35,938 bases of DNA from a virus, in IMG/VR virus record IMGVR_UViG_3300033571_009216, positions 1 through 35,938 of that record; one strand, written 5' to 3'. Within the stretch, counting starts at the first letter, position 1. Every line of letters begins with the position of its first letter. Shown one piece after another: positions 1 to 35,938 of the stretch. The notes beneath the pieces are model-generated. The model was not told the DNA's origin. It worked only from the letters and a program-made list of their open reading frames with translations, and made no database searches. The translations under genes and the position numbers were made by a program.

Positions 1-87
1 ACAACCAGCACCCGCGCTTCGGCGTGGACACCGGGACGCTCGCCGAAATCGACGGGCCGCAGTTTGTCGACTACCTCGAGGACAACC
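1..87. repeat. Terminal direct overlap, left copy
   Basis: These 87 bases are identical to the last 87 bases of the window (35852-35938). The reading frame of the phosphoesterase gene continues correctly when the two copies are superimposed. This shows that the contig closes into a circle. It most likely reflects assembly overlap of a circular or circularly permuted genome rather than a biological terminal repeat, because it lies inside a coding gene. Confidence 0.95.
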
Positions 88-221
88 GGGTCAATTGGCG
101 CTCCGGCTTCGCCGTGCTGACCTTCAGCAAGGGGCGTCTGCTTTGGCCGGAACTTGTGCATCGGTTCGCGGACGGGGTGGTCGAGTTTCGCGGCCAACTG
201 GTGGACGTTAGCAGCGTATGA
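1..221 (+). CDS. Metallophosphoesterase, C-terminal part (gene continues from 35092)
   Basis: This is the 3' end of the gene that begins at 35092 near the right end of the window. Joined across the 87-base overlap it gives a 326-residue protein. This segment supplies roughly the last 73 residues, after the final metal-binding GHLH motif. It contains the closing strand region and no further catalytic residue that I can identify. The TGA stop at 219-221 overlaps the ATG of the next small gene at 218, so the two are translationally coupled. It is partial only because of where the circle was cut. Confidence 0.9.
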   Translation, partial: NQHPRFGVDTGTLAEIDGPQFVDYLEDNRVNWRSGFAVLTFSKGRLLWPELVHRFADGVVEFRGQLVDVSSV

Positions 222-361
222 GCGGCTGGCTAATCGTGAGCACGGGGCTTGCCTACGCATGGGTGGCTTTTGAGCAGGCGAGCAAGGGCAACGCGCCGAT
301 GAGCGTCGTTTACGCCGGCTATGCCTTCAGCAACATTGGGCTGTACCTCCTTGCGAAATAG
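218..361 (+). CDS. Small membrane protein, 47 aa
   Basis: A short ORF whose ATG overlaps the phosphoesterase stop (ATGA). The product has 47 residues. An N-terminal hydrophobic stretch (residues 4-17, WLIVSTGLAYAWVA) and a C-terminal one (about 32-46) suggest one or two membrane passes. I do not recognise a family. The ATGA coupling and the next gene four bases downstream support it as a real gene in the rightward operon. The function is unknown; small membrane proteins are common in this position in temperate phages. Confidence 0.6.
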   Translation: MSGWLIVSTGLAYAWVAFEQASKGNAPMSVVYAGYAFSNIGLYLLAK

Positions 362-364
362 CGC

Positions 365-565
365 GTGTCCAGCGAGCTCTATCGGCACGAGTGCGAGGTG
401 CGTTGGTGCTGCGCCAACCCTCGCCGGGTCAAGGACTACATCGCCCAGGTGCGGGCAAAGCGTGGGAACGCCGCCGCCGACCTGCTCTACGCCGACGCCC
501 GCAAGCAGTACGGACTGGGCAACCGTGGGCGCAGGAACGAATGGATAAAAGGGGAGGGGGAATGA
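365..565 (+). CDS. Conserved small phage protein, 66 aa (DUF7696-like)
   Basis: Starts with GTG four bases after the preceding stop. The 66-residue product is basic and helical, with an N-terminal RHECEVRWCC segment followed by a KRG-AAADLLYADARKQYG helix. This resembles small phage proteins grouped as DUF7696, recalled from memory and not searched. The stop overlaps the next ATG at 562. No catalytic motif is visible and the role is unknown. A longer ORF in another frame through this region (from 391) is a shadow of this gene and the start of the next one. Confidence 0.6.
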   Translation: MSSELYRHECEVRWCCANPRRVKDYIAQVRAKRGNAAADLLYADARKQYGLGNRGRRNEWIKGEGE

Positions 566-876
566 CGCGCGAAGACATCATCCGCATGGCGCGGGAGTGT
601 TCTTTTGGTTGGGCCGCCAGCGGTAGAGGGCCGGTGTTAATGACTGAAGAACAAATTGAAAGATTCGCCGCCCTTGTCGCCGCAGCCGAGCGGGAAAAGC
701 ACAAGTACGACGGCATCCACACTTGTCACGATGAGTGTCCGCGTTATGCGTGTGTGGCGACGCGGGAGGCGGTGGCAGCCGAGCGGGAGGCGTGTGCATC
801 TTTGATCGAGGACTACGAACGCTTTGGCGACACGCGAGATTGCGCCAAAGCCATCCGCGCAAGGGGGCAAGCATGA
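562..876 (+). CDS. Hypothetical phage protein, 104 aa
   Basis: The ATG at 562 sits directly behind a strong purine-rich ribosome site (ggggaggggg) and overlaps the previous stop. The product begins MTREDIIRMARE and continues with EQIERFAALVAAAERE, a pattern common in small early proteins of temperate proteobacterial phages. It contains several Cys and His residues around positions 50-65 (HTCHDECPRYAC), which could bind a metal, although no defined zinc-finger family is evident. The function is unknown. The frame is open further upstream to 391, but the ribosome site and overlap favour 562. Confidence 0.7.
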   Translation: MTREDIIRMARECSFGWAASGRGPVLMTEEQIERFAALVAAAEREKHKYDGIHTCHDECPRYACVATREAVAAEREACASLIEDYERFGDTRDCAKAIRARGQA

Positions 877-1061
877 GCGCCCTGGCCGTGTTCATCGCCG
901 CCGGGTACACGGCCGTTGCTGTCTGGGCCGCCGCCACCGTGCCGCCGACACCGAAGATGGCCTGGTGCCATGTCGCGGAAATTTCGCCGGATGTCCCGCC
1001 GGCAGACAAGGCCGCGTGCCGTCGCAGCCGCAAATTATCGCTGGCAGCTAATGGCCGGTAA
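873..1061 (+). CDS. Small exported or membrane-anchored protein, 62 aa
   Basis: The ATG at 873 overlaps the preceding stop and follows an aagggggcaagc ribosome site. The first 22 residues (MSALAVFIAAGYTAVAVWAA) form one hydrophobic helix, either an uncleaved anchor or a signal peptide. A roughly 40-residue polar tail with two cysteines follows. The 3' end overlaps the next gene by 11 bases. No family is recognised and the function is unknown. Confidence 0.55.
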   Translation: MSALAVFIAAGYTAVAVWAAATVPPTPKMAWCHVAEISPDVPPADKAACRRSRKLSLAANGR

Positions 1062-1374
1062 AACCCCCACCGCGCTCTCGCGTGAGCTGCTTCAGTCCGA
1101 GGGCTGGCACGTCGAGCTGGTCGAGCAAACCATCCGCACCGGCAAGTGCGTTTTCAAGCGCGACTTGTTCGGGTTTGTAGACCTGCTCGCTTTGCGCGGG
1201 GAAGAGGTGCTGGCCGTGCAGACCACCAGCTACTCCAACGCTTCGGCGCGGGTGAGAAAAATCACCGACTCGCCGCTGCTGCCGATTGTTCGCAAGGCCG
1301 GCATCGCAATCCACGTTCACGGCTGGCGAAAAGTGGAGGGGAGGTGGACCCCAAAAATAACGGACCTCTCGTAG
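1051..1374 (+). CDS. PD-(D/E)XK / VRR-NUC-like small nuclease-fold protein
   Basis: A 107-residue protein of a type often found in phages, with the core DLFGFVDLLAL (residues 38-48) followed by a strand ending AVQTTS (55-60). The order D38/D44, E52, then Q57 on the following strand resembles the PD-(D/E)XK nuclease core as seen in VRR-NUC and resolvase-like proteins, with Gln in place of the usual Lys. It may act on DNA during replication or packaging, but activity is inferred from fold resemblance only. The ATG at 1051 overlaps the upstream gene, so the two are probably co-translated. Confidence 0.65.
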   Translation: MAGKTPTALSRELLQSEGWHVELVEQTIRTGKCVFKRDLFGFVDLLALRGEEVLAVQTTSYSNASARVRKITDSPLLPIVRKAGIAIHVHGWRKVEGRWTPKITDLS

Positions 1375-1529
1375 CCGACTTCAAGGTCATCCCCATCGAC
1401 GGGGCGTGGTTCTGGGAGTGGCAAATCCCCGGCACCGAGGACACCTACGCCGGTTTTTCCGAGACCCGCCAGGCGGCGATGGACGCGGCGTTCGACATCA
1501 TCGTCCGACACTATGAGGGGCTGAACTGA
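1344..1529 (+). CDS. Small hypothetical protein, 61 aa
   Basis: GTG start at 1344 behind a good ribosome site (ggaggggag), inside the 3' end of the nuclease-like gene. Its own stop overlaps the next ATG at 1529. The product is acidic and aromatic-rich near its middle (GAWFWEWQI), followed by an amphipathic helix rich in Ala (RQAAMDAAFDIIVRHYEG). No family is recognised. The tight overlaps on both sides support it as a real gene of the rightward operon. Confidence 0.6.
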   Translation: MDPKNNGPLVADFKVIPIDGAWFWEWQIPGTEDTYAGFSETRQAAMDAAFDIIVRHYEGLN

Positions 1530-2047
1530 TGTTCCGAGATGCTCAGTCTGCGCTGCTTTTTGCGTTCAATTTCGGCGACCGGGACCACGGCAACGCTGCC
1601 GCCGCCGAGCGCTCCATCTCCCTCTACGGACCAGACAGGTACGACCGGGAGGCCATCACCGGCCACGGGTTGCGAGGCGAGGACGCCGCAGCGCAGGCCG
1701 GGATGATTCTGTCTCGCGTGCAGAAGCTCCCGCCGCTCCTGCAAGCCGAACTCACTGCCCGATACACCCGCATCAACGTCCGCACCCGGCAGGCGGCCTG
1801 TCACGTCCTTGCGCTGAACGCCCGAAGCGCGCTGCCGTGCGACCTGCCGGTCGTCGTTCTGCTGATGCGCCGAGTCTACGGGCTGCGAATCAACCACGGG
1901 CGCATTGCCGACGACCAGGACGTTCACCTGCAAACCGTCCGCCGGTGGCAACTGCAAACCAATCGCTGGATAAAGCCCATAGCCCAGCGGGCCATCGACC
2001 AGGCAGAGAAGCTGCTGGAAGAAGCCGGCATCGTGGAGCGGGCGTAA
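1529..2047 (+). CDS. Putative DNA-binding late regulator (Q-like position), 172 aa
   Basis: The last gene before a 288-base non-coding gap and the terminase genes. The 172-residue product has a helix-turn-helix-like segment near its C-terminus (about 128-147: RIADDQDVHLQTVRRW), with a further basic helix before it (ARYTRINVRTRQAA). In lambdoid phages the gene between replication and terminase often encodes the late regulator Q. The position and the DNA-binding look fit that role, but I see no clear similarity to a named Q family. It could instead be a generic HTH protein. The start overlaps the upstream stop (TGATG). Confidence 0.5.
   Translation: MFRDAQSALLFAFNFGDRDHGNAAAAERSISLYGPDRYDREAITGHGLRGEDAAAQAGMILSRVQKLPPLLQAELTARYTRINVRTRQAACHVLALNARSALPCDLPVVVLLMRRVYGLRINHGRIADDQDVHLQTVRRWQLQTNRWIKPIAQRAIDQAEKLLEEAGIVERA
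1927..1945. repeat. 19-bp direct repeat, copy 1 (inside the regulator gene)
   Basis: The sequence cctgcaaaccgtccgccgg occurs here inside the putative late regulator gene and again exactly 300 bases downstream at 2227-2245, in the gap before the terminase. Flanking bases differ at both ends. In this copy it encodes part of the helix-turn-helix (LQTVRR). An 11-base match (cctgcaaaccg) also occurs near 35271. Confidence 0.8.
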
Positions 2048-2109
2048 GAATCATTTTTAATGTTTAGCCAGCCGCTCCGGAAAAAATGCACGGGCCCATT
2101 TATTTCCGC

Positions 2110-2138
2110 TTGACGGGTGCGCGTTTTACCCATTAAAA
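2110..2138 (+). promoter_or_regulatory. Candidate late promoter upstream of terminase
   Basis: TTGACG at 2110-2115 is followed after 17 bases by TTAAAA at 2133-2138. This lies in the non-coding gap between the putative late regulator and the terminase small subunit, where a late promoter would be expected. The -35 is good and the -10 matches the sigma-70 consensus at only three of six positions, as is usual for activator- or antiterminator-dependent late promoters. Not tested. Confidence 0.35.
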
Positions 2139-2226
2139 GCGCCCCTAATCGCTATGGTGGGCAATTGTCAGCCCACTATATCTAGTGCTTTTGCAGCGAG
2201 TCAGCGAGCGCAACGCCGCACAGAAC

Positions 2227-2245
2227 CCTGCAAACCGTCCGCCGG
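2227..2245. repeat. 19-bp direct repeat, copy 2 (upstream of terminase)
   Basis: Exact second copy of the repeat at 1927-1945, 300 bases apart, here in non-coding DNA 90 bases before the terminase small-subunit start. A duplicated site at this position could be a terminase small-subunit or regulator binding site. Confidence 0.8.
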
Positions 2246-2335
2246 GGCACACCACAGCCTCCACGCTTGCACCCTATCCAATAGGTGGTAGCTGCCCCGG
2301 CTCCCAACTGGCCGACAATCCGACAGGAACCGGCG

Positions 2336-2611
2336 ATGGAAAACACCACGCAATTTAAAAAGGGCGAGAAGCGCCCGAAGCAGGGCCGTCCGAAGGGGAT
2401 GCCGAACAAGGTCACCCGAGAGCTCAAAGAGATGGTTCTCGAGGCGCTCGACCGTTCCGGCGGCGTTGATTACCTGGCCGAACGCGCCATCGACCCCAAG
2501 ACTGCCGGAGCATTTTTGACGCTCATCGGAAAAATCATTCCGACGACGGTCAAGGGCGACATGAAGGTGACGGGCGGCGTGGTCATCATCCCGGCCAAGG
2601 CTGATGCCTGA
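2336..2611 (+). CDS. Terminase small subunit (putative)
   Basis: A 91-residue basic protein directly upstream of and overlapping the large terminase gene. The N-terminal GEKRPKQGRPKGMPNKVTRE segment is a DNA-binding-type basic patch seen in many small terminase-like phage proteins. A helical region and a conserved TAGAFLTLIGKIIPTTVKGD follow. The frame is open upstream to 2285, but the ATG at 2336, preceded by aggaa, is the better start. It would recognise the packaging site and recruit the large subunit. The assignment rests mainly on position and general resemblance. Confidence 0.7.
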   Translation: MENTTQFKKGEKRPKQGRPKGMPNKVTRELKEMVLEALDRSGGVDYLAERAIDPKTAGAFLTLIGKIIPTTVKGDMKVTGGVVIIPAKADA

Positions 2612-3923
2612 GACCATCTGGGAGCCCACGCCAAAGCAGGCCGAATTCCTGAGCGCTTCCGAAGACGAGGTGCTGTTTGGTGGTGCCGCCGGGGGCGGGA
2701 AGTCCGACGCCATCATCATCGACGCGCTGGGCGCTGCGTTTGGGGGCTGGCAGAACGCCAATTACCGGGCGCTGCTGATTCGCCGCACGTTCCCGCAGCT
2801 CCGCGAGCTGATTGACCGCACCCGCGCCATCTACCCGGCTATCGACCCCGGTGCGGTTTACAAAGAGGCCGACCGGCTCTGGGAGTTCTCTTCCGGCGCA
2901 AAGGTCATCTTCGGCTACTGCGAGCGCGACCCGGACGTCTACCAGTACCAAGGCCAGCAGTACCAATGGATTGGCGTGGACGAGCTGGGACATTTCCCCA
3001 CGCCGTTTGTCTACGAGTATCTGACCAGCCGCCTACGTTCGCCGGATGTGAGCCTGCGCTGCTATATGCGCGCGACCTGCAACCCCGGTCCGAAGTGGAT
3101 TATGGAGCGCTTCGGCATCCGCAAGTCCGGGCAGGCAAGCCTGGTCGAGCTGGATGTCGAGGGCCGCAAGTTCCGCCGCCGGTTTATCCCGTCATTCCTG
3201 TCGGACAACCGGCATTTGGAGAACACCGGCTACCGGGAGCGCCTGCTGCAACTGCCGGCCGCGCAGCGCGAGATGCTGCTCGAGGGCCGGTGGGACGTGT
3301 TCGATGTGCCGAGCGCCGTCTACAAGGACGAGATGCGGGCGGCCCGAGAGGGCGAGCGGATACGGCCCGTGCCGCATGACTCCAGCCTGAAGGTTCACAC
3401 GGTCTGGGACTTGGGCTTTGCCGACAGCATGGCAATCATCTGCGTGCAGAAGGGGCCGGACGGCGTGCTGCGGGTCATCGACTACTTGCAGGACAGCCGC
3501 AAGCCGCTGGACTTCTACGTCCGAGAACTCCAGACGCGGCCGTACAACTTCGGCACGGACTTCCTGCCGCATGACGCTGACAGCAAGCATTTCCTCACCG
3601 GCAAGAGCACGCGGGAGGTGATGCAGCAGATGGGCCGCAACGTCATCGTGCTGCCGCGCCTGTCGGTGGACGAGGGCATTCAGGCAGCCCGCCGGGTGTT
3701 CGAGCGCGTCTATTTCGACGACGCGCGGGCCACCAGGCTCATCGACTGCTTGCAGAACTACAAGTACGGCATCAACGCGCAGACGGGCGCGTACACGGTG
3801 CCGGTGCATGACGACTGGTCCCACGGGGCCGACGCTTTTCGCTATCTCGCCATGTGCGAGGGCCAACTGAGCAACGACGACTGGAACGGGTCCATCAACT
3901 ACCCGCGACTGTCCTACGCATAA
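2604..3923 (+). CDS. terL: Terminase large subunit
   Basis: The 439-residue packaging motor, within the usual length range. The ATPase domain shows Walker A GGAAGGGKSD (residues 26-35) and Walker B with catalytic acid IGVDE (123-127), then a coupling segment YMRATCNPG (154-162). The nuclease domain shows the RNase H-like acidic positions: WDLGFAD (D269), LPHDAD (about D324/D326) and HGADAFRY (D410). The ATG overlaps the small-subunit stop by eight bases. It pumps DNA through the portal and cuts concatemers. Whether it is headful or cos type cannot be decided here. Confidence 0.95.
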   Translation: MPETIWEPTPKQAEFLSASEDEVLFGGAAGGGKSDAIIIDALGAAFGGWQNANYRALLIRRTFPQLRELIDRTRAIYPAIDPGAVYKEADRLWEFSSGAKVIFGYCERDPDVYQYQGQQYQWIGVDELGHFPTPFVYEYLTSRLRSPDVSLRCYMRATCNPGPKWIMERFGIRKSGQASLVELDVEGRKFRRRFIPSFLSDNRHLENTGYRERLLQLPAAQREMLLEGRWDVFDVPSAVYKDEMRAAREGERIRPVPHDSSLKVHTVWDLGFADSMAIICVQKGPDGVLRVIDYLQDSRKPLDFYVRELQTRPYNFGTDFLPHDADSKHFLTGKSTREVMQQMGRNVIVLPRLSVDEGIQAARRVFERVYFDDARATRLIDCLQNYKYGINAQTGAYTVPVHDDWSHGADAFRYLAMCEGQLSNDDWNGSINYPRLSYA

Positions 3924-3928
3924 ACACT

Positions 3929-6289
3929 ATGGCAAAACGAATGACCGAGGACGAGCTGCGGGCGCTCACGGACGCAGAGATGCGCCTGGCGGTCGGCTAT
4001 TGGTCTGGGAAGCTAGCGAACCAGCGCCAAAAGGCGATGAGCTACTACCTCGCCGAGCCGAAGTGGGACTTGGCCCCGCCGGAAGTCGAGGGCCGCTCGT
4101 CGGTGGTCGCGCCCGTCGTTCGCAACACCATCGAGTCGATGCTGCCGCAGTTGATGGTGAAGTTCGCCGGCAGCGACACGGTCGTGGAGTTTGAGCCCAA
4201 CAAGCCGGGCGACGAGGGCAAGGCTGCGACCGCCACGGATTACATCAACTACCTCTACAACGTCCGCAACCACGGCGAGCGGGTGAGCTACGTCTGGATG
4301 AAGGACGCGCTGCTCTCCAAGAACGGCTTCGTCAAGGTTTGGTGGGACACGAGGAACGAGGAGACGCGCGAGGAGTACATCGGCCTGACGGACATTGAGT
4401 TGGCGCAGCTCATGGACGACGAGGAGGTCGAGGTCACCGAGCAAAAGAGTTACCCGGACGAGGAGGACGCTGAAGAGCGCCAGAAGCACCTCGAGCAGCT
4501 CCAGCAGCAACTGGACCGGGCGCTGGACGCCGCGCAGCAAAACCCGCAGGCCGCGCAGGCGGTGCAGCAGCTCCAGCAGCAGATGGCGCAAGTGCAGCAG
4601 ATGCCGCCGAAGCTGCTCTTCGACGTGGTCTGCAAGCGCACCAAGGACGGCGGCCGGATTCGGGTCGAGAACGTCCCGCCGGAAGAAATGCTGGTCTCAC
4701 GCAAGGCCAAGACGCTGGCTGACGCGCAGTTCGTGGGTCACCGCGTCTCGCGCACGGTGAGCGAGTTGAAGAGCATGGGCTACCCGGCCAGCGTGGTGGA
4801 CAACATCACCAGCGACGACCAGGCCGCCGCGCTCAACATGGAGCGCATCGAGCGGCTGTCCTACGACGACGAGCTGGCCTACCTGAACACCGACACCGTC
4901 CAGAGCATGGACGAGTCGCAGCGCATCGTCTGGGTGACCGAGTGCTACCTGCGGGTGGACTACGACGGCGACGGCATTGCCGAGCTCAGAAAGGTCGTGC
5001 GCGCCGGCAATCAGGTGCTCGAGAACGAGATTGTCGACTGCATCCCGTTCGTGGGCATCACCCCGGTGCCGATGCCGCACAAGCTGTTCGGCCTGTCGAT
5101 TGCAGACCTTGCGCTGGAATCCCAGAAGATTGAGACCGCGCTGCTGCGCGGCGTGCTGGACAACACCTACCTCGCCATCAATGGTCGCTATTTCGCGGTC
5201 GACGGGCAGGTGAACCTCGACGACCTGCTGACCTCCCGACCGGGTGGTGTGGTGCGGGTCAAGCAGCCCGGTGCCGTGGGCCGGCTGGATACGGGCTCGG
5301 GCGACGCGCAGCTCGGGCTCGGAATGCTTGAGTACATGAAGGGTTTCAACGAGGACAGCACGGGCTGGACTCGCTACAACCAGGGCTCGGACGGCGACAC
5401 GCTGAACCAGACCGCCACGGGCGTGAATCTGGTGACCAGCCGCGCCGATATGCGCCTTGACCTGATTGCCCGCAACTTCGCCGACGGGTTCCGCGACCTG
5501 TTCCGCTTGATGTTGAAGCTGGTGAGCCAGTACCAGCAGAAAGAGGACGTGGTGAAGCTGCGTGGGCAATGGGTGCCGGTCAATCCGCGCGAATGGCGCA
5601 ATGGGTTCGACTGCGTCATCAACGTCGGTCTGGGCACGGGCAACAAGGACCAGCAGGTCGGCCACCTGATGGCGCTCCTTCAGCAGCAGCAGTTCGGCCT
5701 GCAAGTGGGCACCGCCACGCCGATGAACGTGCTTGAAGCGCAGAAGGAGCTCGCCAAGGCGATGGGCTTCAAGTCCGCCGACAAGTTCTTCCAGGAACCG
5801 CAAGGCCCGCCGCCCAATCCGGCGCAGGCGCAGGCGCAGGCCGAGCAGGCCAAGCTGCAAGCGCAGGCGCAGCTTGAGTCGCAGAAGATGCAGATGCAGC
5901 AGCAGACCGACATCGTGCGTCAGCGTGCCGAGATGGAGCAGCACCAGGCGAAAGTGGCCGCCGAAGCGCAGCTCGCGCAGATGGAAGCGCAACTGAAGGC
6001 GGAACTGGAGCGCGCCAAGCTCGACTCCGAGCGCTGGAAGGCGCAGCTCGAGTCGAACACGCGCATCTACCTCGAGCAGATGAAGCTCGGCCTGGTGGAC
6101 CCGGCCTCGGTGCCGGAGTTGGTCAACCCGGAGACCAAGCCGGTGACCGTCCAGCTTCAGGAGTCGATGGCGCAGACGCAAGCGGCCATTGCCGAGACGC
6201 TGGGCGCGCTGCGTGCTGCGATTGACCACATGAGAGCGCCGCGCCGAATCATCCGCGACGAAAACGGTAAAGCCCAAGGGGTTGTCTGA
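3929..6289 (+). CDS. Portal protein (podovirus type) with long coiled-coil tail
   Basis: A 786-residue protein just after TerL. The N-terminal half carries typical podoviral portal text (NTIESMLPQLMVKFAGSD at about 70-87, and a WMKDALLSKNGFVKVWWD strand region). It has two Gln-rich coiled-coil parts: an insertion at about residues 180-230 and a roughly 110-residue C-terminal segment (about 625-735) rich in Gln, Ala and Glu. The large size resembles P22-like and Bcep22-like portals, where the C-terminal helices form a barrel inside the head. The ATG at 3929 is preferred over an open extension back to 3854 that overlaps TerL. Confidence 0.9.
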   Translation: MAKRMTEDELRALTDAEMRLAVGYWSGKLANQRQKAMSYYLAEPKWDLAPPEVEGRSSVVAPVVRNTIESMLPQLMVKFAGSDTVVEFEPNKPGDEGKAATATDYINYLYNVRNHGERVSYVWMKDALLSKNGFVKVWWDTRNEETREEYIGLTDIELAQLMDDEEVEVTEQKSYPDEEDAEERQKHLEQLQQQLDRALDAAQQNPQAAQAVQQLQQQMAQVQQMPPKLLFDVVCKRTKDGGRIRVENVPPEEMLVSRKAKTLADAQFVGHRVSRTVSELKSMGYPASVVDNITSDDQAAALNMERIERLSYDDELAYLNTDTVQSMDESQRIVWVTECYLRVDYDGDGIAELRKVVRAGNQVLENEIVDCIPFVGITPVPMPHKLFGLSIADLALESQKIETALLRGVLDNTYLAINGRYFAVDGQVNLDDLLTSRPGGVVRVKQPGAVGRLDTGSGDAQLGLGMLEYMKGFNEDSTGWTRYNQGSDGDTLNQTATGVNLVTSRADMRLDLIARNFADGFRDLFRLMLKLVSQYQQKEDVVKLRGQWVPVNPREWRNGFDCVINVGLGTGNKDQQVGHLMALLQQQQFGLQVGTATPMNVLEAQKELAKAMGFKSADKFFQEPQGPPPNPAQAQAQAEQAKLQAQAQLESQKMQMQQQTDIVRQRAEMEQHQAKVAAEAQLAQMEAQLKAELERAKLDSERWKAQLESNTRIYLEQMKLGLVDPASVPELVNPETKPVTVQLQESMAQTQAAIAETLGALRAAIDHMRAPRRIIRDENGKAQGVV

Positions 6290-6660
6290 TGTCTGTGACG
6301 TACACAACGGCGGTCAAAAACGCACGACTGGATGCGGTGGTGACGGCTATCGGTTCGGCGGGCGTGCTGGAGATTGGCACGACCGGCATGAGTTCGGTGC
6401 TGGCGACGATTGCGCTGGGCAACCCGGCCGGGACCACCTCGGGGGGCGTGCTGACCTTCAGCGGATTCCCGCGCAGCGACACCAGCGCCGATGCAACCGG
6501 CACCGCAGCCGCAGCGCGCATTCGCACCGCCAGCGGCGGCACGGACATCATCACCGGGCTCACCGTGGGCACGAGCGGCTCGGACATCAACCTGGACTCG
6601 GTCAGCATCACCACCGGCCAGACGGTCACCATCAATAGCGCGACCATCACGCACGCCTGA
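6289..6660 (+). CDS. Structural protein, 123 aa, Ala/Thr/Gly-rich
   Basis: Starts on the A of the portal stop (TGATG). The 123-residue beta-rich, Ala/Thr/Ser-rich product (VLEIGTTGMSSVLATIALG, then repeated TAAAARIRTASGGTDI and VTINSATITHA) matches a small protein commonly found beside portal or fibre genes in podovirus-like phages. It is probably a minor virion or appendage component, but no fold or partner can be assigned. Strong overlap-type spacing places it in the late operon with the two fibre genes downstream. Confidence 0.7.
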   Translation: MSVTYTTAVKNARLDAVVTAIGSAGVLEIGTTGMSSVLATIALGNPAGTTSGGVLTFSGFPRSDTSADATGTAAAARIRTASGGTDIITGLTVGTSGSDINLDSVSITTGQTVTINSATITHA

Positions 6661-6662
6661 CA

Positions 6663-7619
6663 ATGGCCCATGTTCTAAAGCCTCGCGTCGCTGAGACCAG
6701 TACGACAACAGGCACCGGCGCGTTCACGCTCTCGGGCGCGCTCACCGGCCACCAGCGCTTCTCGGCAGTCTGCGCCACTAGCGACACGACCGAATACGTC
6801 ATCGTCGCCGAGAACGGGACGTGGGAGGAGGGCTTTGGCACCTACTCGTCGGCCAACACGCTCACCCGCACGACCGTCAGCGGCAGCTCCAACGCGGGCG
6901 CTGCGGTGAACTTCGCCGCCGGCAACAAGACCGTGCTGATGACGCCACAAGCGTCTCGAGTGGGCGGCATTCCGCGCTCAAGCGCGCTCATGAAGGGCGA
7001 CGGAGCGGGCGCTCTCTCGGCAGCTTCTGCCGGCACGGACTACCAGGCGGCCATCACCGCCTCTGGCGTACTGAAGGGCGCAGGCAGCGGTTCGGTGAGC
7101 GCTGCTACCGCTGGCACGGATTACCTAGCGCCGCCGTCTGGCACCTCTATCCTTAAAGCCAATAGCGGCGGCGCACTTGCCAACGCAGCCGCCGGGACCG
7201 ACTACGCCAGCCCGTCGCAGACGTTCTATATCGGCACCACGCAGGTCGCAATCAACCGCGCATCGTCAGCGCTGACGCTGGACGGCATCACGCTAACGGA
7301 CCCGGCGATTGTCGGGGCGATTGTCGAGGACGTTTACACCATCTCCGATGGCGCATCTGTTGACATCAACCCAAGCAATGGAAGCATTCAGCTCTGGACG
7401 CTGGGTGCATCGCGCACGCCAACTGCGACCAACTTTGCTGCCGGGGAATCCGTCACGTTGATGATTCTGGACGGCACCGCCTACACGGTGACCTGGACGA
7501 CCATTGGCGTGACTTGGATTGGCGGCACCGCGCCCACGCTGGATACGACCAAGTACACGGTCATTGAGCTTTGGAAGGTCAGCTCGACGGTTTATGGCGC
7601 ATTGGTGGGCTACGCATAA
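6663..7619 (+). CDS. Tail fibre-like protein (cassette A, first gene)
   Basis: 318 residues. The N-terminal half resembles phage fibre attachment modules. The middle has three degenerate repeats of about 25 residues ending AGTDY (about 115-185; for example LKGAGSGSVSAATAGTDYLA), a pattern typical of trimeric tail fibres. The C-terminal module (about 225-318) ends VTWIGGTAPTLDTTKYTVIE and resembles the C-terminus of the protein at 14180-14701. It probably contributes to host recognition. Its stop overlaps the start of the next gene, which is itself a paralogue of the gene at 14701. Confidence 0.75.
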   Translation: MAHVLKPRVAETSTTTGTGAFTLSGALTGHQRFSAVCATSDTTEYVIVAENGTWEEGFGTYSSANTLTRTTVSGSSNAGAAVNFAAGNKTVLMTPQASRVGGIPRSSALMKGDGAGALSAASAGTDYQAAITASGVLKGAGSGSVSAATAGTDYLAPPSGTSILKANSGGALANAAAGTDYASPSQTFYIGTTQVAINRASSALTLDGITLTDPAIVGAIVEDVYTISDGASVDINPSNGSIQLWTLGASRTPTATNFAAGESVTLMILDGTAYTVTWTTIGVTWIGGTAPTLDTTKYTVIELWKVSSTVYGALVGYA

Positions 7620-8260
7620 TGCTCGGTCATGCGCTTCGGGCTGCGGCTAAAACCCCGTCTGTCAGTTACGCAAACAGATACAGCAGCAACACCAACGCCG
7701 CCTCGTTTACGTTCAACACCAGCAGCATTGGAACCGCAGACAACTCGCGTTTGGTGGTAGTGCAAGTTCATGGATTGGCGGCTTCCGGAACAATAACTGT
7801 CGACAGCCTAACTATTGGCGGTACAAGCGCAAATGGTTATGAAAATACAGCGCGGCTTTACCACAATTCCTTGTGGACGCTAGCTGTGGCGGCGGGTACC
7901 ACGGCAAATATTGTGGTCAACTTTAGTGCCACGGCCAACAACTGCCTGATTGGGGTTTACGCACTTTATAATCTAAATTCCACAACGCCGGTAGCCACAA
8001 ACGCCACATTCGCTTCTAGCACCACCATCAGTAACACCATTGACGCTCGGGAAAAAGGCGTTGTGATTGCCGGAATTACTGGGGACGCAGGCTCCACTAC
8101 GACATGGACAGGCGTGACCGAGCGGTATGACCAGCAGGTAGAAACCGATGTGCGTTCCGGCGGGAATGCAACGATTGCAGCTACCAACGCGTCCTATTCG
8201 GTGCAGGCGGTTATTGGTGCCTCGGGCAATATTGTTCTGGCAATCGGGTCGTGGAGATAA
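7619..8260 (+). CDS. Appendage protein, paralogue of 14701-15366 (cassette A, second gene)
   Basis: 213 residues, almost entirely beta-predicted and rich in Ser/Thr/Asn/Ala. It aligns along most of its length with the protein at 14701-15366: shared landmarks are TIGG-SA-GYEN--RL-H-SLW, NFS----NC-IGV-ALY, TWTG-TE--D-QV---RSG and a final WR. Third codon positions look noticeably A+T-richer than in neighbouring genes, suggesting a later arrival or different selection. It is probably a receptor-binding or decoration component, and the function is inferred from context only. ATG at 7619 overlaps the upstream stop. Confidence 0.7.
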   Translation: MLGHALRAAAKTPSVSYANRYSSNTNAASFTFNTSSIGTADNSRLVVVQVHGLAASGTITVDSLTIGGTSANGYENTARLYHNSLWTLAVAAGTTANIVVNFSATANNCLIGVYALYNLNSTTPVATNATFASSTTISNTIDAREKGVVIAGITGDAGSTTTWTGVTERYDQQVETDVRSGGNATIAATNASYSVQAVIGASGNIVLAIGSWR

Positions 8261-8262
8261 GC

Positions 8263-8799
8263 GTGTACATCAAGCCGCCTAGCACCTACCCGTACACCTT
8301 GGGGCAACTCTACGCCGACAACCCCAACACATCCTTCCCGGCAACGATGCCTGATGAGCGGCTAGCTGATTGGGGCATTTATCCGGTCACCGCCGCAACG
8401 CCCCCTGCATACGACATCCCGACTCAAAAGCTGGTCGAGGAAACTCCCGTTAACGTGGGCGGCATCTGGACGCAGGTCTGGGTGGTTGCGCCGATGAGCG
8501 CGGACGAGCTGGAAGCCAAGCGGCAGCAAATCAAGGCGGAAATCACCGACGCCGTGCAAGCGCGGCTGGACGCCTTCGCGCAGACGCGCGGCTACGACAA
8601 CATCGTGAGCGCCTGCTCGTATGCGACCAGTCAGCACAGCAAGTACGGCCCAGAGGGGCGGTATTGCGTGGCTGCTCGAGAGCAGACCTGGGATGCGCTT
8701 TTTGCAATTGAGTCGGACGTTATTGCAGGAAATCGGCCCATGCCTGCGAGCTACGAGGACATCAAAGCCGAGCTGCCGGCGCTTGTCTGGCCGGTGTAA
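8263..8799 (+). CDS. Fibre-associated protein / possible fibre assembly chaperone
   Basis: GTG start at 8263 preceded by ggaga, so the product begins MYIKPPSTYPYTLGQLYADN, a start widely seen in fibre-linked phage proteins. An in-frame GTG at 8251 is also possible but lies inside the previous gene. The 178-residue protein has an N-terminal domain containing WGIYPVTAATPP and a WTQVWVVAPMS strand, then a helical half (ELEAKRQQIKAEITDAVQAR) with conserved Tyr/Trp. The layout resembles DUF4376 and tail-fibre-assembly-like proteins. It may help fold the fibre or be a minor fibre part. Confidence 0.6.
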   Translation: MYIKPPSTYPYTLGQLYADNPNTSFPATMPDERLADWGIYPVTAATPPAYDIPTQKLVEETPVNVGGIWTQVWVVAPMSADELEAKRQQIKAEITDAVQARLDAFAQTRGYDNIVSACSYATSQHSKYGPEGRYCVAAREQTWDALFAIESDVIAGNRPMPASYEDIKAELPALVWPV

Positions 8800-8802
8800 C
8801 TC

Positions 8803-9642
8803 ATGGCGGCGCTAAACGGCTCGGGGGCCATTGGCTCGCTGCCGATTGGCTCGGCGGCCATTGGCAGCGGTGTTGACGCACCGATTACCGGCGACCTGGC
8901 CGGCGTTGAAAGCGGCTTCGATTCCGCATCGTTTGCCGGCAAGGTTCTGGTCAGCGGCGCGTTGGCCGTCACCGAGACCGGGCAGGACACGTTCTCGGGA
9001 AGCGGCGTCAATCAGATTGCCGGCGTCATGGCCGCGACCGAGACCGGCGCGGACACGTTTGCGGGCAGCGGCGCAGTCACCGTTGCCGGAGCGCTGGCGG
9101 CAACCGAGGCCGGCGCGGATACGGCAGCGTTCTCGGGGCAAGTGGTCGTTGCCGGGTCGCTGGCCGGCACCGAGTCGGGCGCGGATGTCTTTGCTGCCAC
9201 GGGAACCACCGCCGACCAAGGTTCGCTCAACGCAACCGAGACTGGAGAAGATGTCTTCTCTGCCGAGTCGGGCAGGAAGGCCGGCGGCTACGACTACAAG
9301 AGTCGCAAGCGCTACTACGTTCGGGTGGGCGACCGGATTCTCGGGTTTGCCACCGCGCAAGAGGCGACTTCAGCGCTGGCGCGAGACAAGCCTGCCGCAG
9401 CAAAAGACCCGGAGCAGATGCCGCCGCCGGTTGAAGAGGTGGTCGAGGTCGAGCAGGAGCCGGCGGAGCCGCAGCCGGTGGAGGTGCTACCGCTTGCGGA
9501 GCTGCTCGCGTATGCCGATGTGCTGGCCGAGCGCGAGAAAGTTCGCGCGATGCTCCGGCGCAATGAGTACGAGGCGCTCGCGCGGGTCTACGAGACATGG
9601 CGCGATGAGGAAGACGTTGAACTTCTGCTGGTGTCCCTATGA
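8803..9642 (+). CDS. 22-residue tandem-repeat virion-type protein
   Basis: 279 residues in three parts. Residues 1-29 are a Gly/Ala/Ile-rich start with GS-IGS repeats. Residues 30 to about 156 are a regular array with an exact 22-residue period, starting at 30, 52, 74, 96, 118 and 140. Its consensus is roughly G-L-A-T-E-G-A-D-F-G, with hydrophobic positions alternating as in a beta-solenoid. The rest has a basic patch (YKSRKRYYVRVGDR), a Pro/Glu-rich linker (PPPVEEVVEVEQEPAEPQPV) and a helical acidic C-terminus. No named family is recognised. The genome position suggests a head or tail appendage component. Confidence 0.7.
   Translation: MAALNGSGAIGSLPIGSAAIGSGVDAPITGDLAGVESGFDSASFAGKVLVSGALAVTETGQDTFSGSGVNQIAGVMAATETGADTFAGSGAVTVAGALAATEAGADTAAFSGQVVVAGSLAGTESGADVFAATGTTADQGSLNATETGEDVFSAESGRKAGGYDYKSRKRYYVRVGDRILGFATAQEATSALARDKPAAAKDPEQMPPPVEEVVEVEQEPAEPQPVEVLPLAELLAYADVLAEREKVRAMLRRNEYEALARVYETWRDEEDVELLLVSL
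8890..9270 (+). repeat. 66-bp coding tandem repeat (22 codons), about six units
   Basis: Protein-level tandem repeat inside 8803-9642, with units starting at about 8890, 8956, 9022, 9088, 9154 and 9220. The best conserved core is G-LA-TE-G-D-F. The units are diverged at DNA level, so the array is old or selected for variety rather than freshly amplified. Confidence 0.8.
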
Positions 9643-9992
9643 TTGAACAATTCGTGGCGCTGCTGTTTCTGGCGCGAGACATGGCGCACCGGGCGCACCT
9701 CACCACCGACTCCTATGCCAAGCACATGGCGCTCGGGGAGTTCTACGAAGCGCTGCCGGAGCTGGCCGACAGCCTGGCCGAAACGTGGCAGGGGCTGAAC
9801 GAGCGACTGGGCGAAATCCCCCTGCTTGAGAACAAAGCCGGCACCGACATCGTGAAGGCGCTCCAGGCCCAGCGGGCGTGGATTGAGCGCAACCGCCGGG
9901 AGCTTGGCAACAGCACGACCATTCAGAACATCGTGGACGAGATTGTCCAACGGTACGGGCAAACCCTCTACAAACTGCGTTTTCTGGGATAA
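9639..9992 (+). CDS. Conserved helical phage protein (DUF5856 / ferritin-like look), 117 aa
   Basis: The ATG overlaps the upstream stop. The 117-residue all-helical protein begins MIEQFVALLFLARDMAHRAH and has H-x2-H and E/D residues spaced along helices (HMALGEFYEALPELADSLAE). This is the look of small phage proteins compared with Dps/ferritin folds (DUF5856, recalled from memory). Metal binding is not certain. It usually travels with structural genes, and its role in the virion or in assembly is unknown. Confidence 0.65.
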   Translation: MIEQFVALLFLARDMAHRAHLTTDSYAKHMALGEFYEALPELADSLAETWQGLNERLGEIPLLENKAGTDIVKALQAQRAWIERNRRELGNSTTIQNIVDEIVQRYGQTLYKLRFLG

Positions 9993-9995
9993 GAC

Positions 9996-10283
9996 ATGGC
10001 GCAATCCACCATCCTCTCGGCCGCCAAGACTGCGGCCACCTCTTCCGATGTGACCGTCACCGCCGGCACCCCGGTGACCATTGGCGTGTTCTCGGCGACC
10101 TACGGGCGCGTGCCGCATGACGCGCTCTTCACCGTCTACGCCGACACGCCGGGTGCGGACAACGTCTGGGCGGTGCTCACCGATGAGAAGCGCGCGGTGA
10201 CCATTGATGCGCCGGGCACTTACCGGGTCAAGCGCACCGTCTACAGCACGGGCGAGTCGTTCGGCGTGTATCTGGAGACCTGA
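9996..10283 (+). CDS. Small beta-rich structural protein, 95 aa
   Basis: Three bases after the previous stop. The 95-residue product begins MAQSTILSAAKTAATSSDVT and ends in beta strands (APGTYRVKRTVYSTGESFGV). Similar short proteins are common in podovirus-like structural modules, where they are candidates for head fibres or decoration. No motif gives a function. The stop overlaps the next ATG. Confidence 0.65.
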   Translation: MAQSTILSAAKTAATSSDVTVTAGTPVTIGVFSATYGRVPHDALFTVYADTPGADNVWAVLTDEKRAVTIDAPGTYRVKRTVYSTGESFGVYLET

Positions 10284-10576
10284 TGAGTCCAGAGGAGCGC
10301 ATCTACAACGGCAACCGCGCCCGCGAAGTGCTGGAGAACGAAGCCTTCCAGGCTGCCTTTGAAGCTATCGAACAGGACATCACCGACCAATGGAAGAACA
10401 GCCCCGCCCGCGCCGAGGCCGACCGCGAAAAATTGTGGACGTACCTGCAACTGTTAACCAAGTTGAAGGGCAACCTGCAATCGACGATGGAGACCGGCAA
10501 GCTGGCGCAGCTCGAGATGGCGCACAAGAGCGGCTGGCTCCAGCGGATGACTGGGGTGTTTTCGCAAGCCGAGTGA
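10283..10576 (+). CDS. Helical structural-module protein, 97 aa
   Basis: The ATG overlaps the upstream stop (TGATG). The 97-residue protein is helical, charged and free of cysteines, with a coiled-coil-like middle (EQDITDQWKNSPARAEADRE) and a conserved end (GWLQRMTGVFSQ). Proteins of this kind regularly precede scaffold and capsid genes in related phages. The function is unknown; it may be an assembly factor. The stop is shared with a GTG start of the next small gene. Confidence 0.6.
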   Translation: MSPEERIYNGNRAREVLENEAFQAAFEAIEQDITDQWKNSPARAEADREKLWTYLQLLTKLKGNLQSTMETGKLAQLEMAHKSGWLQRMTGVFSQAE

Positions 10577-10725
10577 TTGCCCGGCAGATGCGCGCGGGTG
10601 ACGTTCGCACCGTGTGGCACCCCAGCCCCGATTGCGAGCTGCTGGTGACCGACAACGGCAACGTGCGCGTGGTGGTCGGTGAGCAGCGCGCCCAGGTCTC
10701 TGACGCCTCATTCGTAGAACTCTGA
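10573..10725 (+). CDS. Small hypothetical protein, 50 aa
   Basis: GTG start at 10573 overlaps the previous stop (GTGA); an internal ATG at 10588 is the alternative. The 50-residue beta-rich product (CELLVTDNGNVRVVVGEQ) looks like a small SH3-like strand protein. It is the last gene before two tandem terminators. It is likely real because of the coupling and because it fills the space up to the terminators exactly. Confidence 0.5.
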   Translation: MIARQMRAGDVRTVWHPSPDCELLVTDNGNVRVVVGEQRAQVSDASFVEL

Positions 10726-10747
10726 CGGTCGCGTAACCCGTCACAGC

Positions 10748-10772
10748 AAGCCCGCCTAGTGCGGGCTTTTTT
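10748..10772 (+). terminator. Intrinsic terminator (first of a tandem pair)
   Basis: Perfect 8-bp stem AAGCCCGC/GCGGGCTT with loop ctagt, running into six T residues. It lies 22 bases after the stop of the 50-residue gene. Confidence 0.85.
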
Positions 10773-10784
10773 GTTGCGCGCAAG

Positions 10785-10806
10785 AACCCGCTTCGGCGGG
10801 TTTTTT
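10785..10806 (+). terminator. Intrinsic terminator (second of a tandem pair)
   Basis: Stem AACCCGC/GCGGGTT with a TTCG tetraloop and six T residues, twelve bases after the first terminator and only 15 bases before the scaffold start codon at 10822. Two terminators inside one apparent late operon imply antitermination, internal promoters or use as RNA-stabilising hairpins. Confidence 0.85.
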
Positions 10807-10821
10807 CATTTGGGAATCCAG

Positions 10822-11742
10822 ATGGACAATCCGGCAACGGAATCCAAAGAGCTCAACACCGACACCGCCGCCGAAGCGTTCGCGGAACTCATCGAGCAGG
10901 AAGAGCAGGGCGAACAGCCCGCAGCGGAAGACACTCCCGCCGAGGCGCCCGCTGAAGAGCCTGCCGAGCAAGAGCAGCAAACCGAAGAAGACCCGCTCGT
11001 CACCATCAAGGTCGATGGCAAGGACGTGCAGGTTCCTCTGAGCGAGCTGAAGAACGGCTACCAGCGTCAAGCGGACTACACCCGCAAGACGATGCAGGTG
11101 GCCGAAGAGCGCAAGGCAGCGGAGGCAGAGCGTCAGCAGGCGCTTGCCGAGCGGCAACAGTACGCGGGCAATCTGCAAAAGCTGCAAGCGCAGATTGAAG
11201 GCGCACTAGCCCAACAACAGAACATCGACTGGCAGCAACTGCTGGAGAACGACCCTCAGGCTTACCTGAAAGAGCGGCACCTCTGGGAACAGAGACAAGC
11301 CGCCCTACAGCAAAACCTGACGGCGCAACAGCACATCGCTGCACAGATGCAGGCCGAGCAGGCTCGCGCGTTCCAAGGCCACCTTCAGGCGCAGCAGGAG
11401 CAACTCCTTGCCAAGCTGCCGGAGTGGAAGGACGCGGAGAAGGCAAAGGCCGAAAAGACCGCCCTCCGGGAATACCTCAAGACCCAAGGGTACGACGAGC
11501 AATCGGTGAACAGCGTGGCAGACGCACGCGCGGTGCTGATGGCCCGTAAAGCAATGATGTACGACCAGATGATGAGCAAGGCGCAGGCCGCTCAGAAGAA
11601 GGTCAGCACGTTGCCGACGCGGGTTCAGCAACCGGGCAATGGCGCCAACCCCGGCCTCGACCGGCGCGCCAGCGCGTACCAGCGACTGACCAAGAGTGGT
11701 CGGGTCGAGGACGCTGCTGCGGTGTTCGCATCCCTTCTTTAG
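10822..11742 (+). CDS. Capsid scaffolding protein
   Basis: A 306-residue acidic, Gln/Glu/Ala-rich protein directly before the major capsid gene. Residues 1-55 are very acidic and disordered. A short beta segment follows (VTIKVDGKDVQVPLSELKNG, about 60-79), then a long coiled coil (about 80-240). The C-terminus is basic (GANPGLDRRASAYQRLTKSG), as expected for the capsid-binding end of a scaffold. The ATG at 10822 is chosen over an open extension back to 10759 that would run through the second terminator. Confidence 0.85.
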   Translation: MDNPATESKELNTDTAAEAFAELIEQEEQGEQPAAEDTPAEAPAEEPAEQEQQTEEDPLVTIKVDGKDVQVPLSELKNGYQRQADYTRKTMQVAEERKAAEAERQQALAERQQYAGNLQKLQAQIEGALAQQQNIDWQQLLENDPQAYLKERHLWEQRQAALQQNLTAQQHIAAQMQAEQARAFQGHLQAQQEQLLAKLPEWKDAEKAKAEKTALREYLKTQGYDEQSVNSVADARAVLMARKAMMYDQMMSKAQAAQKKVSTLPTRVQQPGNGANPGLDRRASAYQRLTKSGRVEDAAAVFASLL

Positions 11743-11754
11743 TAGGAACAAAAA

Positions 11755-12678
11755 ATGGCAGCTCCTAGCGGAACTTTCCTGACGACTGCGGCGATTGGCA
11801 ACCGTGAAGACCTCACCGATGTCATCTACCGCATCAGCCCCACCCAGACCCCGGTTCTGAACCTCGCCTCCAAGGCCAAAGCGACCAACACCCTGCACGA
11901 GTGGCAGGTGCAGGAACTCGCCTCGGCAGCGGACAACGCGCAGGCCGAAGGCGACGACGCCAGCAACAAGACGGTCACCCCGACCGTGCGTCTGAACAAC
12001 CGGACGCAAATCTCCACCAAGACCGTCCAGGTCTCGGGTTCGCAGCAGAACATGAACCCGGCCGGCCGCAAGGACGAGCTGGCGTATCAGATGTCGCTGG
12101 CCTCGGCCGAACTGAAGCGCGACATGGAAAAGGGTCTCACGCAGAACGACGTGCTCGCCACGTCTCCGCGCAAGTCCCGTGGCCTGCGTGGTTGGGTGGT
12201 CGACAACTTCAGCAAGGCGGCTGACGCGACTCTGGCGAGCTACACGAACAACACCGGCTACACCGCCGGCACCACTCGTGCGTTCACCGAGACGCTGATG
12301 AAGTCGGTTCTCCAGCAGTGCTACACCAACGGTGGTGAGCCCGACGTCATCATGATGCCGCCGGCCATCAAGCAGGTCTTCTCGACCTTCTCCGGTAACT
12401 CGACCCGGTTTGACAAGTCCGAGGACGCGAAGCTGTACGCGGCCATCGACTTCTACTACGGGGACTTCGGGACGCTGGAGGCGGTGCCGAATCGCTTCAT
12501 GGCGAGCTCGGACGTGTACCTGCTCCAGACCGACAAGCTCGCCATCGCCTACCTGCGTCCGTTCCAGACCACGGAACTGGCGAAGACGGGTGACTCCGAG
12601 CGCCGGATGATTGTGGTCGAGTACGCGATGGAGTGCCGTGCGCCCAAGGCTCACGGCGCCGTCTACGACCTGGCCTGA
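11755..12678 (+). CDS. Major capsid protein (SU10-like / DUF5309 family)
   Basis: 307 residues following the scaffold, with ribosome site aggaac. The N-terminal text (NREDLTDVIYRISPTQTPVL, then EWQVQELASA) and the C-terminal text (VYLLQTDKLAIAYLRPFQTT) match the SU10 major head protein family (Pfam SU10_MCP, formerly DUF5309), recalled from the family pattern rather than searched. It would form the icosahedral shell with the HK97 fold. Codon choice is strongly G+C-biased and regular, consistent with high expression. A hairpin terminator follows immediately. Confidence 0.9.
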   Translation: MAAPSGTFLTTAAIGNREDLTDVIYRISPTQTPVLNLASKAKATNTLHEWQVQELASAADNAQAEGDDASNKTVTPTVRLNNRTQISTKTVQVSGSQQNMNPAGRKDELAYQMSLASAELKRDMEKGLTQNDVLATSPRKSRGLRGWVVDNFSKAADATLASYTNNTGYTAGTTRAFTETLMKSVLQQCYTNGGEPDVIMMPPAIKQVFSTFSGNSTRFDKSEDAKLYAAIDFYYGDFGTLEAVPNRFMASSDVYLLQTDKLAIAYLRPFQTTELAKTGDSERRMIVVEYAMECRAPKAHGAVYDLA

Positions 12679-12687
12679 GTGTAACCA

Positions 12688-12713
12688 GGGGGGCTTCGGC
12701 CCCCCGCTTTGTT
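12688..12713 (+). terminator. Hairpin/terminator after the capsid gene
   Basis: Perfect 7-bp stem GGGGGGC/GCCCCCC with TTCG tetraloop at 12688-12705, followed by a weak T tract (gctttgttt). It may be a partial terminator or a 3'-end stabiliser for the abundant capsid mRNA. Confidence 0.7.
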
Positions 12714-12723
12714 TGGAGTAAGC

Positions 12724-13188
12724 ATGGGCACTCAAATCAGGCAACGCGCTGATGGTGGCGTGGAATTTGTCGAGGACAGCACCTCGTCGGTTCCGCTCGC
12801 CATTGGTGGCGGCTACAAGGGCGTGAAGGTCGCCAAGGTTGCGCTCGCGGGCGTGGCTGCGACGACCGGCGGCGCTCTGTTCTCGTGGGCGAACCCCGAG
12901 GGCCAGAGCATCATCGTCACCCGGTTGCAGATTGACATTACTACCAAATCCACCGGCGCGGCCAACGTGTCGTTCGGGGTTGCGGCCAACGGCACCACGT
13001 CGTCTGCCAACCTCGTCGACACCTATGCGGCAGGCGGCACGGAAAAGGTCGTGGACAACCTGGCCGATGCCGGCACCAACGGCAAGGTTGTGCAGAAGAT
13101 GACCTCCAGCCAGTTCATCACCGGCACCGGGTCGGCAACGACCGCAGGACTGGTGGGTAGCGTCTACATCCACTACGTCATCGCCTAA
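12724..13188 (+). CDS. Putative head decoration / minor structural protein, 154 aa
   Basis: ATG at 12724 after ribosome site ggagtaagc. The 154-residue product is beta-rich and Thr/Ala/Gly-rich: VKVAKVALAGVAATTGGALFSW, then IIVTRLQIDITTKSTGAANV, and a C-terminal GLVGSVYIHYVIA strand. This and its position right after the capsid gene suggest a decoration or capsid-stabilising protein. It is flanked on both sides by nearly identical GGGGGGC-TTCG-GCCCCCC hairpins, so it forms its own transcriptional segment. The exact role is inferred from position. Confidence 0.6.
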   Translation: MGTQIRQRADGGVEFVEDSTSSVPLAIGGGYKGVKVAKVALAGVAATTGGALFSWANPEGQSIIVTRLQIDITTKSTGAANVSFGVAANGTTSSANLVDTYAAGGTEKVVDNLADAGTNGKVVQKMTSSQFITGTGSATTAGLVGSVYIHYVIA

Positions 13189-13210
13189 ACGCAGCATCTA
13201 GGCAATCCCA

Positions 13211-13234
13211 AGGGGGGCTTCGGCCCCCCTTTTT
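13211..13234 (+). terminator. Intrinsic terminator after the decoration-type gene
   Basis: Stem AGGGGGGC/GCCCCCCT with TTCG loop and a run of five T residues. The core is identical to the hairpin at 12688. The next gene starts 15 bases later, so read-through or antitermination must feed the downstream tail genes. Confidence 0.85.
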
Positions 13235-13248
13235 CATTTCTGGCGCGC

Positions 13249-13572
13249 ATGAGACAAGTCATCCAAAACCCGGACGGCACGCAGACCGTCGTCGCACTCG
13301 AGGACGGCGCGCTTGTGACCGGCACGGTGCAAGACGCCACGCCGATTGCCGACATGACCAAGCGCCTGGCGAACGAGGGCATTCACGGCTCCAAAGAGAT
13401 GCGCCACGCCGCGTCCATTCCGTTCGTCTTTATTGAGCAGTACTGCAACGAGCGCGGCATCAGCTTTGCCGAGTTCTCGGCCAGCCAAGAGCACAAGCAA
13501 GCGCTCATCAATGACCCGGCGCTGGCGGCGTTTCGGGTCTGGAAGCCGAGCGTGGTGGGGGGTCTGCGGTGA
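13249..13572 (+). CDS. Conserved structural-module protein, 107 aa
   Basis: ATG at 13249 just after a terminator; no strong ribosome site is visible. The 107-residue product starts with a beta region (VIQNPDGTQTVVALEDGALV) and ends helical (FVFIEQYCNERGISFAEFSA, NDPALAAFRVW). Similar proteins lie between capsid and adaptor genes in podovirus-like phages. The role is unknown; it could act in head completion. Its stop overlaps the GTG of the adaptor gene. Confidence 0.65.
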   Translation: MRQVIQNPDGTQTVVALEDGALVTGTVQDATPIADMTKRLANEGIHGSKEMRHAASIPFVFIEQYCNERGISFAEFSASQEHKQALINDPALAAFRVWKPSVVGGLR

Positions 13573-14180
13573 GCCTTTCAAACTACAGCGACCTGCAATC
13601 CTCGGTTGCGTCGTGGCTGCACCGCTCGGACCTGACGAGCGTCATCCCGGACCTCGTGACGCTGGCCGAAGCGCGGATTGCGCGCGACCTGCGCCTGTCC
13701 AACCAGCTCGCCACGGCCACGCTCACCTGCGTCTCGGGCACCAACACGGTGGCGGTACCGACCGGGTTTCTGGAGTTTGAGAACCTGACGCTCAACACCG
13801 ACCCGACGCGCGCGCTGGCGTTCGTGCCCTACGAGTACTTGGGCACCAAGTACGACGAGGGCTACCTCGGCATTCCGGTGCATTACACGATCGCCGGGAC
13901 AAACGTGGTGCTTGGGCCCACGCCCGATGCCGCGTACACCATCACCGCGTCCTACTACAAGCGCATCGACCCGCTTGCTTCGGTGAGCACCAACTGGCTG
14001 CTGACCAACCACCCCGGCGTTTACCTGTTCGGCACCTTGGCCGAGGCGGCACCGTTCATGCAAAACGACGAGCGCACCGGGCTCTGGGAGTCCAAATACG
14101 CGCAGGAAGTGGCACGCCTGCAAGACGCTGACCAGCGGGCGCAATACAGCGGCTCCGCGTTGCGAGTGAAGGCACTCTGA
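13569..14180 (+). CDS. Head-tail adaptor (SU10 adaptor-like)
   Basis: A 203-residue protein with GTG start. The N-terminal helices carry SDLTSVIPDLVTLAEARIAR and DLRLSNQ, followed by a beta domain (TLTCVSGTNTVAVPTGFLEF) and a helical C-terminus (APFMQNDERTGLWESKYAQE). This is the pattern of phage adaptor proteins that dock under the portal (SU10_adaptor, T7 gp11-like). It fits the SU10-type capsid protein in the same module. It would link the portal to the tail nozzle. Confidence 0.8.
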   Translation: MSLSNYSDLQSSVASWLHRSDLTSVIPDLVTLAEARIARDLRLSNQLATATLTCVSGTNTVAVPTGFLEFENLTLNTDPTRALAFVPYEYLGTKYDEGYLGIPVHYTIAGTNVVLGPTPDAAYTITASYYKRIDPLASVSTNWLLTNHPGVYLFGTLAEAAPFMQNDERTGLWESKYAQEVARLQDADQRAQYSGSALRVKAL

Positions 14181-14701
14181 TGGGACTGGAAACTGGCACT
14201 TACATCTCGGACCTGAATGCGTCCAACCCGGCCTCGAGTGACCCCAAGTCGCAAGGCGACGACCACCTAAGGCTCATCAAGTCCACCGTCAAGGCGACGT
14301 TTCCGAATGTCAGCGGCGCGGTGACGCCGACGCACACCGAGCTGAACTACGTTGACGGCGTGACCTCGGCCATTCAGACGCAGCTTGATGCGCGGGCCAA
14401 GATTGCCGGGACCATCACGGCGATGGCCGCGCTGGATGTGGACTGCTCGGCCGGCACCTACTTCACCAAAACCATTGCCGGGAACTCCACGTTCACGTTC
14501 AGCAATGCACCTTCGGGCGCGTATGGGTTCGTGCTGGAACTCACGCACACCTCGGGCACGGTGACCTGGCCGGCTGCGGTGAAATGGCCCAACGACACGG
14601 CACCGAGCCTGACGACGGGCAAGACGCACGTCTTTGTCTTCATCACCGACGACGCCGGCACGCGCTGGCGGGGTGCGGCGAACGTGAATTACACCAACTA
14701 A
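14180..14701 (+). CDS. Tail fibre-like protein (cassette B, first gene)
   Basis: A 173-residue protein with a classical podoviral fibre start (GTYISDLNASNPASSDPKSQ, then HLRLIKSTVKATFPNVSGAV and HTELNYVDGVTSAIQTQL). The C-terminal module (about 90-173) has TVTWPAAVKWPNDTAPSLTT and ends GAANVNYTN. The same module type ends the fibre-like protein at 6663-7619. As there, the stop overlaps the ATG of a gene for a beta-rich paralogue. It is probably a short fibre or an adaptor for an appendage. Confidence 0.8.
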   Translation: MGLETGTYISDLNASNPASSDPKSQGDDHLRLIKSTVKATFPNVSGAVTPTHTELNYVDGVTSAIQTQLDARAKIAGTITAMAALDVDCSAGTYFTKTIAGNSTFTFSNAPSGAYGFVLELTHTSGTVTWPAAVKWPNDTAPSLTTGKTHVFVFITDDAGTRWRGAANVNYTN

Positions 14702-15366
14702 TGGACCCGCTTGTCATTCAGATTCTGGCGGGTTCGGCGGGTAGCGCCGCTTTGCTGCCGGATGCGTCGGTGACCTATGCGGCGCAGACCTCGTCCACCA
14801 CCGCCGGCAGCTCGTTCTCCTTTAGCAGCGTGGCGTTCTCTTCCACCGCATCGGACCGGCTGATTGTGGTTTCGGTGGGCGCAACCGCCGCAAATCAGCG
14901 GACCGTCAGCAGAGTGACCATTGGTGGCGTGTCGGCAACTGGATACGAGAACGCCAACCGCCTGCGGCACGGGTCATTGTGGGTTGCGGCAGTACCGAGC
15001 GGCACCACCGGCACGGTGGATGTGAACTTCTCGGGCAGCGTGGACAACTGCCACATCGGCGTCTGGGCGTTGTACGGAATTTCGTCCGCCGTCCCGAGAG
15101 AGTCGAACCAAGTCTCCGGCTCGTACACCAACAATTCTTCCACGCTGAATACGGCCAAGGGCGGGGTATCCATCGCAGCGGCGGTATCGGCGGGCGCGGT
15201 CACCATCACCTGGACCGGGCTGACGGAGAACTTCGATTTGCAGGTGTCCTCGGAGATGCGTAGCGGCGCGTCTCTTGTGGAGACCGTGTCGGATGCTGCC
15301 AAGGCGGTGAGCTGGACGCAGTCCAGTTCCACCAACACCACCGTGACGTTGGCGACCTGGAGATAG
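14701..15366 (+). CDS. Appendage protein, paralogue of 7619-8260 (cassette B, second gene)
   Basis: 221 residues, Ser/Thr/Ala-rich and beta-predicted. From about residue 75 to the end it aligns with the protein at 7619-8260 (shared VTIGG-SATGYENANRLRH, then NC-IGVWALYG, ITWTGLTE and a final TWR). Unlike that copy, the codons here show the G+C-rich third positions of the rest of the genome. ATG at 14701 overlaps the upstream stop; open frame further upstream belongs to the overlap. A role in host binding is inferred from the fibre context. Confidence 0.75.
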   Translation: MDPLVIQILAGSAGSAALLPDASVTYAAQTSSTTAGSSFSFSSVAFSSTASDRLIVVSVGATAANQRTVSRVTIGGVSATGYENANRLRHGSLWVAAVPSGTTGTVDVNFSGSVDNCHIGVWALYGISSAVPRESNQVSGSYTNNSSTLNTAKGGVSIAAAVSAGAVTITWTGLTENFDLQVSSEMRSGASLVETVSDAAKAVSWTQSSSTNTTVTLATWR

Positions 15367-15368
15367 CG

Positions 15369-16904
15369 ATGCCGATTGTCACCATCAAGAACGTCGGCGG
15401 GGTTGGCTACATTGCAGACCAACCGCCGCATGAGCTGGACCCGGCGGCGTGGTCGAACATCCAGAACATTCGGTTCCTTGAGGGCGCTGCATGGCGGGCG
15501 CTGGGCGATACGCAGGTGTTCACCACACCCTCGGTGACCCCGTATTACATCGCCTCGTACAACACCAGCCTGTCGCGGTTCATCGTTCACGCCGGCAACA
15601 CCGCCGTCTATGTGGACGATGGGTCCACGCGCACCGACATCACCGGCACCGCGCCTACCGGCACGGAAGCCAACCGCTGGACCGGCGGCACGCTGAACGG
15701 CGTGCTGGTGATGAACAACGGGGTGGACGTGCCGACCTATTGGGGTGGCGATGTAGCGACCAACCTTGCCAGCCTCACCGGGTGGAATGCCAACTGGCGG
15801 GCCGCTTCGCTGCGTCCGTTCAAAAACTATCTGGTGGCGCTGGATGTGACCAAGTCGGGCGCGCGCTACCCGCACATGGTCAAGTGGTCGCACACGGCGG
15901 ACCCCGGAACGATTCCGTCGAGCTGGGATGAGACCGACCCGGCCGTGGATGCCGGCGAGGTGGACCTGGCCGAGACCTCGGACTTTGTGATTGATTGCCT
16001 GCCGCTGGGTGGCACCAACATCATCTACAAAGAACATTCGATGTACGCAATGACGTACATCGGCGGGCAGTTCATCTGGCAATTCCAGCGCCTGCCCGGC
16101 AGCTACGGGGCGCTCGCTCCGGGGTGCGTGGTGGATACGCCGGTCGGGCACGTTGTGTTGACGCCGGGCGATGTGGTGCTGCACAAGGGCGGCGCGCCGG
16201 AATCCATCATCAGCGGCCGGCTCAAGCGCTGGCTGTTTGCCACCATCAATCCGAGCTACTACACCCGGTCGTTTCTGACGGTGAACCCGACCAAGAACGA
16301 GGTCTGGGTGTGCTTCCCGGCGGACAACAGCACCACCTGCACGAAGGCTGCGGTGTGGAACTGGCGCGAGGACATCTGGTCTACCAGAGACCTGCAAAGC
16401 GTCACCTACGGAGCGGTCGCACAAGCGGCGACCACCTCGGGCGATGCGTGGTCATCCGATTCGGACTCTTGGGCAAGCGATGCAAGCGCGTGGGGCACCA
16501 CGGCGCTGCAACCCTCGGAGAAACAGCTCTTTCTCTGCACCGCCGCGCCGAAGATTCTCACGGCTGACACGGCGACCACCTTCGCCGGCACATCGTTCAC
16601 CGCCACGCTCGAGCGCACCGGACTGGCGTTCGGGGACGCCAGCGTGGTGAAGACGGTGCGCTCCATCTACCCGCGCGTGGAAGGCGTGAGCGGTCAGACG
16701 CTCTATGTGCAGGTAGGTGCGGCGATGGACGTAGAGGCGGGCTATACCTGGTCGGCAGCGGTGCCCTACACGATTGGCACCAGCTACAAGGCGGACACGT
16801 TTGCATCTGGCAGGTTCATTGCGGTGCGCTTTTACAGCACGGCCGATGCGAGCTGGAAGGTTCGCAGCTACGACGTTGATTTCGTGACGCAAGGGAAATA
16901 CTGA
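15369..16904 (+). CDS. Large tail protein, candidate tail nozzle / stabilisation protein
   Basis: 511 residues, two bases after the previous stop. The N-terminus (GYIADQPPHELDPAAWSNIQ, then NIRFLEGAAWRALG) is typical of the large podoviral tail protein that caps the adaptor ring. The body consists of repeated WD-like beta blades (MVKWSHTADPG, VWNWREDIWSTR), consistent with a propeller-type fold as in P22 gp10 or nozzle-type proteins. It probably forms the distal tail tube and retains DNA. The assignment is from overall pattern and position between adaptor and ejection proteins. Confidence 0.7.
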   Translation: MPIVTIKNVGGVGYIADQPPHELDPAAWSNIQNIRFLEGAAWRALGDTQVFTTPSVTPYYIASYNTSLSRFIVHAGNTAVYVDDGSTRTDITGTAPTGTEANRWTGGTLNGVLVMNNGVDVPTYWGGDVATNLASLTGWNANWRAASLRPFKNYLVALDVTKSGARYPHMVKWSHTADPGTIPSSWDETDPAVDAGEVDLAETSDFVIDCLPLGGTNIIYKEHSMYAMTYIGGQFIWQFQRLPGSYGALAPGCVVDTPVGHVVLTPGDVVLHKGGAPESIISGRLKRWLFATINPSYYTRSFLTVNPTKNEVWVCFPADNSTTCTKAAVWNWREDIWSTRDLQSVTYGAVAQAATTSGDAWSSDSDSWASDASAWGTTALQPSEKQLFLCTAAPKILTADTATTFAGTSFTATLERTGLAFGDASVVKTVRSIYPRVEGVSGQTLYVQVGAAMDVEAGYTWSAAVPYTIGTSYKADTFASGRFIAVRFYSTADASWKVRSYDVDFVTQGKY

Positions 16905-17146
16905 TGTATCAGCCGCTTGTGTTGCCGCTGGACCCGGCGATTCTGTCGGAGGCGGTGCAAAGAGAGCTTCAGCGGCTTGCATTGCAGCTTGCCGAGCCGC
17001 AGGAGTACCTGATGTTAAAGACGCTGTACGCAGAGCCTTCGCGGCTGCGCGACGGCATGGTGGTGCTGGCAGATGGAACCGACTGGAACCCCGGCAGCGG
17101 GGCCGGAGCGTATGTGTACCAATCGGGCTGGAAATTCTTGGGGTAG
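16904..17146 (+). CDS. Small conserved tail-module protein, 80 aa
   Basis: The ATG overlaps the upstream stop (TGATG). Residues 1-35 are helical (SEAVQRELQRLALQLAEPQE) and the rest is beta with aromatic ends (MVVLADGTDWNPGSGAGAYV, YQSGWKFLG). The second half resembles the short beta tail found at the end of many phage fibre-like proteins. It is common next to ejection protein genes. The function is unknown. Confidence 0.65.
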   Translation: MYQPLVLPLDPAILSEAVQRELQRLALQLAEPQEYLMLKTLYAEPSRLRDGMVVLADGTDWNPGSGAGAYVYQSGWKFLG

Positions 17147-17149
17147 CAA

Positions 17150-18238
17150 ATGATGAATGGCGGATTTGGCGGAAATCTAGGGTTTGGCGGCGGAATGTCG
17201 CACGGGCGTCGGCCTGGGCAAATGGAAGGGATGCGCGGTCGCGCGCCGGTTCCCGGACAAGTCCCCGGACAAGTACCAGGGCAAGTGGCCGGGCAAGTCC
17301 CCGGACAGGTTCGTGGGCAACCCCCGTCCGGGATGCCGGCGGCGATGCCCAGCGGCTACGCGCCCAACCCTTGGCTGGAGCAGCGTGCCGATGCCATCGC
17401 TGACAGCGTCTCGCGCAACTACCTCTACAACGTTGCGCCGCAGGTGCGCTCCGGGGCCGTGGCGGCCGGCGGGTACGGCGGTTCGCGCCAAGGTATTGCC
17501 GAAGGTCTGGCGCAGCAGGGGATGAACCGGGACATCGCCACCGCGCAGGCCAACCTGTACGGCAATGCGTACGAGTCGGATGCAAATCGCGCCAACACGA
17601 TGGCGATTGCAAGCTTGAACAACACCACGACGATGCGCGGCCAAGACATGACCCGCGACCTCGGAATGGCCGGGCTGACCAATGCGCGCGACATCGCGCA
17701 ATTGAACTCGGACACCTCGCGCTACGGCACCGATGTCAATGCAGCGACCTCGCGCTATGGCACGGACACGAACGCTGCGACCTCGCGTTATGCAACCGAC
17801 GCTAACCTGAGTTTGGGTCTTGGCAACCTGGGCTACAACTACGCCGGCCTTGACCGCGCAATTGCCAACGACAACGTGGCAAACCAGATTGCGTTGGGCA
17901 ATTTTGGCCTGAATGCCTACGACAAGATGATGGGCTACGACGGCAGCGCGGTGACGGCAGCAACCAACATTCAAAACACGCCGCTGGATTACCTGAATCG
18001 GTTCACGGGCATGGCAAATGCCACTGGCGGATTGGGCGGTACAGGCTCATCCACGACGCCGTATTTCGGCAACCCGCTCATGGGGGCGCTTGGCGGCTAT
18101 CAGCTTGGCAACGCGATAAACAACGCCATGTCCGGCTCCAGTAGTACTGGCTCGGGCATTGGCTACGGAGCAGCGGGCAGCGCCGCCGGCTATTCGTTTG
18201 TGCCAGACGGGTACGGCAACATGGTCGCGGCGCTTTAA
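17150..18238 (+). CDS. Low-complexity internal virion / ejection-type protein, 362 aa
   Basis: The first of four consecutive large low-complexity genes after the tail proteins, where podoviruses encode proteins ejected with the DNA. It has a Gly-rich start (residues 1-20), a Pro-Gly-Gln-Val tetrapeptide array (about 35-55), a region with GYGGSRQGIAEGLAQQGMNR, three TSRY-TD-NAA 11-residue repeats (about 189-220) and a Gly/Ser-rich C-terminus. No enzyme motif is visible. There are two possible start codons (17150 and 17153). Ejection is inferred from position and composition. Confidence 0.65.
   Translation: MMNGGFGGNLGFGGGMSHGRRPGQMEGMRGRAPVPGQVPGQVPGQVAGQVPGQVRGQPPSGMPAAMPSGYAPNPWLEQRADAIADSVSRNYLYNVAPQVRSGAVAAGGYGGSRQGIAEGLAQQGMNRDIATAQANLYGNAYESDANRANTMAIASLNNTTTMRGQDMTRDLGMAGLTNARDIAQLNSDTSRYGTDVNAATSRYGTDTNAATSRYATDANLSLGLGNLGYNYAGLDRAIANDNVANQIALGNFGLNAYDKMMGYDGSAVTAATNIQNTPLDYLNRFTGMANATGGLGGTGSSTTPYFGNPLMGALGGYQLGNAINNAMSGSSSTGSGIGYGAAGSAAGYSFVPDGYGNMVAAL
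17252..17320 (+). repeat. Short coding tandem repeat (Pro-Gly-Gln-Val)
   Basis: About six degenerate 12-base units of the type cccggacaagtc, encoding repeated PGQV or close variants. Third-position differences between units show it is not a very recent slippage product. Confidence 0.75.
17714..17809 (+). repeat. 33-bp coding direct repeat, three copies
   Basis: Units begin at 17714, 17747 and 17780 with acctcgcg and encode TSRYGTDVNAA, TSRYGTDTNAA and TSRYATDANLS. The third unit has diverged at its end. Confidence 0.8.
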
Positions 18239-18265
18239 ATCCAGCAGCACGAATCGAGGCAAAAA

Positions 18266-19297
18266 ATGGCTTTTGACCCCAACGTTCTCAGAACGCTGTC
18301 CCCGGCGGAAGCCGAGCAATACATCCGCGAGAACTACACGTTCTACGAACCCACTTGGAATAACTTGGGATACACCGAAGGCGGTGACCTGATGCAAATG
18401 GAATATTCCAAAGACTGGCAGGGTGGAACATACGGCGGCAGCGGAGTGCCCGAAGGGTCGGATGACGCTACCAGCTACAGCACCGTGTTTTTTAGCTCCC
18501 CTCAAAGCGACCAAGACTACATTGCTTTGTTTGACAAGAACGGCAGGATGGCTGGGCCTTTGAGTCAGCAACTGCCCGACGACTGGTACGACAGAACCAT
18601 TGGCGGGATTCCGGTCGGCGCGTTCTTGCCGGTAGCTGCCGCCGCTGGCGCGGCGTTTTTGCCTGAAATGCTTGGTGCCGGAGCAAGCACCATTCCTGCC
18701 GGCGCGGACGCAGCAACTGGCGGGCTGCTGGCAACGGGTTCGGATGTCGCAGCGGGCACGGTGGGTGCGGCAGGAGCCGGTGGTGCGGCCGGTGGTGCGG
18801 CCGGTGGTGCGGCCGGTGGTGCGGCCGGTGGTGCGGCCGGCGGTGCAGCCGGTGGGCTAACCGGGGCAGCCGGAGCAGCGGGTGGCGCTTTGACCCTTGG
18901 ACAGGCTGCAAACCTTGCGGGCGTTGTCGGAGCGCTTGCGGGCGCAGCAACCAGCGGAGACCGGACCGCCACCGCCACCTCTGCGCGCGAGCCTTGGGGG
19001 CCGGCGCAAGACTGGATAAAAGACAACATCGCCAAAGGCCAAGCGCTGCAAAGCAGGTACGAGGCGAATCCGTTCAACGACCTGCAACGTCAGGCGTACC
19101 AGAACGTCTTCAGCGGCGTGGACAACTACCGCAGCAACATCTTGCCGAGCATTTTCTCCGGCATCAATGCGTGGCGGCCGTACTCGCGCACGGGTGCGAC
19201 CAGCGCGCCGATGTACAACTTCCAGGTGCCGCAGGGAACCCCTTACGGGCAAATCAACTGGCAGGGTCTTCTGGGAGGCAGCAATGGGTCTGCTTGA
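18266..19297 (+). CDS. Ejection-type protein with Gly-Gly-Ala-Ala hydrophobic core, 343 aa
   Basis: ATG at 18266 behind gaggc. Residues 1-110 are a soluble, aromatic-rich domain (EQYIRENYTFYEPTWNNLGY). Residues about 113-240 are strongly Ala/Gly-rich and membrane-compatible, including a perfect GGAA tandem array at about 171-194. The C-terminal part (EPWGPAQDWIKDNIAKGQAL, NPFNDLQRQAYQNVFSGVDN) resembles other podoviral internal proteins. Such hydrophobic cores are expected in proteins that cross the cell envelope during DNA entry. The last 14 bases overlap the next gene. Confidence 0.65.
   Translation: MAFDPNVLRTLSPAEAEQYIRENYTFYEPTWNNLGYTEGGDLMQMEYSKDWQGGTYGGSGVPEGSDDATSYSTVFFSSPQSDQDYIALFDKNGRMAGPLSQQLPDDWYDRTIGGIPVGAFLPVAAAAGAAFLPEMLGAGASTIPAGADAATGGLLATGSDVAAGTVGAAGAGGAAGGAAGGAAGGAAGGAAGGAAGGLTGAAGAAGGALTLGQAANLAGVVGALAGAATSGDRTATATSAREPWGPAQDWIKDNIAKGQALQSRYEANPFNDLQRQAYQNVFSGVDNYRSNILPSIFSGINAWRPYSRTGATSAPMYNFQVPQGTPYGQINWQGLLGGSNGSA
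18777..18848 (+). repeat. 12-bp tandem repeat (GGAA codons)
   Basis: Five perfect copies of ccggtggtgcgg (18777-18836) followed by a degenerate sixth (18837-18848). The near identity of the copies, unlike other repeats in this genome, points to recent slippage expansion and possible length variation between isolates. Confidence 0.9.
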
Positions 19298-20564
19298 TGT
19301 CTTCAACAGCGACGAGGGTCTGCTGGGCCTGAGCCTGCTGTCTGCGGCAGGTCCGAGCGCCGTGCCGGCTTCGCTCGGTCAGCGCATGGCCGGTGCCGCG
19401 CAATCGTACCGGCAGCAAAAGAGCGCCGAAGAAGAGCGCCGGATGATGCAGTCGTATCGGCAGGCGCAGATGCAGGCCATGCAGGAGACGGCAGAGGACC
19501 GGCAAGTCGCACGCGAGGACCGGCTGCTTGCACGCCAGCGTGCCGAGGAGGAGCGCAAGCTTCTGGCCGACCTATTCCCTGCGCCGGTGTCCGGGACTCA
19601 AGCAGTCAGCATGGCGGGCGGGCCGACCAACGCTGCCGCTGCCCTGCAAGGCACGACGCCTAGTGTTGACCCAAGCGTCTATCAACGACTTGTCGCAAGA
19701 GGCGTTCCCGTGGACCGGGTGAAGGCGCTCGCCGAATCGCCCACTTGGGGCTTGCCGGAAGCTGCCCGCACCATTGAGGGCGTTGACGACCAACTGCGCC
19801 CGGTTACATGGCAGGTTGACAAATTTGGGCGAAAGATGGGCGAGCCAATGCTGCAATGGAAAGCCCCGGTGATGGTCAACCAGGGCGACATAATCTCGGC
19901 CGTAGACCCCGTGTCGCTGACTGCTCGAGGGCAGTTTGGCGTCAACATGAGCCCGGCCGAGCGGGATAGTTCTGCGCGGGGCTGGAACAGCAACGGCATT
20001 GCCGCGCAGCGCCTTGCTTGGGAACAAGGTCAAGCGCAAAAACCGCAATTCAGAGATGGCGCATGGGTGGTTCCGCCAACAGCCGAAAACCCCAACGGCT
20101 CGGTCGTGCCAACGCCATTGTTTGCCCCGGCAAAAGGCTCCCCGCAAGCTCTTGCAGCGTCCGGCAAAAGCTCTTTGGAAATCATCGGTCAAGCAAAAGA
20201 CCTGTTGGGCAAAGCAACCGGAAGCTACGCGGGAACGGCGGCGGATACGGTCGCTCAGGCTTTTGGGGTGTCCACTCCGGGAGCGCAGGCTTCGGCAAAA
20301 CTGAAAGCGCTAGAGGCGTCTTTGATTCTTACAATGCCTCGTCTTGAAGGCCCTCAGTCTGACAAAGACACGGCGTTGTATCGGCAAGCGGCCGCGCAAA
20401 TTGGCGATTCCACGGTTCCGGCTAAAACCAAGCGCGCCGCCTTGGAAACCATTGAGTCAATCAACAGGCGCTACGCTCAGCCGTTTGCGCCGGTCGGGCC
20501 TTCATCGGCAACGCCAACGCAACCATGGAACCCTCTGACCGGGCGGATTGAGGAAATCAAGTAA
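19284..20564 (+). CDS. Internal virion / ejection-type protein, 426 aa
   Basis: ATG at 19284 with ribosome site ggaggcagc; the frame is open further upstream but inside the previous gene. The N-terminus is hydrophobic (LLGLSLLSAAGPSAVPASLG), followed by a charged coiled coil (about 48-100, many Gln/Arg/Glu). The C-terminal domain (SLEIIGQAKDLLGKATGSYA, then LEASLILTMPRLEGPQSDKD) is a recurring module in phage internal proteins. No lytic transglycosylase motif is seen. It probably acts with its three neighbours during DNA ejection. Confidence 0.7.
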   Translation: MGLLDVFNSDEGLLGLSLLSAAGPSAVPASLGQRMAGAAQSYRQQKSAEEERRMMQSYRQAQMQAMQETAEDRQVAREDRLLARQRAEEERKLLADLFPAPVSGTQAVSMAGGPTNAAAALQGTTPSVDPSVYQRLVARGVPVDRVKALAESPTWGLPEAARTIEGVDDQLRPVTWQVDKFGRKMGEPMLQWKAPVMVNQGDIISAVDPVSLTARGQFGVNMSPAERDSSARGWNSNGIAAQRLAWEQGQAQKPQFRDGAWVVPPTAENPNGSVVPTPLFAPAKGSPQALAASGKSSLEIIGQAKDLLGKATGSYAGTAADTVAQAFGVSTPGAQASAKLKALEASLILTMPRLEGPQSDKDTALYRQAAAQIGDSTVPAKTKRAALETIESINRRYAQPFAPVGPSSATPTQPWNPLTGRIEEIK

Positions 20565-22108
20565 TGGCTCAGTACATTCAAGTCGGCTCGGAGGTCGTTG
20601 AATTCCCGGACGGGATGTCGAGACCGCAAATTGAGGCCGCGTTGCGGGGTCGGTCGCGGCAATACGACCCGACCGAAGGAATGTCTGGGCTGGAGAAGTT
20701 CCGGGCCGGCATGGGCAAAGCCATCTCCGACATTGGCTTGGGTGCTCGGCAAGCGATGGGCTTTGCTAGCCAAGACGAGGTGGACGAGCGCAAGCGCTTG
20801 GATGCCGCGCTGATGAAGACCGGCGCCGGCACCGCCGGCAATCTGTTGACCAATATCGGCATGGCTGCGGGCACCGCGTTTATTCCAGGTGCAAACACGC
20901 TTACCGGCGCAGCGTTAACTGGTGCAGCGATAAACGGACTGCAACCTTTGAGCGCGGACCAAAGTCGCCTTAGCGAAATCGGTCTTGGTGCTGCAACCGG
21001 GCTCGGAGGCCAGGCGGCCGCCAACGTCATCGGTCGCGCGCTCAAGCCGGTGCAGGCGTTTCAGACGCCTGCCGAAGCGGAACTGGTCAAGAAGGCGCAG
21101 GCAATGGGCATTCCGCTCAACGCCGCGCAGTTGACCGGCAGCAAGCCGCTGCGGTGGATTGACTCTGCGCTGGACAACCTGCCGTTTACCGCTGAGAAAC
21201 AGGCCGCGCTCAAGGGCGCGCAGCGCGAGGTTTGGCAGCGCAAGGTCTTGGAGCAGGTTGGCATCAACGCGGACAACGCTTCGCCGGATGTTCTGGGAAG
21301 CGCGTACTCGCAGCTCGGCCAGCAGTTCCGTGACCTTTCGGCGCGTAACACCGTCGACCTGGGCAACGACTTCCTCACCGCGATTGCGTCGATTGACGCC
21401 AAGAAGACCCCGTTCAGCAAGGGCGTAGACGAAGTTGTCAGTAACGCGCTGGAGCTGGCCGGCAAAGGAAAAATTTCCGGCGCGGACTATCAAACCGTGC
21501 GCTCCAGCCTGACACAAGCAAGCAAGGGCGCGTGGTCGCAAAACCCGGAGCTGGGGCAAGCGCTCAAGACCCTTCGCAATGCGCTGGACGACTCTGCCGG
21601 TGCTTCCATGTCAGCCGAAGACAAGGCGGCATGGGACCTGGTCCGCAAGCAGTACGCGGCGCTCAAAACGGTGGAGAAGGCGGTCGACCCGATGAACGGG
21701 GCGATTAGCCCGAAGAAGTTCATCAACGAGGTGGCCCGCACCAACCCGCAGGGGGCGCGGTACGGGTTCGGCGACCAAGAGCTGCCCGAGCTTGCTCGAG
21801 TGGGCAAAGCGTTCATTGCCGACAACCTCCCGGACAGTGGGACGGCGCAGCGCTCGTGGTACATGAACCTGCTTCAGAACCCGACGGCGGGCATCGGTGG
21901 CGCTGCGGGCTTTCTGACCGGCGGGCCTGCCGGGGCGGTGTTGGGTGCCGCAACTGGGGCGGTGACACCGCTGGCGGCGCAGCGTGCGCTTTGGGGCAAC
22001 TCGCGTTATCTGACCAAAGGTCTGCTGGACCCGGAGGTCACGCAGCCGGTGTTAAGACCAATACTTCGGGGCGCGTCCATTGGTCTTCTTCCCGAACTCG
22101 CGGAATAA
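20564..22108 (+). CDS. Internal virion / DNA-transfer-type protein, 514 aa
   Basis: The largest of the ejection-type set, starting on the last base of the previous stop. The N-terminus is a compact beta module (YIQVGSEVVEFPDGMSRPQI). Gly/Ala-rich hydrophobic segments lie at about 85-150 (GNLLTNIGMAAGTAFIPGAN) and 440-480 (GIGGAAGFLTGGPAGAVLGA), with a long helical middle. The text AEAELVKKAQAMGIPLNAAQ is frequent in podoviral internal proteins. Membrane-active segments at both ends fit a role in crossing the envelope. Its 3' end overlaps an antisense small gene by 57 bases. Confidence 0.7.
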   Translation: MAQYIQVGSEVVEFPDGMSRPQIEAALRGRSRQYDPTEGMSGLEKFRAGMGKAISDIGLGARQAMGFASQDEVDERKRLDAALMKTGAGTAGNLLTNIGMAAGTAFIPGANTLTGAALTGAAINGLQPLSADQSRLSEIGLGAATGLGGQAAANVIGRALKPVQAFQTPAEAELVKKAQAMGIPLNAAQLTGSKPLRWIDSALDNLPFTAEKQAALKGAQREVWQRKVLEQVGINADNASPDVLGSAYSQLGQQFRDLSARNTVDLGNDFLTAIASIDAKKTPFSKGVDEVVSNALELAGKGKISGADYQTVRSSLTQASKGAWSQNPELGQALKTLRNALDDSAGASMSAEDKAAWDLVRKQYAALKTVEKAVDPMNGAISPKKFINEVARTNPQGARYGFGDQELPELARVGKAFIADNLPDSGTAQRSWYMNLLQNPTAGIGGAAGFLTGGPAGAVLGAATGAVTPLAAQRALWGNSRYLTKGLLDPEVTQPVLRPILRGASIGLLPELAE

Positions 22109-22234
22109 CAGGTCTTTGACCTTGCCGTTGGGGATGACCCGGTAGAGCAGCATTTTTATCGGGGCAACAATCAGCCCGAACAGGATGAGACCGGCCAACG
22201 GTTTCAACAGAATCGCAATCATCGTCGACGACAT
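22052..22234 (-). CDS. Small membrane protein encoded antisense, 60 aa
   Basis: A minus-strand ORF between the ejection and lysis genes. The product has an N-terminal hydrophobic helix (IAILLKPLAGLILFGLIVAP, residues 6-25) and a basic tail with KVKDLLFREFGKK. This is a pattern I associate with short membrane proteins near lysis genes of podovirus-like phages. Upstream on the minus strand, gaggcggg provides a ribosome site that lies within the hairpin at 22235-22257. It overlaps the end of the ejection gene by 57 bases. No promoter is evident, so expression conditions are unclear. Confidence 0.55.
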   Translation of the reverse strand: MSSTMIAILLKPLAGLILFGLIVAPIKMLLYRVIPNGKVKDLLFREFGKKTNGRAPKYWS

Positions 22235-22257
22235 AGCCCGCCTCGCGCGGGCTTTTT
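22235..22257 (+). terminator. Intrinsic terminator / dual-use hairpin
   Basis: Stem AGCCCGC/GCGGGCT with loop ctcgc followed by five T residues in the + direction, 127 bases after the last ejection gene. The same bases form the translation-start region of the minus-strand small gene. Confidence 0.75.
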
Positions 22258-22273
22258 CTTGCCCGCCAAAATC

Positions 22274-22579
22274 ATGGAAAACGCAATCCTCGCCACGCGA
22301 CTGGACACGCTACACGCCGACGTGGGCGAAATCAAGGACGCTCTCAAGTCTCTCAGCGAGGCTATCACCAAGCTCGCGCTGGTCGAGGAGCGCCAAGCGC
22401 AAACCTCGCAGGCGCTCGAGCGTGCGTTCGTTGCCATTGAGCGGGTTGAGATTCGACTGGCTGCGGTGGAAAGCATCGCGGGCAACTCCCGGCGCACGAC
22501 CGTCTGGGTGGACCGCGCGATGTGGTCGGCTGCGGCTGCGGCCGTCATGTACGTCGCCAAGAAGGTGGGCCTGTTGTGA
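22274..22579 (+). CDS. Coiled-coil, C-terminal membrane-anchored lysis-region protein
   Basis: 101 residues beginning at the ATG at 22274. Residues 5-70 form a coiled coil (LDTLHADVGEIKDALKSLSE, then LVEERQAQTSQALERAFVAI). A WVDRAMWSAAAAAVMYVAKK membrane helix (about 78-97) sits at the C-terminus. The order coiled coil then one membrane span resembles XhlA-like or pinholin-associated proteins often found just before endolysins. It may be a holin-like or accessory lysis factor. The stop overlaps a GTG start for a 32-residue membrane peptide. Confidence 0.6.
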   Translation: MENAILATRLDTLHADVGEIKDALKSLSEAITKLALVEERQAQTSQALERAFVAIERVEIRLAAVESIAGNSRRTTVWVDRAMWSAAAAAVMYVAKKVGLL

Positions 22580-22674
22580 GTGACGCTCTGGAGACGCTGA
22601 TGTACGTCTTCGTCGGCGGCGTGTATGCGTTTATCGGCTTGACGTGTTGGGTGATGTGGAGGCTTTGGAAATGA
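22576..22674 (+). CDS. Very small membrane peptide, 32 aa
   Basis: GTG start at 22576 overlaps the previous stop, and its TGA overlaps the endolysin ATG (ATGA), so it exactly fills the space between two genes. The product is essentially a single membrane helix (about 8-29: LMYVFVGGVYAFIGLTCWVM) ending in charged and aromatic residues (WRLWK). No family is recognised. It could modulate holin action or be a minimal holin component. Confidence 0.5.
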   Translation: MSDALETLMYVFVGGVYAFIGLTCWVMWRLWK

Positions 22675-23147
22675 GCTTCGACCGAGCGTTTGCCAAGACC
22701 CTCCAGCATGAGGGCGGCTATACAAACAATCCAACCGGCCAAGACCCCGGTGGCGAGACCAAGTACGGCATCAGTAAGCGCTCGTACCCGGATGTCGATA
22801 TTGGCGGGCTGACGGTCGAGGACGCCAAGCGCATCTACCGGCGGGACTTCTGGGACGCGCTGCGCCTGGACGAGCTGCCCGAGCTGGTGGGCGAGACGGT
22901 CTTTGACGCGGCGGTGAACTCCGGCCGGCGTGCTGCCGTGCTCTGGCTGCAAAAGGCCATCGGCGTGGAAGCGGACGGCGTGCTCGGACCGAAGACGATC
23001 GCCGCAACAAAAGCGGCAGATGTGACGGTCACAGTAATGCGCTTTAACGGGCAGCGGCTGGCGTTCCTTGCGGACTTGAGAACCTGGAACGTGTTCGGCC
23101 GGGGCTGGGCCAAGCGTGTCGCCGCCAACCTGATGGAAGCGCGATGA
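22671..23147 (+). CDS. Endolysin, GH108 N-acetylmuramidase type
   Basis: 158 residues from ATG 22671. It contains the GH108 signature around the catalytic glutamate (HEGGYTNNPTGQDPGGETKY, E14) followed by GISKRSYPDVDI. The C-terminal half (SGRRAAVLWLQKAIGVEADG, then GPKTIAATKA) is the small peptidoglycan-binding-3 type domain usual in this family. The length is typical. No signal peptide is evident, so release depends on a holin. It would cleave the glycan backbone at the end of the infection. The upstream open extension to 22644 is rejected in favour of the ATGA-coupled start. Confidence 0.9.
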   Translation: MSFDRAFAKTLQHEGGYTNNPTGQDPGGETKYGISKRSYPDVDIGGLTVEDAKRIYRRDFWDALRLDELPELVGETVFDAAVNSGRRAAVLWLQKAIGVEADGVLGPKTIAATKAADVTVTVMRFNGQRLAFLADLRTWNVFGRGWAKRVAANLMEAR

Positions 23148-23473
23148 ACGTCGGCAACGCCATCACCGCGCTGCGCGCCGGTTGGATTCTCCGCAACCCG
23201 GAGACATGGAAGTCCCGCCAGAACGCGGTCAACGCACTCACCGGGCTACTGGCGGCTGCGGTCGCCATTGCAAAGGGCTTCGGCTATGACATCCCGGTCA
23301 CGGACGAGCTGCTGGGCGCTGCTGCTGGCGGCGTGTGGGCTGCTGTCAGCCTGTTCAACCTCTGGGGAACGACCGCCACCACCGCTCGCATCGGCCTGCC
23401 GGCTGGAGGCGGGGACGGTGGACTGGATGCAGTCCCGAGCAGCACCGGCACCGGCAGCGAGCTGGGCCAATAA
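23144..23473 (+). CDS. Holin (putative)
   Basis: 109 residues, ATG overlapping the endolysin stop. The N-terminus (RAGWILRNPETWKSRQNAVN) precedes two hydrophobic helices (about 29-47, ALTGLLAAAVAIAKGFGY, and 56-74, LLGAAAGGVWAAVSLFNLWG). A Gly-rich, Ser/Thr-rich soluble tail follows. Two spans, small size and coupling to the endolysin support a holin function: triggering membrane permeability for lysis. The second half of the gene also encodes, in another frame, a lipoprotein-type ORF (23286-23516). Confidence 0.75.
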   Translation: MNVGNAITALRAGWILRNPETWKSRQNAVNALTGLLAAAVAIAKGFGYDIPVTDELLGAAAGGVWAAVSLFNLWGTTATTARIGLPAGGGDGGLDAVPSSTGTGSELGQ

Positions 23474-23516
23474 AACCTTCCCGCCGGTTATCGGCCACAT
23501 CACCTGTAGGTACTGA
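23286..23516 (+). CDS. Candidate outer-membrane spanin lipoprotein nested out of frame in the holin gene
   Basis: A 76-residue ORF starting at ATG 23286 (ribosome site aaaggg, in the holin coding sequence) and extending 43 bases beyond the holin stop, ending two bases before the next gene. It has a basic N-terminus (MTSRSR), a hydrophobic helix (WALLLAACGLLSA) and a perfect lipobox LSAC with Cys at 23 followed by Ser. The short Pro-rich mature part contains PPPP. These are the marks of an Rz1-like outer-membrane spanin. No partner inner-membrane spanin is obvious, and chance overlap with the Ala/Leu-rich holin helix is possible. Confidence 0.5.
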   Translation: MTSRSRTSCWALLLAACGLLSACSTSGERPPPPLASACRLEAGTVDWMQSRAAPAPAASWANKTFPPVIGHITCRY

Positions 23517-23518
23517 CC

Positions 23519-23779
23519 ATGCAAGCGCTGCAAACCATCAAGCTCATCCTCGGCCTGTTGCCGCTCATCCTCGACACGGTCAAGGCCATTGAGGCTGCGC
23601 TGCCGGCAAGCGGTCAGGGCGCCGCCAAGCTCGCGCTGGTCCGCGAGACCCTGCAAGCCGGGTTTCAGGTAGCGACAGATTCCGTCGCTACGTTCGAGCA
23701 AGTCTGGCCGGCCATCGAGCGCGTCATCGGCTCGGTGGTGGGTCTCTTTAACCGTACCGGCGTTTTCCCGCGCAACTGA
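23519..23779 (+). CDS. Conserved small hydrophobic phage protein, 86 aa
   Basis: Starts two bases after the nested spanin candidate. Residues 6-30 are a hydrophobic or amphipathic helix (IKLILGLLPLILDTVKAIEA), followed by SGQGAAKLALVRETLQAGFQ and a helical end (VIGSVVGLFNRTGVF). This is a common small protein in temperate phages, often near lysis genes, without an assigned function. It could be membrane-associated. Confidence 0.65.
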   Translation: MQALQTIKLILGLLPLILDTVKAIEAALPASGQGAAKLALVRETLQAGFQVATDSVATFEQVWPAIERVIGSVVGLFNRTGVFPRN

Positions 23780-23797
23780 TTCTTGAGGACTGAAGAG

Positions 23798-24454
23798 ATG
23801 TACGACAACTCCCGTTCGCGTTTTGCTGCCCCTCCCCAAGTGCAGCCCCAGCCGTTTGCCTTCAACCGGCAACCGCAACCGAAGTTCCAACCGCAGCCCT
23901 ATTCGGCGGCTGATGCCATGCGCGGAGGCGGCATGGGCGGCAACGGCGCAGGTGCCGGATTGGGTTTGCCCGGCGGCGGCGTGACCGCCCCCGAGCAGGC
24001 TAACTCGTACAGCGGCTCAAGCCCCTACGGAGCGATGTACGGCACGGCTGCACAGCCGCTCTACGCGAACACCAACGCCAACCCGCAAGGCGCACCGCTG
24101 CCGGCACGCACAAAGGGCGCACCGCTGCCGCAAGGCCCGCAAGTTATCGGCCAAGAACCGATGCAAGGCTTCTACGGGCAAGTGGACGCACAGCAAGCCG
24201 CTCAAGCCACGCAAGCCGCGCTTCAGCAGCAAGCAATGGTCGGCGCGCAGCCCATGCCCGGCCAGCCGGCTCAATCGGCTCTGCCGCTGCCGGGGATGGA
24301 TGAGCAGGCGATGATGGCGGCTCGCCTTCAGAAAGCAAAGCTTGCACCGCAGGGCGCTGCTGGGATGACCTACACGCAGCCCATGCCGCCGCAGAGCGGT
24401 GGGATGGCTTACGCGCAGCCCTGGTCAAGCTACGGCGGTCAGGGGCTTCTGTAA
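23798..24454 (+). CDS. Pro/Gln/Gly-rich disordered protein, 218 aa
   Basis: ATG at 23798 behind gaggactgaagag. The product is low complexity throughout: Pro-Gln repeats at 13-40, a Gly-rich stretch at 42-60 (MRGGGMGGNGAGAGLGLPGG), then GAPLP repeats and Gln/Ala/Met-rich segments. It has no membrane helix or recognisable domain. It is the last gene before the non-coding attP candidate and the last of the late rightward block. It may be a virion protein expressed late, but the function is unknown. Confidence 0.6.
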   Translation: MYDNSRSRFAAPPQVQPQPFAFNRQPQPKFQPQPYSAADAMRGGGMGGNGAGAGLGLPGGGVTAPEQANSYSGSSPYGAMYGTAAQPLYANTNANPQGAPLPARTKGAPLPQGPQVIGQEPMQGFYGQVDAQQAAQATQAALQQQAMVGAQPMPGQPAQSALPLPGMDEQAMMAARLQKAKLAPQGAAGMTYTQPMPPQSGGMAYAQPWSSYGGQGLL

Positions 24455-24487
24455 TCCGGGGCGGCTGGCGTACACTTGACCGCTAGA

Positions 24488-24518
24488 AGCAATCCCCTTG
24501 GTGTAACTCGGGATTGCT
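24488..24518. repeat. 9-bp inverted repeat with a TTGGTGTAA loop
   Basis: Perfect arms AGCAATCCC (24488-24496) and GGGATTGCT (24510-24518) around a 13-base loop that contains one TGGTGTA site. The symmetric arms with an asymmetric centre are compatible with core-type integrase sites. Confidence 0.7.
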
Positions 24519-24542
24519 CTACACCATTCGCTACACCAGCCG

Positions 24543-24559
24543 CCCGGAAACCCGCGCCA
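24543..24559. repeat. 17-bp direct repeat, copy 1
   Basis: The sequence cccggaaacccgcgcca occurs here and again at 24613-24629, 70 bases apart, inside the attP candidate region. Confidence 0.85.
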
Positions 24560-24612
24560 ACATTGACTGTTGGTTGCCGGCCGTCGGCACCAGCAGGATA
24601 GACCCCTCACCC

Positions 24613-24629
24613 CCCGGAAACCCGCGCCA
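24613..24629. repeat. 17-bp direct repeat, copy 2
   Basis: Exact second copy of the 24543-24559 repeat. Both copies lie in the middle of the non-coding region, between the two clusters of TACACCA sites. Confidence 0.85.
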
Positions 24630-24716
24630 TTCCTTGTTCTCCGGCGTTTTGGGCCTCTGTCAATACCCCCACTTTTCGCTGCATTTTTACACCAAAACCC
24701 TCTAGGCACGGCCTGT

Positions 24717-24738
24717 TGGTGTAATGTTTTTTACACCA
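24717..24738. promoter_or_regulatory. Palindrome upstream of integrase (operator or integrase site)
   Basis: Perfect 8-bp arms TGGTGTAA and TTACACCA separated by tgtttt, 26 bases before the integrase GTG. It is the most symmetric arrangement of the repeated 7-mer and lies where the int promoter should be, so it may allow autoregulation of integrase. Confidence 0.55.
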
Positions 24739-24764
24739 CAGGCAACCGAACAGAGGGGTCCGGC

Positions 24765-25748
24765 GTGGCATCGGTGCAACGGCGGGGAACAGCTTGGCGA
24801 GCGCACGTCTACCGCAAGGGCGTGCGAGAGACGCGCACCTTCGGCAGCGAGCGCGAGGCGCTGGATTGGGCGATCGCCCGCGAGCAGGAGCTGGAGAGCG
24901 GCCGGGCCGTTGAGGCGTCGCAGACCTGGGTGGCGGCTGCGAATCGCTGGCGTCAGCACCGCGAGCTGTCGCGCTCGGACGAAACCCGGATGCGAGCCGT
25001 CAGCGCGCTTGCATGGGCTTGCAAGCCCATCGGCGAGGTGACCAAGCAGGACATCGCCGACTGGCGTGATGCGAGGCTCTCCGTCGTCAGCGCCGGCACC
25101 GTCGCCCGCGAAATGAATCTGGTTGGCAGCGTGCTTCAGTTCGCTCGGCGTGACCTTGGCTGGATTACAGAGTCGCCCATGCGCGATGTGCGTCGTCCGC
25201 AGGAACCGCCAGCCAGGCGCAGGCTTATCGTGGGCGAAGAGGTCGACGCAATGCTCACGCAGCTCGGCTGGTCAGGCACGGTGGAGAGCGTGCAGCACGA
25301 GGTCGCCGTTGCGATGCTGGTCGCGCTTGAGACGGCAATGCGTGCCGGCGAAATCCTCGGCCTGACTTGGGACCGGGTGCAGCCCCGGAAGGTACTGCTA
25401 GAGAAGACGAAGAACGGCGACCGGAGAGAGGTGCCGTTGTCTCAGCGCGCCGTGGCGCTGCTCGAGCTGATGCGCGCCAAGCGGTTGCGGCACGTTCGCG
25501 TAGTCCGCACCGACAACCGTGTGTGGCACATCGACACCGAGACCCTCGACCAGTTGTTCCGGCGGGCGCGCAAAGATGCCGGCCTGTCAGGCTTCAGGTT
25601 CCACGACTTGAGGGCCACCGCGCTCACGCGACTTGCTGAGCGGCTGACGCCTCTGGAACTGGCGCGGATGGTTGGGCATCGGGACTTGAAGTCGCTGATG
25701 CTGTACTACGCGGCGCCGGCCGAGTCCTTGGCCGATAAGCTCGATTAA
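24765..25748 (+). CDS. int: Tyrosine recombinase (phage integrase)
   Basis: 327 residues from GTG 24765 (ribosome site agagggg, 7 bases upstream). The frame stays open back to 24570, but that extension crosses the repeat region and looks non-coding. The N-terminus (RRGTAWRAHVYRKGVRETRT) is an arm-binding type domain, followed by a core-binding domain (about 55-135). The catalytic set is complete: R193 (TAMRAGEILGL), K at about 214-216, H280-x-x-R283 (FHDLRATALT), H305 (GHRD) and Tyr at 314/315. It integrates and, with an excisionase, excises the prophage. The last 125 bases overlap an antisense regulator gene. Confidence 0.95.
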   Translation: MASVQRRGTAWRAHVYRKGVRETRTFGSEREALDWAIAREQELESGRAVEASQTWVAAANRWRQHRELSRSDETRMRAVSALAWACKPIGEVTKQDIADWRDARLSVVSAGTVAREMNLVGSVLQFARRDLGWITESPMRDVRRPQEPPARRRLIVGEEVDAMLTQLGWSGTVESVQHEVAVAMLVALETAMRAGEILGLTWDRVQPRKVLLEKTKNGDRREVPLSQRAVALLELMRAKRLRHVRVVRTDNRVWHIDTETLDQLFRRARKDAGLSGFRFHDLRATALTRLAERLTPLELARMVGHRDLKSLMLYYAAPAESLADKLD

Positions 25749-25917
25749 CCCGGCGGGACTCTATCCAGTCGAGCACCTCGTCCTCGGCCCAGCGCAAGTT
25801 GGTGCCGAGCCGAAACCCCGCCGGAAAGTCCCGCCGCCTGGTCAGTCGGTCGCGCACATGACCCTCGCTCATGGAGAGCAGGGCGGCGATGTCGGTGATG
25901 GTCATGTACTTGGGCAT
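25624..25917 (-). CDS. AlpA-like regulator / excisionase candidate
   Basis: 97 residues, ribosome site agaggaag. Residues 5-58 are an AlpA/HTH_17-type winged helix (TITDIAALLSMSEGHVRDRL, then FRLGTNLRWAEDEVLDWIES). The remaining tail of about 40 residues is Pro/Ser/Ala/Arg-rich and lies opposite the integrase catalytic region, so it looks like overprinted, non-domain sequence. As the last gene of the leftward operon, next to int and expressed early, it is the natural excisionase candidate. It could instead be a transcription activator. Confidence 0.75.
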   Translation of the reverse strand: MPKYMTITDIAALLSMSEGHVRDRLTRRRDFPAGFRLGTNLRWAEDEVLDWIESRRVNRAYRPRTRPAPRSTASATSSPDAQPSAPVPEASAAQQVA

Positions 25918-26060
25918 TGCTTCCTCTCTGCTTCCATCTCGCGCAAATCCATTGCAGCGTCGGCCACGCCGTGCCAGTCTCGGCGGGCAATCATCAGTTG
26001 CAGGTACTCCAACATCACCCGGCGCTGAACCTCCGGGTCGGTGTAGTCGTTCTCGGTCAT
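25902..26060 (-). CDS. Small helical phage protein, 52 aa
   Basis: ATG at 26060 overlaps the previous stop (ATGA), and the 3' end overlaps the AlpA-like gene by 16 bases. The product begins MTENDYTDPEVQRRVMLEYL and contains the motif RRDWHGVADAAMDLREMEAE. This motif is widespread in tiny early genes of proteobacterial phages. The function is unknown. It is too short to be obvious by length but well supported by the overlaps and motif. Confidence 0.7.
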   Translation of the reverse strand: MTENDYTDPEVQRRVMLEYLQLMIARRDWHGVADAAMDLREMEAERKQCPST

Positions 26061-26248
26061 TCCTGCTCCAGTTCTCGCATCTGCTCGCGCGCGTCTTGGT
26101 CAACCTCAACCTCGCCGGCCGGTATCTCGTAGGTCGTCCACCGCTGACCGCAGGGGCACTTCCGGTATCGCTTCACCCAGCCGCCGCGAAGCTTTCGGGT
26201 GACGGTCACGCTGGACGCAAACAAACGGCACTCGGGACACGCGCTCAT
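26057..26248 (-). CDS. Small zinc-ribbon protein (NrdR-like), 63 aa
   Basis: 63 residues with CPEC at 4-7 and CPCGQRWTTYE at about 41-51, forming a four-cysteine zinc ribbon like the N-terminal part of NrdR, followed by an acidic helix (QDAREQMRELEQE). The protein lacks the ATP-cone domain of true NrdR. Both ends overlap neighbours by four bases. It probably binds DNA or protein as a small early regulator, but the target is unknown. Confidence 0.7.
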   Translation of the reverse strand: MSACPECRLFASSVTVTRKLRGGWVKRYRKCPCGQRWTTYEIPAGEVEVDQDAREQMRELEQE

Positions 26249-26673
26249 GCGGCTCCCATCTCGACCATCTTGCGGTCGACATAGACGAGCGCCTCGGTGA
26301 GCTTGCCGGTGTGGACGTAGGGCAACTGCTCGTCGCAATGCGCTACCGCCGCACGCAGCACGGCCAGCTCCTCGCCGGTGGGCCGGTAGACCCCGTGCCG
26401 CTCATGCCGGTCGATGATGGACAGCAGCGCCGCCTTGGCCTTCTCAACCGCTTGGTACTCGCGGTCGCTCTCGGCAAGGGCGCGGCTCATGTAGTTCATC
26501 AGCGTGACGATGGTGGACATGGCGTCTTGCAGCGTTTCCGAATCCGATGAGTGCATCAGCGTGTTGAGGTGCAGATACGCCGGCAGGATGAGCTCCCGGC
26601 GCATCCGCTCCATCACCGGGCGCCCGATTGCTCGGGGCCGGTGCGGCTTTCGCGGTTTCCTGCTTGCCGGCAT
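26245..26673 (-). CDS. Conserved early phage protein, 142 aa
   Basis: ATG at 26673 overlapping the SSB-like stop; the open extension upstream to 26808 is a shadow of that gene. It has a basic N-terminus (SRKPRKPHRPRAIGRPVMER), then an all-helical body including LHLNTLMHSSDSETLQDAMS and GEELAVLRAAVAHCDEQLPY. It belongs to a common but uncharacterised type found in recombination operons of temperate phages. No catalytic motif is visible. Confidence 0.65.
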   Translation of the reverse strand: MPASRKPRKPHRPRAIGRPVMERMRRELILPAYLHLNTLMHSSDSETLQDAMSTIVTLMNYMSRALAESDREYQAVEKAKAALLSIIDRHERHGVYRPTGEELAVLRAAVAHCDEQLPYVHTGKLTEALVYVDRKMVEMGAA

Positions 26674-26915
26674 CAGAAGGGGATTTCTTCGTCGATGTCT
26701 TCGGCGGGCTTCGGCGCGGCCTTGGGCTTGCTGTCCTTCGGCTTGACCGACAGGCTGAAGAACTTCCCGCTGCCGTCTTTGCGAGTCTTGACCCACGCCG
26801 AGAGCCAATACTCGGTGCCGTCCACGTTTAGCGTGCCGGTGAACTCAGGATGCCGGTCGTTTTCGCGGCGCTCGTTGCGGGAAAGAATGCCGGTGTTGGT
26901 GTTGTCGTAGTCCAT
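26673..26915 (-). CDS. SSB-like single-strand DNA-binding protein, 80 aa
   Basis: 80 residues: MDYDNTNTGILSRNERREND, then an OB-like beta core (FTGTLNVDGTEYWLSAWVKT, KFFSLSVKPKD). The acidic C-terminal tail ends DIDEEIPF, the hallmark of SSB-type partner-binding tails. It is placed directly downstream of the exonuclease gene (one base gap), so it fits an ERF/YqaJ recombination set. It would coat ssDNA and recruit host replication or recombination proteins. It is shorter than cellular SSB, but this is normal for phage versions of the type. Confidence 0.75.
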   Translation of the reverse strand: MDYDNTNTGILSRNERRENDRHPEFTGTLNVDGTEYWLSAWVKTRKDGSGKFFSLSVKPKDSKPKAAPKPAEDIDEEIPF

Positions 26916-26916
26916 C

Positions 26917-27543
26917 TCACAGCTCCAGTTGTTCGGCCATTGCGGCCACTTCATCCAAGAAGGCGGATGCCTTCTCCTCCAGCTCCTCGACCTCGCCCGG
27001 CGCGGGTTCAAACCGCACCACGGCCAAACGCGAAGCACCTTTCACTCGTGGGTCAAAGCTCACGAAATCCACCCATTGCCGGCGCGTGCAGGCCAACTGC
27101 CAGAGCATCTGCGGCCGGTACTCGTCGGGCACCTGGCCGTCCTTGGCGGCGACGACGTAGCGCAGGTGCGTGGGAGTGGTGGGGCACTTAATCTCGAGCA
27201 GCCCCATTGGGTCGACCAGGCCGTCCGGCGTGGCACCGGCCCAATCCAGCGCCGGGTGCAGCACGAACACCTCGGGACCAACAATCTCCCCGGTGTGCGC
27301 CTCGTAGGCGGCACGCGCTGCCGATTGGGTGTCGATGCCCCATTGCATGGCCGGGGTGACGTAGGTGCTCACCGCCACGCCGGTAGCCCGCTCGGCCAGC
27401 AGGTCGAACATCAGTTTCCTGCGGGCCTCGCTGGGCTTGCCGTTCTTCAGCGTGGCAATGGCGTCCGCGACGCGCGAGGCCGTGAGGCAGCCCCGGCGTG
27501 CGGCAAACCAGTTGTCGGTGCCGGCGACGGCCTCGACGTTCAT
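26917..27543 (-). CDS. YqaJ-type viral recombinase (lambda exonuclease-like)
   Basis: 208 residues, a typical length. The N-terminal start (NWFAARRGCLTASRVADAIA) and the nuclease core GATPDGLVDPMGLLEIKCPT give D107, E117 and K119, the D-ExK metal site of lambda Exo/YqaJ. It would resect double-stranded ends to make 3' tails for ERF. Odd point: at the conserved motif usually written G-x-x-x-E-x-x-A, here WGIDTQSAARAAYE, the expected Glu is Gln74. The start overlaps the ERF stop (ATGA). Confidence 0.9.
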   Translation of the reverse strand: MNVEAVAGTDNWFAARRGCLTASRVADAIATLKNGKPSEARRKLMFDLLAERATGVAVSTYVTPAMQWGIDTQSAARAAYEAHTGEIVGPEVFVLHPALDWAGATPDGLVDPMGLLEIKCPTTPTHLRYVVAAKDGQVPDEYRPQMLWQLACTRRQWVDFVSFDPRVKGASRLAVVRFEPAPGEVEELEEKASAFLDEVAAMAEQLEL

Positions 27544-28148
27544 GCGTTCACCATTGCTGCTTCGGCCTGGGCCTTCAGTCCGTCTAGGTGCGGCTCAAGC
27601 AGCGCGCGCTCGGCAACGTCCAGCGCCTTCCAAAAAACGCGGAACGAGTCCACGCCGGCATCGGCAGAGCGTGCGGCTTTGCCCAGCAGCTCCTTCGGCG
27701 CGGTGCGAGCGGGCTTTACTTCATGCGTTACCAAATCGGCGTCGTTGTCGCCTTCGGTCGGGATGGCAAACGCTTGAAAGGCTGCGTATTTGTATGCCGC
27801 TGACATGGCTTTGTTGGTGGCCTTGTCGCTGCTGTCCATTGCCTCGCCGAAAGTCTTGATGGTGTGTTTGCTGCCGTCTTGGGCGCAGACGAAATCAAAC
27901 TCCACCTCGACCGTGACATAGAAGAGCGCTGAACCGCGCTGGCTTGCTCGCTCCACGCATTCGCGCTTCAGCACGCGCGGCAAGATGCACAAGCCATGCT
28001 TGGCAAGTAGAGGCGAGAGCGTGTTGTAGACATCGTCAATGCCGCGAAACTTGTATCCGCTGCCTTGCGACTGATTGACGCGGTCTTTGGAAATCCCGTG
28101 CCGTGCAAGTTCTGTTTGCACCGCGTTGATGGATTTGTAGACGTTCAT
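27540..28148 (-). CDS. erf: ERF-family single-strand annealing protein
   Basis: 202 residues. It has the ERF core: SGYKFRGIDDVYNTLSPLLA (about 31-50), then EVEFDFV, GEAMDSSDKATNKAMSAAYK (about 102-121) and YAAFQAFAIPTEGDNDAD, which ends the ERF domain. The C-terminal about 60 residues are variable. Paired with YqaJ exonuclease and an SSB-like protein, it forms a phage recombination system that could circularise or repair genomes. It begins immediately after the HNH gene stop. Confidence 0.9.
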   Translation of the reverse strand: MNVYKSINAVQTELARHGISKDRVNQSQGSGYKFRGIDDVYNTLSPLLAKHGLCILPRVLKRECVERASQRGSALFYVTVEVEFDFVCAQDGSKHTIKTFGEAMDSSDKATNKAMSAAYKYAAFQAFAIPTEGDNDADLVTHEVKPARTAPKELLGKAARSADAGVDSFRVFWKALDVAERALLEPHLDGLKAQAEAAMVNA

Positions 28149-28595
28149 TTAGTGCCTCTTCTTGTTGACGGGTTGGCGGCGGCCTTTTTGATAGGCGTCT
28201 TTGATGTTGTCGCTGTAGGTCCCAAGCCAGAGATGTTCGGGGTTGATGCAGCTCGGGTTGTCGCACTTGTGCAGGACGCTCAAACCGTCTGGGATGGGGC
28301 CGTTAAAGGCAATCCACGACAAACGGTGAGCAACTTGTAAACGGCCCTGGTAGGTCATGCGCCCATAGCCAAACGTGTTGGTCGGGCCGCACCAATGCCA
28401 ACAGTCCGTAGTCCCAAACACGACTCGATTGAAAAGCCGTTCGTGCAAAGGAATCTTGGAGTTTTGACACCCCGCTCTTGCGGTTCGCCGGTACAGGGCT
28501 TGAATGGCGTGACGTTCTGCATGGTGGTTGTTTGCTCTTTGCGCTTCGGACAAAGCAGCGAACAACGCCCCGGCGTTTTCGGACTTCTGCATCAT
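28149..28595 (-). CDS. HNH endonuclease (HNH_3-type), 148 aa
   Basis: 148 residues, starting at one of two adjacent ATGs (28595 or 28592). The N-terminal about 40 residues are helical (QRANNHHAERHAIQALYRRT). The HNH domain follows: DCWHWCGPTNTFGYGRMTYQ, AHRLSWIAFNGPIPDGL, then LHKCDNPSCINPEHLWLG, containing the His/Asn/His positions, and NIKDAYQKGR. The C-terminal half is similar to free-standing homing-type HNH proteins that invade phage genomes. It sits upstream of erf in the early operon without disrupting a gene that I can see. Confidence 0.8.
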   Translation of the reverse strand: MMQKSENAGALFAALSEAQRANNHHAERHAIQALYRRTARAGCQNSKIPLHERLFNRVVFGTTDCWHWCGPTNTFGYGRMTYQGRLQVAHRLSWIAFNGPIPDGLSVLHKCDNPSCINPEHLWLGTYSDNIKDAYQKGRRQPVNKKRH

Positions 28596-28873
28596 CGTCT
28601 CCCAACAGTTCGTTCAATCGTGTCGGCCAGTAAGTCAAGTTCATCGACCGCTGCGTCTCGGAATGCCCGCCGGTCTCCGTGGATTCCGTGCGTGCCTCGG
28701 TGGTGTGCCGGGCACAAGGGGATGACCAGCCAGTCCTGCGCGCGCTGCGCCATCCCTTGACCCATGCGAATGTGGTGAACCTCGGCGGGTGTTTCGCCGT
28801 AGCCGATGTGCCGGCAGAGCGAGCAGCCCTGCTCGGCGACTTGGGCCATGTGGCGCTTAGCGGCGTTCGTCAC
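28592..28873 (-). CDS. Ref-like / DUF968-like HNH protein, 93 aa
   Basis: 93 residues from a GTG start at 28873. The core is CSLCRHIGYGETPAEVHHIR and WLVIPLCPAHHRGTHGIHGD, with CxxC and HH/CxxHH positions of the Ref (RecA-dependent nuclease of P1) and DUF968-type HNH fold. It is located among recombination genes, so a role cutting RecA- or ERF-bound DNA is plausible. It overlaps both neighbours. It is distinct in sequence from the HNH gene immediately downstream. Confidence 0.75.
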   Translation of the reverse strand: MTNAAKRHMAQVAEQGCSLCRHIGYGETPAEVHHIRMGQGMAQRAQDWLVIPLCPAHHRGTHGIHGDRRAFRDAAVDELDLLADTIERTVGRR

Positions 28874-29003
28874 GCTGAGCCTTGCGCTGGGCTTCGCGCT
28901 GCTCTTTGCGGATGCGCTCGAAGGTTTTGCTGATGTCGGTCTGCGCTGCCGGGATGTATTTCCACTCCCGGTTGAGCAGAGAAGGGAAGGGCGTCTGCTT
29001 CAT
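28857..29003 (-). CDS. Small conserved early protein, 48 aa
   Basis: Start ATG at 29003 overlaps the previous stop, and 17 bases overlap the Ref-like gene. The 48-residue product begins MKQTPFPSLLNREWKYIPAA followed by a charged helix (FERIRKEQREAQRKAQRDE). The FPSLLNREWKYIPA motif recurs in very small early genes of proteobacterial phages. The function is unknown. Confidence 0.65.
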   Translation of the reverse strand: MKQTPFPSLLNREWKYIPAAQTDISKTFERIRKEQREAQRKAQRDERR

Positions 29004-29128
29004 TTCGTCAGCTCCAAAGCAAGCAAGGCAACGATGGCAACCGCTGAGAACAGCAGGGCAATGCCCACGGCGCGGTCGGTGTGTGGTTGATGGCGCGCGC
29101 TCATGGCGCGCAGTTCGCGGGCGGTCAT
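29000..29128 (-). CDS. Very small membrane protein, 42 aa
   Basis: A 42-codon ORF, shorter than usual gene-calling cut-offs, with ATG at 29128 and TGA overlapping the next ATG. It has a basic N-terminus (MTARELRAMSARHQPHTDRA) and one membrane helix (VGIALLFSAVAIVALLALEL). Four-base overlaps on both sides support translation. The function is unknown. Confidence 0.55.
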   Translation of the reverse strand: MTARELRAMSARHQPHTDRAVGIALLFSAVAIVALLALELTK

Positions 29129-29322
29129 TGAAGGCTCCCGCCGAGAACAAGGTCAGACCGCAAGGCGTTGCGCGCAACAAGCACCTGGCCGAGAAAATTG
29201 GCGCGGTGCTGGGCTGACAGGCACTTGCAGGCGTCGCTGACTTGTTCCGCTTGCAGCAGCACGGCCATGAGCTGCTGCACGGTGTCTTCGCTGACTTTCA
29301 CGCGCTTGGGGTCAGTCGTCAT
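29125..29322 (-). CDS. Small early protein, 65 aa
   Basis: 65 residues from ATG 29322, chosen because it overlaps the upstream gene closely. A longer in-frame extension exists to 29379. The product is helical (EDTVQQLMAVLLQAEQVSDA, then SAQHRANFLGQVLVARNALR) with two cysteines. No family is recognised. The stop overlaps the next gene's start. Confidence 0.6.
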   Translation of the reverse strand: MTTDPKRVKVSEDTVQQLMAVLLQAEQVSDACKCLSAQHRANFLGQVLVARNALRSDLVLGGSLQ

Positions 29323-29638
29323 AGCCGTAGCCCCCATGCCGGCGCTCTTCTTCAAGGCGGCGCTCGACTTCGCGCGCAATGGTCGCTGTCATGCGCTCGG
29401 TGAGCTGACCGCGCAGCCAATCCGGCGCGTACTTGACCAGGGCCACGAGCGGCGGCAGCTCGGTGCCGTCATCGACGGTCACCGTGTCGTTGAGCACCTC
29501 TTCCGAGAGCAGGTAATCGTTGTAGAGGGCGGGCTTGCTGATGACGTAATCCAGCTCGGCCTCAACCAAGTCGTCCCACCCGGCGCAGGCCGACTCATGT
29601 GCGTCGTGCGACGCGGTCAGCCACAAGTCGTAGTCCAT
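29312..29638 (-). CDS. First gene of the leftward operon, 108 aa
   Basis: 108 residues from ATG 29638, about 50 bases downstream of the leftward promoter candidate, with ribosome site gggagacaacg. The protein is acidic and aromatic in its first half (MDYDLWLTASHDAHESACAG) and ends in a charged helix (MTATIAREVERRLEEERRHG). No named family is recognised. Being first after the early promoter, it is a candidate for an N-like or host-takeover factor, but no Arg-rich motif of N type is present. Confidence 0.65.
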   Translation of the reverse strand: MDYDLWLTASHDAHESACAGWDDLVEAELDYVISKPALYNDYLLSEEVLNDTVTVDDGTELPPLVALVKYAPDWLRGQLTERMTATIAREVERRLEEERRHGGYGYDD

Positions 29639-29690
29639 CGTTGTCTCCCGACCCCCGCCGACAGGCGTTTTCGTAGGGCACGGGAGCAAG

Positions 29691-29730
29691 ATTAGCGTGC
29701 GCTGTATTCAATGTCAATAGCGAGCGCTAA
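29691..29730 (-). promoter_or_regulatory. Leftward early promoter with two operators (OL-like)
   Basis: On the minus strand, a perfect -35 TTGACA (complement at 29712-29717) is followed by -10 GCTAAT (complement at 29691-29696), 15-16 bases apart. Two 14-bp sites, TTAGCGTGCGCTGT (29692-29705) and ATAGCGAGCGCTAA (29717-29730), cover the -10 and adjoin the -35. They match the three sites between cI and cro, so CI and Cro probably repress this promoter and the whole leftward operon. Confidence 0.75.
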
Positions 29731-29796
29731 TGTTTCGTGCGCGCTCAAGCAGCATCCGGTTGTTTGACGATGAGGTTGGGCAGCGACAGACTCCCC

Positions 29797-29845
29797 AGTC
29801 TTGTGCTTGGCGGAGAGTCGTTGTCGGTCAGGCGCGTCGAGGTTG
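29797..29845. repeat. 49-bp direct repeat, copy 1
   Basis: A 49-base block starting agtcttgtgcttggcgg that recurs at 29947-29995 with 47 of 49 bases identical, exactly 150 bases downstream. The spacing keeps both copies in the same + frame, where they encode SLVLGGESL-VRRVEV. Confidence 0.85.
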
Positions 29846-29865
29846 TGGCACCATTGCCACTCACC

Positions 29866-30102
29866 ATGAAAAACCCAAACGACAACCAGCGGATGCGCGA
29901 TAGCGGGACTTTCTGGCGCGCGTTGCTCGTCGGTATGGCCTGCCCGAGTCTTGTGCTTGGCGGAGAGTCGTTGCCGGTCAGGCGTGTCGAGGTTGGAAAC
30001 GTGCTTGACCGTGACGCAATGCGCGGCGATTGGGTGCGGGTCGGGGAAGACTTCCGCAGGGTGATTGCTCGTGAAGAAACAGCGCACGCCGACCGCAAAT
30101 AG
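29866..30102 (+). CDS. Small hypothetical protein in the immunity region, 78 aa
   Basis: ATG at 29866; the frame is open back to 29737 (GTG), which would add a first copy of the 49-bp repeat-encoded segment. The 78-residue form begins MKNPNDNQRMRDSGTFWRAL, contains a weakly hydrophobic middle (LVGMACPSLVLGG) and ends with a charged helical part (RGDWVRVGEDFRRVIAREET). Its 3' end overlaps the DUF2335 gene by 32 bases, so they look like a pair. The frame on the opposite strand is also open, so coding is uncertain. Confidence 0.45.
   Translation: MKNPNDNQRMRDSGTFWRALLVGMACPSLVLGGESLPVRRVEVGNVLDRDAMRGDWVRVGEDFRRVIAREETAHADRK
29947..29995. repeat. 49-bp direct repeat, copy 2
   Basis: Second copy of the 29797-29845 block (two base differences), inside the 29866-30102 gene. 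Recombination between the copies would delete 150 bases in frame, including the ATG at 29866. Confidence 0.85.
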
Positions 30103-30484
30103 GGAGCCGCGGCCGCTGACCACGCCGACGCAGACGGTCACTCAGACATCGGCTCATTGGCAGGGGCCTCTACCGCCGCCGGATGCGCTTCAAAAGTTTG
30201 ACGCTATCGTCCAGGGCGGCGCAGAGCGTGTCTTTCGGATGGCCGAGCTAGAGCAGCAGCACAGGATAGAGGCCGAGCGCGCCGCCCTTGAAGCAAACAT
30301 CAAGGCGTCGCGGGCCGAAGCGTGGAACGCGCGGGCTGGATTGATTTTTGGTGCAAGCGTTTCGTTGGCGGCTCTTTTGGCTGCCATCTACTCGGTTTTT
30401 CTTGGCGCTAGCGCGTTTGTCAGCATTGCCCTTGTTGGCGTTCCGCTAATGGCTGCCGTCAAGGCGCTGATTGTTCGCAAGTAA
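30071..30484 (+). CDS. DUF2335-family membrane protein
   Basis: 137 residues from GTG 30071 (alternative TTG 30065). After a Thr/Pro-rich leader it has the DUF2335 pattern: HWQGPLPPPDALQKFDAIVQ, then GGAERVFRMAELEQQHRIEA and a charged helix. Two C-terminal membrane spans follow (about 88-108 and 112-132: GLIFGASVSLAALLAAIYSV, ASAFVSIALVGVPLMAAVKA). It is convergent with cI, ending five bases from it, so it is not part of the cI transcript. The family function is unknown; expression from the prophage and a superinfection-exclusion role are speculation from location. Confidence 0.75.
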   Translation: MKKQRTPTANREPRPLTTPTQTVTQTSAHWQGPLPPPDALQKFDAIVQGGAERVFRMAELEQQHRIEAERAALEANIKASRAEAWNARAGLIFGASVSLAALLAAIYSVFLGASAFVSIALVGVPLMAAVKALIVRK

Positions 30485-30489
30485 TACGC

Positions 30490-31191
30490 CTACTCCGTCA
30501 CCCAGCGCGACGCCTTCACAATGGCCGCAACGTAGTGCATTGCTTCAATATCTTCCTCATCGATGGCAGTCGGCCCGTGCGCCTCATTCACCGATAGAAG
30601 ATGCACTCGCCCGTCGCGCCGGTAAAGGTAGCGCTTCACCATGACGCGGCCGTCTTTGGCCTTGACCAAGACTTCGTCGCCGGGCGCTGCTTGCTGGTTG
30701 GGTTCAACCACCACAAACTCGCCGGCCTGGATGCGCGGTTTCATTGAATCCCCGCGGCAGCGCAGCGCGTAAGCGTTTGGGTCGTTGCTGAACAGGTCCA
30801 CCCAACCGTCACCGTGGCCTACCGGGTACTCAAGTTCGACAAAGTGTCCGTGGTCCCCTAGCTGCGCCGTGCCGACGACTGGAACCCGGTTGCCCGAGGG
30901 GTAGAGGCGAACTGTTTCAAGTTGAACGTTGTCGGGGGCAAGCGCAGCTTCACCGCGGGCGGACAACTCTGCGTCGCCAGTGATGTCGAGCCAGCCGCGG
31001 TCGAGGTGCAGCGCTTGTTCTATGTGACGCGCGCTGTCCTCCGTGATGGTTCGGACACCCGTGAACCATTGGCTGACCTGCGAAGGGCTGCGTTTGATTG
31101 CGGCTGCTAACGCCGACGAACTGCCGGAAAAACGTTCTGCCCGCAGGCCAGATAGGCGTCGAAGTCTGATGGCTTTCACATCTTCTCTCAT
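30490..31191 (-). CDS. cI: CI-like repressor (HTH + S24 peptidase domain)
   Basis: 233 residues. The N-terminal HTH at about 27-50 (ALAAAIKRSPSQVSQWFTGV) is followed by a linker and a LexA/S24 domain. The catalytic Ser149 is in RCRGDSMKPRIQAGEFVVVE and Lys186 in GRVMVKRY. The segment aligned with the usual self-cleavage site reads VVGTAQLGD (L111-G112), not Ala-Gly or Cys-Gly. It is divergent from cro across three operators. The ATG is 10 bases from the nearest operator with no ribosome site, suggesting a leaderless transcript. It would maintain lysogeny by blocking the leftward and rightward early promoters. Confidence 0.9.
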   Translation of the reverse strand: MREDVKAIRLRRLSGLRAERFSGSSSALAAAIKRSPSQVSQWFTGVRTITEDSARHIEQALHLDRGWLDITGDAELSARGEAALAPDNVQLETVRLYPSGNRVPVVGTAQLGDHGHFVELEYPVGHGDGWVDLFSNDPNAYALRCRGDSMKPRIQAGEFVVVEPNQQAAPGDEVLVKAKDGRVMVKRYLYRRDGRVHLLSVNEAHGPTAIDEEDIEAMHYVAAIVKASRWVTE

Positions 31192-31200
31192 CGGGCAAGG

Positions 31201-31254
31201 TTAGCAAGTGCTAACGTAGCGAGCGCTTGACGGTGGTGTGTAGCGTGCGCTAAT
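31201..31254. promoter_or_regulatory. OR-like region: three operators and the rightward promoter
   Basis: Three 14-bp sites: TTAGCAAGTGCTAA (31201-31214), GTAGCGAGCGCTTG (31216-31229) and GTAGCGTGCGCTAA (31240-31253). A rightward promoter fits between and over them: -35 TTGACG (31227-31232), 16 bases, -10 GCTAAT (31249-31254). Site 2 overlaps the -35 and site 3 the -10, so binding represses cro; site 1 sits just upstream of cI. The predicted transcript start (about 31261) is within two bases of the cro ATG. Confidence 0.75.
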
Positions 31255-31262
31255 CTCTCGCC

Positions 31263-31517
31263 ATGCACCTAAGCGACCACATCAAGCAGAACCGCGGGGC
31301 AGGCGTTGAGATTTCCACGGCGCTAGGGATTGCCCCGTCTTACCTCTCTCAGATTGCAAGCGGGCATCGACCTGCGCCGCCGGCGATGTGCGTCCAGATT
31401 GAGCGCGCGACTTCTGGTGCCGTGATGCGCTGGGACTTGCGGCCCGACGACTGGCACCGCATCTGGCCTGAATTGGTCAATCAACCAGGCGCTCCCGAGG
31501 TTGTGGAGCCCGCATGA
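31263..31517 (+). CDS. cro: Cro-like repressor (YdaS type)
   Basis: 84 residues. The first helices and HTH (GAGVEISTALGIAPSYLSQI, about 12-31, then SGHRPAPPAMCVQIERATSG) are followed by the YdaS-type ending MRWDLRPDDWHRIWPEL. The length and layout match Cro/YdaS regulators found opposite S24 repressors. There is no ribosome site before the ATG, and the promoter -10 ends nine bases upstream. It should compete with CI at the same operators and favour lytic growth. Confidence 0.9.
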   Translation: MHLSDHIKQNRGAGVEISTALGIAPSYLSQIASGHRPAPPAMCVQIERATSGAVMRWDLRPDDWHRIWPELVNQPGAPEVVEPA

Positions 31518-31759
31518 CCGACGCCCGGCATCTCAGCCTCGTGCGACAGCTCGTTCGAGACACGCTTGCCGAAGGTCTTGCAGAACGCCGATTGCCGCCG
31601 CACGAACAGAGTCCTGCACGGGCTGTGCAAGAAGCGCGGCTTCTATTCGCTCGGCTTGGAGTGTCAGCACTCCAGACAACGTCACCAGTTGTTCCGCTGT
31701 CAGAACCTCTAGCAAGCATTGAAGCGCTGCTTGCATCCCTGCGAGTTCGCCGTGAATGA
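31514..31759 (+). CDS. Uncertain ORF after cro, 81 aa
   Basis: The ATG overlaps the cro stop (ATGA) and follows ggag, so initiation signals are good. The product (MTDARHLSLVRQLVRDTLAE, then Leu/Arg/Ala-rich text) shows no family. Third codon positions are less G+C-rich than in the rest of the genome. The opposite strand carries an equally long, more protein-like ORF (31533-31781). A position between cro and replication genes would suit a CII-like regulator, but no such motif is seen. One of the two is probably false. Confidence 0.35.
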   Translation: MTDARHLSLVRQLVRDTLAEGLAERRLPPHEQSPARAVQEARLLFARLGVSALQTTSPVVPLSEPLASIEALLASLRVRRE

Positions 31760-31781
31760 CGGCGATGTCGTTGTCGAGCAT
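31533..31781 (-). CDS. Uncertain antisense ORF, 82 aa, helical
   Basis: Minus-strand ORF opposing 31514-31759. The product (MLDNDIAVIHGELAGMQAAL, then LTLQAERIEAALLAQPVQDS) has regular heptad-like hydrophobic spacing and looks like a genuine small helical protein. Its third positions are slightly more G+C-rich than those of the competing ORF. The ribosome site is weak (cggga). If real it would be transcribed against the rightward early operon. No function can be given. Confidence 0.4.
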   Translation of the reverse strand: MLDNDIAVIHGELAGMQAALQCLLEVLTAEQLVTLSGVLTLQAERIEAALLAQPVQDSVRAAAIGVLQDLRQACLERAVARG

Positions 31782-31983
31782 GAGTCCCGTGCCGGCTTGG
31801 TGTGTGAGACGTCAATGCTGACACGGGATTGCGCCGCGCTGGTGGACGGACTGGCGCTGTTTCTTCGCGGAGCGGTCCTCCTTTCGCTCCCCAGCGTGCG
31901 CCGGGCACGCATCCGTCCAACCCGGCATCAACCGTAGTCCGTGCGACTGCCACCAGAGAACAACAACAGCACCTGGGGCTTGA
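31782..31983. other. Unassigned stretch before the ribbon-helix-helix gene
   Basis: About 200 bases in which no ORF is convincing. A + frame from 31719 to 31937 stays open with fairly G+C-rich third positions (NDGDVVVEHESRAGLVCETS) but has no good start or ribosome site. A minus ORF to 31812 looks like low-complexity shadow. It could contain a small unrecognised gene or regulatory RNA. Confidence 0.3.
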
Positions 31984-32208
31984 ATGAGTAGCGACTTCAT
32001 GGCGAACGAAAAGAGCGAGCTGGTCGAGATTCGGTTCATGGCGCCGCGCGAGCTGGCCGAGGTGGCCGATGCGTGGGCGATTGCACACCGACAGAACCGC
32101 AGCGAAGTGCTGGTCGAGGTGATTCGCAAGTGGGCAGAGCATCAGGTCCATGTCGCTACTGTCATCTCTCGCGTGACGCGACGCAATCCGTCCTCGCCGG
32201 AGGCGTGA
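31984..32208 (+). CDS. Ribbon-helix-helix (Arc/CopG-like) regulator, 74 aa
   Basis: 74 residues; the start could also be ATG 31999. The N-terminal strand LVEIRFMAP followed by two helices (RELAEVADAWAIAHRQNRSE, VLVEVIRKWAEHQ) is a clear Arc/MetJ-type RHH fold. It probably represses a promoter in the early right region, possibly its own. The C-terminal about 20 residues (RVTRRNPSSPEA) are a basic tail. The stop overlaps the next ATG (TGATG). Confidence 0.75.
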   Translation: MSSDFMANEKSELVEIRFMAPRELAEVADAWAIAHRQNRSEVLVEVIRKWAEHQVHVATVISRVTRRNPSSPEA

Positions 32209-32603
32209 TGGATAGTCGGCGGGGGGGTATCAGTTTTAACGGCAAACCAGTAAAGGCCGAGTCACAGGGGCGCAAAGCGCTCGGTGGTCTCACGCATTTT
32301 TCGGTGTGCGCTGCTGTAGCGCGCGGCGCTACGACGATTGAAAGCATCCGCAAGTTCACCGCTTCGCGGGTGGGCAACAGCAACTTGCAGAACCTGCTTG
32401 CAAACCTCTGCAAGAAGGGCGCGCTGCAACTGCGCGACGGTGAGTATCGGCTCACCTACATCGGCCAAGAAATCCTTGGCGCGCGTGGCCCGGTCAATGA
32501 CCTCACGCCGCTCCAGCTCGCACCGCGCCCGCCGATGCGGCCAGGTGCTGACGTTGCCGCACGCCTTCCTTCGATGGCCGCCGGCCGCTTGTGGAGCCGC
32601 TGA
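32208..32603 (+). CDS. Winged-helix-like early protein, 131 aa
   Basis: Starts on the RHH stop with ribosome site ggaggcg. Residues about 28-90 look like a winged helix (HFSVCAAVARGATTIESIRK, NSNLQNLLANLCKKGALQLR, DGEYRLTYIGQEIL), the type used by small phage replication or regulatory proteins. The remaining tail of about 40 residues is Pro/Arg-rich. It may bind DNA near the origin or regulate early genes. No named family is recognised. Confidence 0.6.
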   Translation: MDSRRGGISFNGKPVKAESQGRKALGGLTHFSVCAAVARGATTIESIRKFTASRVGNSNLQNLLANLCKKGALQLRDGEYRLTYIGQEILGARGPVNDLTPLQLAPRPPMRPGADVAARLPSMAAGRLWSR

Positions 32604-33118
32604 TGCCAGCCCCAAAACGCACCGCAGAGGAAGTGCTGGCGCTTTGCCGCGAGAACGTCCGCATCAACGAGGACGGGTGCTGGATATGGGCCGGCGCGTG
32701 CATGGCGAAGAGCGGCTATCCGATTGTGAGCTGGGGCTACCGGCAATGGTTGGTTCGCCGCCTGACGTTGGAGCTTGCCGGCCGACGCATTGGAAAGAAG
32801 CAGGTCGTGTACTCGTCGTGCGGCGTTCGCAAGTGCGTGTGCCCCAACCACCTGCGCGTGGGCAATCGACAGATTGCCGGCCAACAGAACGCGAAGCACG
32901 GCTGCTACCCGAGCGGCGCGAGGCGTTCGCTCATCACATCGCTAGCACGGGCAAAGACCGCGCGCCTGCCCATCACCGAGCGCCACAACGTGCTGGCCGC
33001 TCGTGCTCGAGGCGAGACGCTGGCGCAAATCGGCGCGCGCTACGGGGTCACCGATGACGCAGTAGGCCACGCGCTTCGCGCATGGGAGCGGGCGCTCGGC
33101 CCGGTGCTTTTTTGTTGA
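32603..33118 (+). CDS. HNH-like protein with C-terminal HTH, first histidine missing
   Basis: 171 residues from ATG 32603 (TGATG overlap). The N-terminal part (DGCWIWAGACMAKSGYPIVS, RRLTLELAGRRIGKKQVVYS) and SCGVRKCVCPNHLRVGN align with phage HNH endonucleases, but the usual first catalytic His in V-H-x-C reads VVYSSC here, so nuclease activity is doubtful. The C-terminal region (ARGETLAQIGARYGVTDDAV, GHALRAWE) is a helix-turn-helix. It may be a DNA-binding protein derived from a homing nuclease. It lies between regulators and the replication initiator. Confidence 0.65.
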   Translation: MPAPKRTAEEVLALCRENVRINEDGCWIWAGACMAKSGYPIVSWGYRQWLVRRLTLELAGRRIGKKQVVYSSCGVRKCVCPNHLRVGNRQIAGQQNAKHGCYPSGARRSLITSLARAKTARLPITERHNVLAARARGETLAQIGARYGVTDDAVGHALRAWERALGPVLFC

Positions 33119-33128
33119 GGGACGCAGC

Positions 33129-33896
33129 ATGAGCGAAAAGATGCTTTGGTTTCGGTGCTACGCCGAAATTGTGGACGACGAGAAGCTTCGGCTGCTCGCC
33201 TTTGAGGACCGCTGGCATTTCGTCGCGCTGATGGCTTGCAAGGCTGCCGGCATCGTCGACGAAGCCGGGCCGCTCATGCGTCGCAAGGTGGCCGTGAAGC
33301 TGGGTCTGGACGTGTCCACCCTGGACGAAGTGGTGCGGAGGCTTGCAGAGGTTGAGCTGATTGACCGCGAGACGCTCCAGCCGGTTGCTTGGGACCGCCG
33401 GCAGCACAAGTCCGACACCAGTGCAGAACGCACCCGAGCCTACCGTGACCGTCTTAAACGTCACCGTGACGTCACCGTGACGCCCCCAGAGACAGAAGCA
33501 GAAGCAGATACAGAAGCAGATACAGAGAGAGAGAGAGAAGCGCGCGCGCAGGAAAAGCCCGCCCGCTCGCCATCCGGCTCGCGCCTGCCCGAAGAGTTCC
33601 CGACGAAAGACGAGCTTGCATGGGCGAGGAAAGAGCGCCCGGACCTAGACGCCGCTCTCGTTGCCGCCTGCTTCCGCGACTACTGGACGGCCAAAGCCGG
33701 CAAGGACGGCAGGAAGGCCGACTGGCCCGCCACTTGGCGAAATTGGGTCCGCAACGAGCGCGTGACGCCTGCCCCTCGAGCAGCGCCTCGACCAGCGCAA
33801 ACCCGCATCGAAAACACCATTGCCAGCCTGACCGGGCGCAACCGTCAACCGGAGTACATCGATGTCACACCAACCGCTGCCGCTTGCCTTGGTTGA
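33129..33896 (+). CDS. Replication initiator (lambda O-like / DnaD-type organiser)
   Basis: 255 residues, ribosome site gagggacgc. The N-terminal winged helix (MLWFRCYAEIVDDEKLRLLA, then LDVSTLDEVVRRLAEVELID) binds DNA. A low-complexity acidic linker (about 117-140) is encoded by the origin-like repeats. The C-terminal domain (DAALVAACFRDYWTAKAGKD, WPATWRNWVRNE) is the DnaT/DnaD-like partner-binding module. It is followed directly by a lambda P-like gene, so the pair would load the host DnaB helicase. It acts at repeats inside its own gene, as lambda O does. Confidence 0.85.
   Translation: MSEKMLWFRCYAEIVDDEKLRLLAFEDRWHFVALMACKAAGIVDEAGPLMRRKVAVKLGLDVSTLDEVVRRLAEVELIDRETLQPVAWDRRQHKSDTSAERTRAYRDRLKRHRDVTVTPPETEAEADTEADTEREREARAQEKPARSPSGSRLPEEFPTKDELAWARKERPDLDAALVAACFRDYWTAKAGKDGRKADWPATWRNWVRNERVTPAPRAAPRPAQTRIENTIASLTGRNRQPEYIDVTPTAAACLG
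33442..33540. other. Candidate replication origin inside the initiator gene
   Basis: Three copies of ACCGTGAC (33442, 33463, 33474), two of them in a perfect tandem 11-mer GTCACCGTGAC (33460-33481) that is itself partly palindromic. A long purine-rich tract follows at 33488-33540 with a tandem 12-mer agcagatacaga (33503-33526) and a GA run, then alternating CG. Iterons next to a strand-asymmetric tract inside the O-like gene mirror the lambda ori layout. Not tested. Confidence 0.55.
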
Positions 33897-34326
33897 GCGC
33901 TTGTTCGCTCGGTTCTCCGCGACCTGGGGGGCGCAGAAGCTCGCCGCCATGTTCCCGGTCCCTGAGCACGAGAACGTGAAGGCAATCTGGGCCGAGAGCC
34001 TTGGCAGGTACGAGCGCGAGACCTTGCGCGTCGCGTTGCAGAACGTGACCAATTCCGGCCGCGAATGGCCGCCGAGCCTGTCGGAGTTTCTGGAGGCTTG
34101 CCGGGTTGCCGCGCTCTCTCGCCGGCAGCACGCGCCGGCACAGATGCTCGACGTGGCCCGCACGCCGCAGGGCGAGGCGTTGGAGAACCTCAAGCGCGTG
34201 GGCGAGCTGGTGGGCAAGCAGCCCAAGCCTGGTCGGGAGTGGGCGCACAAAATCCTTGTCCGCCGCGAGCGGGGCGAGAGCGTGCCGATGGCCGTCTACC
34301 AACTCGCCAAGAGGGCGCTGGCGTGA
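33862..34326 (+). CDS. Helicase loader, lambda P-like
   Basis: 154 residues, ATG overlapping the initiator gene by 35 bases. The core LVERLFARFSATWGAQKLAA, then NVKAIWAESLGRYERETLRV and SGREWPPSLSEFLEACR, matches the lambda replication protein P family pattern, with the characteristic W-P-P-S-x-x-E-F segment. It should deliver host DnaB to the initiator-bound origin. The C-terminal part is helical and charged. The stop is shared with the GTG start of the next gene. Confidence 0.85.
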   Translation: MSHQPLPLALVERLFARFSATWGAQKLAAMFPVPEHENVKAIWAESLGRYERETLRVALQNVTNSGREWPPSLSEFLEACRVAALSRRQHAPAQMLDVARTPQGEALENLKRVGELVGKQPKPGREWAHKILVRRERGESVPMAVYQLAKRALA

Positions 34327-34724
34327 TTCGCAACCGCGCACAGGCAGCGCAGCTCAAGCGCTTTGACGGACTGCGCTGGGGCCGCATCAGCCCCACGGAT
34401 GTCGACCTGTTCGTCGAGTTCGGCAACCGACTCTTCGTGGTGGGCGAGTGCAAGTATCGCAACGCCCAAGTGCCCACGGGCCAGCGGCTGGGCATGGAGC
34501 GCATCGTGGACGCGGTGACGCTACCGCCGCATCGCTACGCGGCGCTGCTTATCCTCGCGCACAACACCGAGGACGGCGACATCGACTACGCGCAGACCGA
34601 GGTCACGCGCTATCGGTGGATGGGCGAGTGGAAGAAACCCCGCCGGGAAATTGTGCTGGTAGACGCCATCGACCGCCTGCGCCGGTTTGTCGAGAACTCC
34701 TGTCGGCTGCGGTTGGTGCCATGA
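34323..34724 (+). CDS. PD-(D/E)XK nuclease-like conserved phage protein, 133 aa
   Basis: 133 residues from GTG 34323 (GTGA overlap). It begins MIRNRAQAAQLKRFDGLRWG, then DVDLFVEFGNRLFVVGECKY, giving D26/D28, E42 and K44, a PD-(D/E)XK-type metal site on adjacent strands. A second beta region (YAALLILAHNTEDGDIDYAQ) and an RYRWMGEWKKPRR tail follow. It is common in replication modules of temperate phages. It might act as a structure-specific or resolvase-like nuclease; activity is inferred from the motif. Confidence 0.7.
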   Translation: MIRNRAQAAQLKRFDGLRWGRISPTDVDLFVEFGNRLFVVGECKYRNAQVPTGQRLGMERIVDAVTLPPHRYAALLILAHNTEDGDIDYAQTEVTRYRWMGEWKKPRREIVLVDAIDRLRRFVENSCRLRLVP

Positions 34725-35095
34725 GGCGCAAGAACATTCCCACGCCCGAGCAGGCCGAGCGCTTTCAGCATTGGATGCTGTATTGGCGCGATGCGTTGTC
34801 GCTCGGCGATTGGCGCATTGAGCGCAGCACCCGGTCGGCCAGCAAGGGCGCGATGGCCGAAGTGATGTTCGACGACGAGGCCAGGTTGGTGGTCTATCGG
34901 CTCGGCGATTGGGCCGGCACCGAAATCAACGAGCGCAGCCTGAAAGAGACCGCGCTGCACGAAATGCTCCATGTGCGGCTGCACGATGTGCTTACGCTGG
35001 CCCAAGACCGACTTGCAAGCGCCGACCAGATAAGCGTAGCCGAGCACGGGGTCATCAACGTGTTGGAGCGATTGCTGATGAAGGACAAGCCTTGA
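34721..35095 (+). CDS. Putative zinc metallopeptidase, phage SprT-like, 124 aa
   Basis: 124 residues, ATG overlapping the preceding stop. The N-terminal half (FQHWMLYWRDALSLGDWRIE) is followed by a beta segment (GAMAEVMFDDEARLVVYRLG) and then the zinc-binding helix TALHEMLHVRLHDV, with HEMLH as HExxH at about residues 79-83. The layout is that of small phage metallopeptidase-like proteins. The substrate is unknown. Its stop overlaps the TTG of the phosphoesterase. Confidence 0.75.
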   Translation: MRRKNIPTPEQAERFQHWMLYWRDALSLGDWRIERSTRSASKGAMAEVMFDDEARLVVYRLGDWAGTEINERSLKETALHEMLHVRLHDVLTLAQDRLASADQISVAEHGVINVLERLLMKDKP

Positions 35096-35938
35096 AAGCA
35101 AAGACGACGGACGACGAATTCATCAGGCTTTGGCGATTACACGGCAGCGCCAAAAAGATGGCCGAGTTTCTTCAAGTTGACCTGCGGACCATCAATCGAA
35201 GGCGACGACGCCTTGAGCTTCGATATCGTATTGCGCTGGATTCGGTAAAAAAAGCACACCTGTTTTCACACCTGCAAACCGCCCACAAGCATGGGGCCAG
35301 GTCACAGCTTGGGATTCAAGATGGCGTGGTCTTGGTCTTCAGCGACGCGCACTTTTGGCCGGGCATTCGCAGTACGGCGTTCCGCGGCCTGCTCTGGGCA
35401 ATTGAAGAACTCCAGCCAAAGGCAGTCATCTGCAACGGAGACGCCTTTGACGGAAGCTCTATCAGCCGGTATCCGCGCATCGGATGGGACAGCAAGCCCT
35501 CGGTCGTGGAGGAGTTGAAAGCCTGCGAGTTCTCCCTCGGAGAAGTTGAAGAGGCTGCGCTGAAGGCGCGACACAACGCCAAGCTGGTTTGGACGCTAGG
35601 CAATCACGACGCCCGCTTTGAGAACCTGCTCGCCCAGCACGCCGGCCAGTACGAGGGGGTAAAGGGCTTTTCCCTGAAAGACCATTTTCCCGCGTGGACG
35701 CCAGCGTGGAGCTGCTGGGTCAACGACTCCGTGGTGGTGAAGCATCGCTACAAGGGCGGCATCCACGCCACTCACAACAACACCGTCAGCAGCGGCAAAA
35801 GCATCGTCACCGGGCACCTGCATTCGCTCAAGGTCACGCCCTACAGCGACTACAACCAGCACCCGCGCTTCGGCGTGGACACCGGGACGCTCGCCGAAAT
35901 CGACGGGCCGCAGTTTGTCGACTACCTCGAGGACAACC
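35092..35938 (+). CDS. Metallophosphoesterase with N-terminal HTH-like region (runs off end, completes at 1-221)
   Basis: TTG start at 35092 (ribosome site aagga, TTGA overlap). Residues about 10-42 form an HTH-like, very basic segment (LRTINRRRRRLE). The calcineurin-like phosphoesterase core has all motifs: SDAH (D85, H87), GDAFD (D117, D120), GNHD (N171, H172), KH (H218) and GHLH (H242, H244). The full 326-residue product is read by joining to 1-221 across the 87-base overlap. It would be a metal-dependent phosphatase or nuclease, perhaps Mre11/SbcD-like in acting on DNA; the substrate is unknown. Confidence 0.9.
   Translation, partial: MKAKTTDDEFIRLWRLHGSAKKMAEFLQVDLRTINRRRRRLELRYRIALDSVKKAHLFSHLQTAHKHGARSQLGIQDGVVLVFSDAHFWPGIRSTAFRGLLWAIEELQPKAVICNGDAFDGSSISRYPRIGWDSKPSVVEELKACEFSLGEVEEAALKARHNAKLVWTLGNHDARFENLLAQHAGQYEGVKGFSLKDHFPAWTPAWSCWVNDSVVVKHRYKGGIHATHNNTVSSGKSIVTGHLHSLKVTPYSDYNQHPRFGVDTGTLAEIDGPQFVDYLEDN
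35852..35938. repeat. Terminal direct overlap, right copy
   Basis: Identical to bases 1-87. See the left copy: the sequence lies inside the phosphoesterase gene and closes the circle. Confidence 0.95.

Follow-up and report, generated by a model that had tools for sequence, protein, structure and literature searches.

Separate tip adhesins are well characterised in T-even phages. In T2, S16, and PP01, the fibre gene for gp37 is followed by a separate gene for the adhesin gp38, whose N-terminus decides which fibre it fits. T2 gp37 is incompatible with PP01 gp38 until the N-terminus of gp38 is exchanged (PMC12892980). In gp38, attachment is mediated by a bundle of helices that contains three tryptophans (PMC6851490). 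A further arrangement is found in the Alteromonas phages V22 and A5 and in cyanophage Pam3, where distant phages share fibre modules together with the downstream gene (PMC10579305, PMC9608196), which encodes a chaperone (with DUF4376 in V22/A5). Furthermore, near-identical phages have been described that differ in a putative receptor-binding gene directly behind the fibre gene (PMC7468147), whereby the accessible part of that source describes one head type and neither a leader nor a socket.

Here, we analyzed a window of 35,938 nucleotides, i.e., the whole stretch of DNA from record IMGVR_UViG_3300033571_009216, a small virus of bacteria in which two different tail or surface fibres bear probable cell-binding heads of one kind. 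An earlier note on this sequence had described a two-gene fibre cassette that is present twice. All four open reading frames were recovered, and both pairs share the gene order and a TAATG junction, in which stop and start codon have one base in common. The best reading, drawn by analogy, is that the pairs would work like gp37–gp38 of T2/S16, with a shaft and a separate docked tip adhesin. As in those phages, a fibre gene precedes a separate adhesin gene, and the N-terminus of the adhesin is proposed to decide the fitting fibre. However, the connector would be much shorter: the putative docking part comprises 10–15 residues at the N-terminus of each second gene product, MLGHALRAAAKTP and MDPLVIQILAGSAGS contain no tryptophan, and there is no helical attachment domain. 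Glycine-rich motifs or a polyglycine sandwich are missing in both second gene products, the model of one of them is all-beta, and the heads described below span many folds. A sequence relation between T-even gp37–gp38 and these pairs was not found.

Two Fibre Loci in the Window

All features given here are located on the plus strand. The first pair lies in an insertion slot between the portal and scaffold genes (slot A), which opens with a gene for a small virion protein (6289–6660; phrog_3758 virion structural protein, E = 2e-15). The fibre shaft gene F1a (6663–7619) has a variable middle part and a conserved C-terminal part of ∼103 aa (7308–7616), termed socket A. It overlaps by 1 nt with G2a (7619–8260), which encodes a predicted fibre-tip head of a beta-sandwich family and starts with leader A (MLGHALRAAAKTP, 7619–7657), a putative docking peptide. 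The third gene of the cassette, C3a (8251–8799), is chaperone-like (phrog_4998, E = 3.2e-12) and has no counterpart in the second pair. It is followed by a slot A partner gene (8803–9642), whose product ends in a conserved acidic C-terminus (DEEDVELLL), a motif shared with slot A genes of other relatives.

The second pair (slot B) is situated between the genes for the tail adaptor (13569–14180; Pfam SU10_adaptor, E = 8e-38) and the tail nozzle (15369–16904; PDB 8zkk, E = 3e-53; SU10 chain 7z47_G, E = 3e-31). It consists of the short tail fibre gene F1b (14180–14701), ending in socket B (C-terminal 98 aa, 14405–14698; phrog_9017 tail fiber, E = 5e-15), and G2b (14701–15366), which again overlaps by 1 nt. 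G2b encodes a predicted fibre-tip head of the same family as G2a and begins with leader B (MDPLVIQILAGSAGS, 14701–14745), a leader type that is common to socket B partners. Capsid, adaptor, and nozzle are of the SU10 type in conserved order (PF17236, E = 3.5e-96; PF24175, E = 8e-38; nozzle matches as above), and belong to the same families as in SU10/LUZ24-like podovirus tails. The N-terminus of F1b matches a solved podovirus tail fibre (residues 1–66; PDB 9nxk, E = 5.7e-16) and more weakly SU10 chain 7z47_I of 267 aa (residues 2–48; E = 0.014), and F1b carries an N-terminal anchor homologous to that of solved podovirus tail fibres, of the type that docks on adaptor and nozzle. The fibre gene is placed relative to the nozzle gene as gp16 is to gp17 in SU10, where, however, the short fibre gene abuts the nozzle gene, whereas here the head gene intervenes. 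Most likely, F1b and G2b would form a tail fibre at the adaptor–nozzle region, while F1a and G2a together with C3a would provide a second fibre.

It is possible, albeit doubtful, that the slot A fibre instead decorates the capsid or portal vertex and binds particles or surfaces, so that the slot B fibre alone would serve as infection receptor. The position of slot A between portal and scaffold genes, an indel hotspot (18/62 loci >1.5 kb), would fit such a role. The AlphaFold model of socket A is beta-rich (pLDDT 82.7) and its best fold match is the capsid spike of Pseudomonas phage Pa223 (prob 0.99, E = 8.8e-3); however, this match is weak (rmsd 11.4, TM 0.52). Furthermore, a socket A fibre is located between the adaptor and nozzle genes in L003, another phage of lower GC content, and, in the T4-like cyanophage S-CREM2, close to baseplate genes, which argues against a decoration. 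A sequence search of socket A against the PDB yielded a single thioredoxin match, which was judged chance-like. The decoration reading is compatible with an exchange of heads, and its likelihood is not exclusive of the composite fibre proposed below.

Nature of the Second Gene Products

The G2b AlphaFold model is a beta-sandwich of modest confidence (pTM 0.70, pLDDT 65), whereby residues 1–20, the leader region, are of low confidence and unstructured. Fold matches in BFVD were found among minor tail proteins and stand-alone proteins of phages (best E = 2e-9); a comparison of the head structure with the PDB gave no convincing match. G2a showed partial, weak profile matches to the minor tail protein domains phrog_2106 (E = 4.9e-6) and phrog_553 (E = 1.4e-4), neither of which was obtained for G2b. 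Tentaclins (PMC10743442), which consist of a C-type lectin plus Ig domains, were rejected as head identity due to their different topology. A receptor-binding role, as suggested in the earlier note, is rated probable for the second genes.

It is improbable that gene 2 encodes a fibre-specific assembly chaperone, which caps the tip during folding like T4 gp38, Mu Tfa, or V22 gp27, rather than an adhesin. Gene 2 does directly adjoin the fibre gene and is of similar size, and V22 gp27 and Pam3 gp25 are chaperones encoded downstream of fibres (PMC7289586, PMC9608196). However, gene 2 sequences split into no fewer than 22 families, among them propeller-like and lectin-like folds, a variation unlike that of chaperones for one conserved socket, and the head fold resembles minor tail proteins. 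Moreover, cassette A has a chaperone-like gene of its own: a C3a homologue comes after the head in 51 of the 56 evaluable socket A cassettes, and the homologue in MW202701 is annotated as tail assembly chaperone. In contrast to V22/A5 and Pam3, a variable head stands directly behind the fibre and the chaperone-like gene comes third. The Pfam search of gene 2 yielded no chaperone match; DUF4376 was found in none of G2a, G2b, and C3a, so that a DUF4376-type chaperone identity is not supported for either gene.

Leaders Follow the Socket in a Survey of Viral Contigs

As single-sequence queries, G2a and G2b retrieved no more than a single viral contig and a single cultured phage, and an alignment query of G2a, G2b, and the L003 homologue retrieved nothing beyond these. 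The sockets were the productive queries, with 353 relatives of socket A (mean column identity 64% over 45 sequences) and 238 of socket B in viral contigs. The layout is common to the named phage genomes S-CREM2, CRP-1, MW202701, and MW202710. Among these, the pair corresponds to gp42/gp41 in Roseobacter phage CRP-1 and to gp115/gp116 in Synechococcus phage S-CREM2, both of which are cultured. A search of SU10-like relatives for single ORFs that combine a fibre with a head homologue found none. The gene after socket A overlaps by 1 nt in 43 of 83 and by 4 nt in 25 of 83 cases. At present, genes behind the sockets are mostly annotated as “hypothetical protein.”

The gene after a socket usually bears the leader typical for that socket, namely MLxHxLRAA for socket A and MDPxxIxxLAGA for socket B. 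The 116 deduplicated pairs, which stem from similarity searches of public contigs and lack phylogenetic independence, fell into 22 head families, five of which were seen on both sockets. In these five families the leader tracks the socket, with p = 5e-5 as the lowest value attainable with 20,000 permutations, whereas six head segments gave p = 0.09–0.85. Between head families within socket A, leader and socket similarity were correlated (rho 0.23, p = 5e-4; head controls 0.04–0.11). Within socket B this correlation was absent (rho 0.02), perhaps because one head family dominates the sample. Leader classification at a zero threshold reached 77.5%, and the A subtype MLARKALAG was by raw score nearer to leader B than to other A leaders; nonetheless, all B leaders scored below all A leaders.

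The leader could in principle be a by-product of translation-coupling or recombination-hotspot DNA at the gene junction instead of a docking peptide, which we consider quite improbable. The leader does sit exactly at the overlapping junctions, breakpoints fall inside it, and homing-type endonuclease genes occur at the fibre/head junction in four loci. However, the leader persists where an HNH-like or GIY-YIG-like gene intervenes between leader and fibre gene, and amino acids are kept in the leader A core while synonymous codons are saturated (leucine in six codons, arginine in six; pN 0.18 versus pS 0.92, whereby pN is biased low because the genes were picked by motif). This suggests that the leader A core is constrained as a protein.

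Origin of the Two Heads

G2a and G2b are paralogous along their length, as claimed before (∼40–41% identity and 59% positives over 215 aa, E = 7e-41; local alignment score 396 versus a mean of 57 and a maximum of 112 for shuffles, z = 36). The similar end module suggested for the first genes holds for the C-terminal ∼96 aa (31% identity, E = 3e-5; local alignment score 88, shuffle maximum 67, z = 8.4), whereas the N-termini differ, so that F1a and F1b share weakly related C-terminal modules without full-length paralogy. The third positions of G2a are A+T-richer, as had been noted, and its GC3 is the lowest among 32 genes measured (median 0.764).

The earlier note had left the choice between duplication and capture of a related cassette; the capture of a related module stood, the duplication of the two-gene cassette did not. 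A recent in-genome duplication of the complete cassette with subsequent divergence is very improbable despite the shared order and overlap, the paralogous second genes, and the weakly similar first-gene modules, because no DNA-level similarity was found between G2a and G2b and G2a has a closer relative elsewhere (67% identity to L003:7134–7775 versus only 41% to G2b), and since fibre N-termini and leaders differ, L005 and L004 have another head family in slot B, and GC3 is 0.556 for G2a versus 0.797 for G2b. The fold was largely found to be widespread in single copies, an outcome named beforehand as speaking against the earlier reading: it is present in many phage tail proteins, and heads of the G2a/G2b family occur downstream of fibres in unrelated phages.

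L005 and L004 are near relatives, with major capsid proteins 97–100% identical and F1b 94/92% identical. In slot B, DNA similarity to both ends at 14717, inside the leader and six codons into G2b, and restarts at 15368. In slot A, a block of 96.7% identity to L005 extends up to 7206, covering the N-terminal 181 codons of F1a, beyond which the sequence is replaced; L005 encodes a beta-propeller head where G2a stands, followed once more by C3a. Relatives show that heads are exchanged as units between fibre types, with each fibre retaining its own matching leader, and that the G2a and G2b heads have origins independent of each other. The unit that moved is the head domain alone, with second-gene leaders that differ and each match their own fibre.

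A Proposed Composite Fibre With Exchangeable Heads

We consider it likely that each pair encodes one composite fibre with a leader-docked tip adhesin, and that the G2a/G2b head family was independently acquired on both sockets of this phage. Gene 1 would provide a shaft ending in a socket, and gene 2 a separate tip adhesin composed of the leader and an exchangeable head. The leader would dock on the C-terminal socket of the preceding fibre, and the head would contact the host surface. The TAATG overlap would couple translation of both genes, and recombination would swap the head but preserve the socket–leader match. The same head family would have reached both sockets through independent acquisitions, and therefore one phage would carry two related but diverged tip adhesins. 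The earlier note had proposed two alternative receptor-binding or decoration proteins; both may rather be present on the same virion. Sequence comparison is the basis for the modular swaps, the leader–socket association, the independent head origins, and the anchor homology of F1b, and we infer physical docking, tip location, and receptor binding.

On balance, we lean towards a plug-and-socket system of general occurrence among environmental phages, both short-tailed and contractile-tailed, in which a leader of ∼10 residues is the interchangeable connector between dozens of unrelated receptor-binding folds and a few conserved sockets, and in which heads change socket via leader replacement. 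This would be the T-even logic with far shorter connectors of two types, and with more than 20 head families spread over hundreds of environmental contigs. It turns into a testable question whether a 10-residue peptide determines the fit of head and fibre. If the leader is a docking element, it would serve as a marker for receptor-binding proteins in unannotated phage genomes, namely the gene behind the socket, and would offer a way to study changes in phage host recognition through single-gene exchange. Head swapping would let the virus alter its adhesion target while the fibres need not be rebuilt.

Two Fibre Pairs With Paralogous Second Genes

The virus record comprises 35,938 bases and was searched as a separate assembly. 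It encodes terminase, portal, nozzle, DNA ejection proteins, endolysin and integrase, as well as a major capsid protein (PF17236, E = 3.5e-96) and an adaptor (PF24175, E = 8e-38), both of SU10 type. The phage is probably a temperate podovirus, kin to the SU10/LUZ24 tail type; MAGs with capsid relatives are those of Betaproteobacteria, Devosia and other Hyphomicrobiales.

An earlier note had described a two-gene fibre cassette that is present twice, as F1a (6663–7619) with G2a (7619–8260) and as F1b (14180–14701) with G2b (14701–15366). All four open reading frames and a TAATG junction at each pair were found as described. The second genes are indeed paralogous (40% identity over 215 aa, E = 7e-41; z = 36 against shuffles), and their contrast in third-position composition is real, with a GC3 of 0.556 in G2a, the lowest among 32 genes, versus 0.797 in G2b. 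The similar end module proposed for the first genes holds for the last ~96 residues (31%, E = 3e-5, z = 8.4 against shuffles), whereas the rest does not align. Duplication of the cassette was rejected, since G2a and G2b have no DNA similarity, G2a is closer to its nearest known relative in another phage (L003, 54% GC; 67% identity) than to G2b (41%), and the N-termini of F1a and F1b are unrelated. In F1b, residues 1–66 align with the N-terminal part of a podovirus tail fibre of known structure (9nxk, E = 5.7e-16); no PDB match was found for F1a. The observation is confirmed and its interpretation supported in part.

Location and Possible Attachment of the Two Pairs

The pair F1b and G2b lies between the adaptor gene and the nozzle gene (15369–16904), whose product matches PDB 8zkk and 7z47_G. 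Because of this position and the anchor of F1b, the pair most likely forms a tail fibre. F1a and G2a lie in an insertion hotspot between portal and scaffold (slot A, 6289–10725). This interval exceeds 1.5 kb in 18 of 62 related genomes, where the extra genes are variable and structural-looking, and measures ~0.5–1.1 kb in the remainder. The modelled C-terminal module of F1a (socket A; pLDDT 82.7) has its best match in the capsid spike of Pseudomonas phage Pa223 (prob 0.99, E = 8.8e-3, rmsd 11.4), a predicted likeness that may be taken as a lead to F1a attachment and no more.

Slot A also encodes a protein (8803–9642) with variable N-terminal repeats and a conserved acidic C-terminus, RDEEDVELLL, which ends otherwise unrelated slot A proteins in ~10 relatives as well (L026, L030, L032, L037, L058, L076 and others) and is possibly an anchoring tail. 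A small gene within the structural operon (9639–9992) matches phrog_858 (E = 4e-25), annotated as starvation-inducible transcriptional regulator.

Natural Head Exchange in Close Relatives

Two viral contigs carry nearly the same capsid gene as the window (L005, 100%; L004, 97%) and similar F1b genes (94 and 92%, respectively), and in both the gene after F1b differs. DNA similarity ends at 14717, six codons inside G2b, and resumes at 15368, the final base ahead of the nozzle gene, whereby only the first G2b residues, MDPLVIxxLA, are retained. In slot A of L005, the first 181 codons of F1a are 96.7% identical to the window and the socket is related (80%), while a beta-propeller-like protein replaces G2a and is followed by the chaperone-like gene C3a (8251–8799 in the window). 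L003 harbors two complete socket-A cassettes in tandem (6148–11474), whose heads are a G2a-type sandwich in one and a propeller in the other; a chaperone-like gene comes after the head in both. Two tip heads are therefore not unique to the window.

Leaders Are Associated With Sockets

The C-terminal modules of F1a and F1b (socket B) were used as queries against IMG/VR, which yielded 353 and 238 matching stretches, respectively; 79 loci were retained for each. The gene after socket A overlaps the fibre gene by 1 nt in 43 of 83 cases and by 4 nt in 25 of 83. Its first residues are variants of M(L/R)xHxLRAA or, for one subset, MLARKALAG; the gene after socket B opens with variants of MDPNVIKLAMGAAGAGG. 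Behind these 10–15-residue leaders stand unrelated heads, with the folds of families outside the window named by eye: beta-sandwiches, YPWS-repeat propellers, RCC1-like propellers, glycine-rich heads, lectin-like heads (the YVEDVFSTYLYTG family and LLLHGDGTNG proteins) and others.

After exclusion of near-duplicates and non-heads, 116 pairs fell into 22 head families. Five occur on both sockets, including the window's own (four members on socket A; one, G2b, on socket B). In these five, leaders resemble same-socket leaders of other head families (within-family permutation, p = 5e-5, the lowest value that 20,000 permutations allow), and six 14-residue head segments gave no socket association in the same test (p 0.09–0.85). 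Between head families, leader similarity rises with socket similarity for socket A (rho 0.23, p = 5e-4) and is uncorrelated with it for socket B (rho 0.02). The leader-A core is kept as protein with saturated synonymous change; these genes were selected by motif, and this choice explains part of the low pN but not the synonymous saturation.

Named phages provide further examples. Synechococcus phage S-CREM2 has socket A in gp115, leader MLQSQGLRAGSGG with an unrelated head in gp116, and a C3-like gp117; Roseobacter phage CRP-1 has gp42/gp41; Limnohabitans phage DC31 combines socket B, leader MDSISQKMLMGAAGAS and a propeller-like head; Microcystis phage Mae-JY30 carries a distant G2a-type head downstream of an unrelated fibre. 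Several phages (L184, L186–L193, L203, L205 and others) have two socket-B fibre genes separated by ~4 kb. An RCC1-like propeller head comes after one of them; after the other, the place of the head is taken by a conserved protein of 140 aa (MSVITELLFNAGTGGLFGLFGS) that is perhaps a holin.

In four loci, a putative endonuclease gene, by eye HNH-like in three or else GIY-YIG-like, lies exactly between socket-A fibre gene and head gene (L137:5334–5963, L148:716–1345, L160:5333–5962 and L168 after 2571). The head directly after it still has a leader (MLNKKALSA, MLSKKALSA, MLAKKSLGA). Placed where heads are exchanged, such homing endonucleases might be what drives the swaps.

Head Fold and Relation to gp37/gp38

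The G2b model is a beta-sandwich (mean pLDDT 65, pTM 0.70) with low confidence in residues 1–20, the leader. Its BFVD matches (best E = 2e-9) are stand-alone 200–260 aa proteins of uncultured phages and mycobacteriophage minor tail proteins; no convincing PDB entry was found for the fold. Of the evaluable cassettes, 51 of 56 with socket A and 16 of 50 with socket B have a C3-like gene after the head; in MW202701 and MW202710, this gene carries the annotation tail assembly chaperone. Therefore, the likely chaperone of cassette A is encoded apart from the second gene.

From modularity, position and fold we infer that the leader would dock the head on its fibre and that the head would bind the receptor. 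Among systems studied by experiment, the pair gp37/gp38 of T2-type phages comes closest; there, the N-terminus of the separate adhesin sets which fibre accepts gp38 (PMC12892980; S16 structure, PMC6851490). Unlike gp38, the second genes of the window encode neither a tryptophan-bearing helical attachment domain nor a polyglycine sandwich. In our reading, their proteins would work like T2-type gp38 but stand outside that family.
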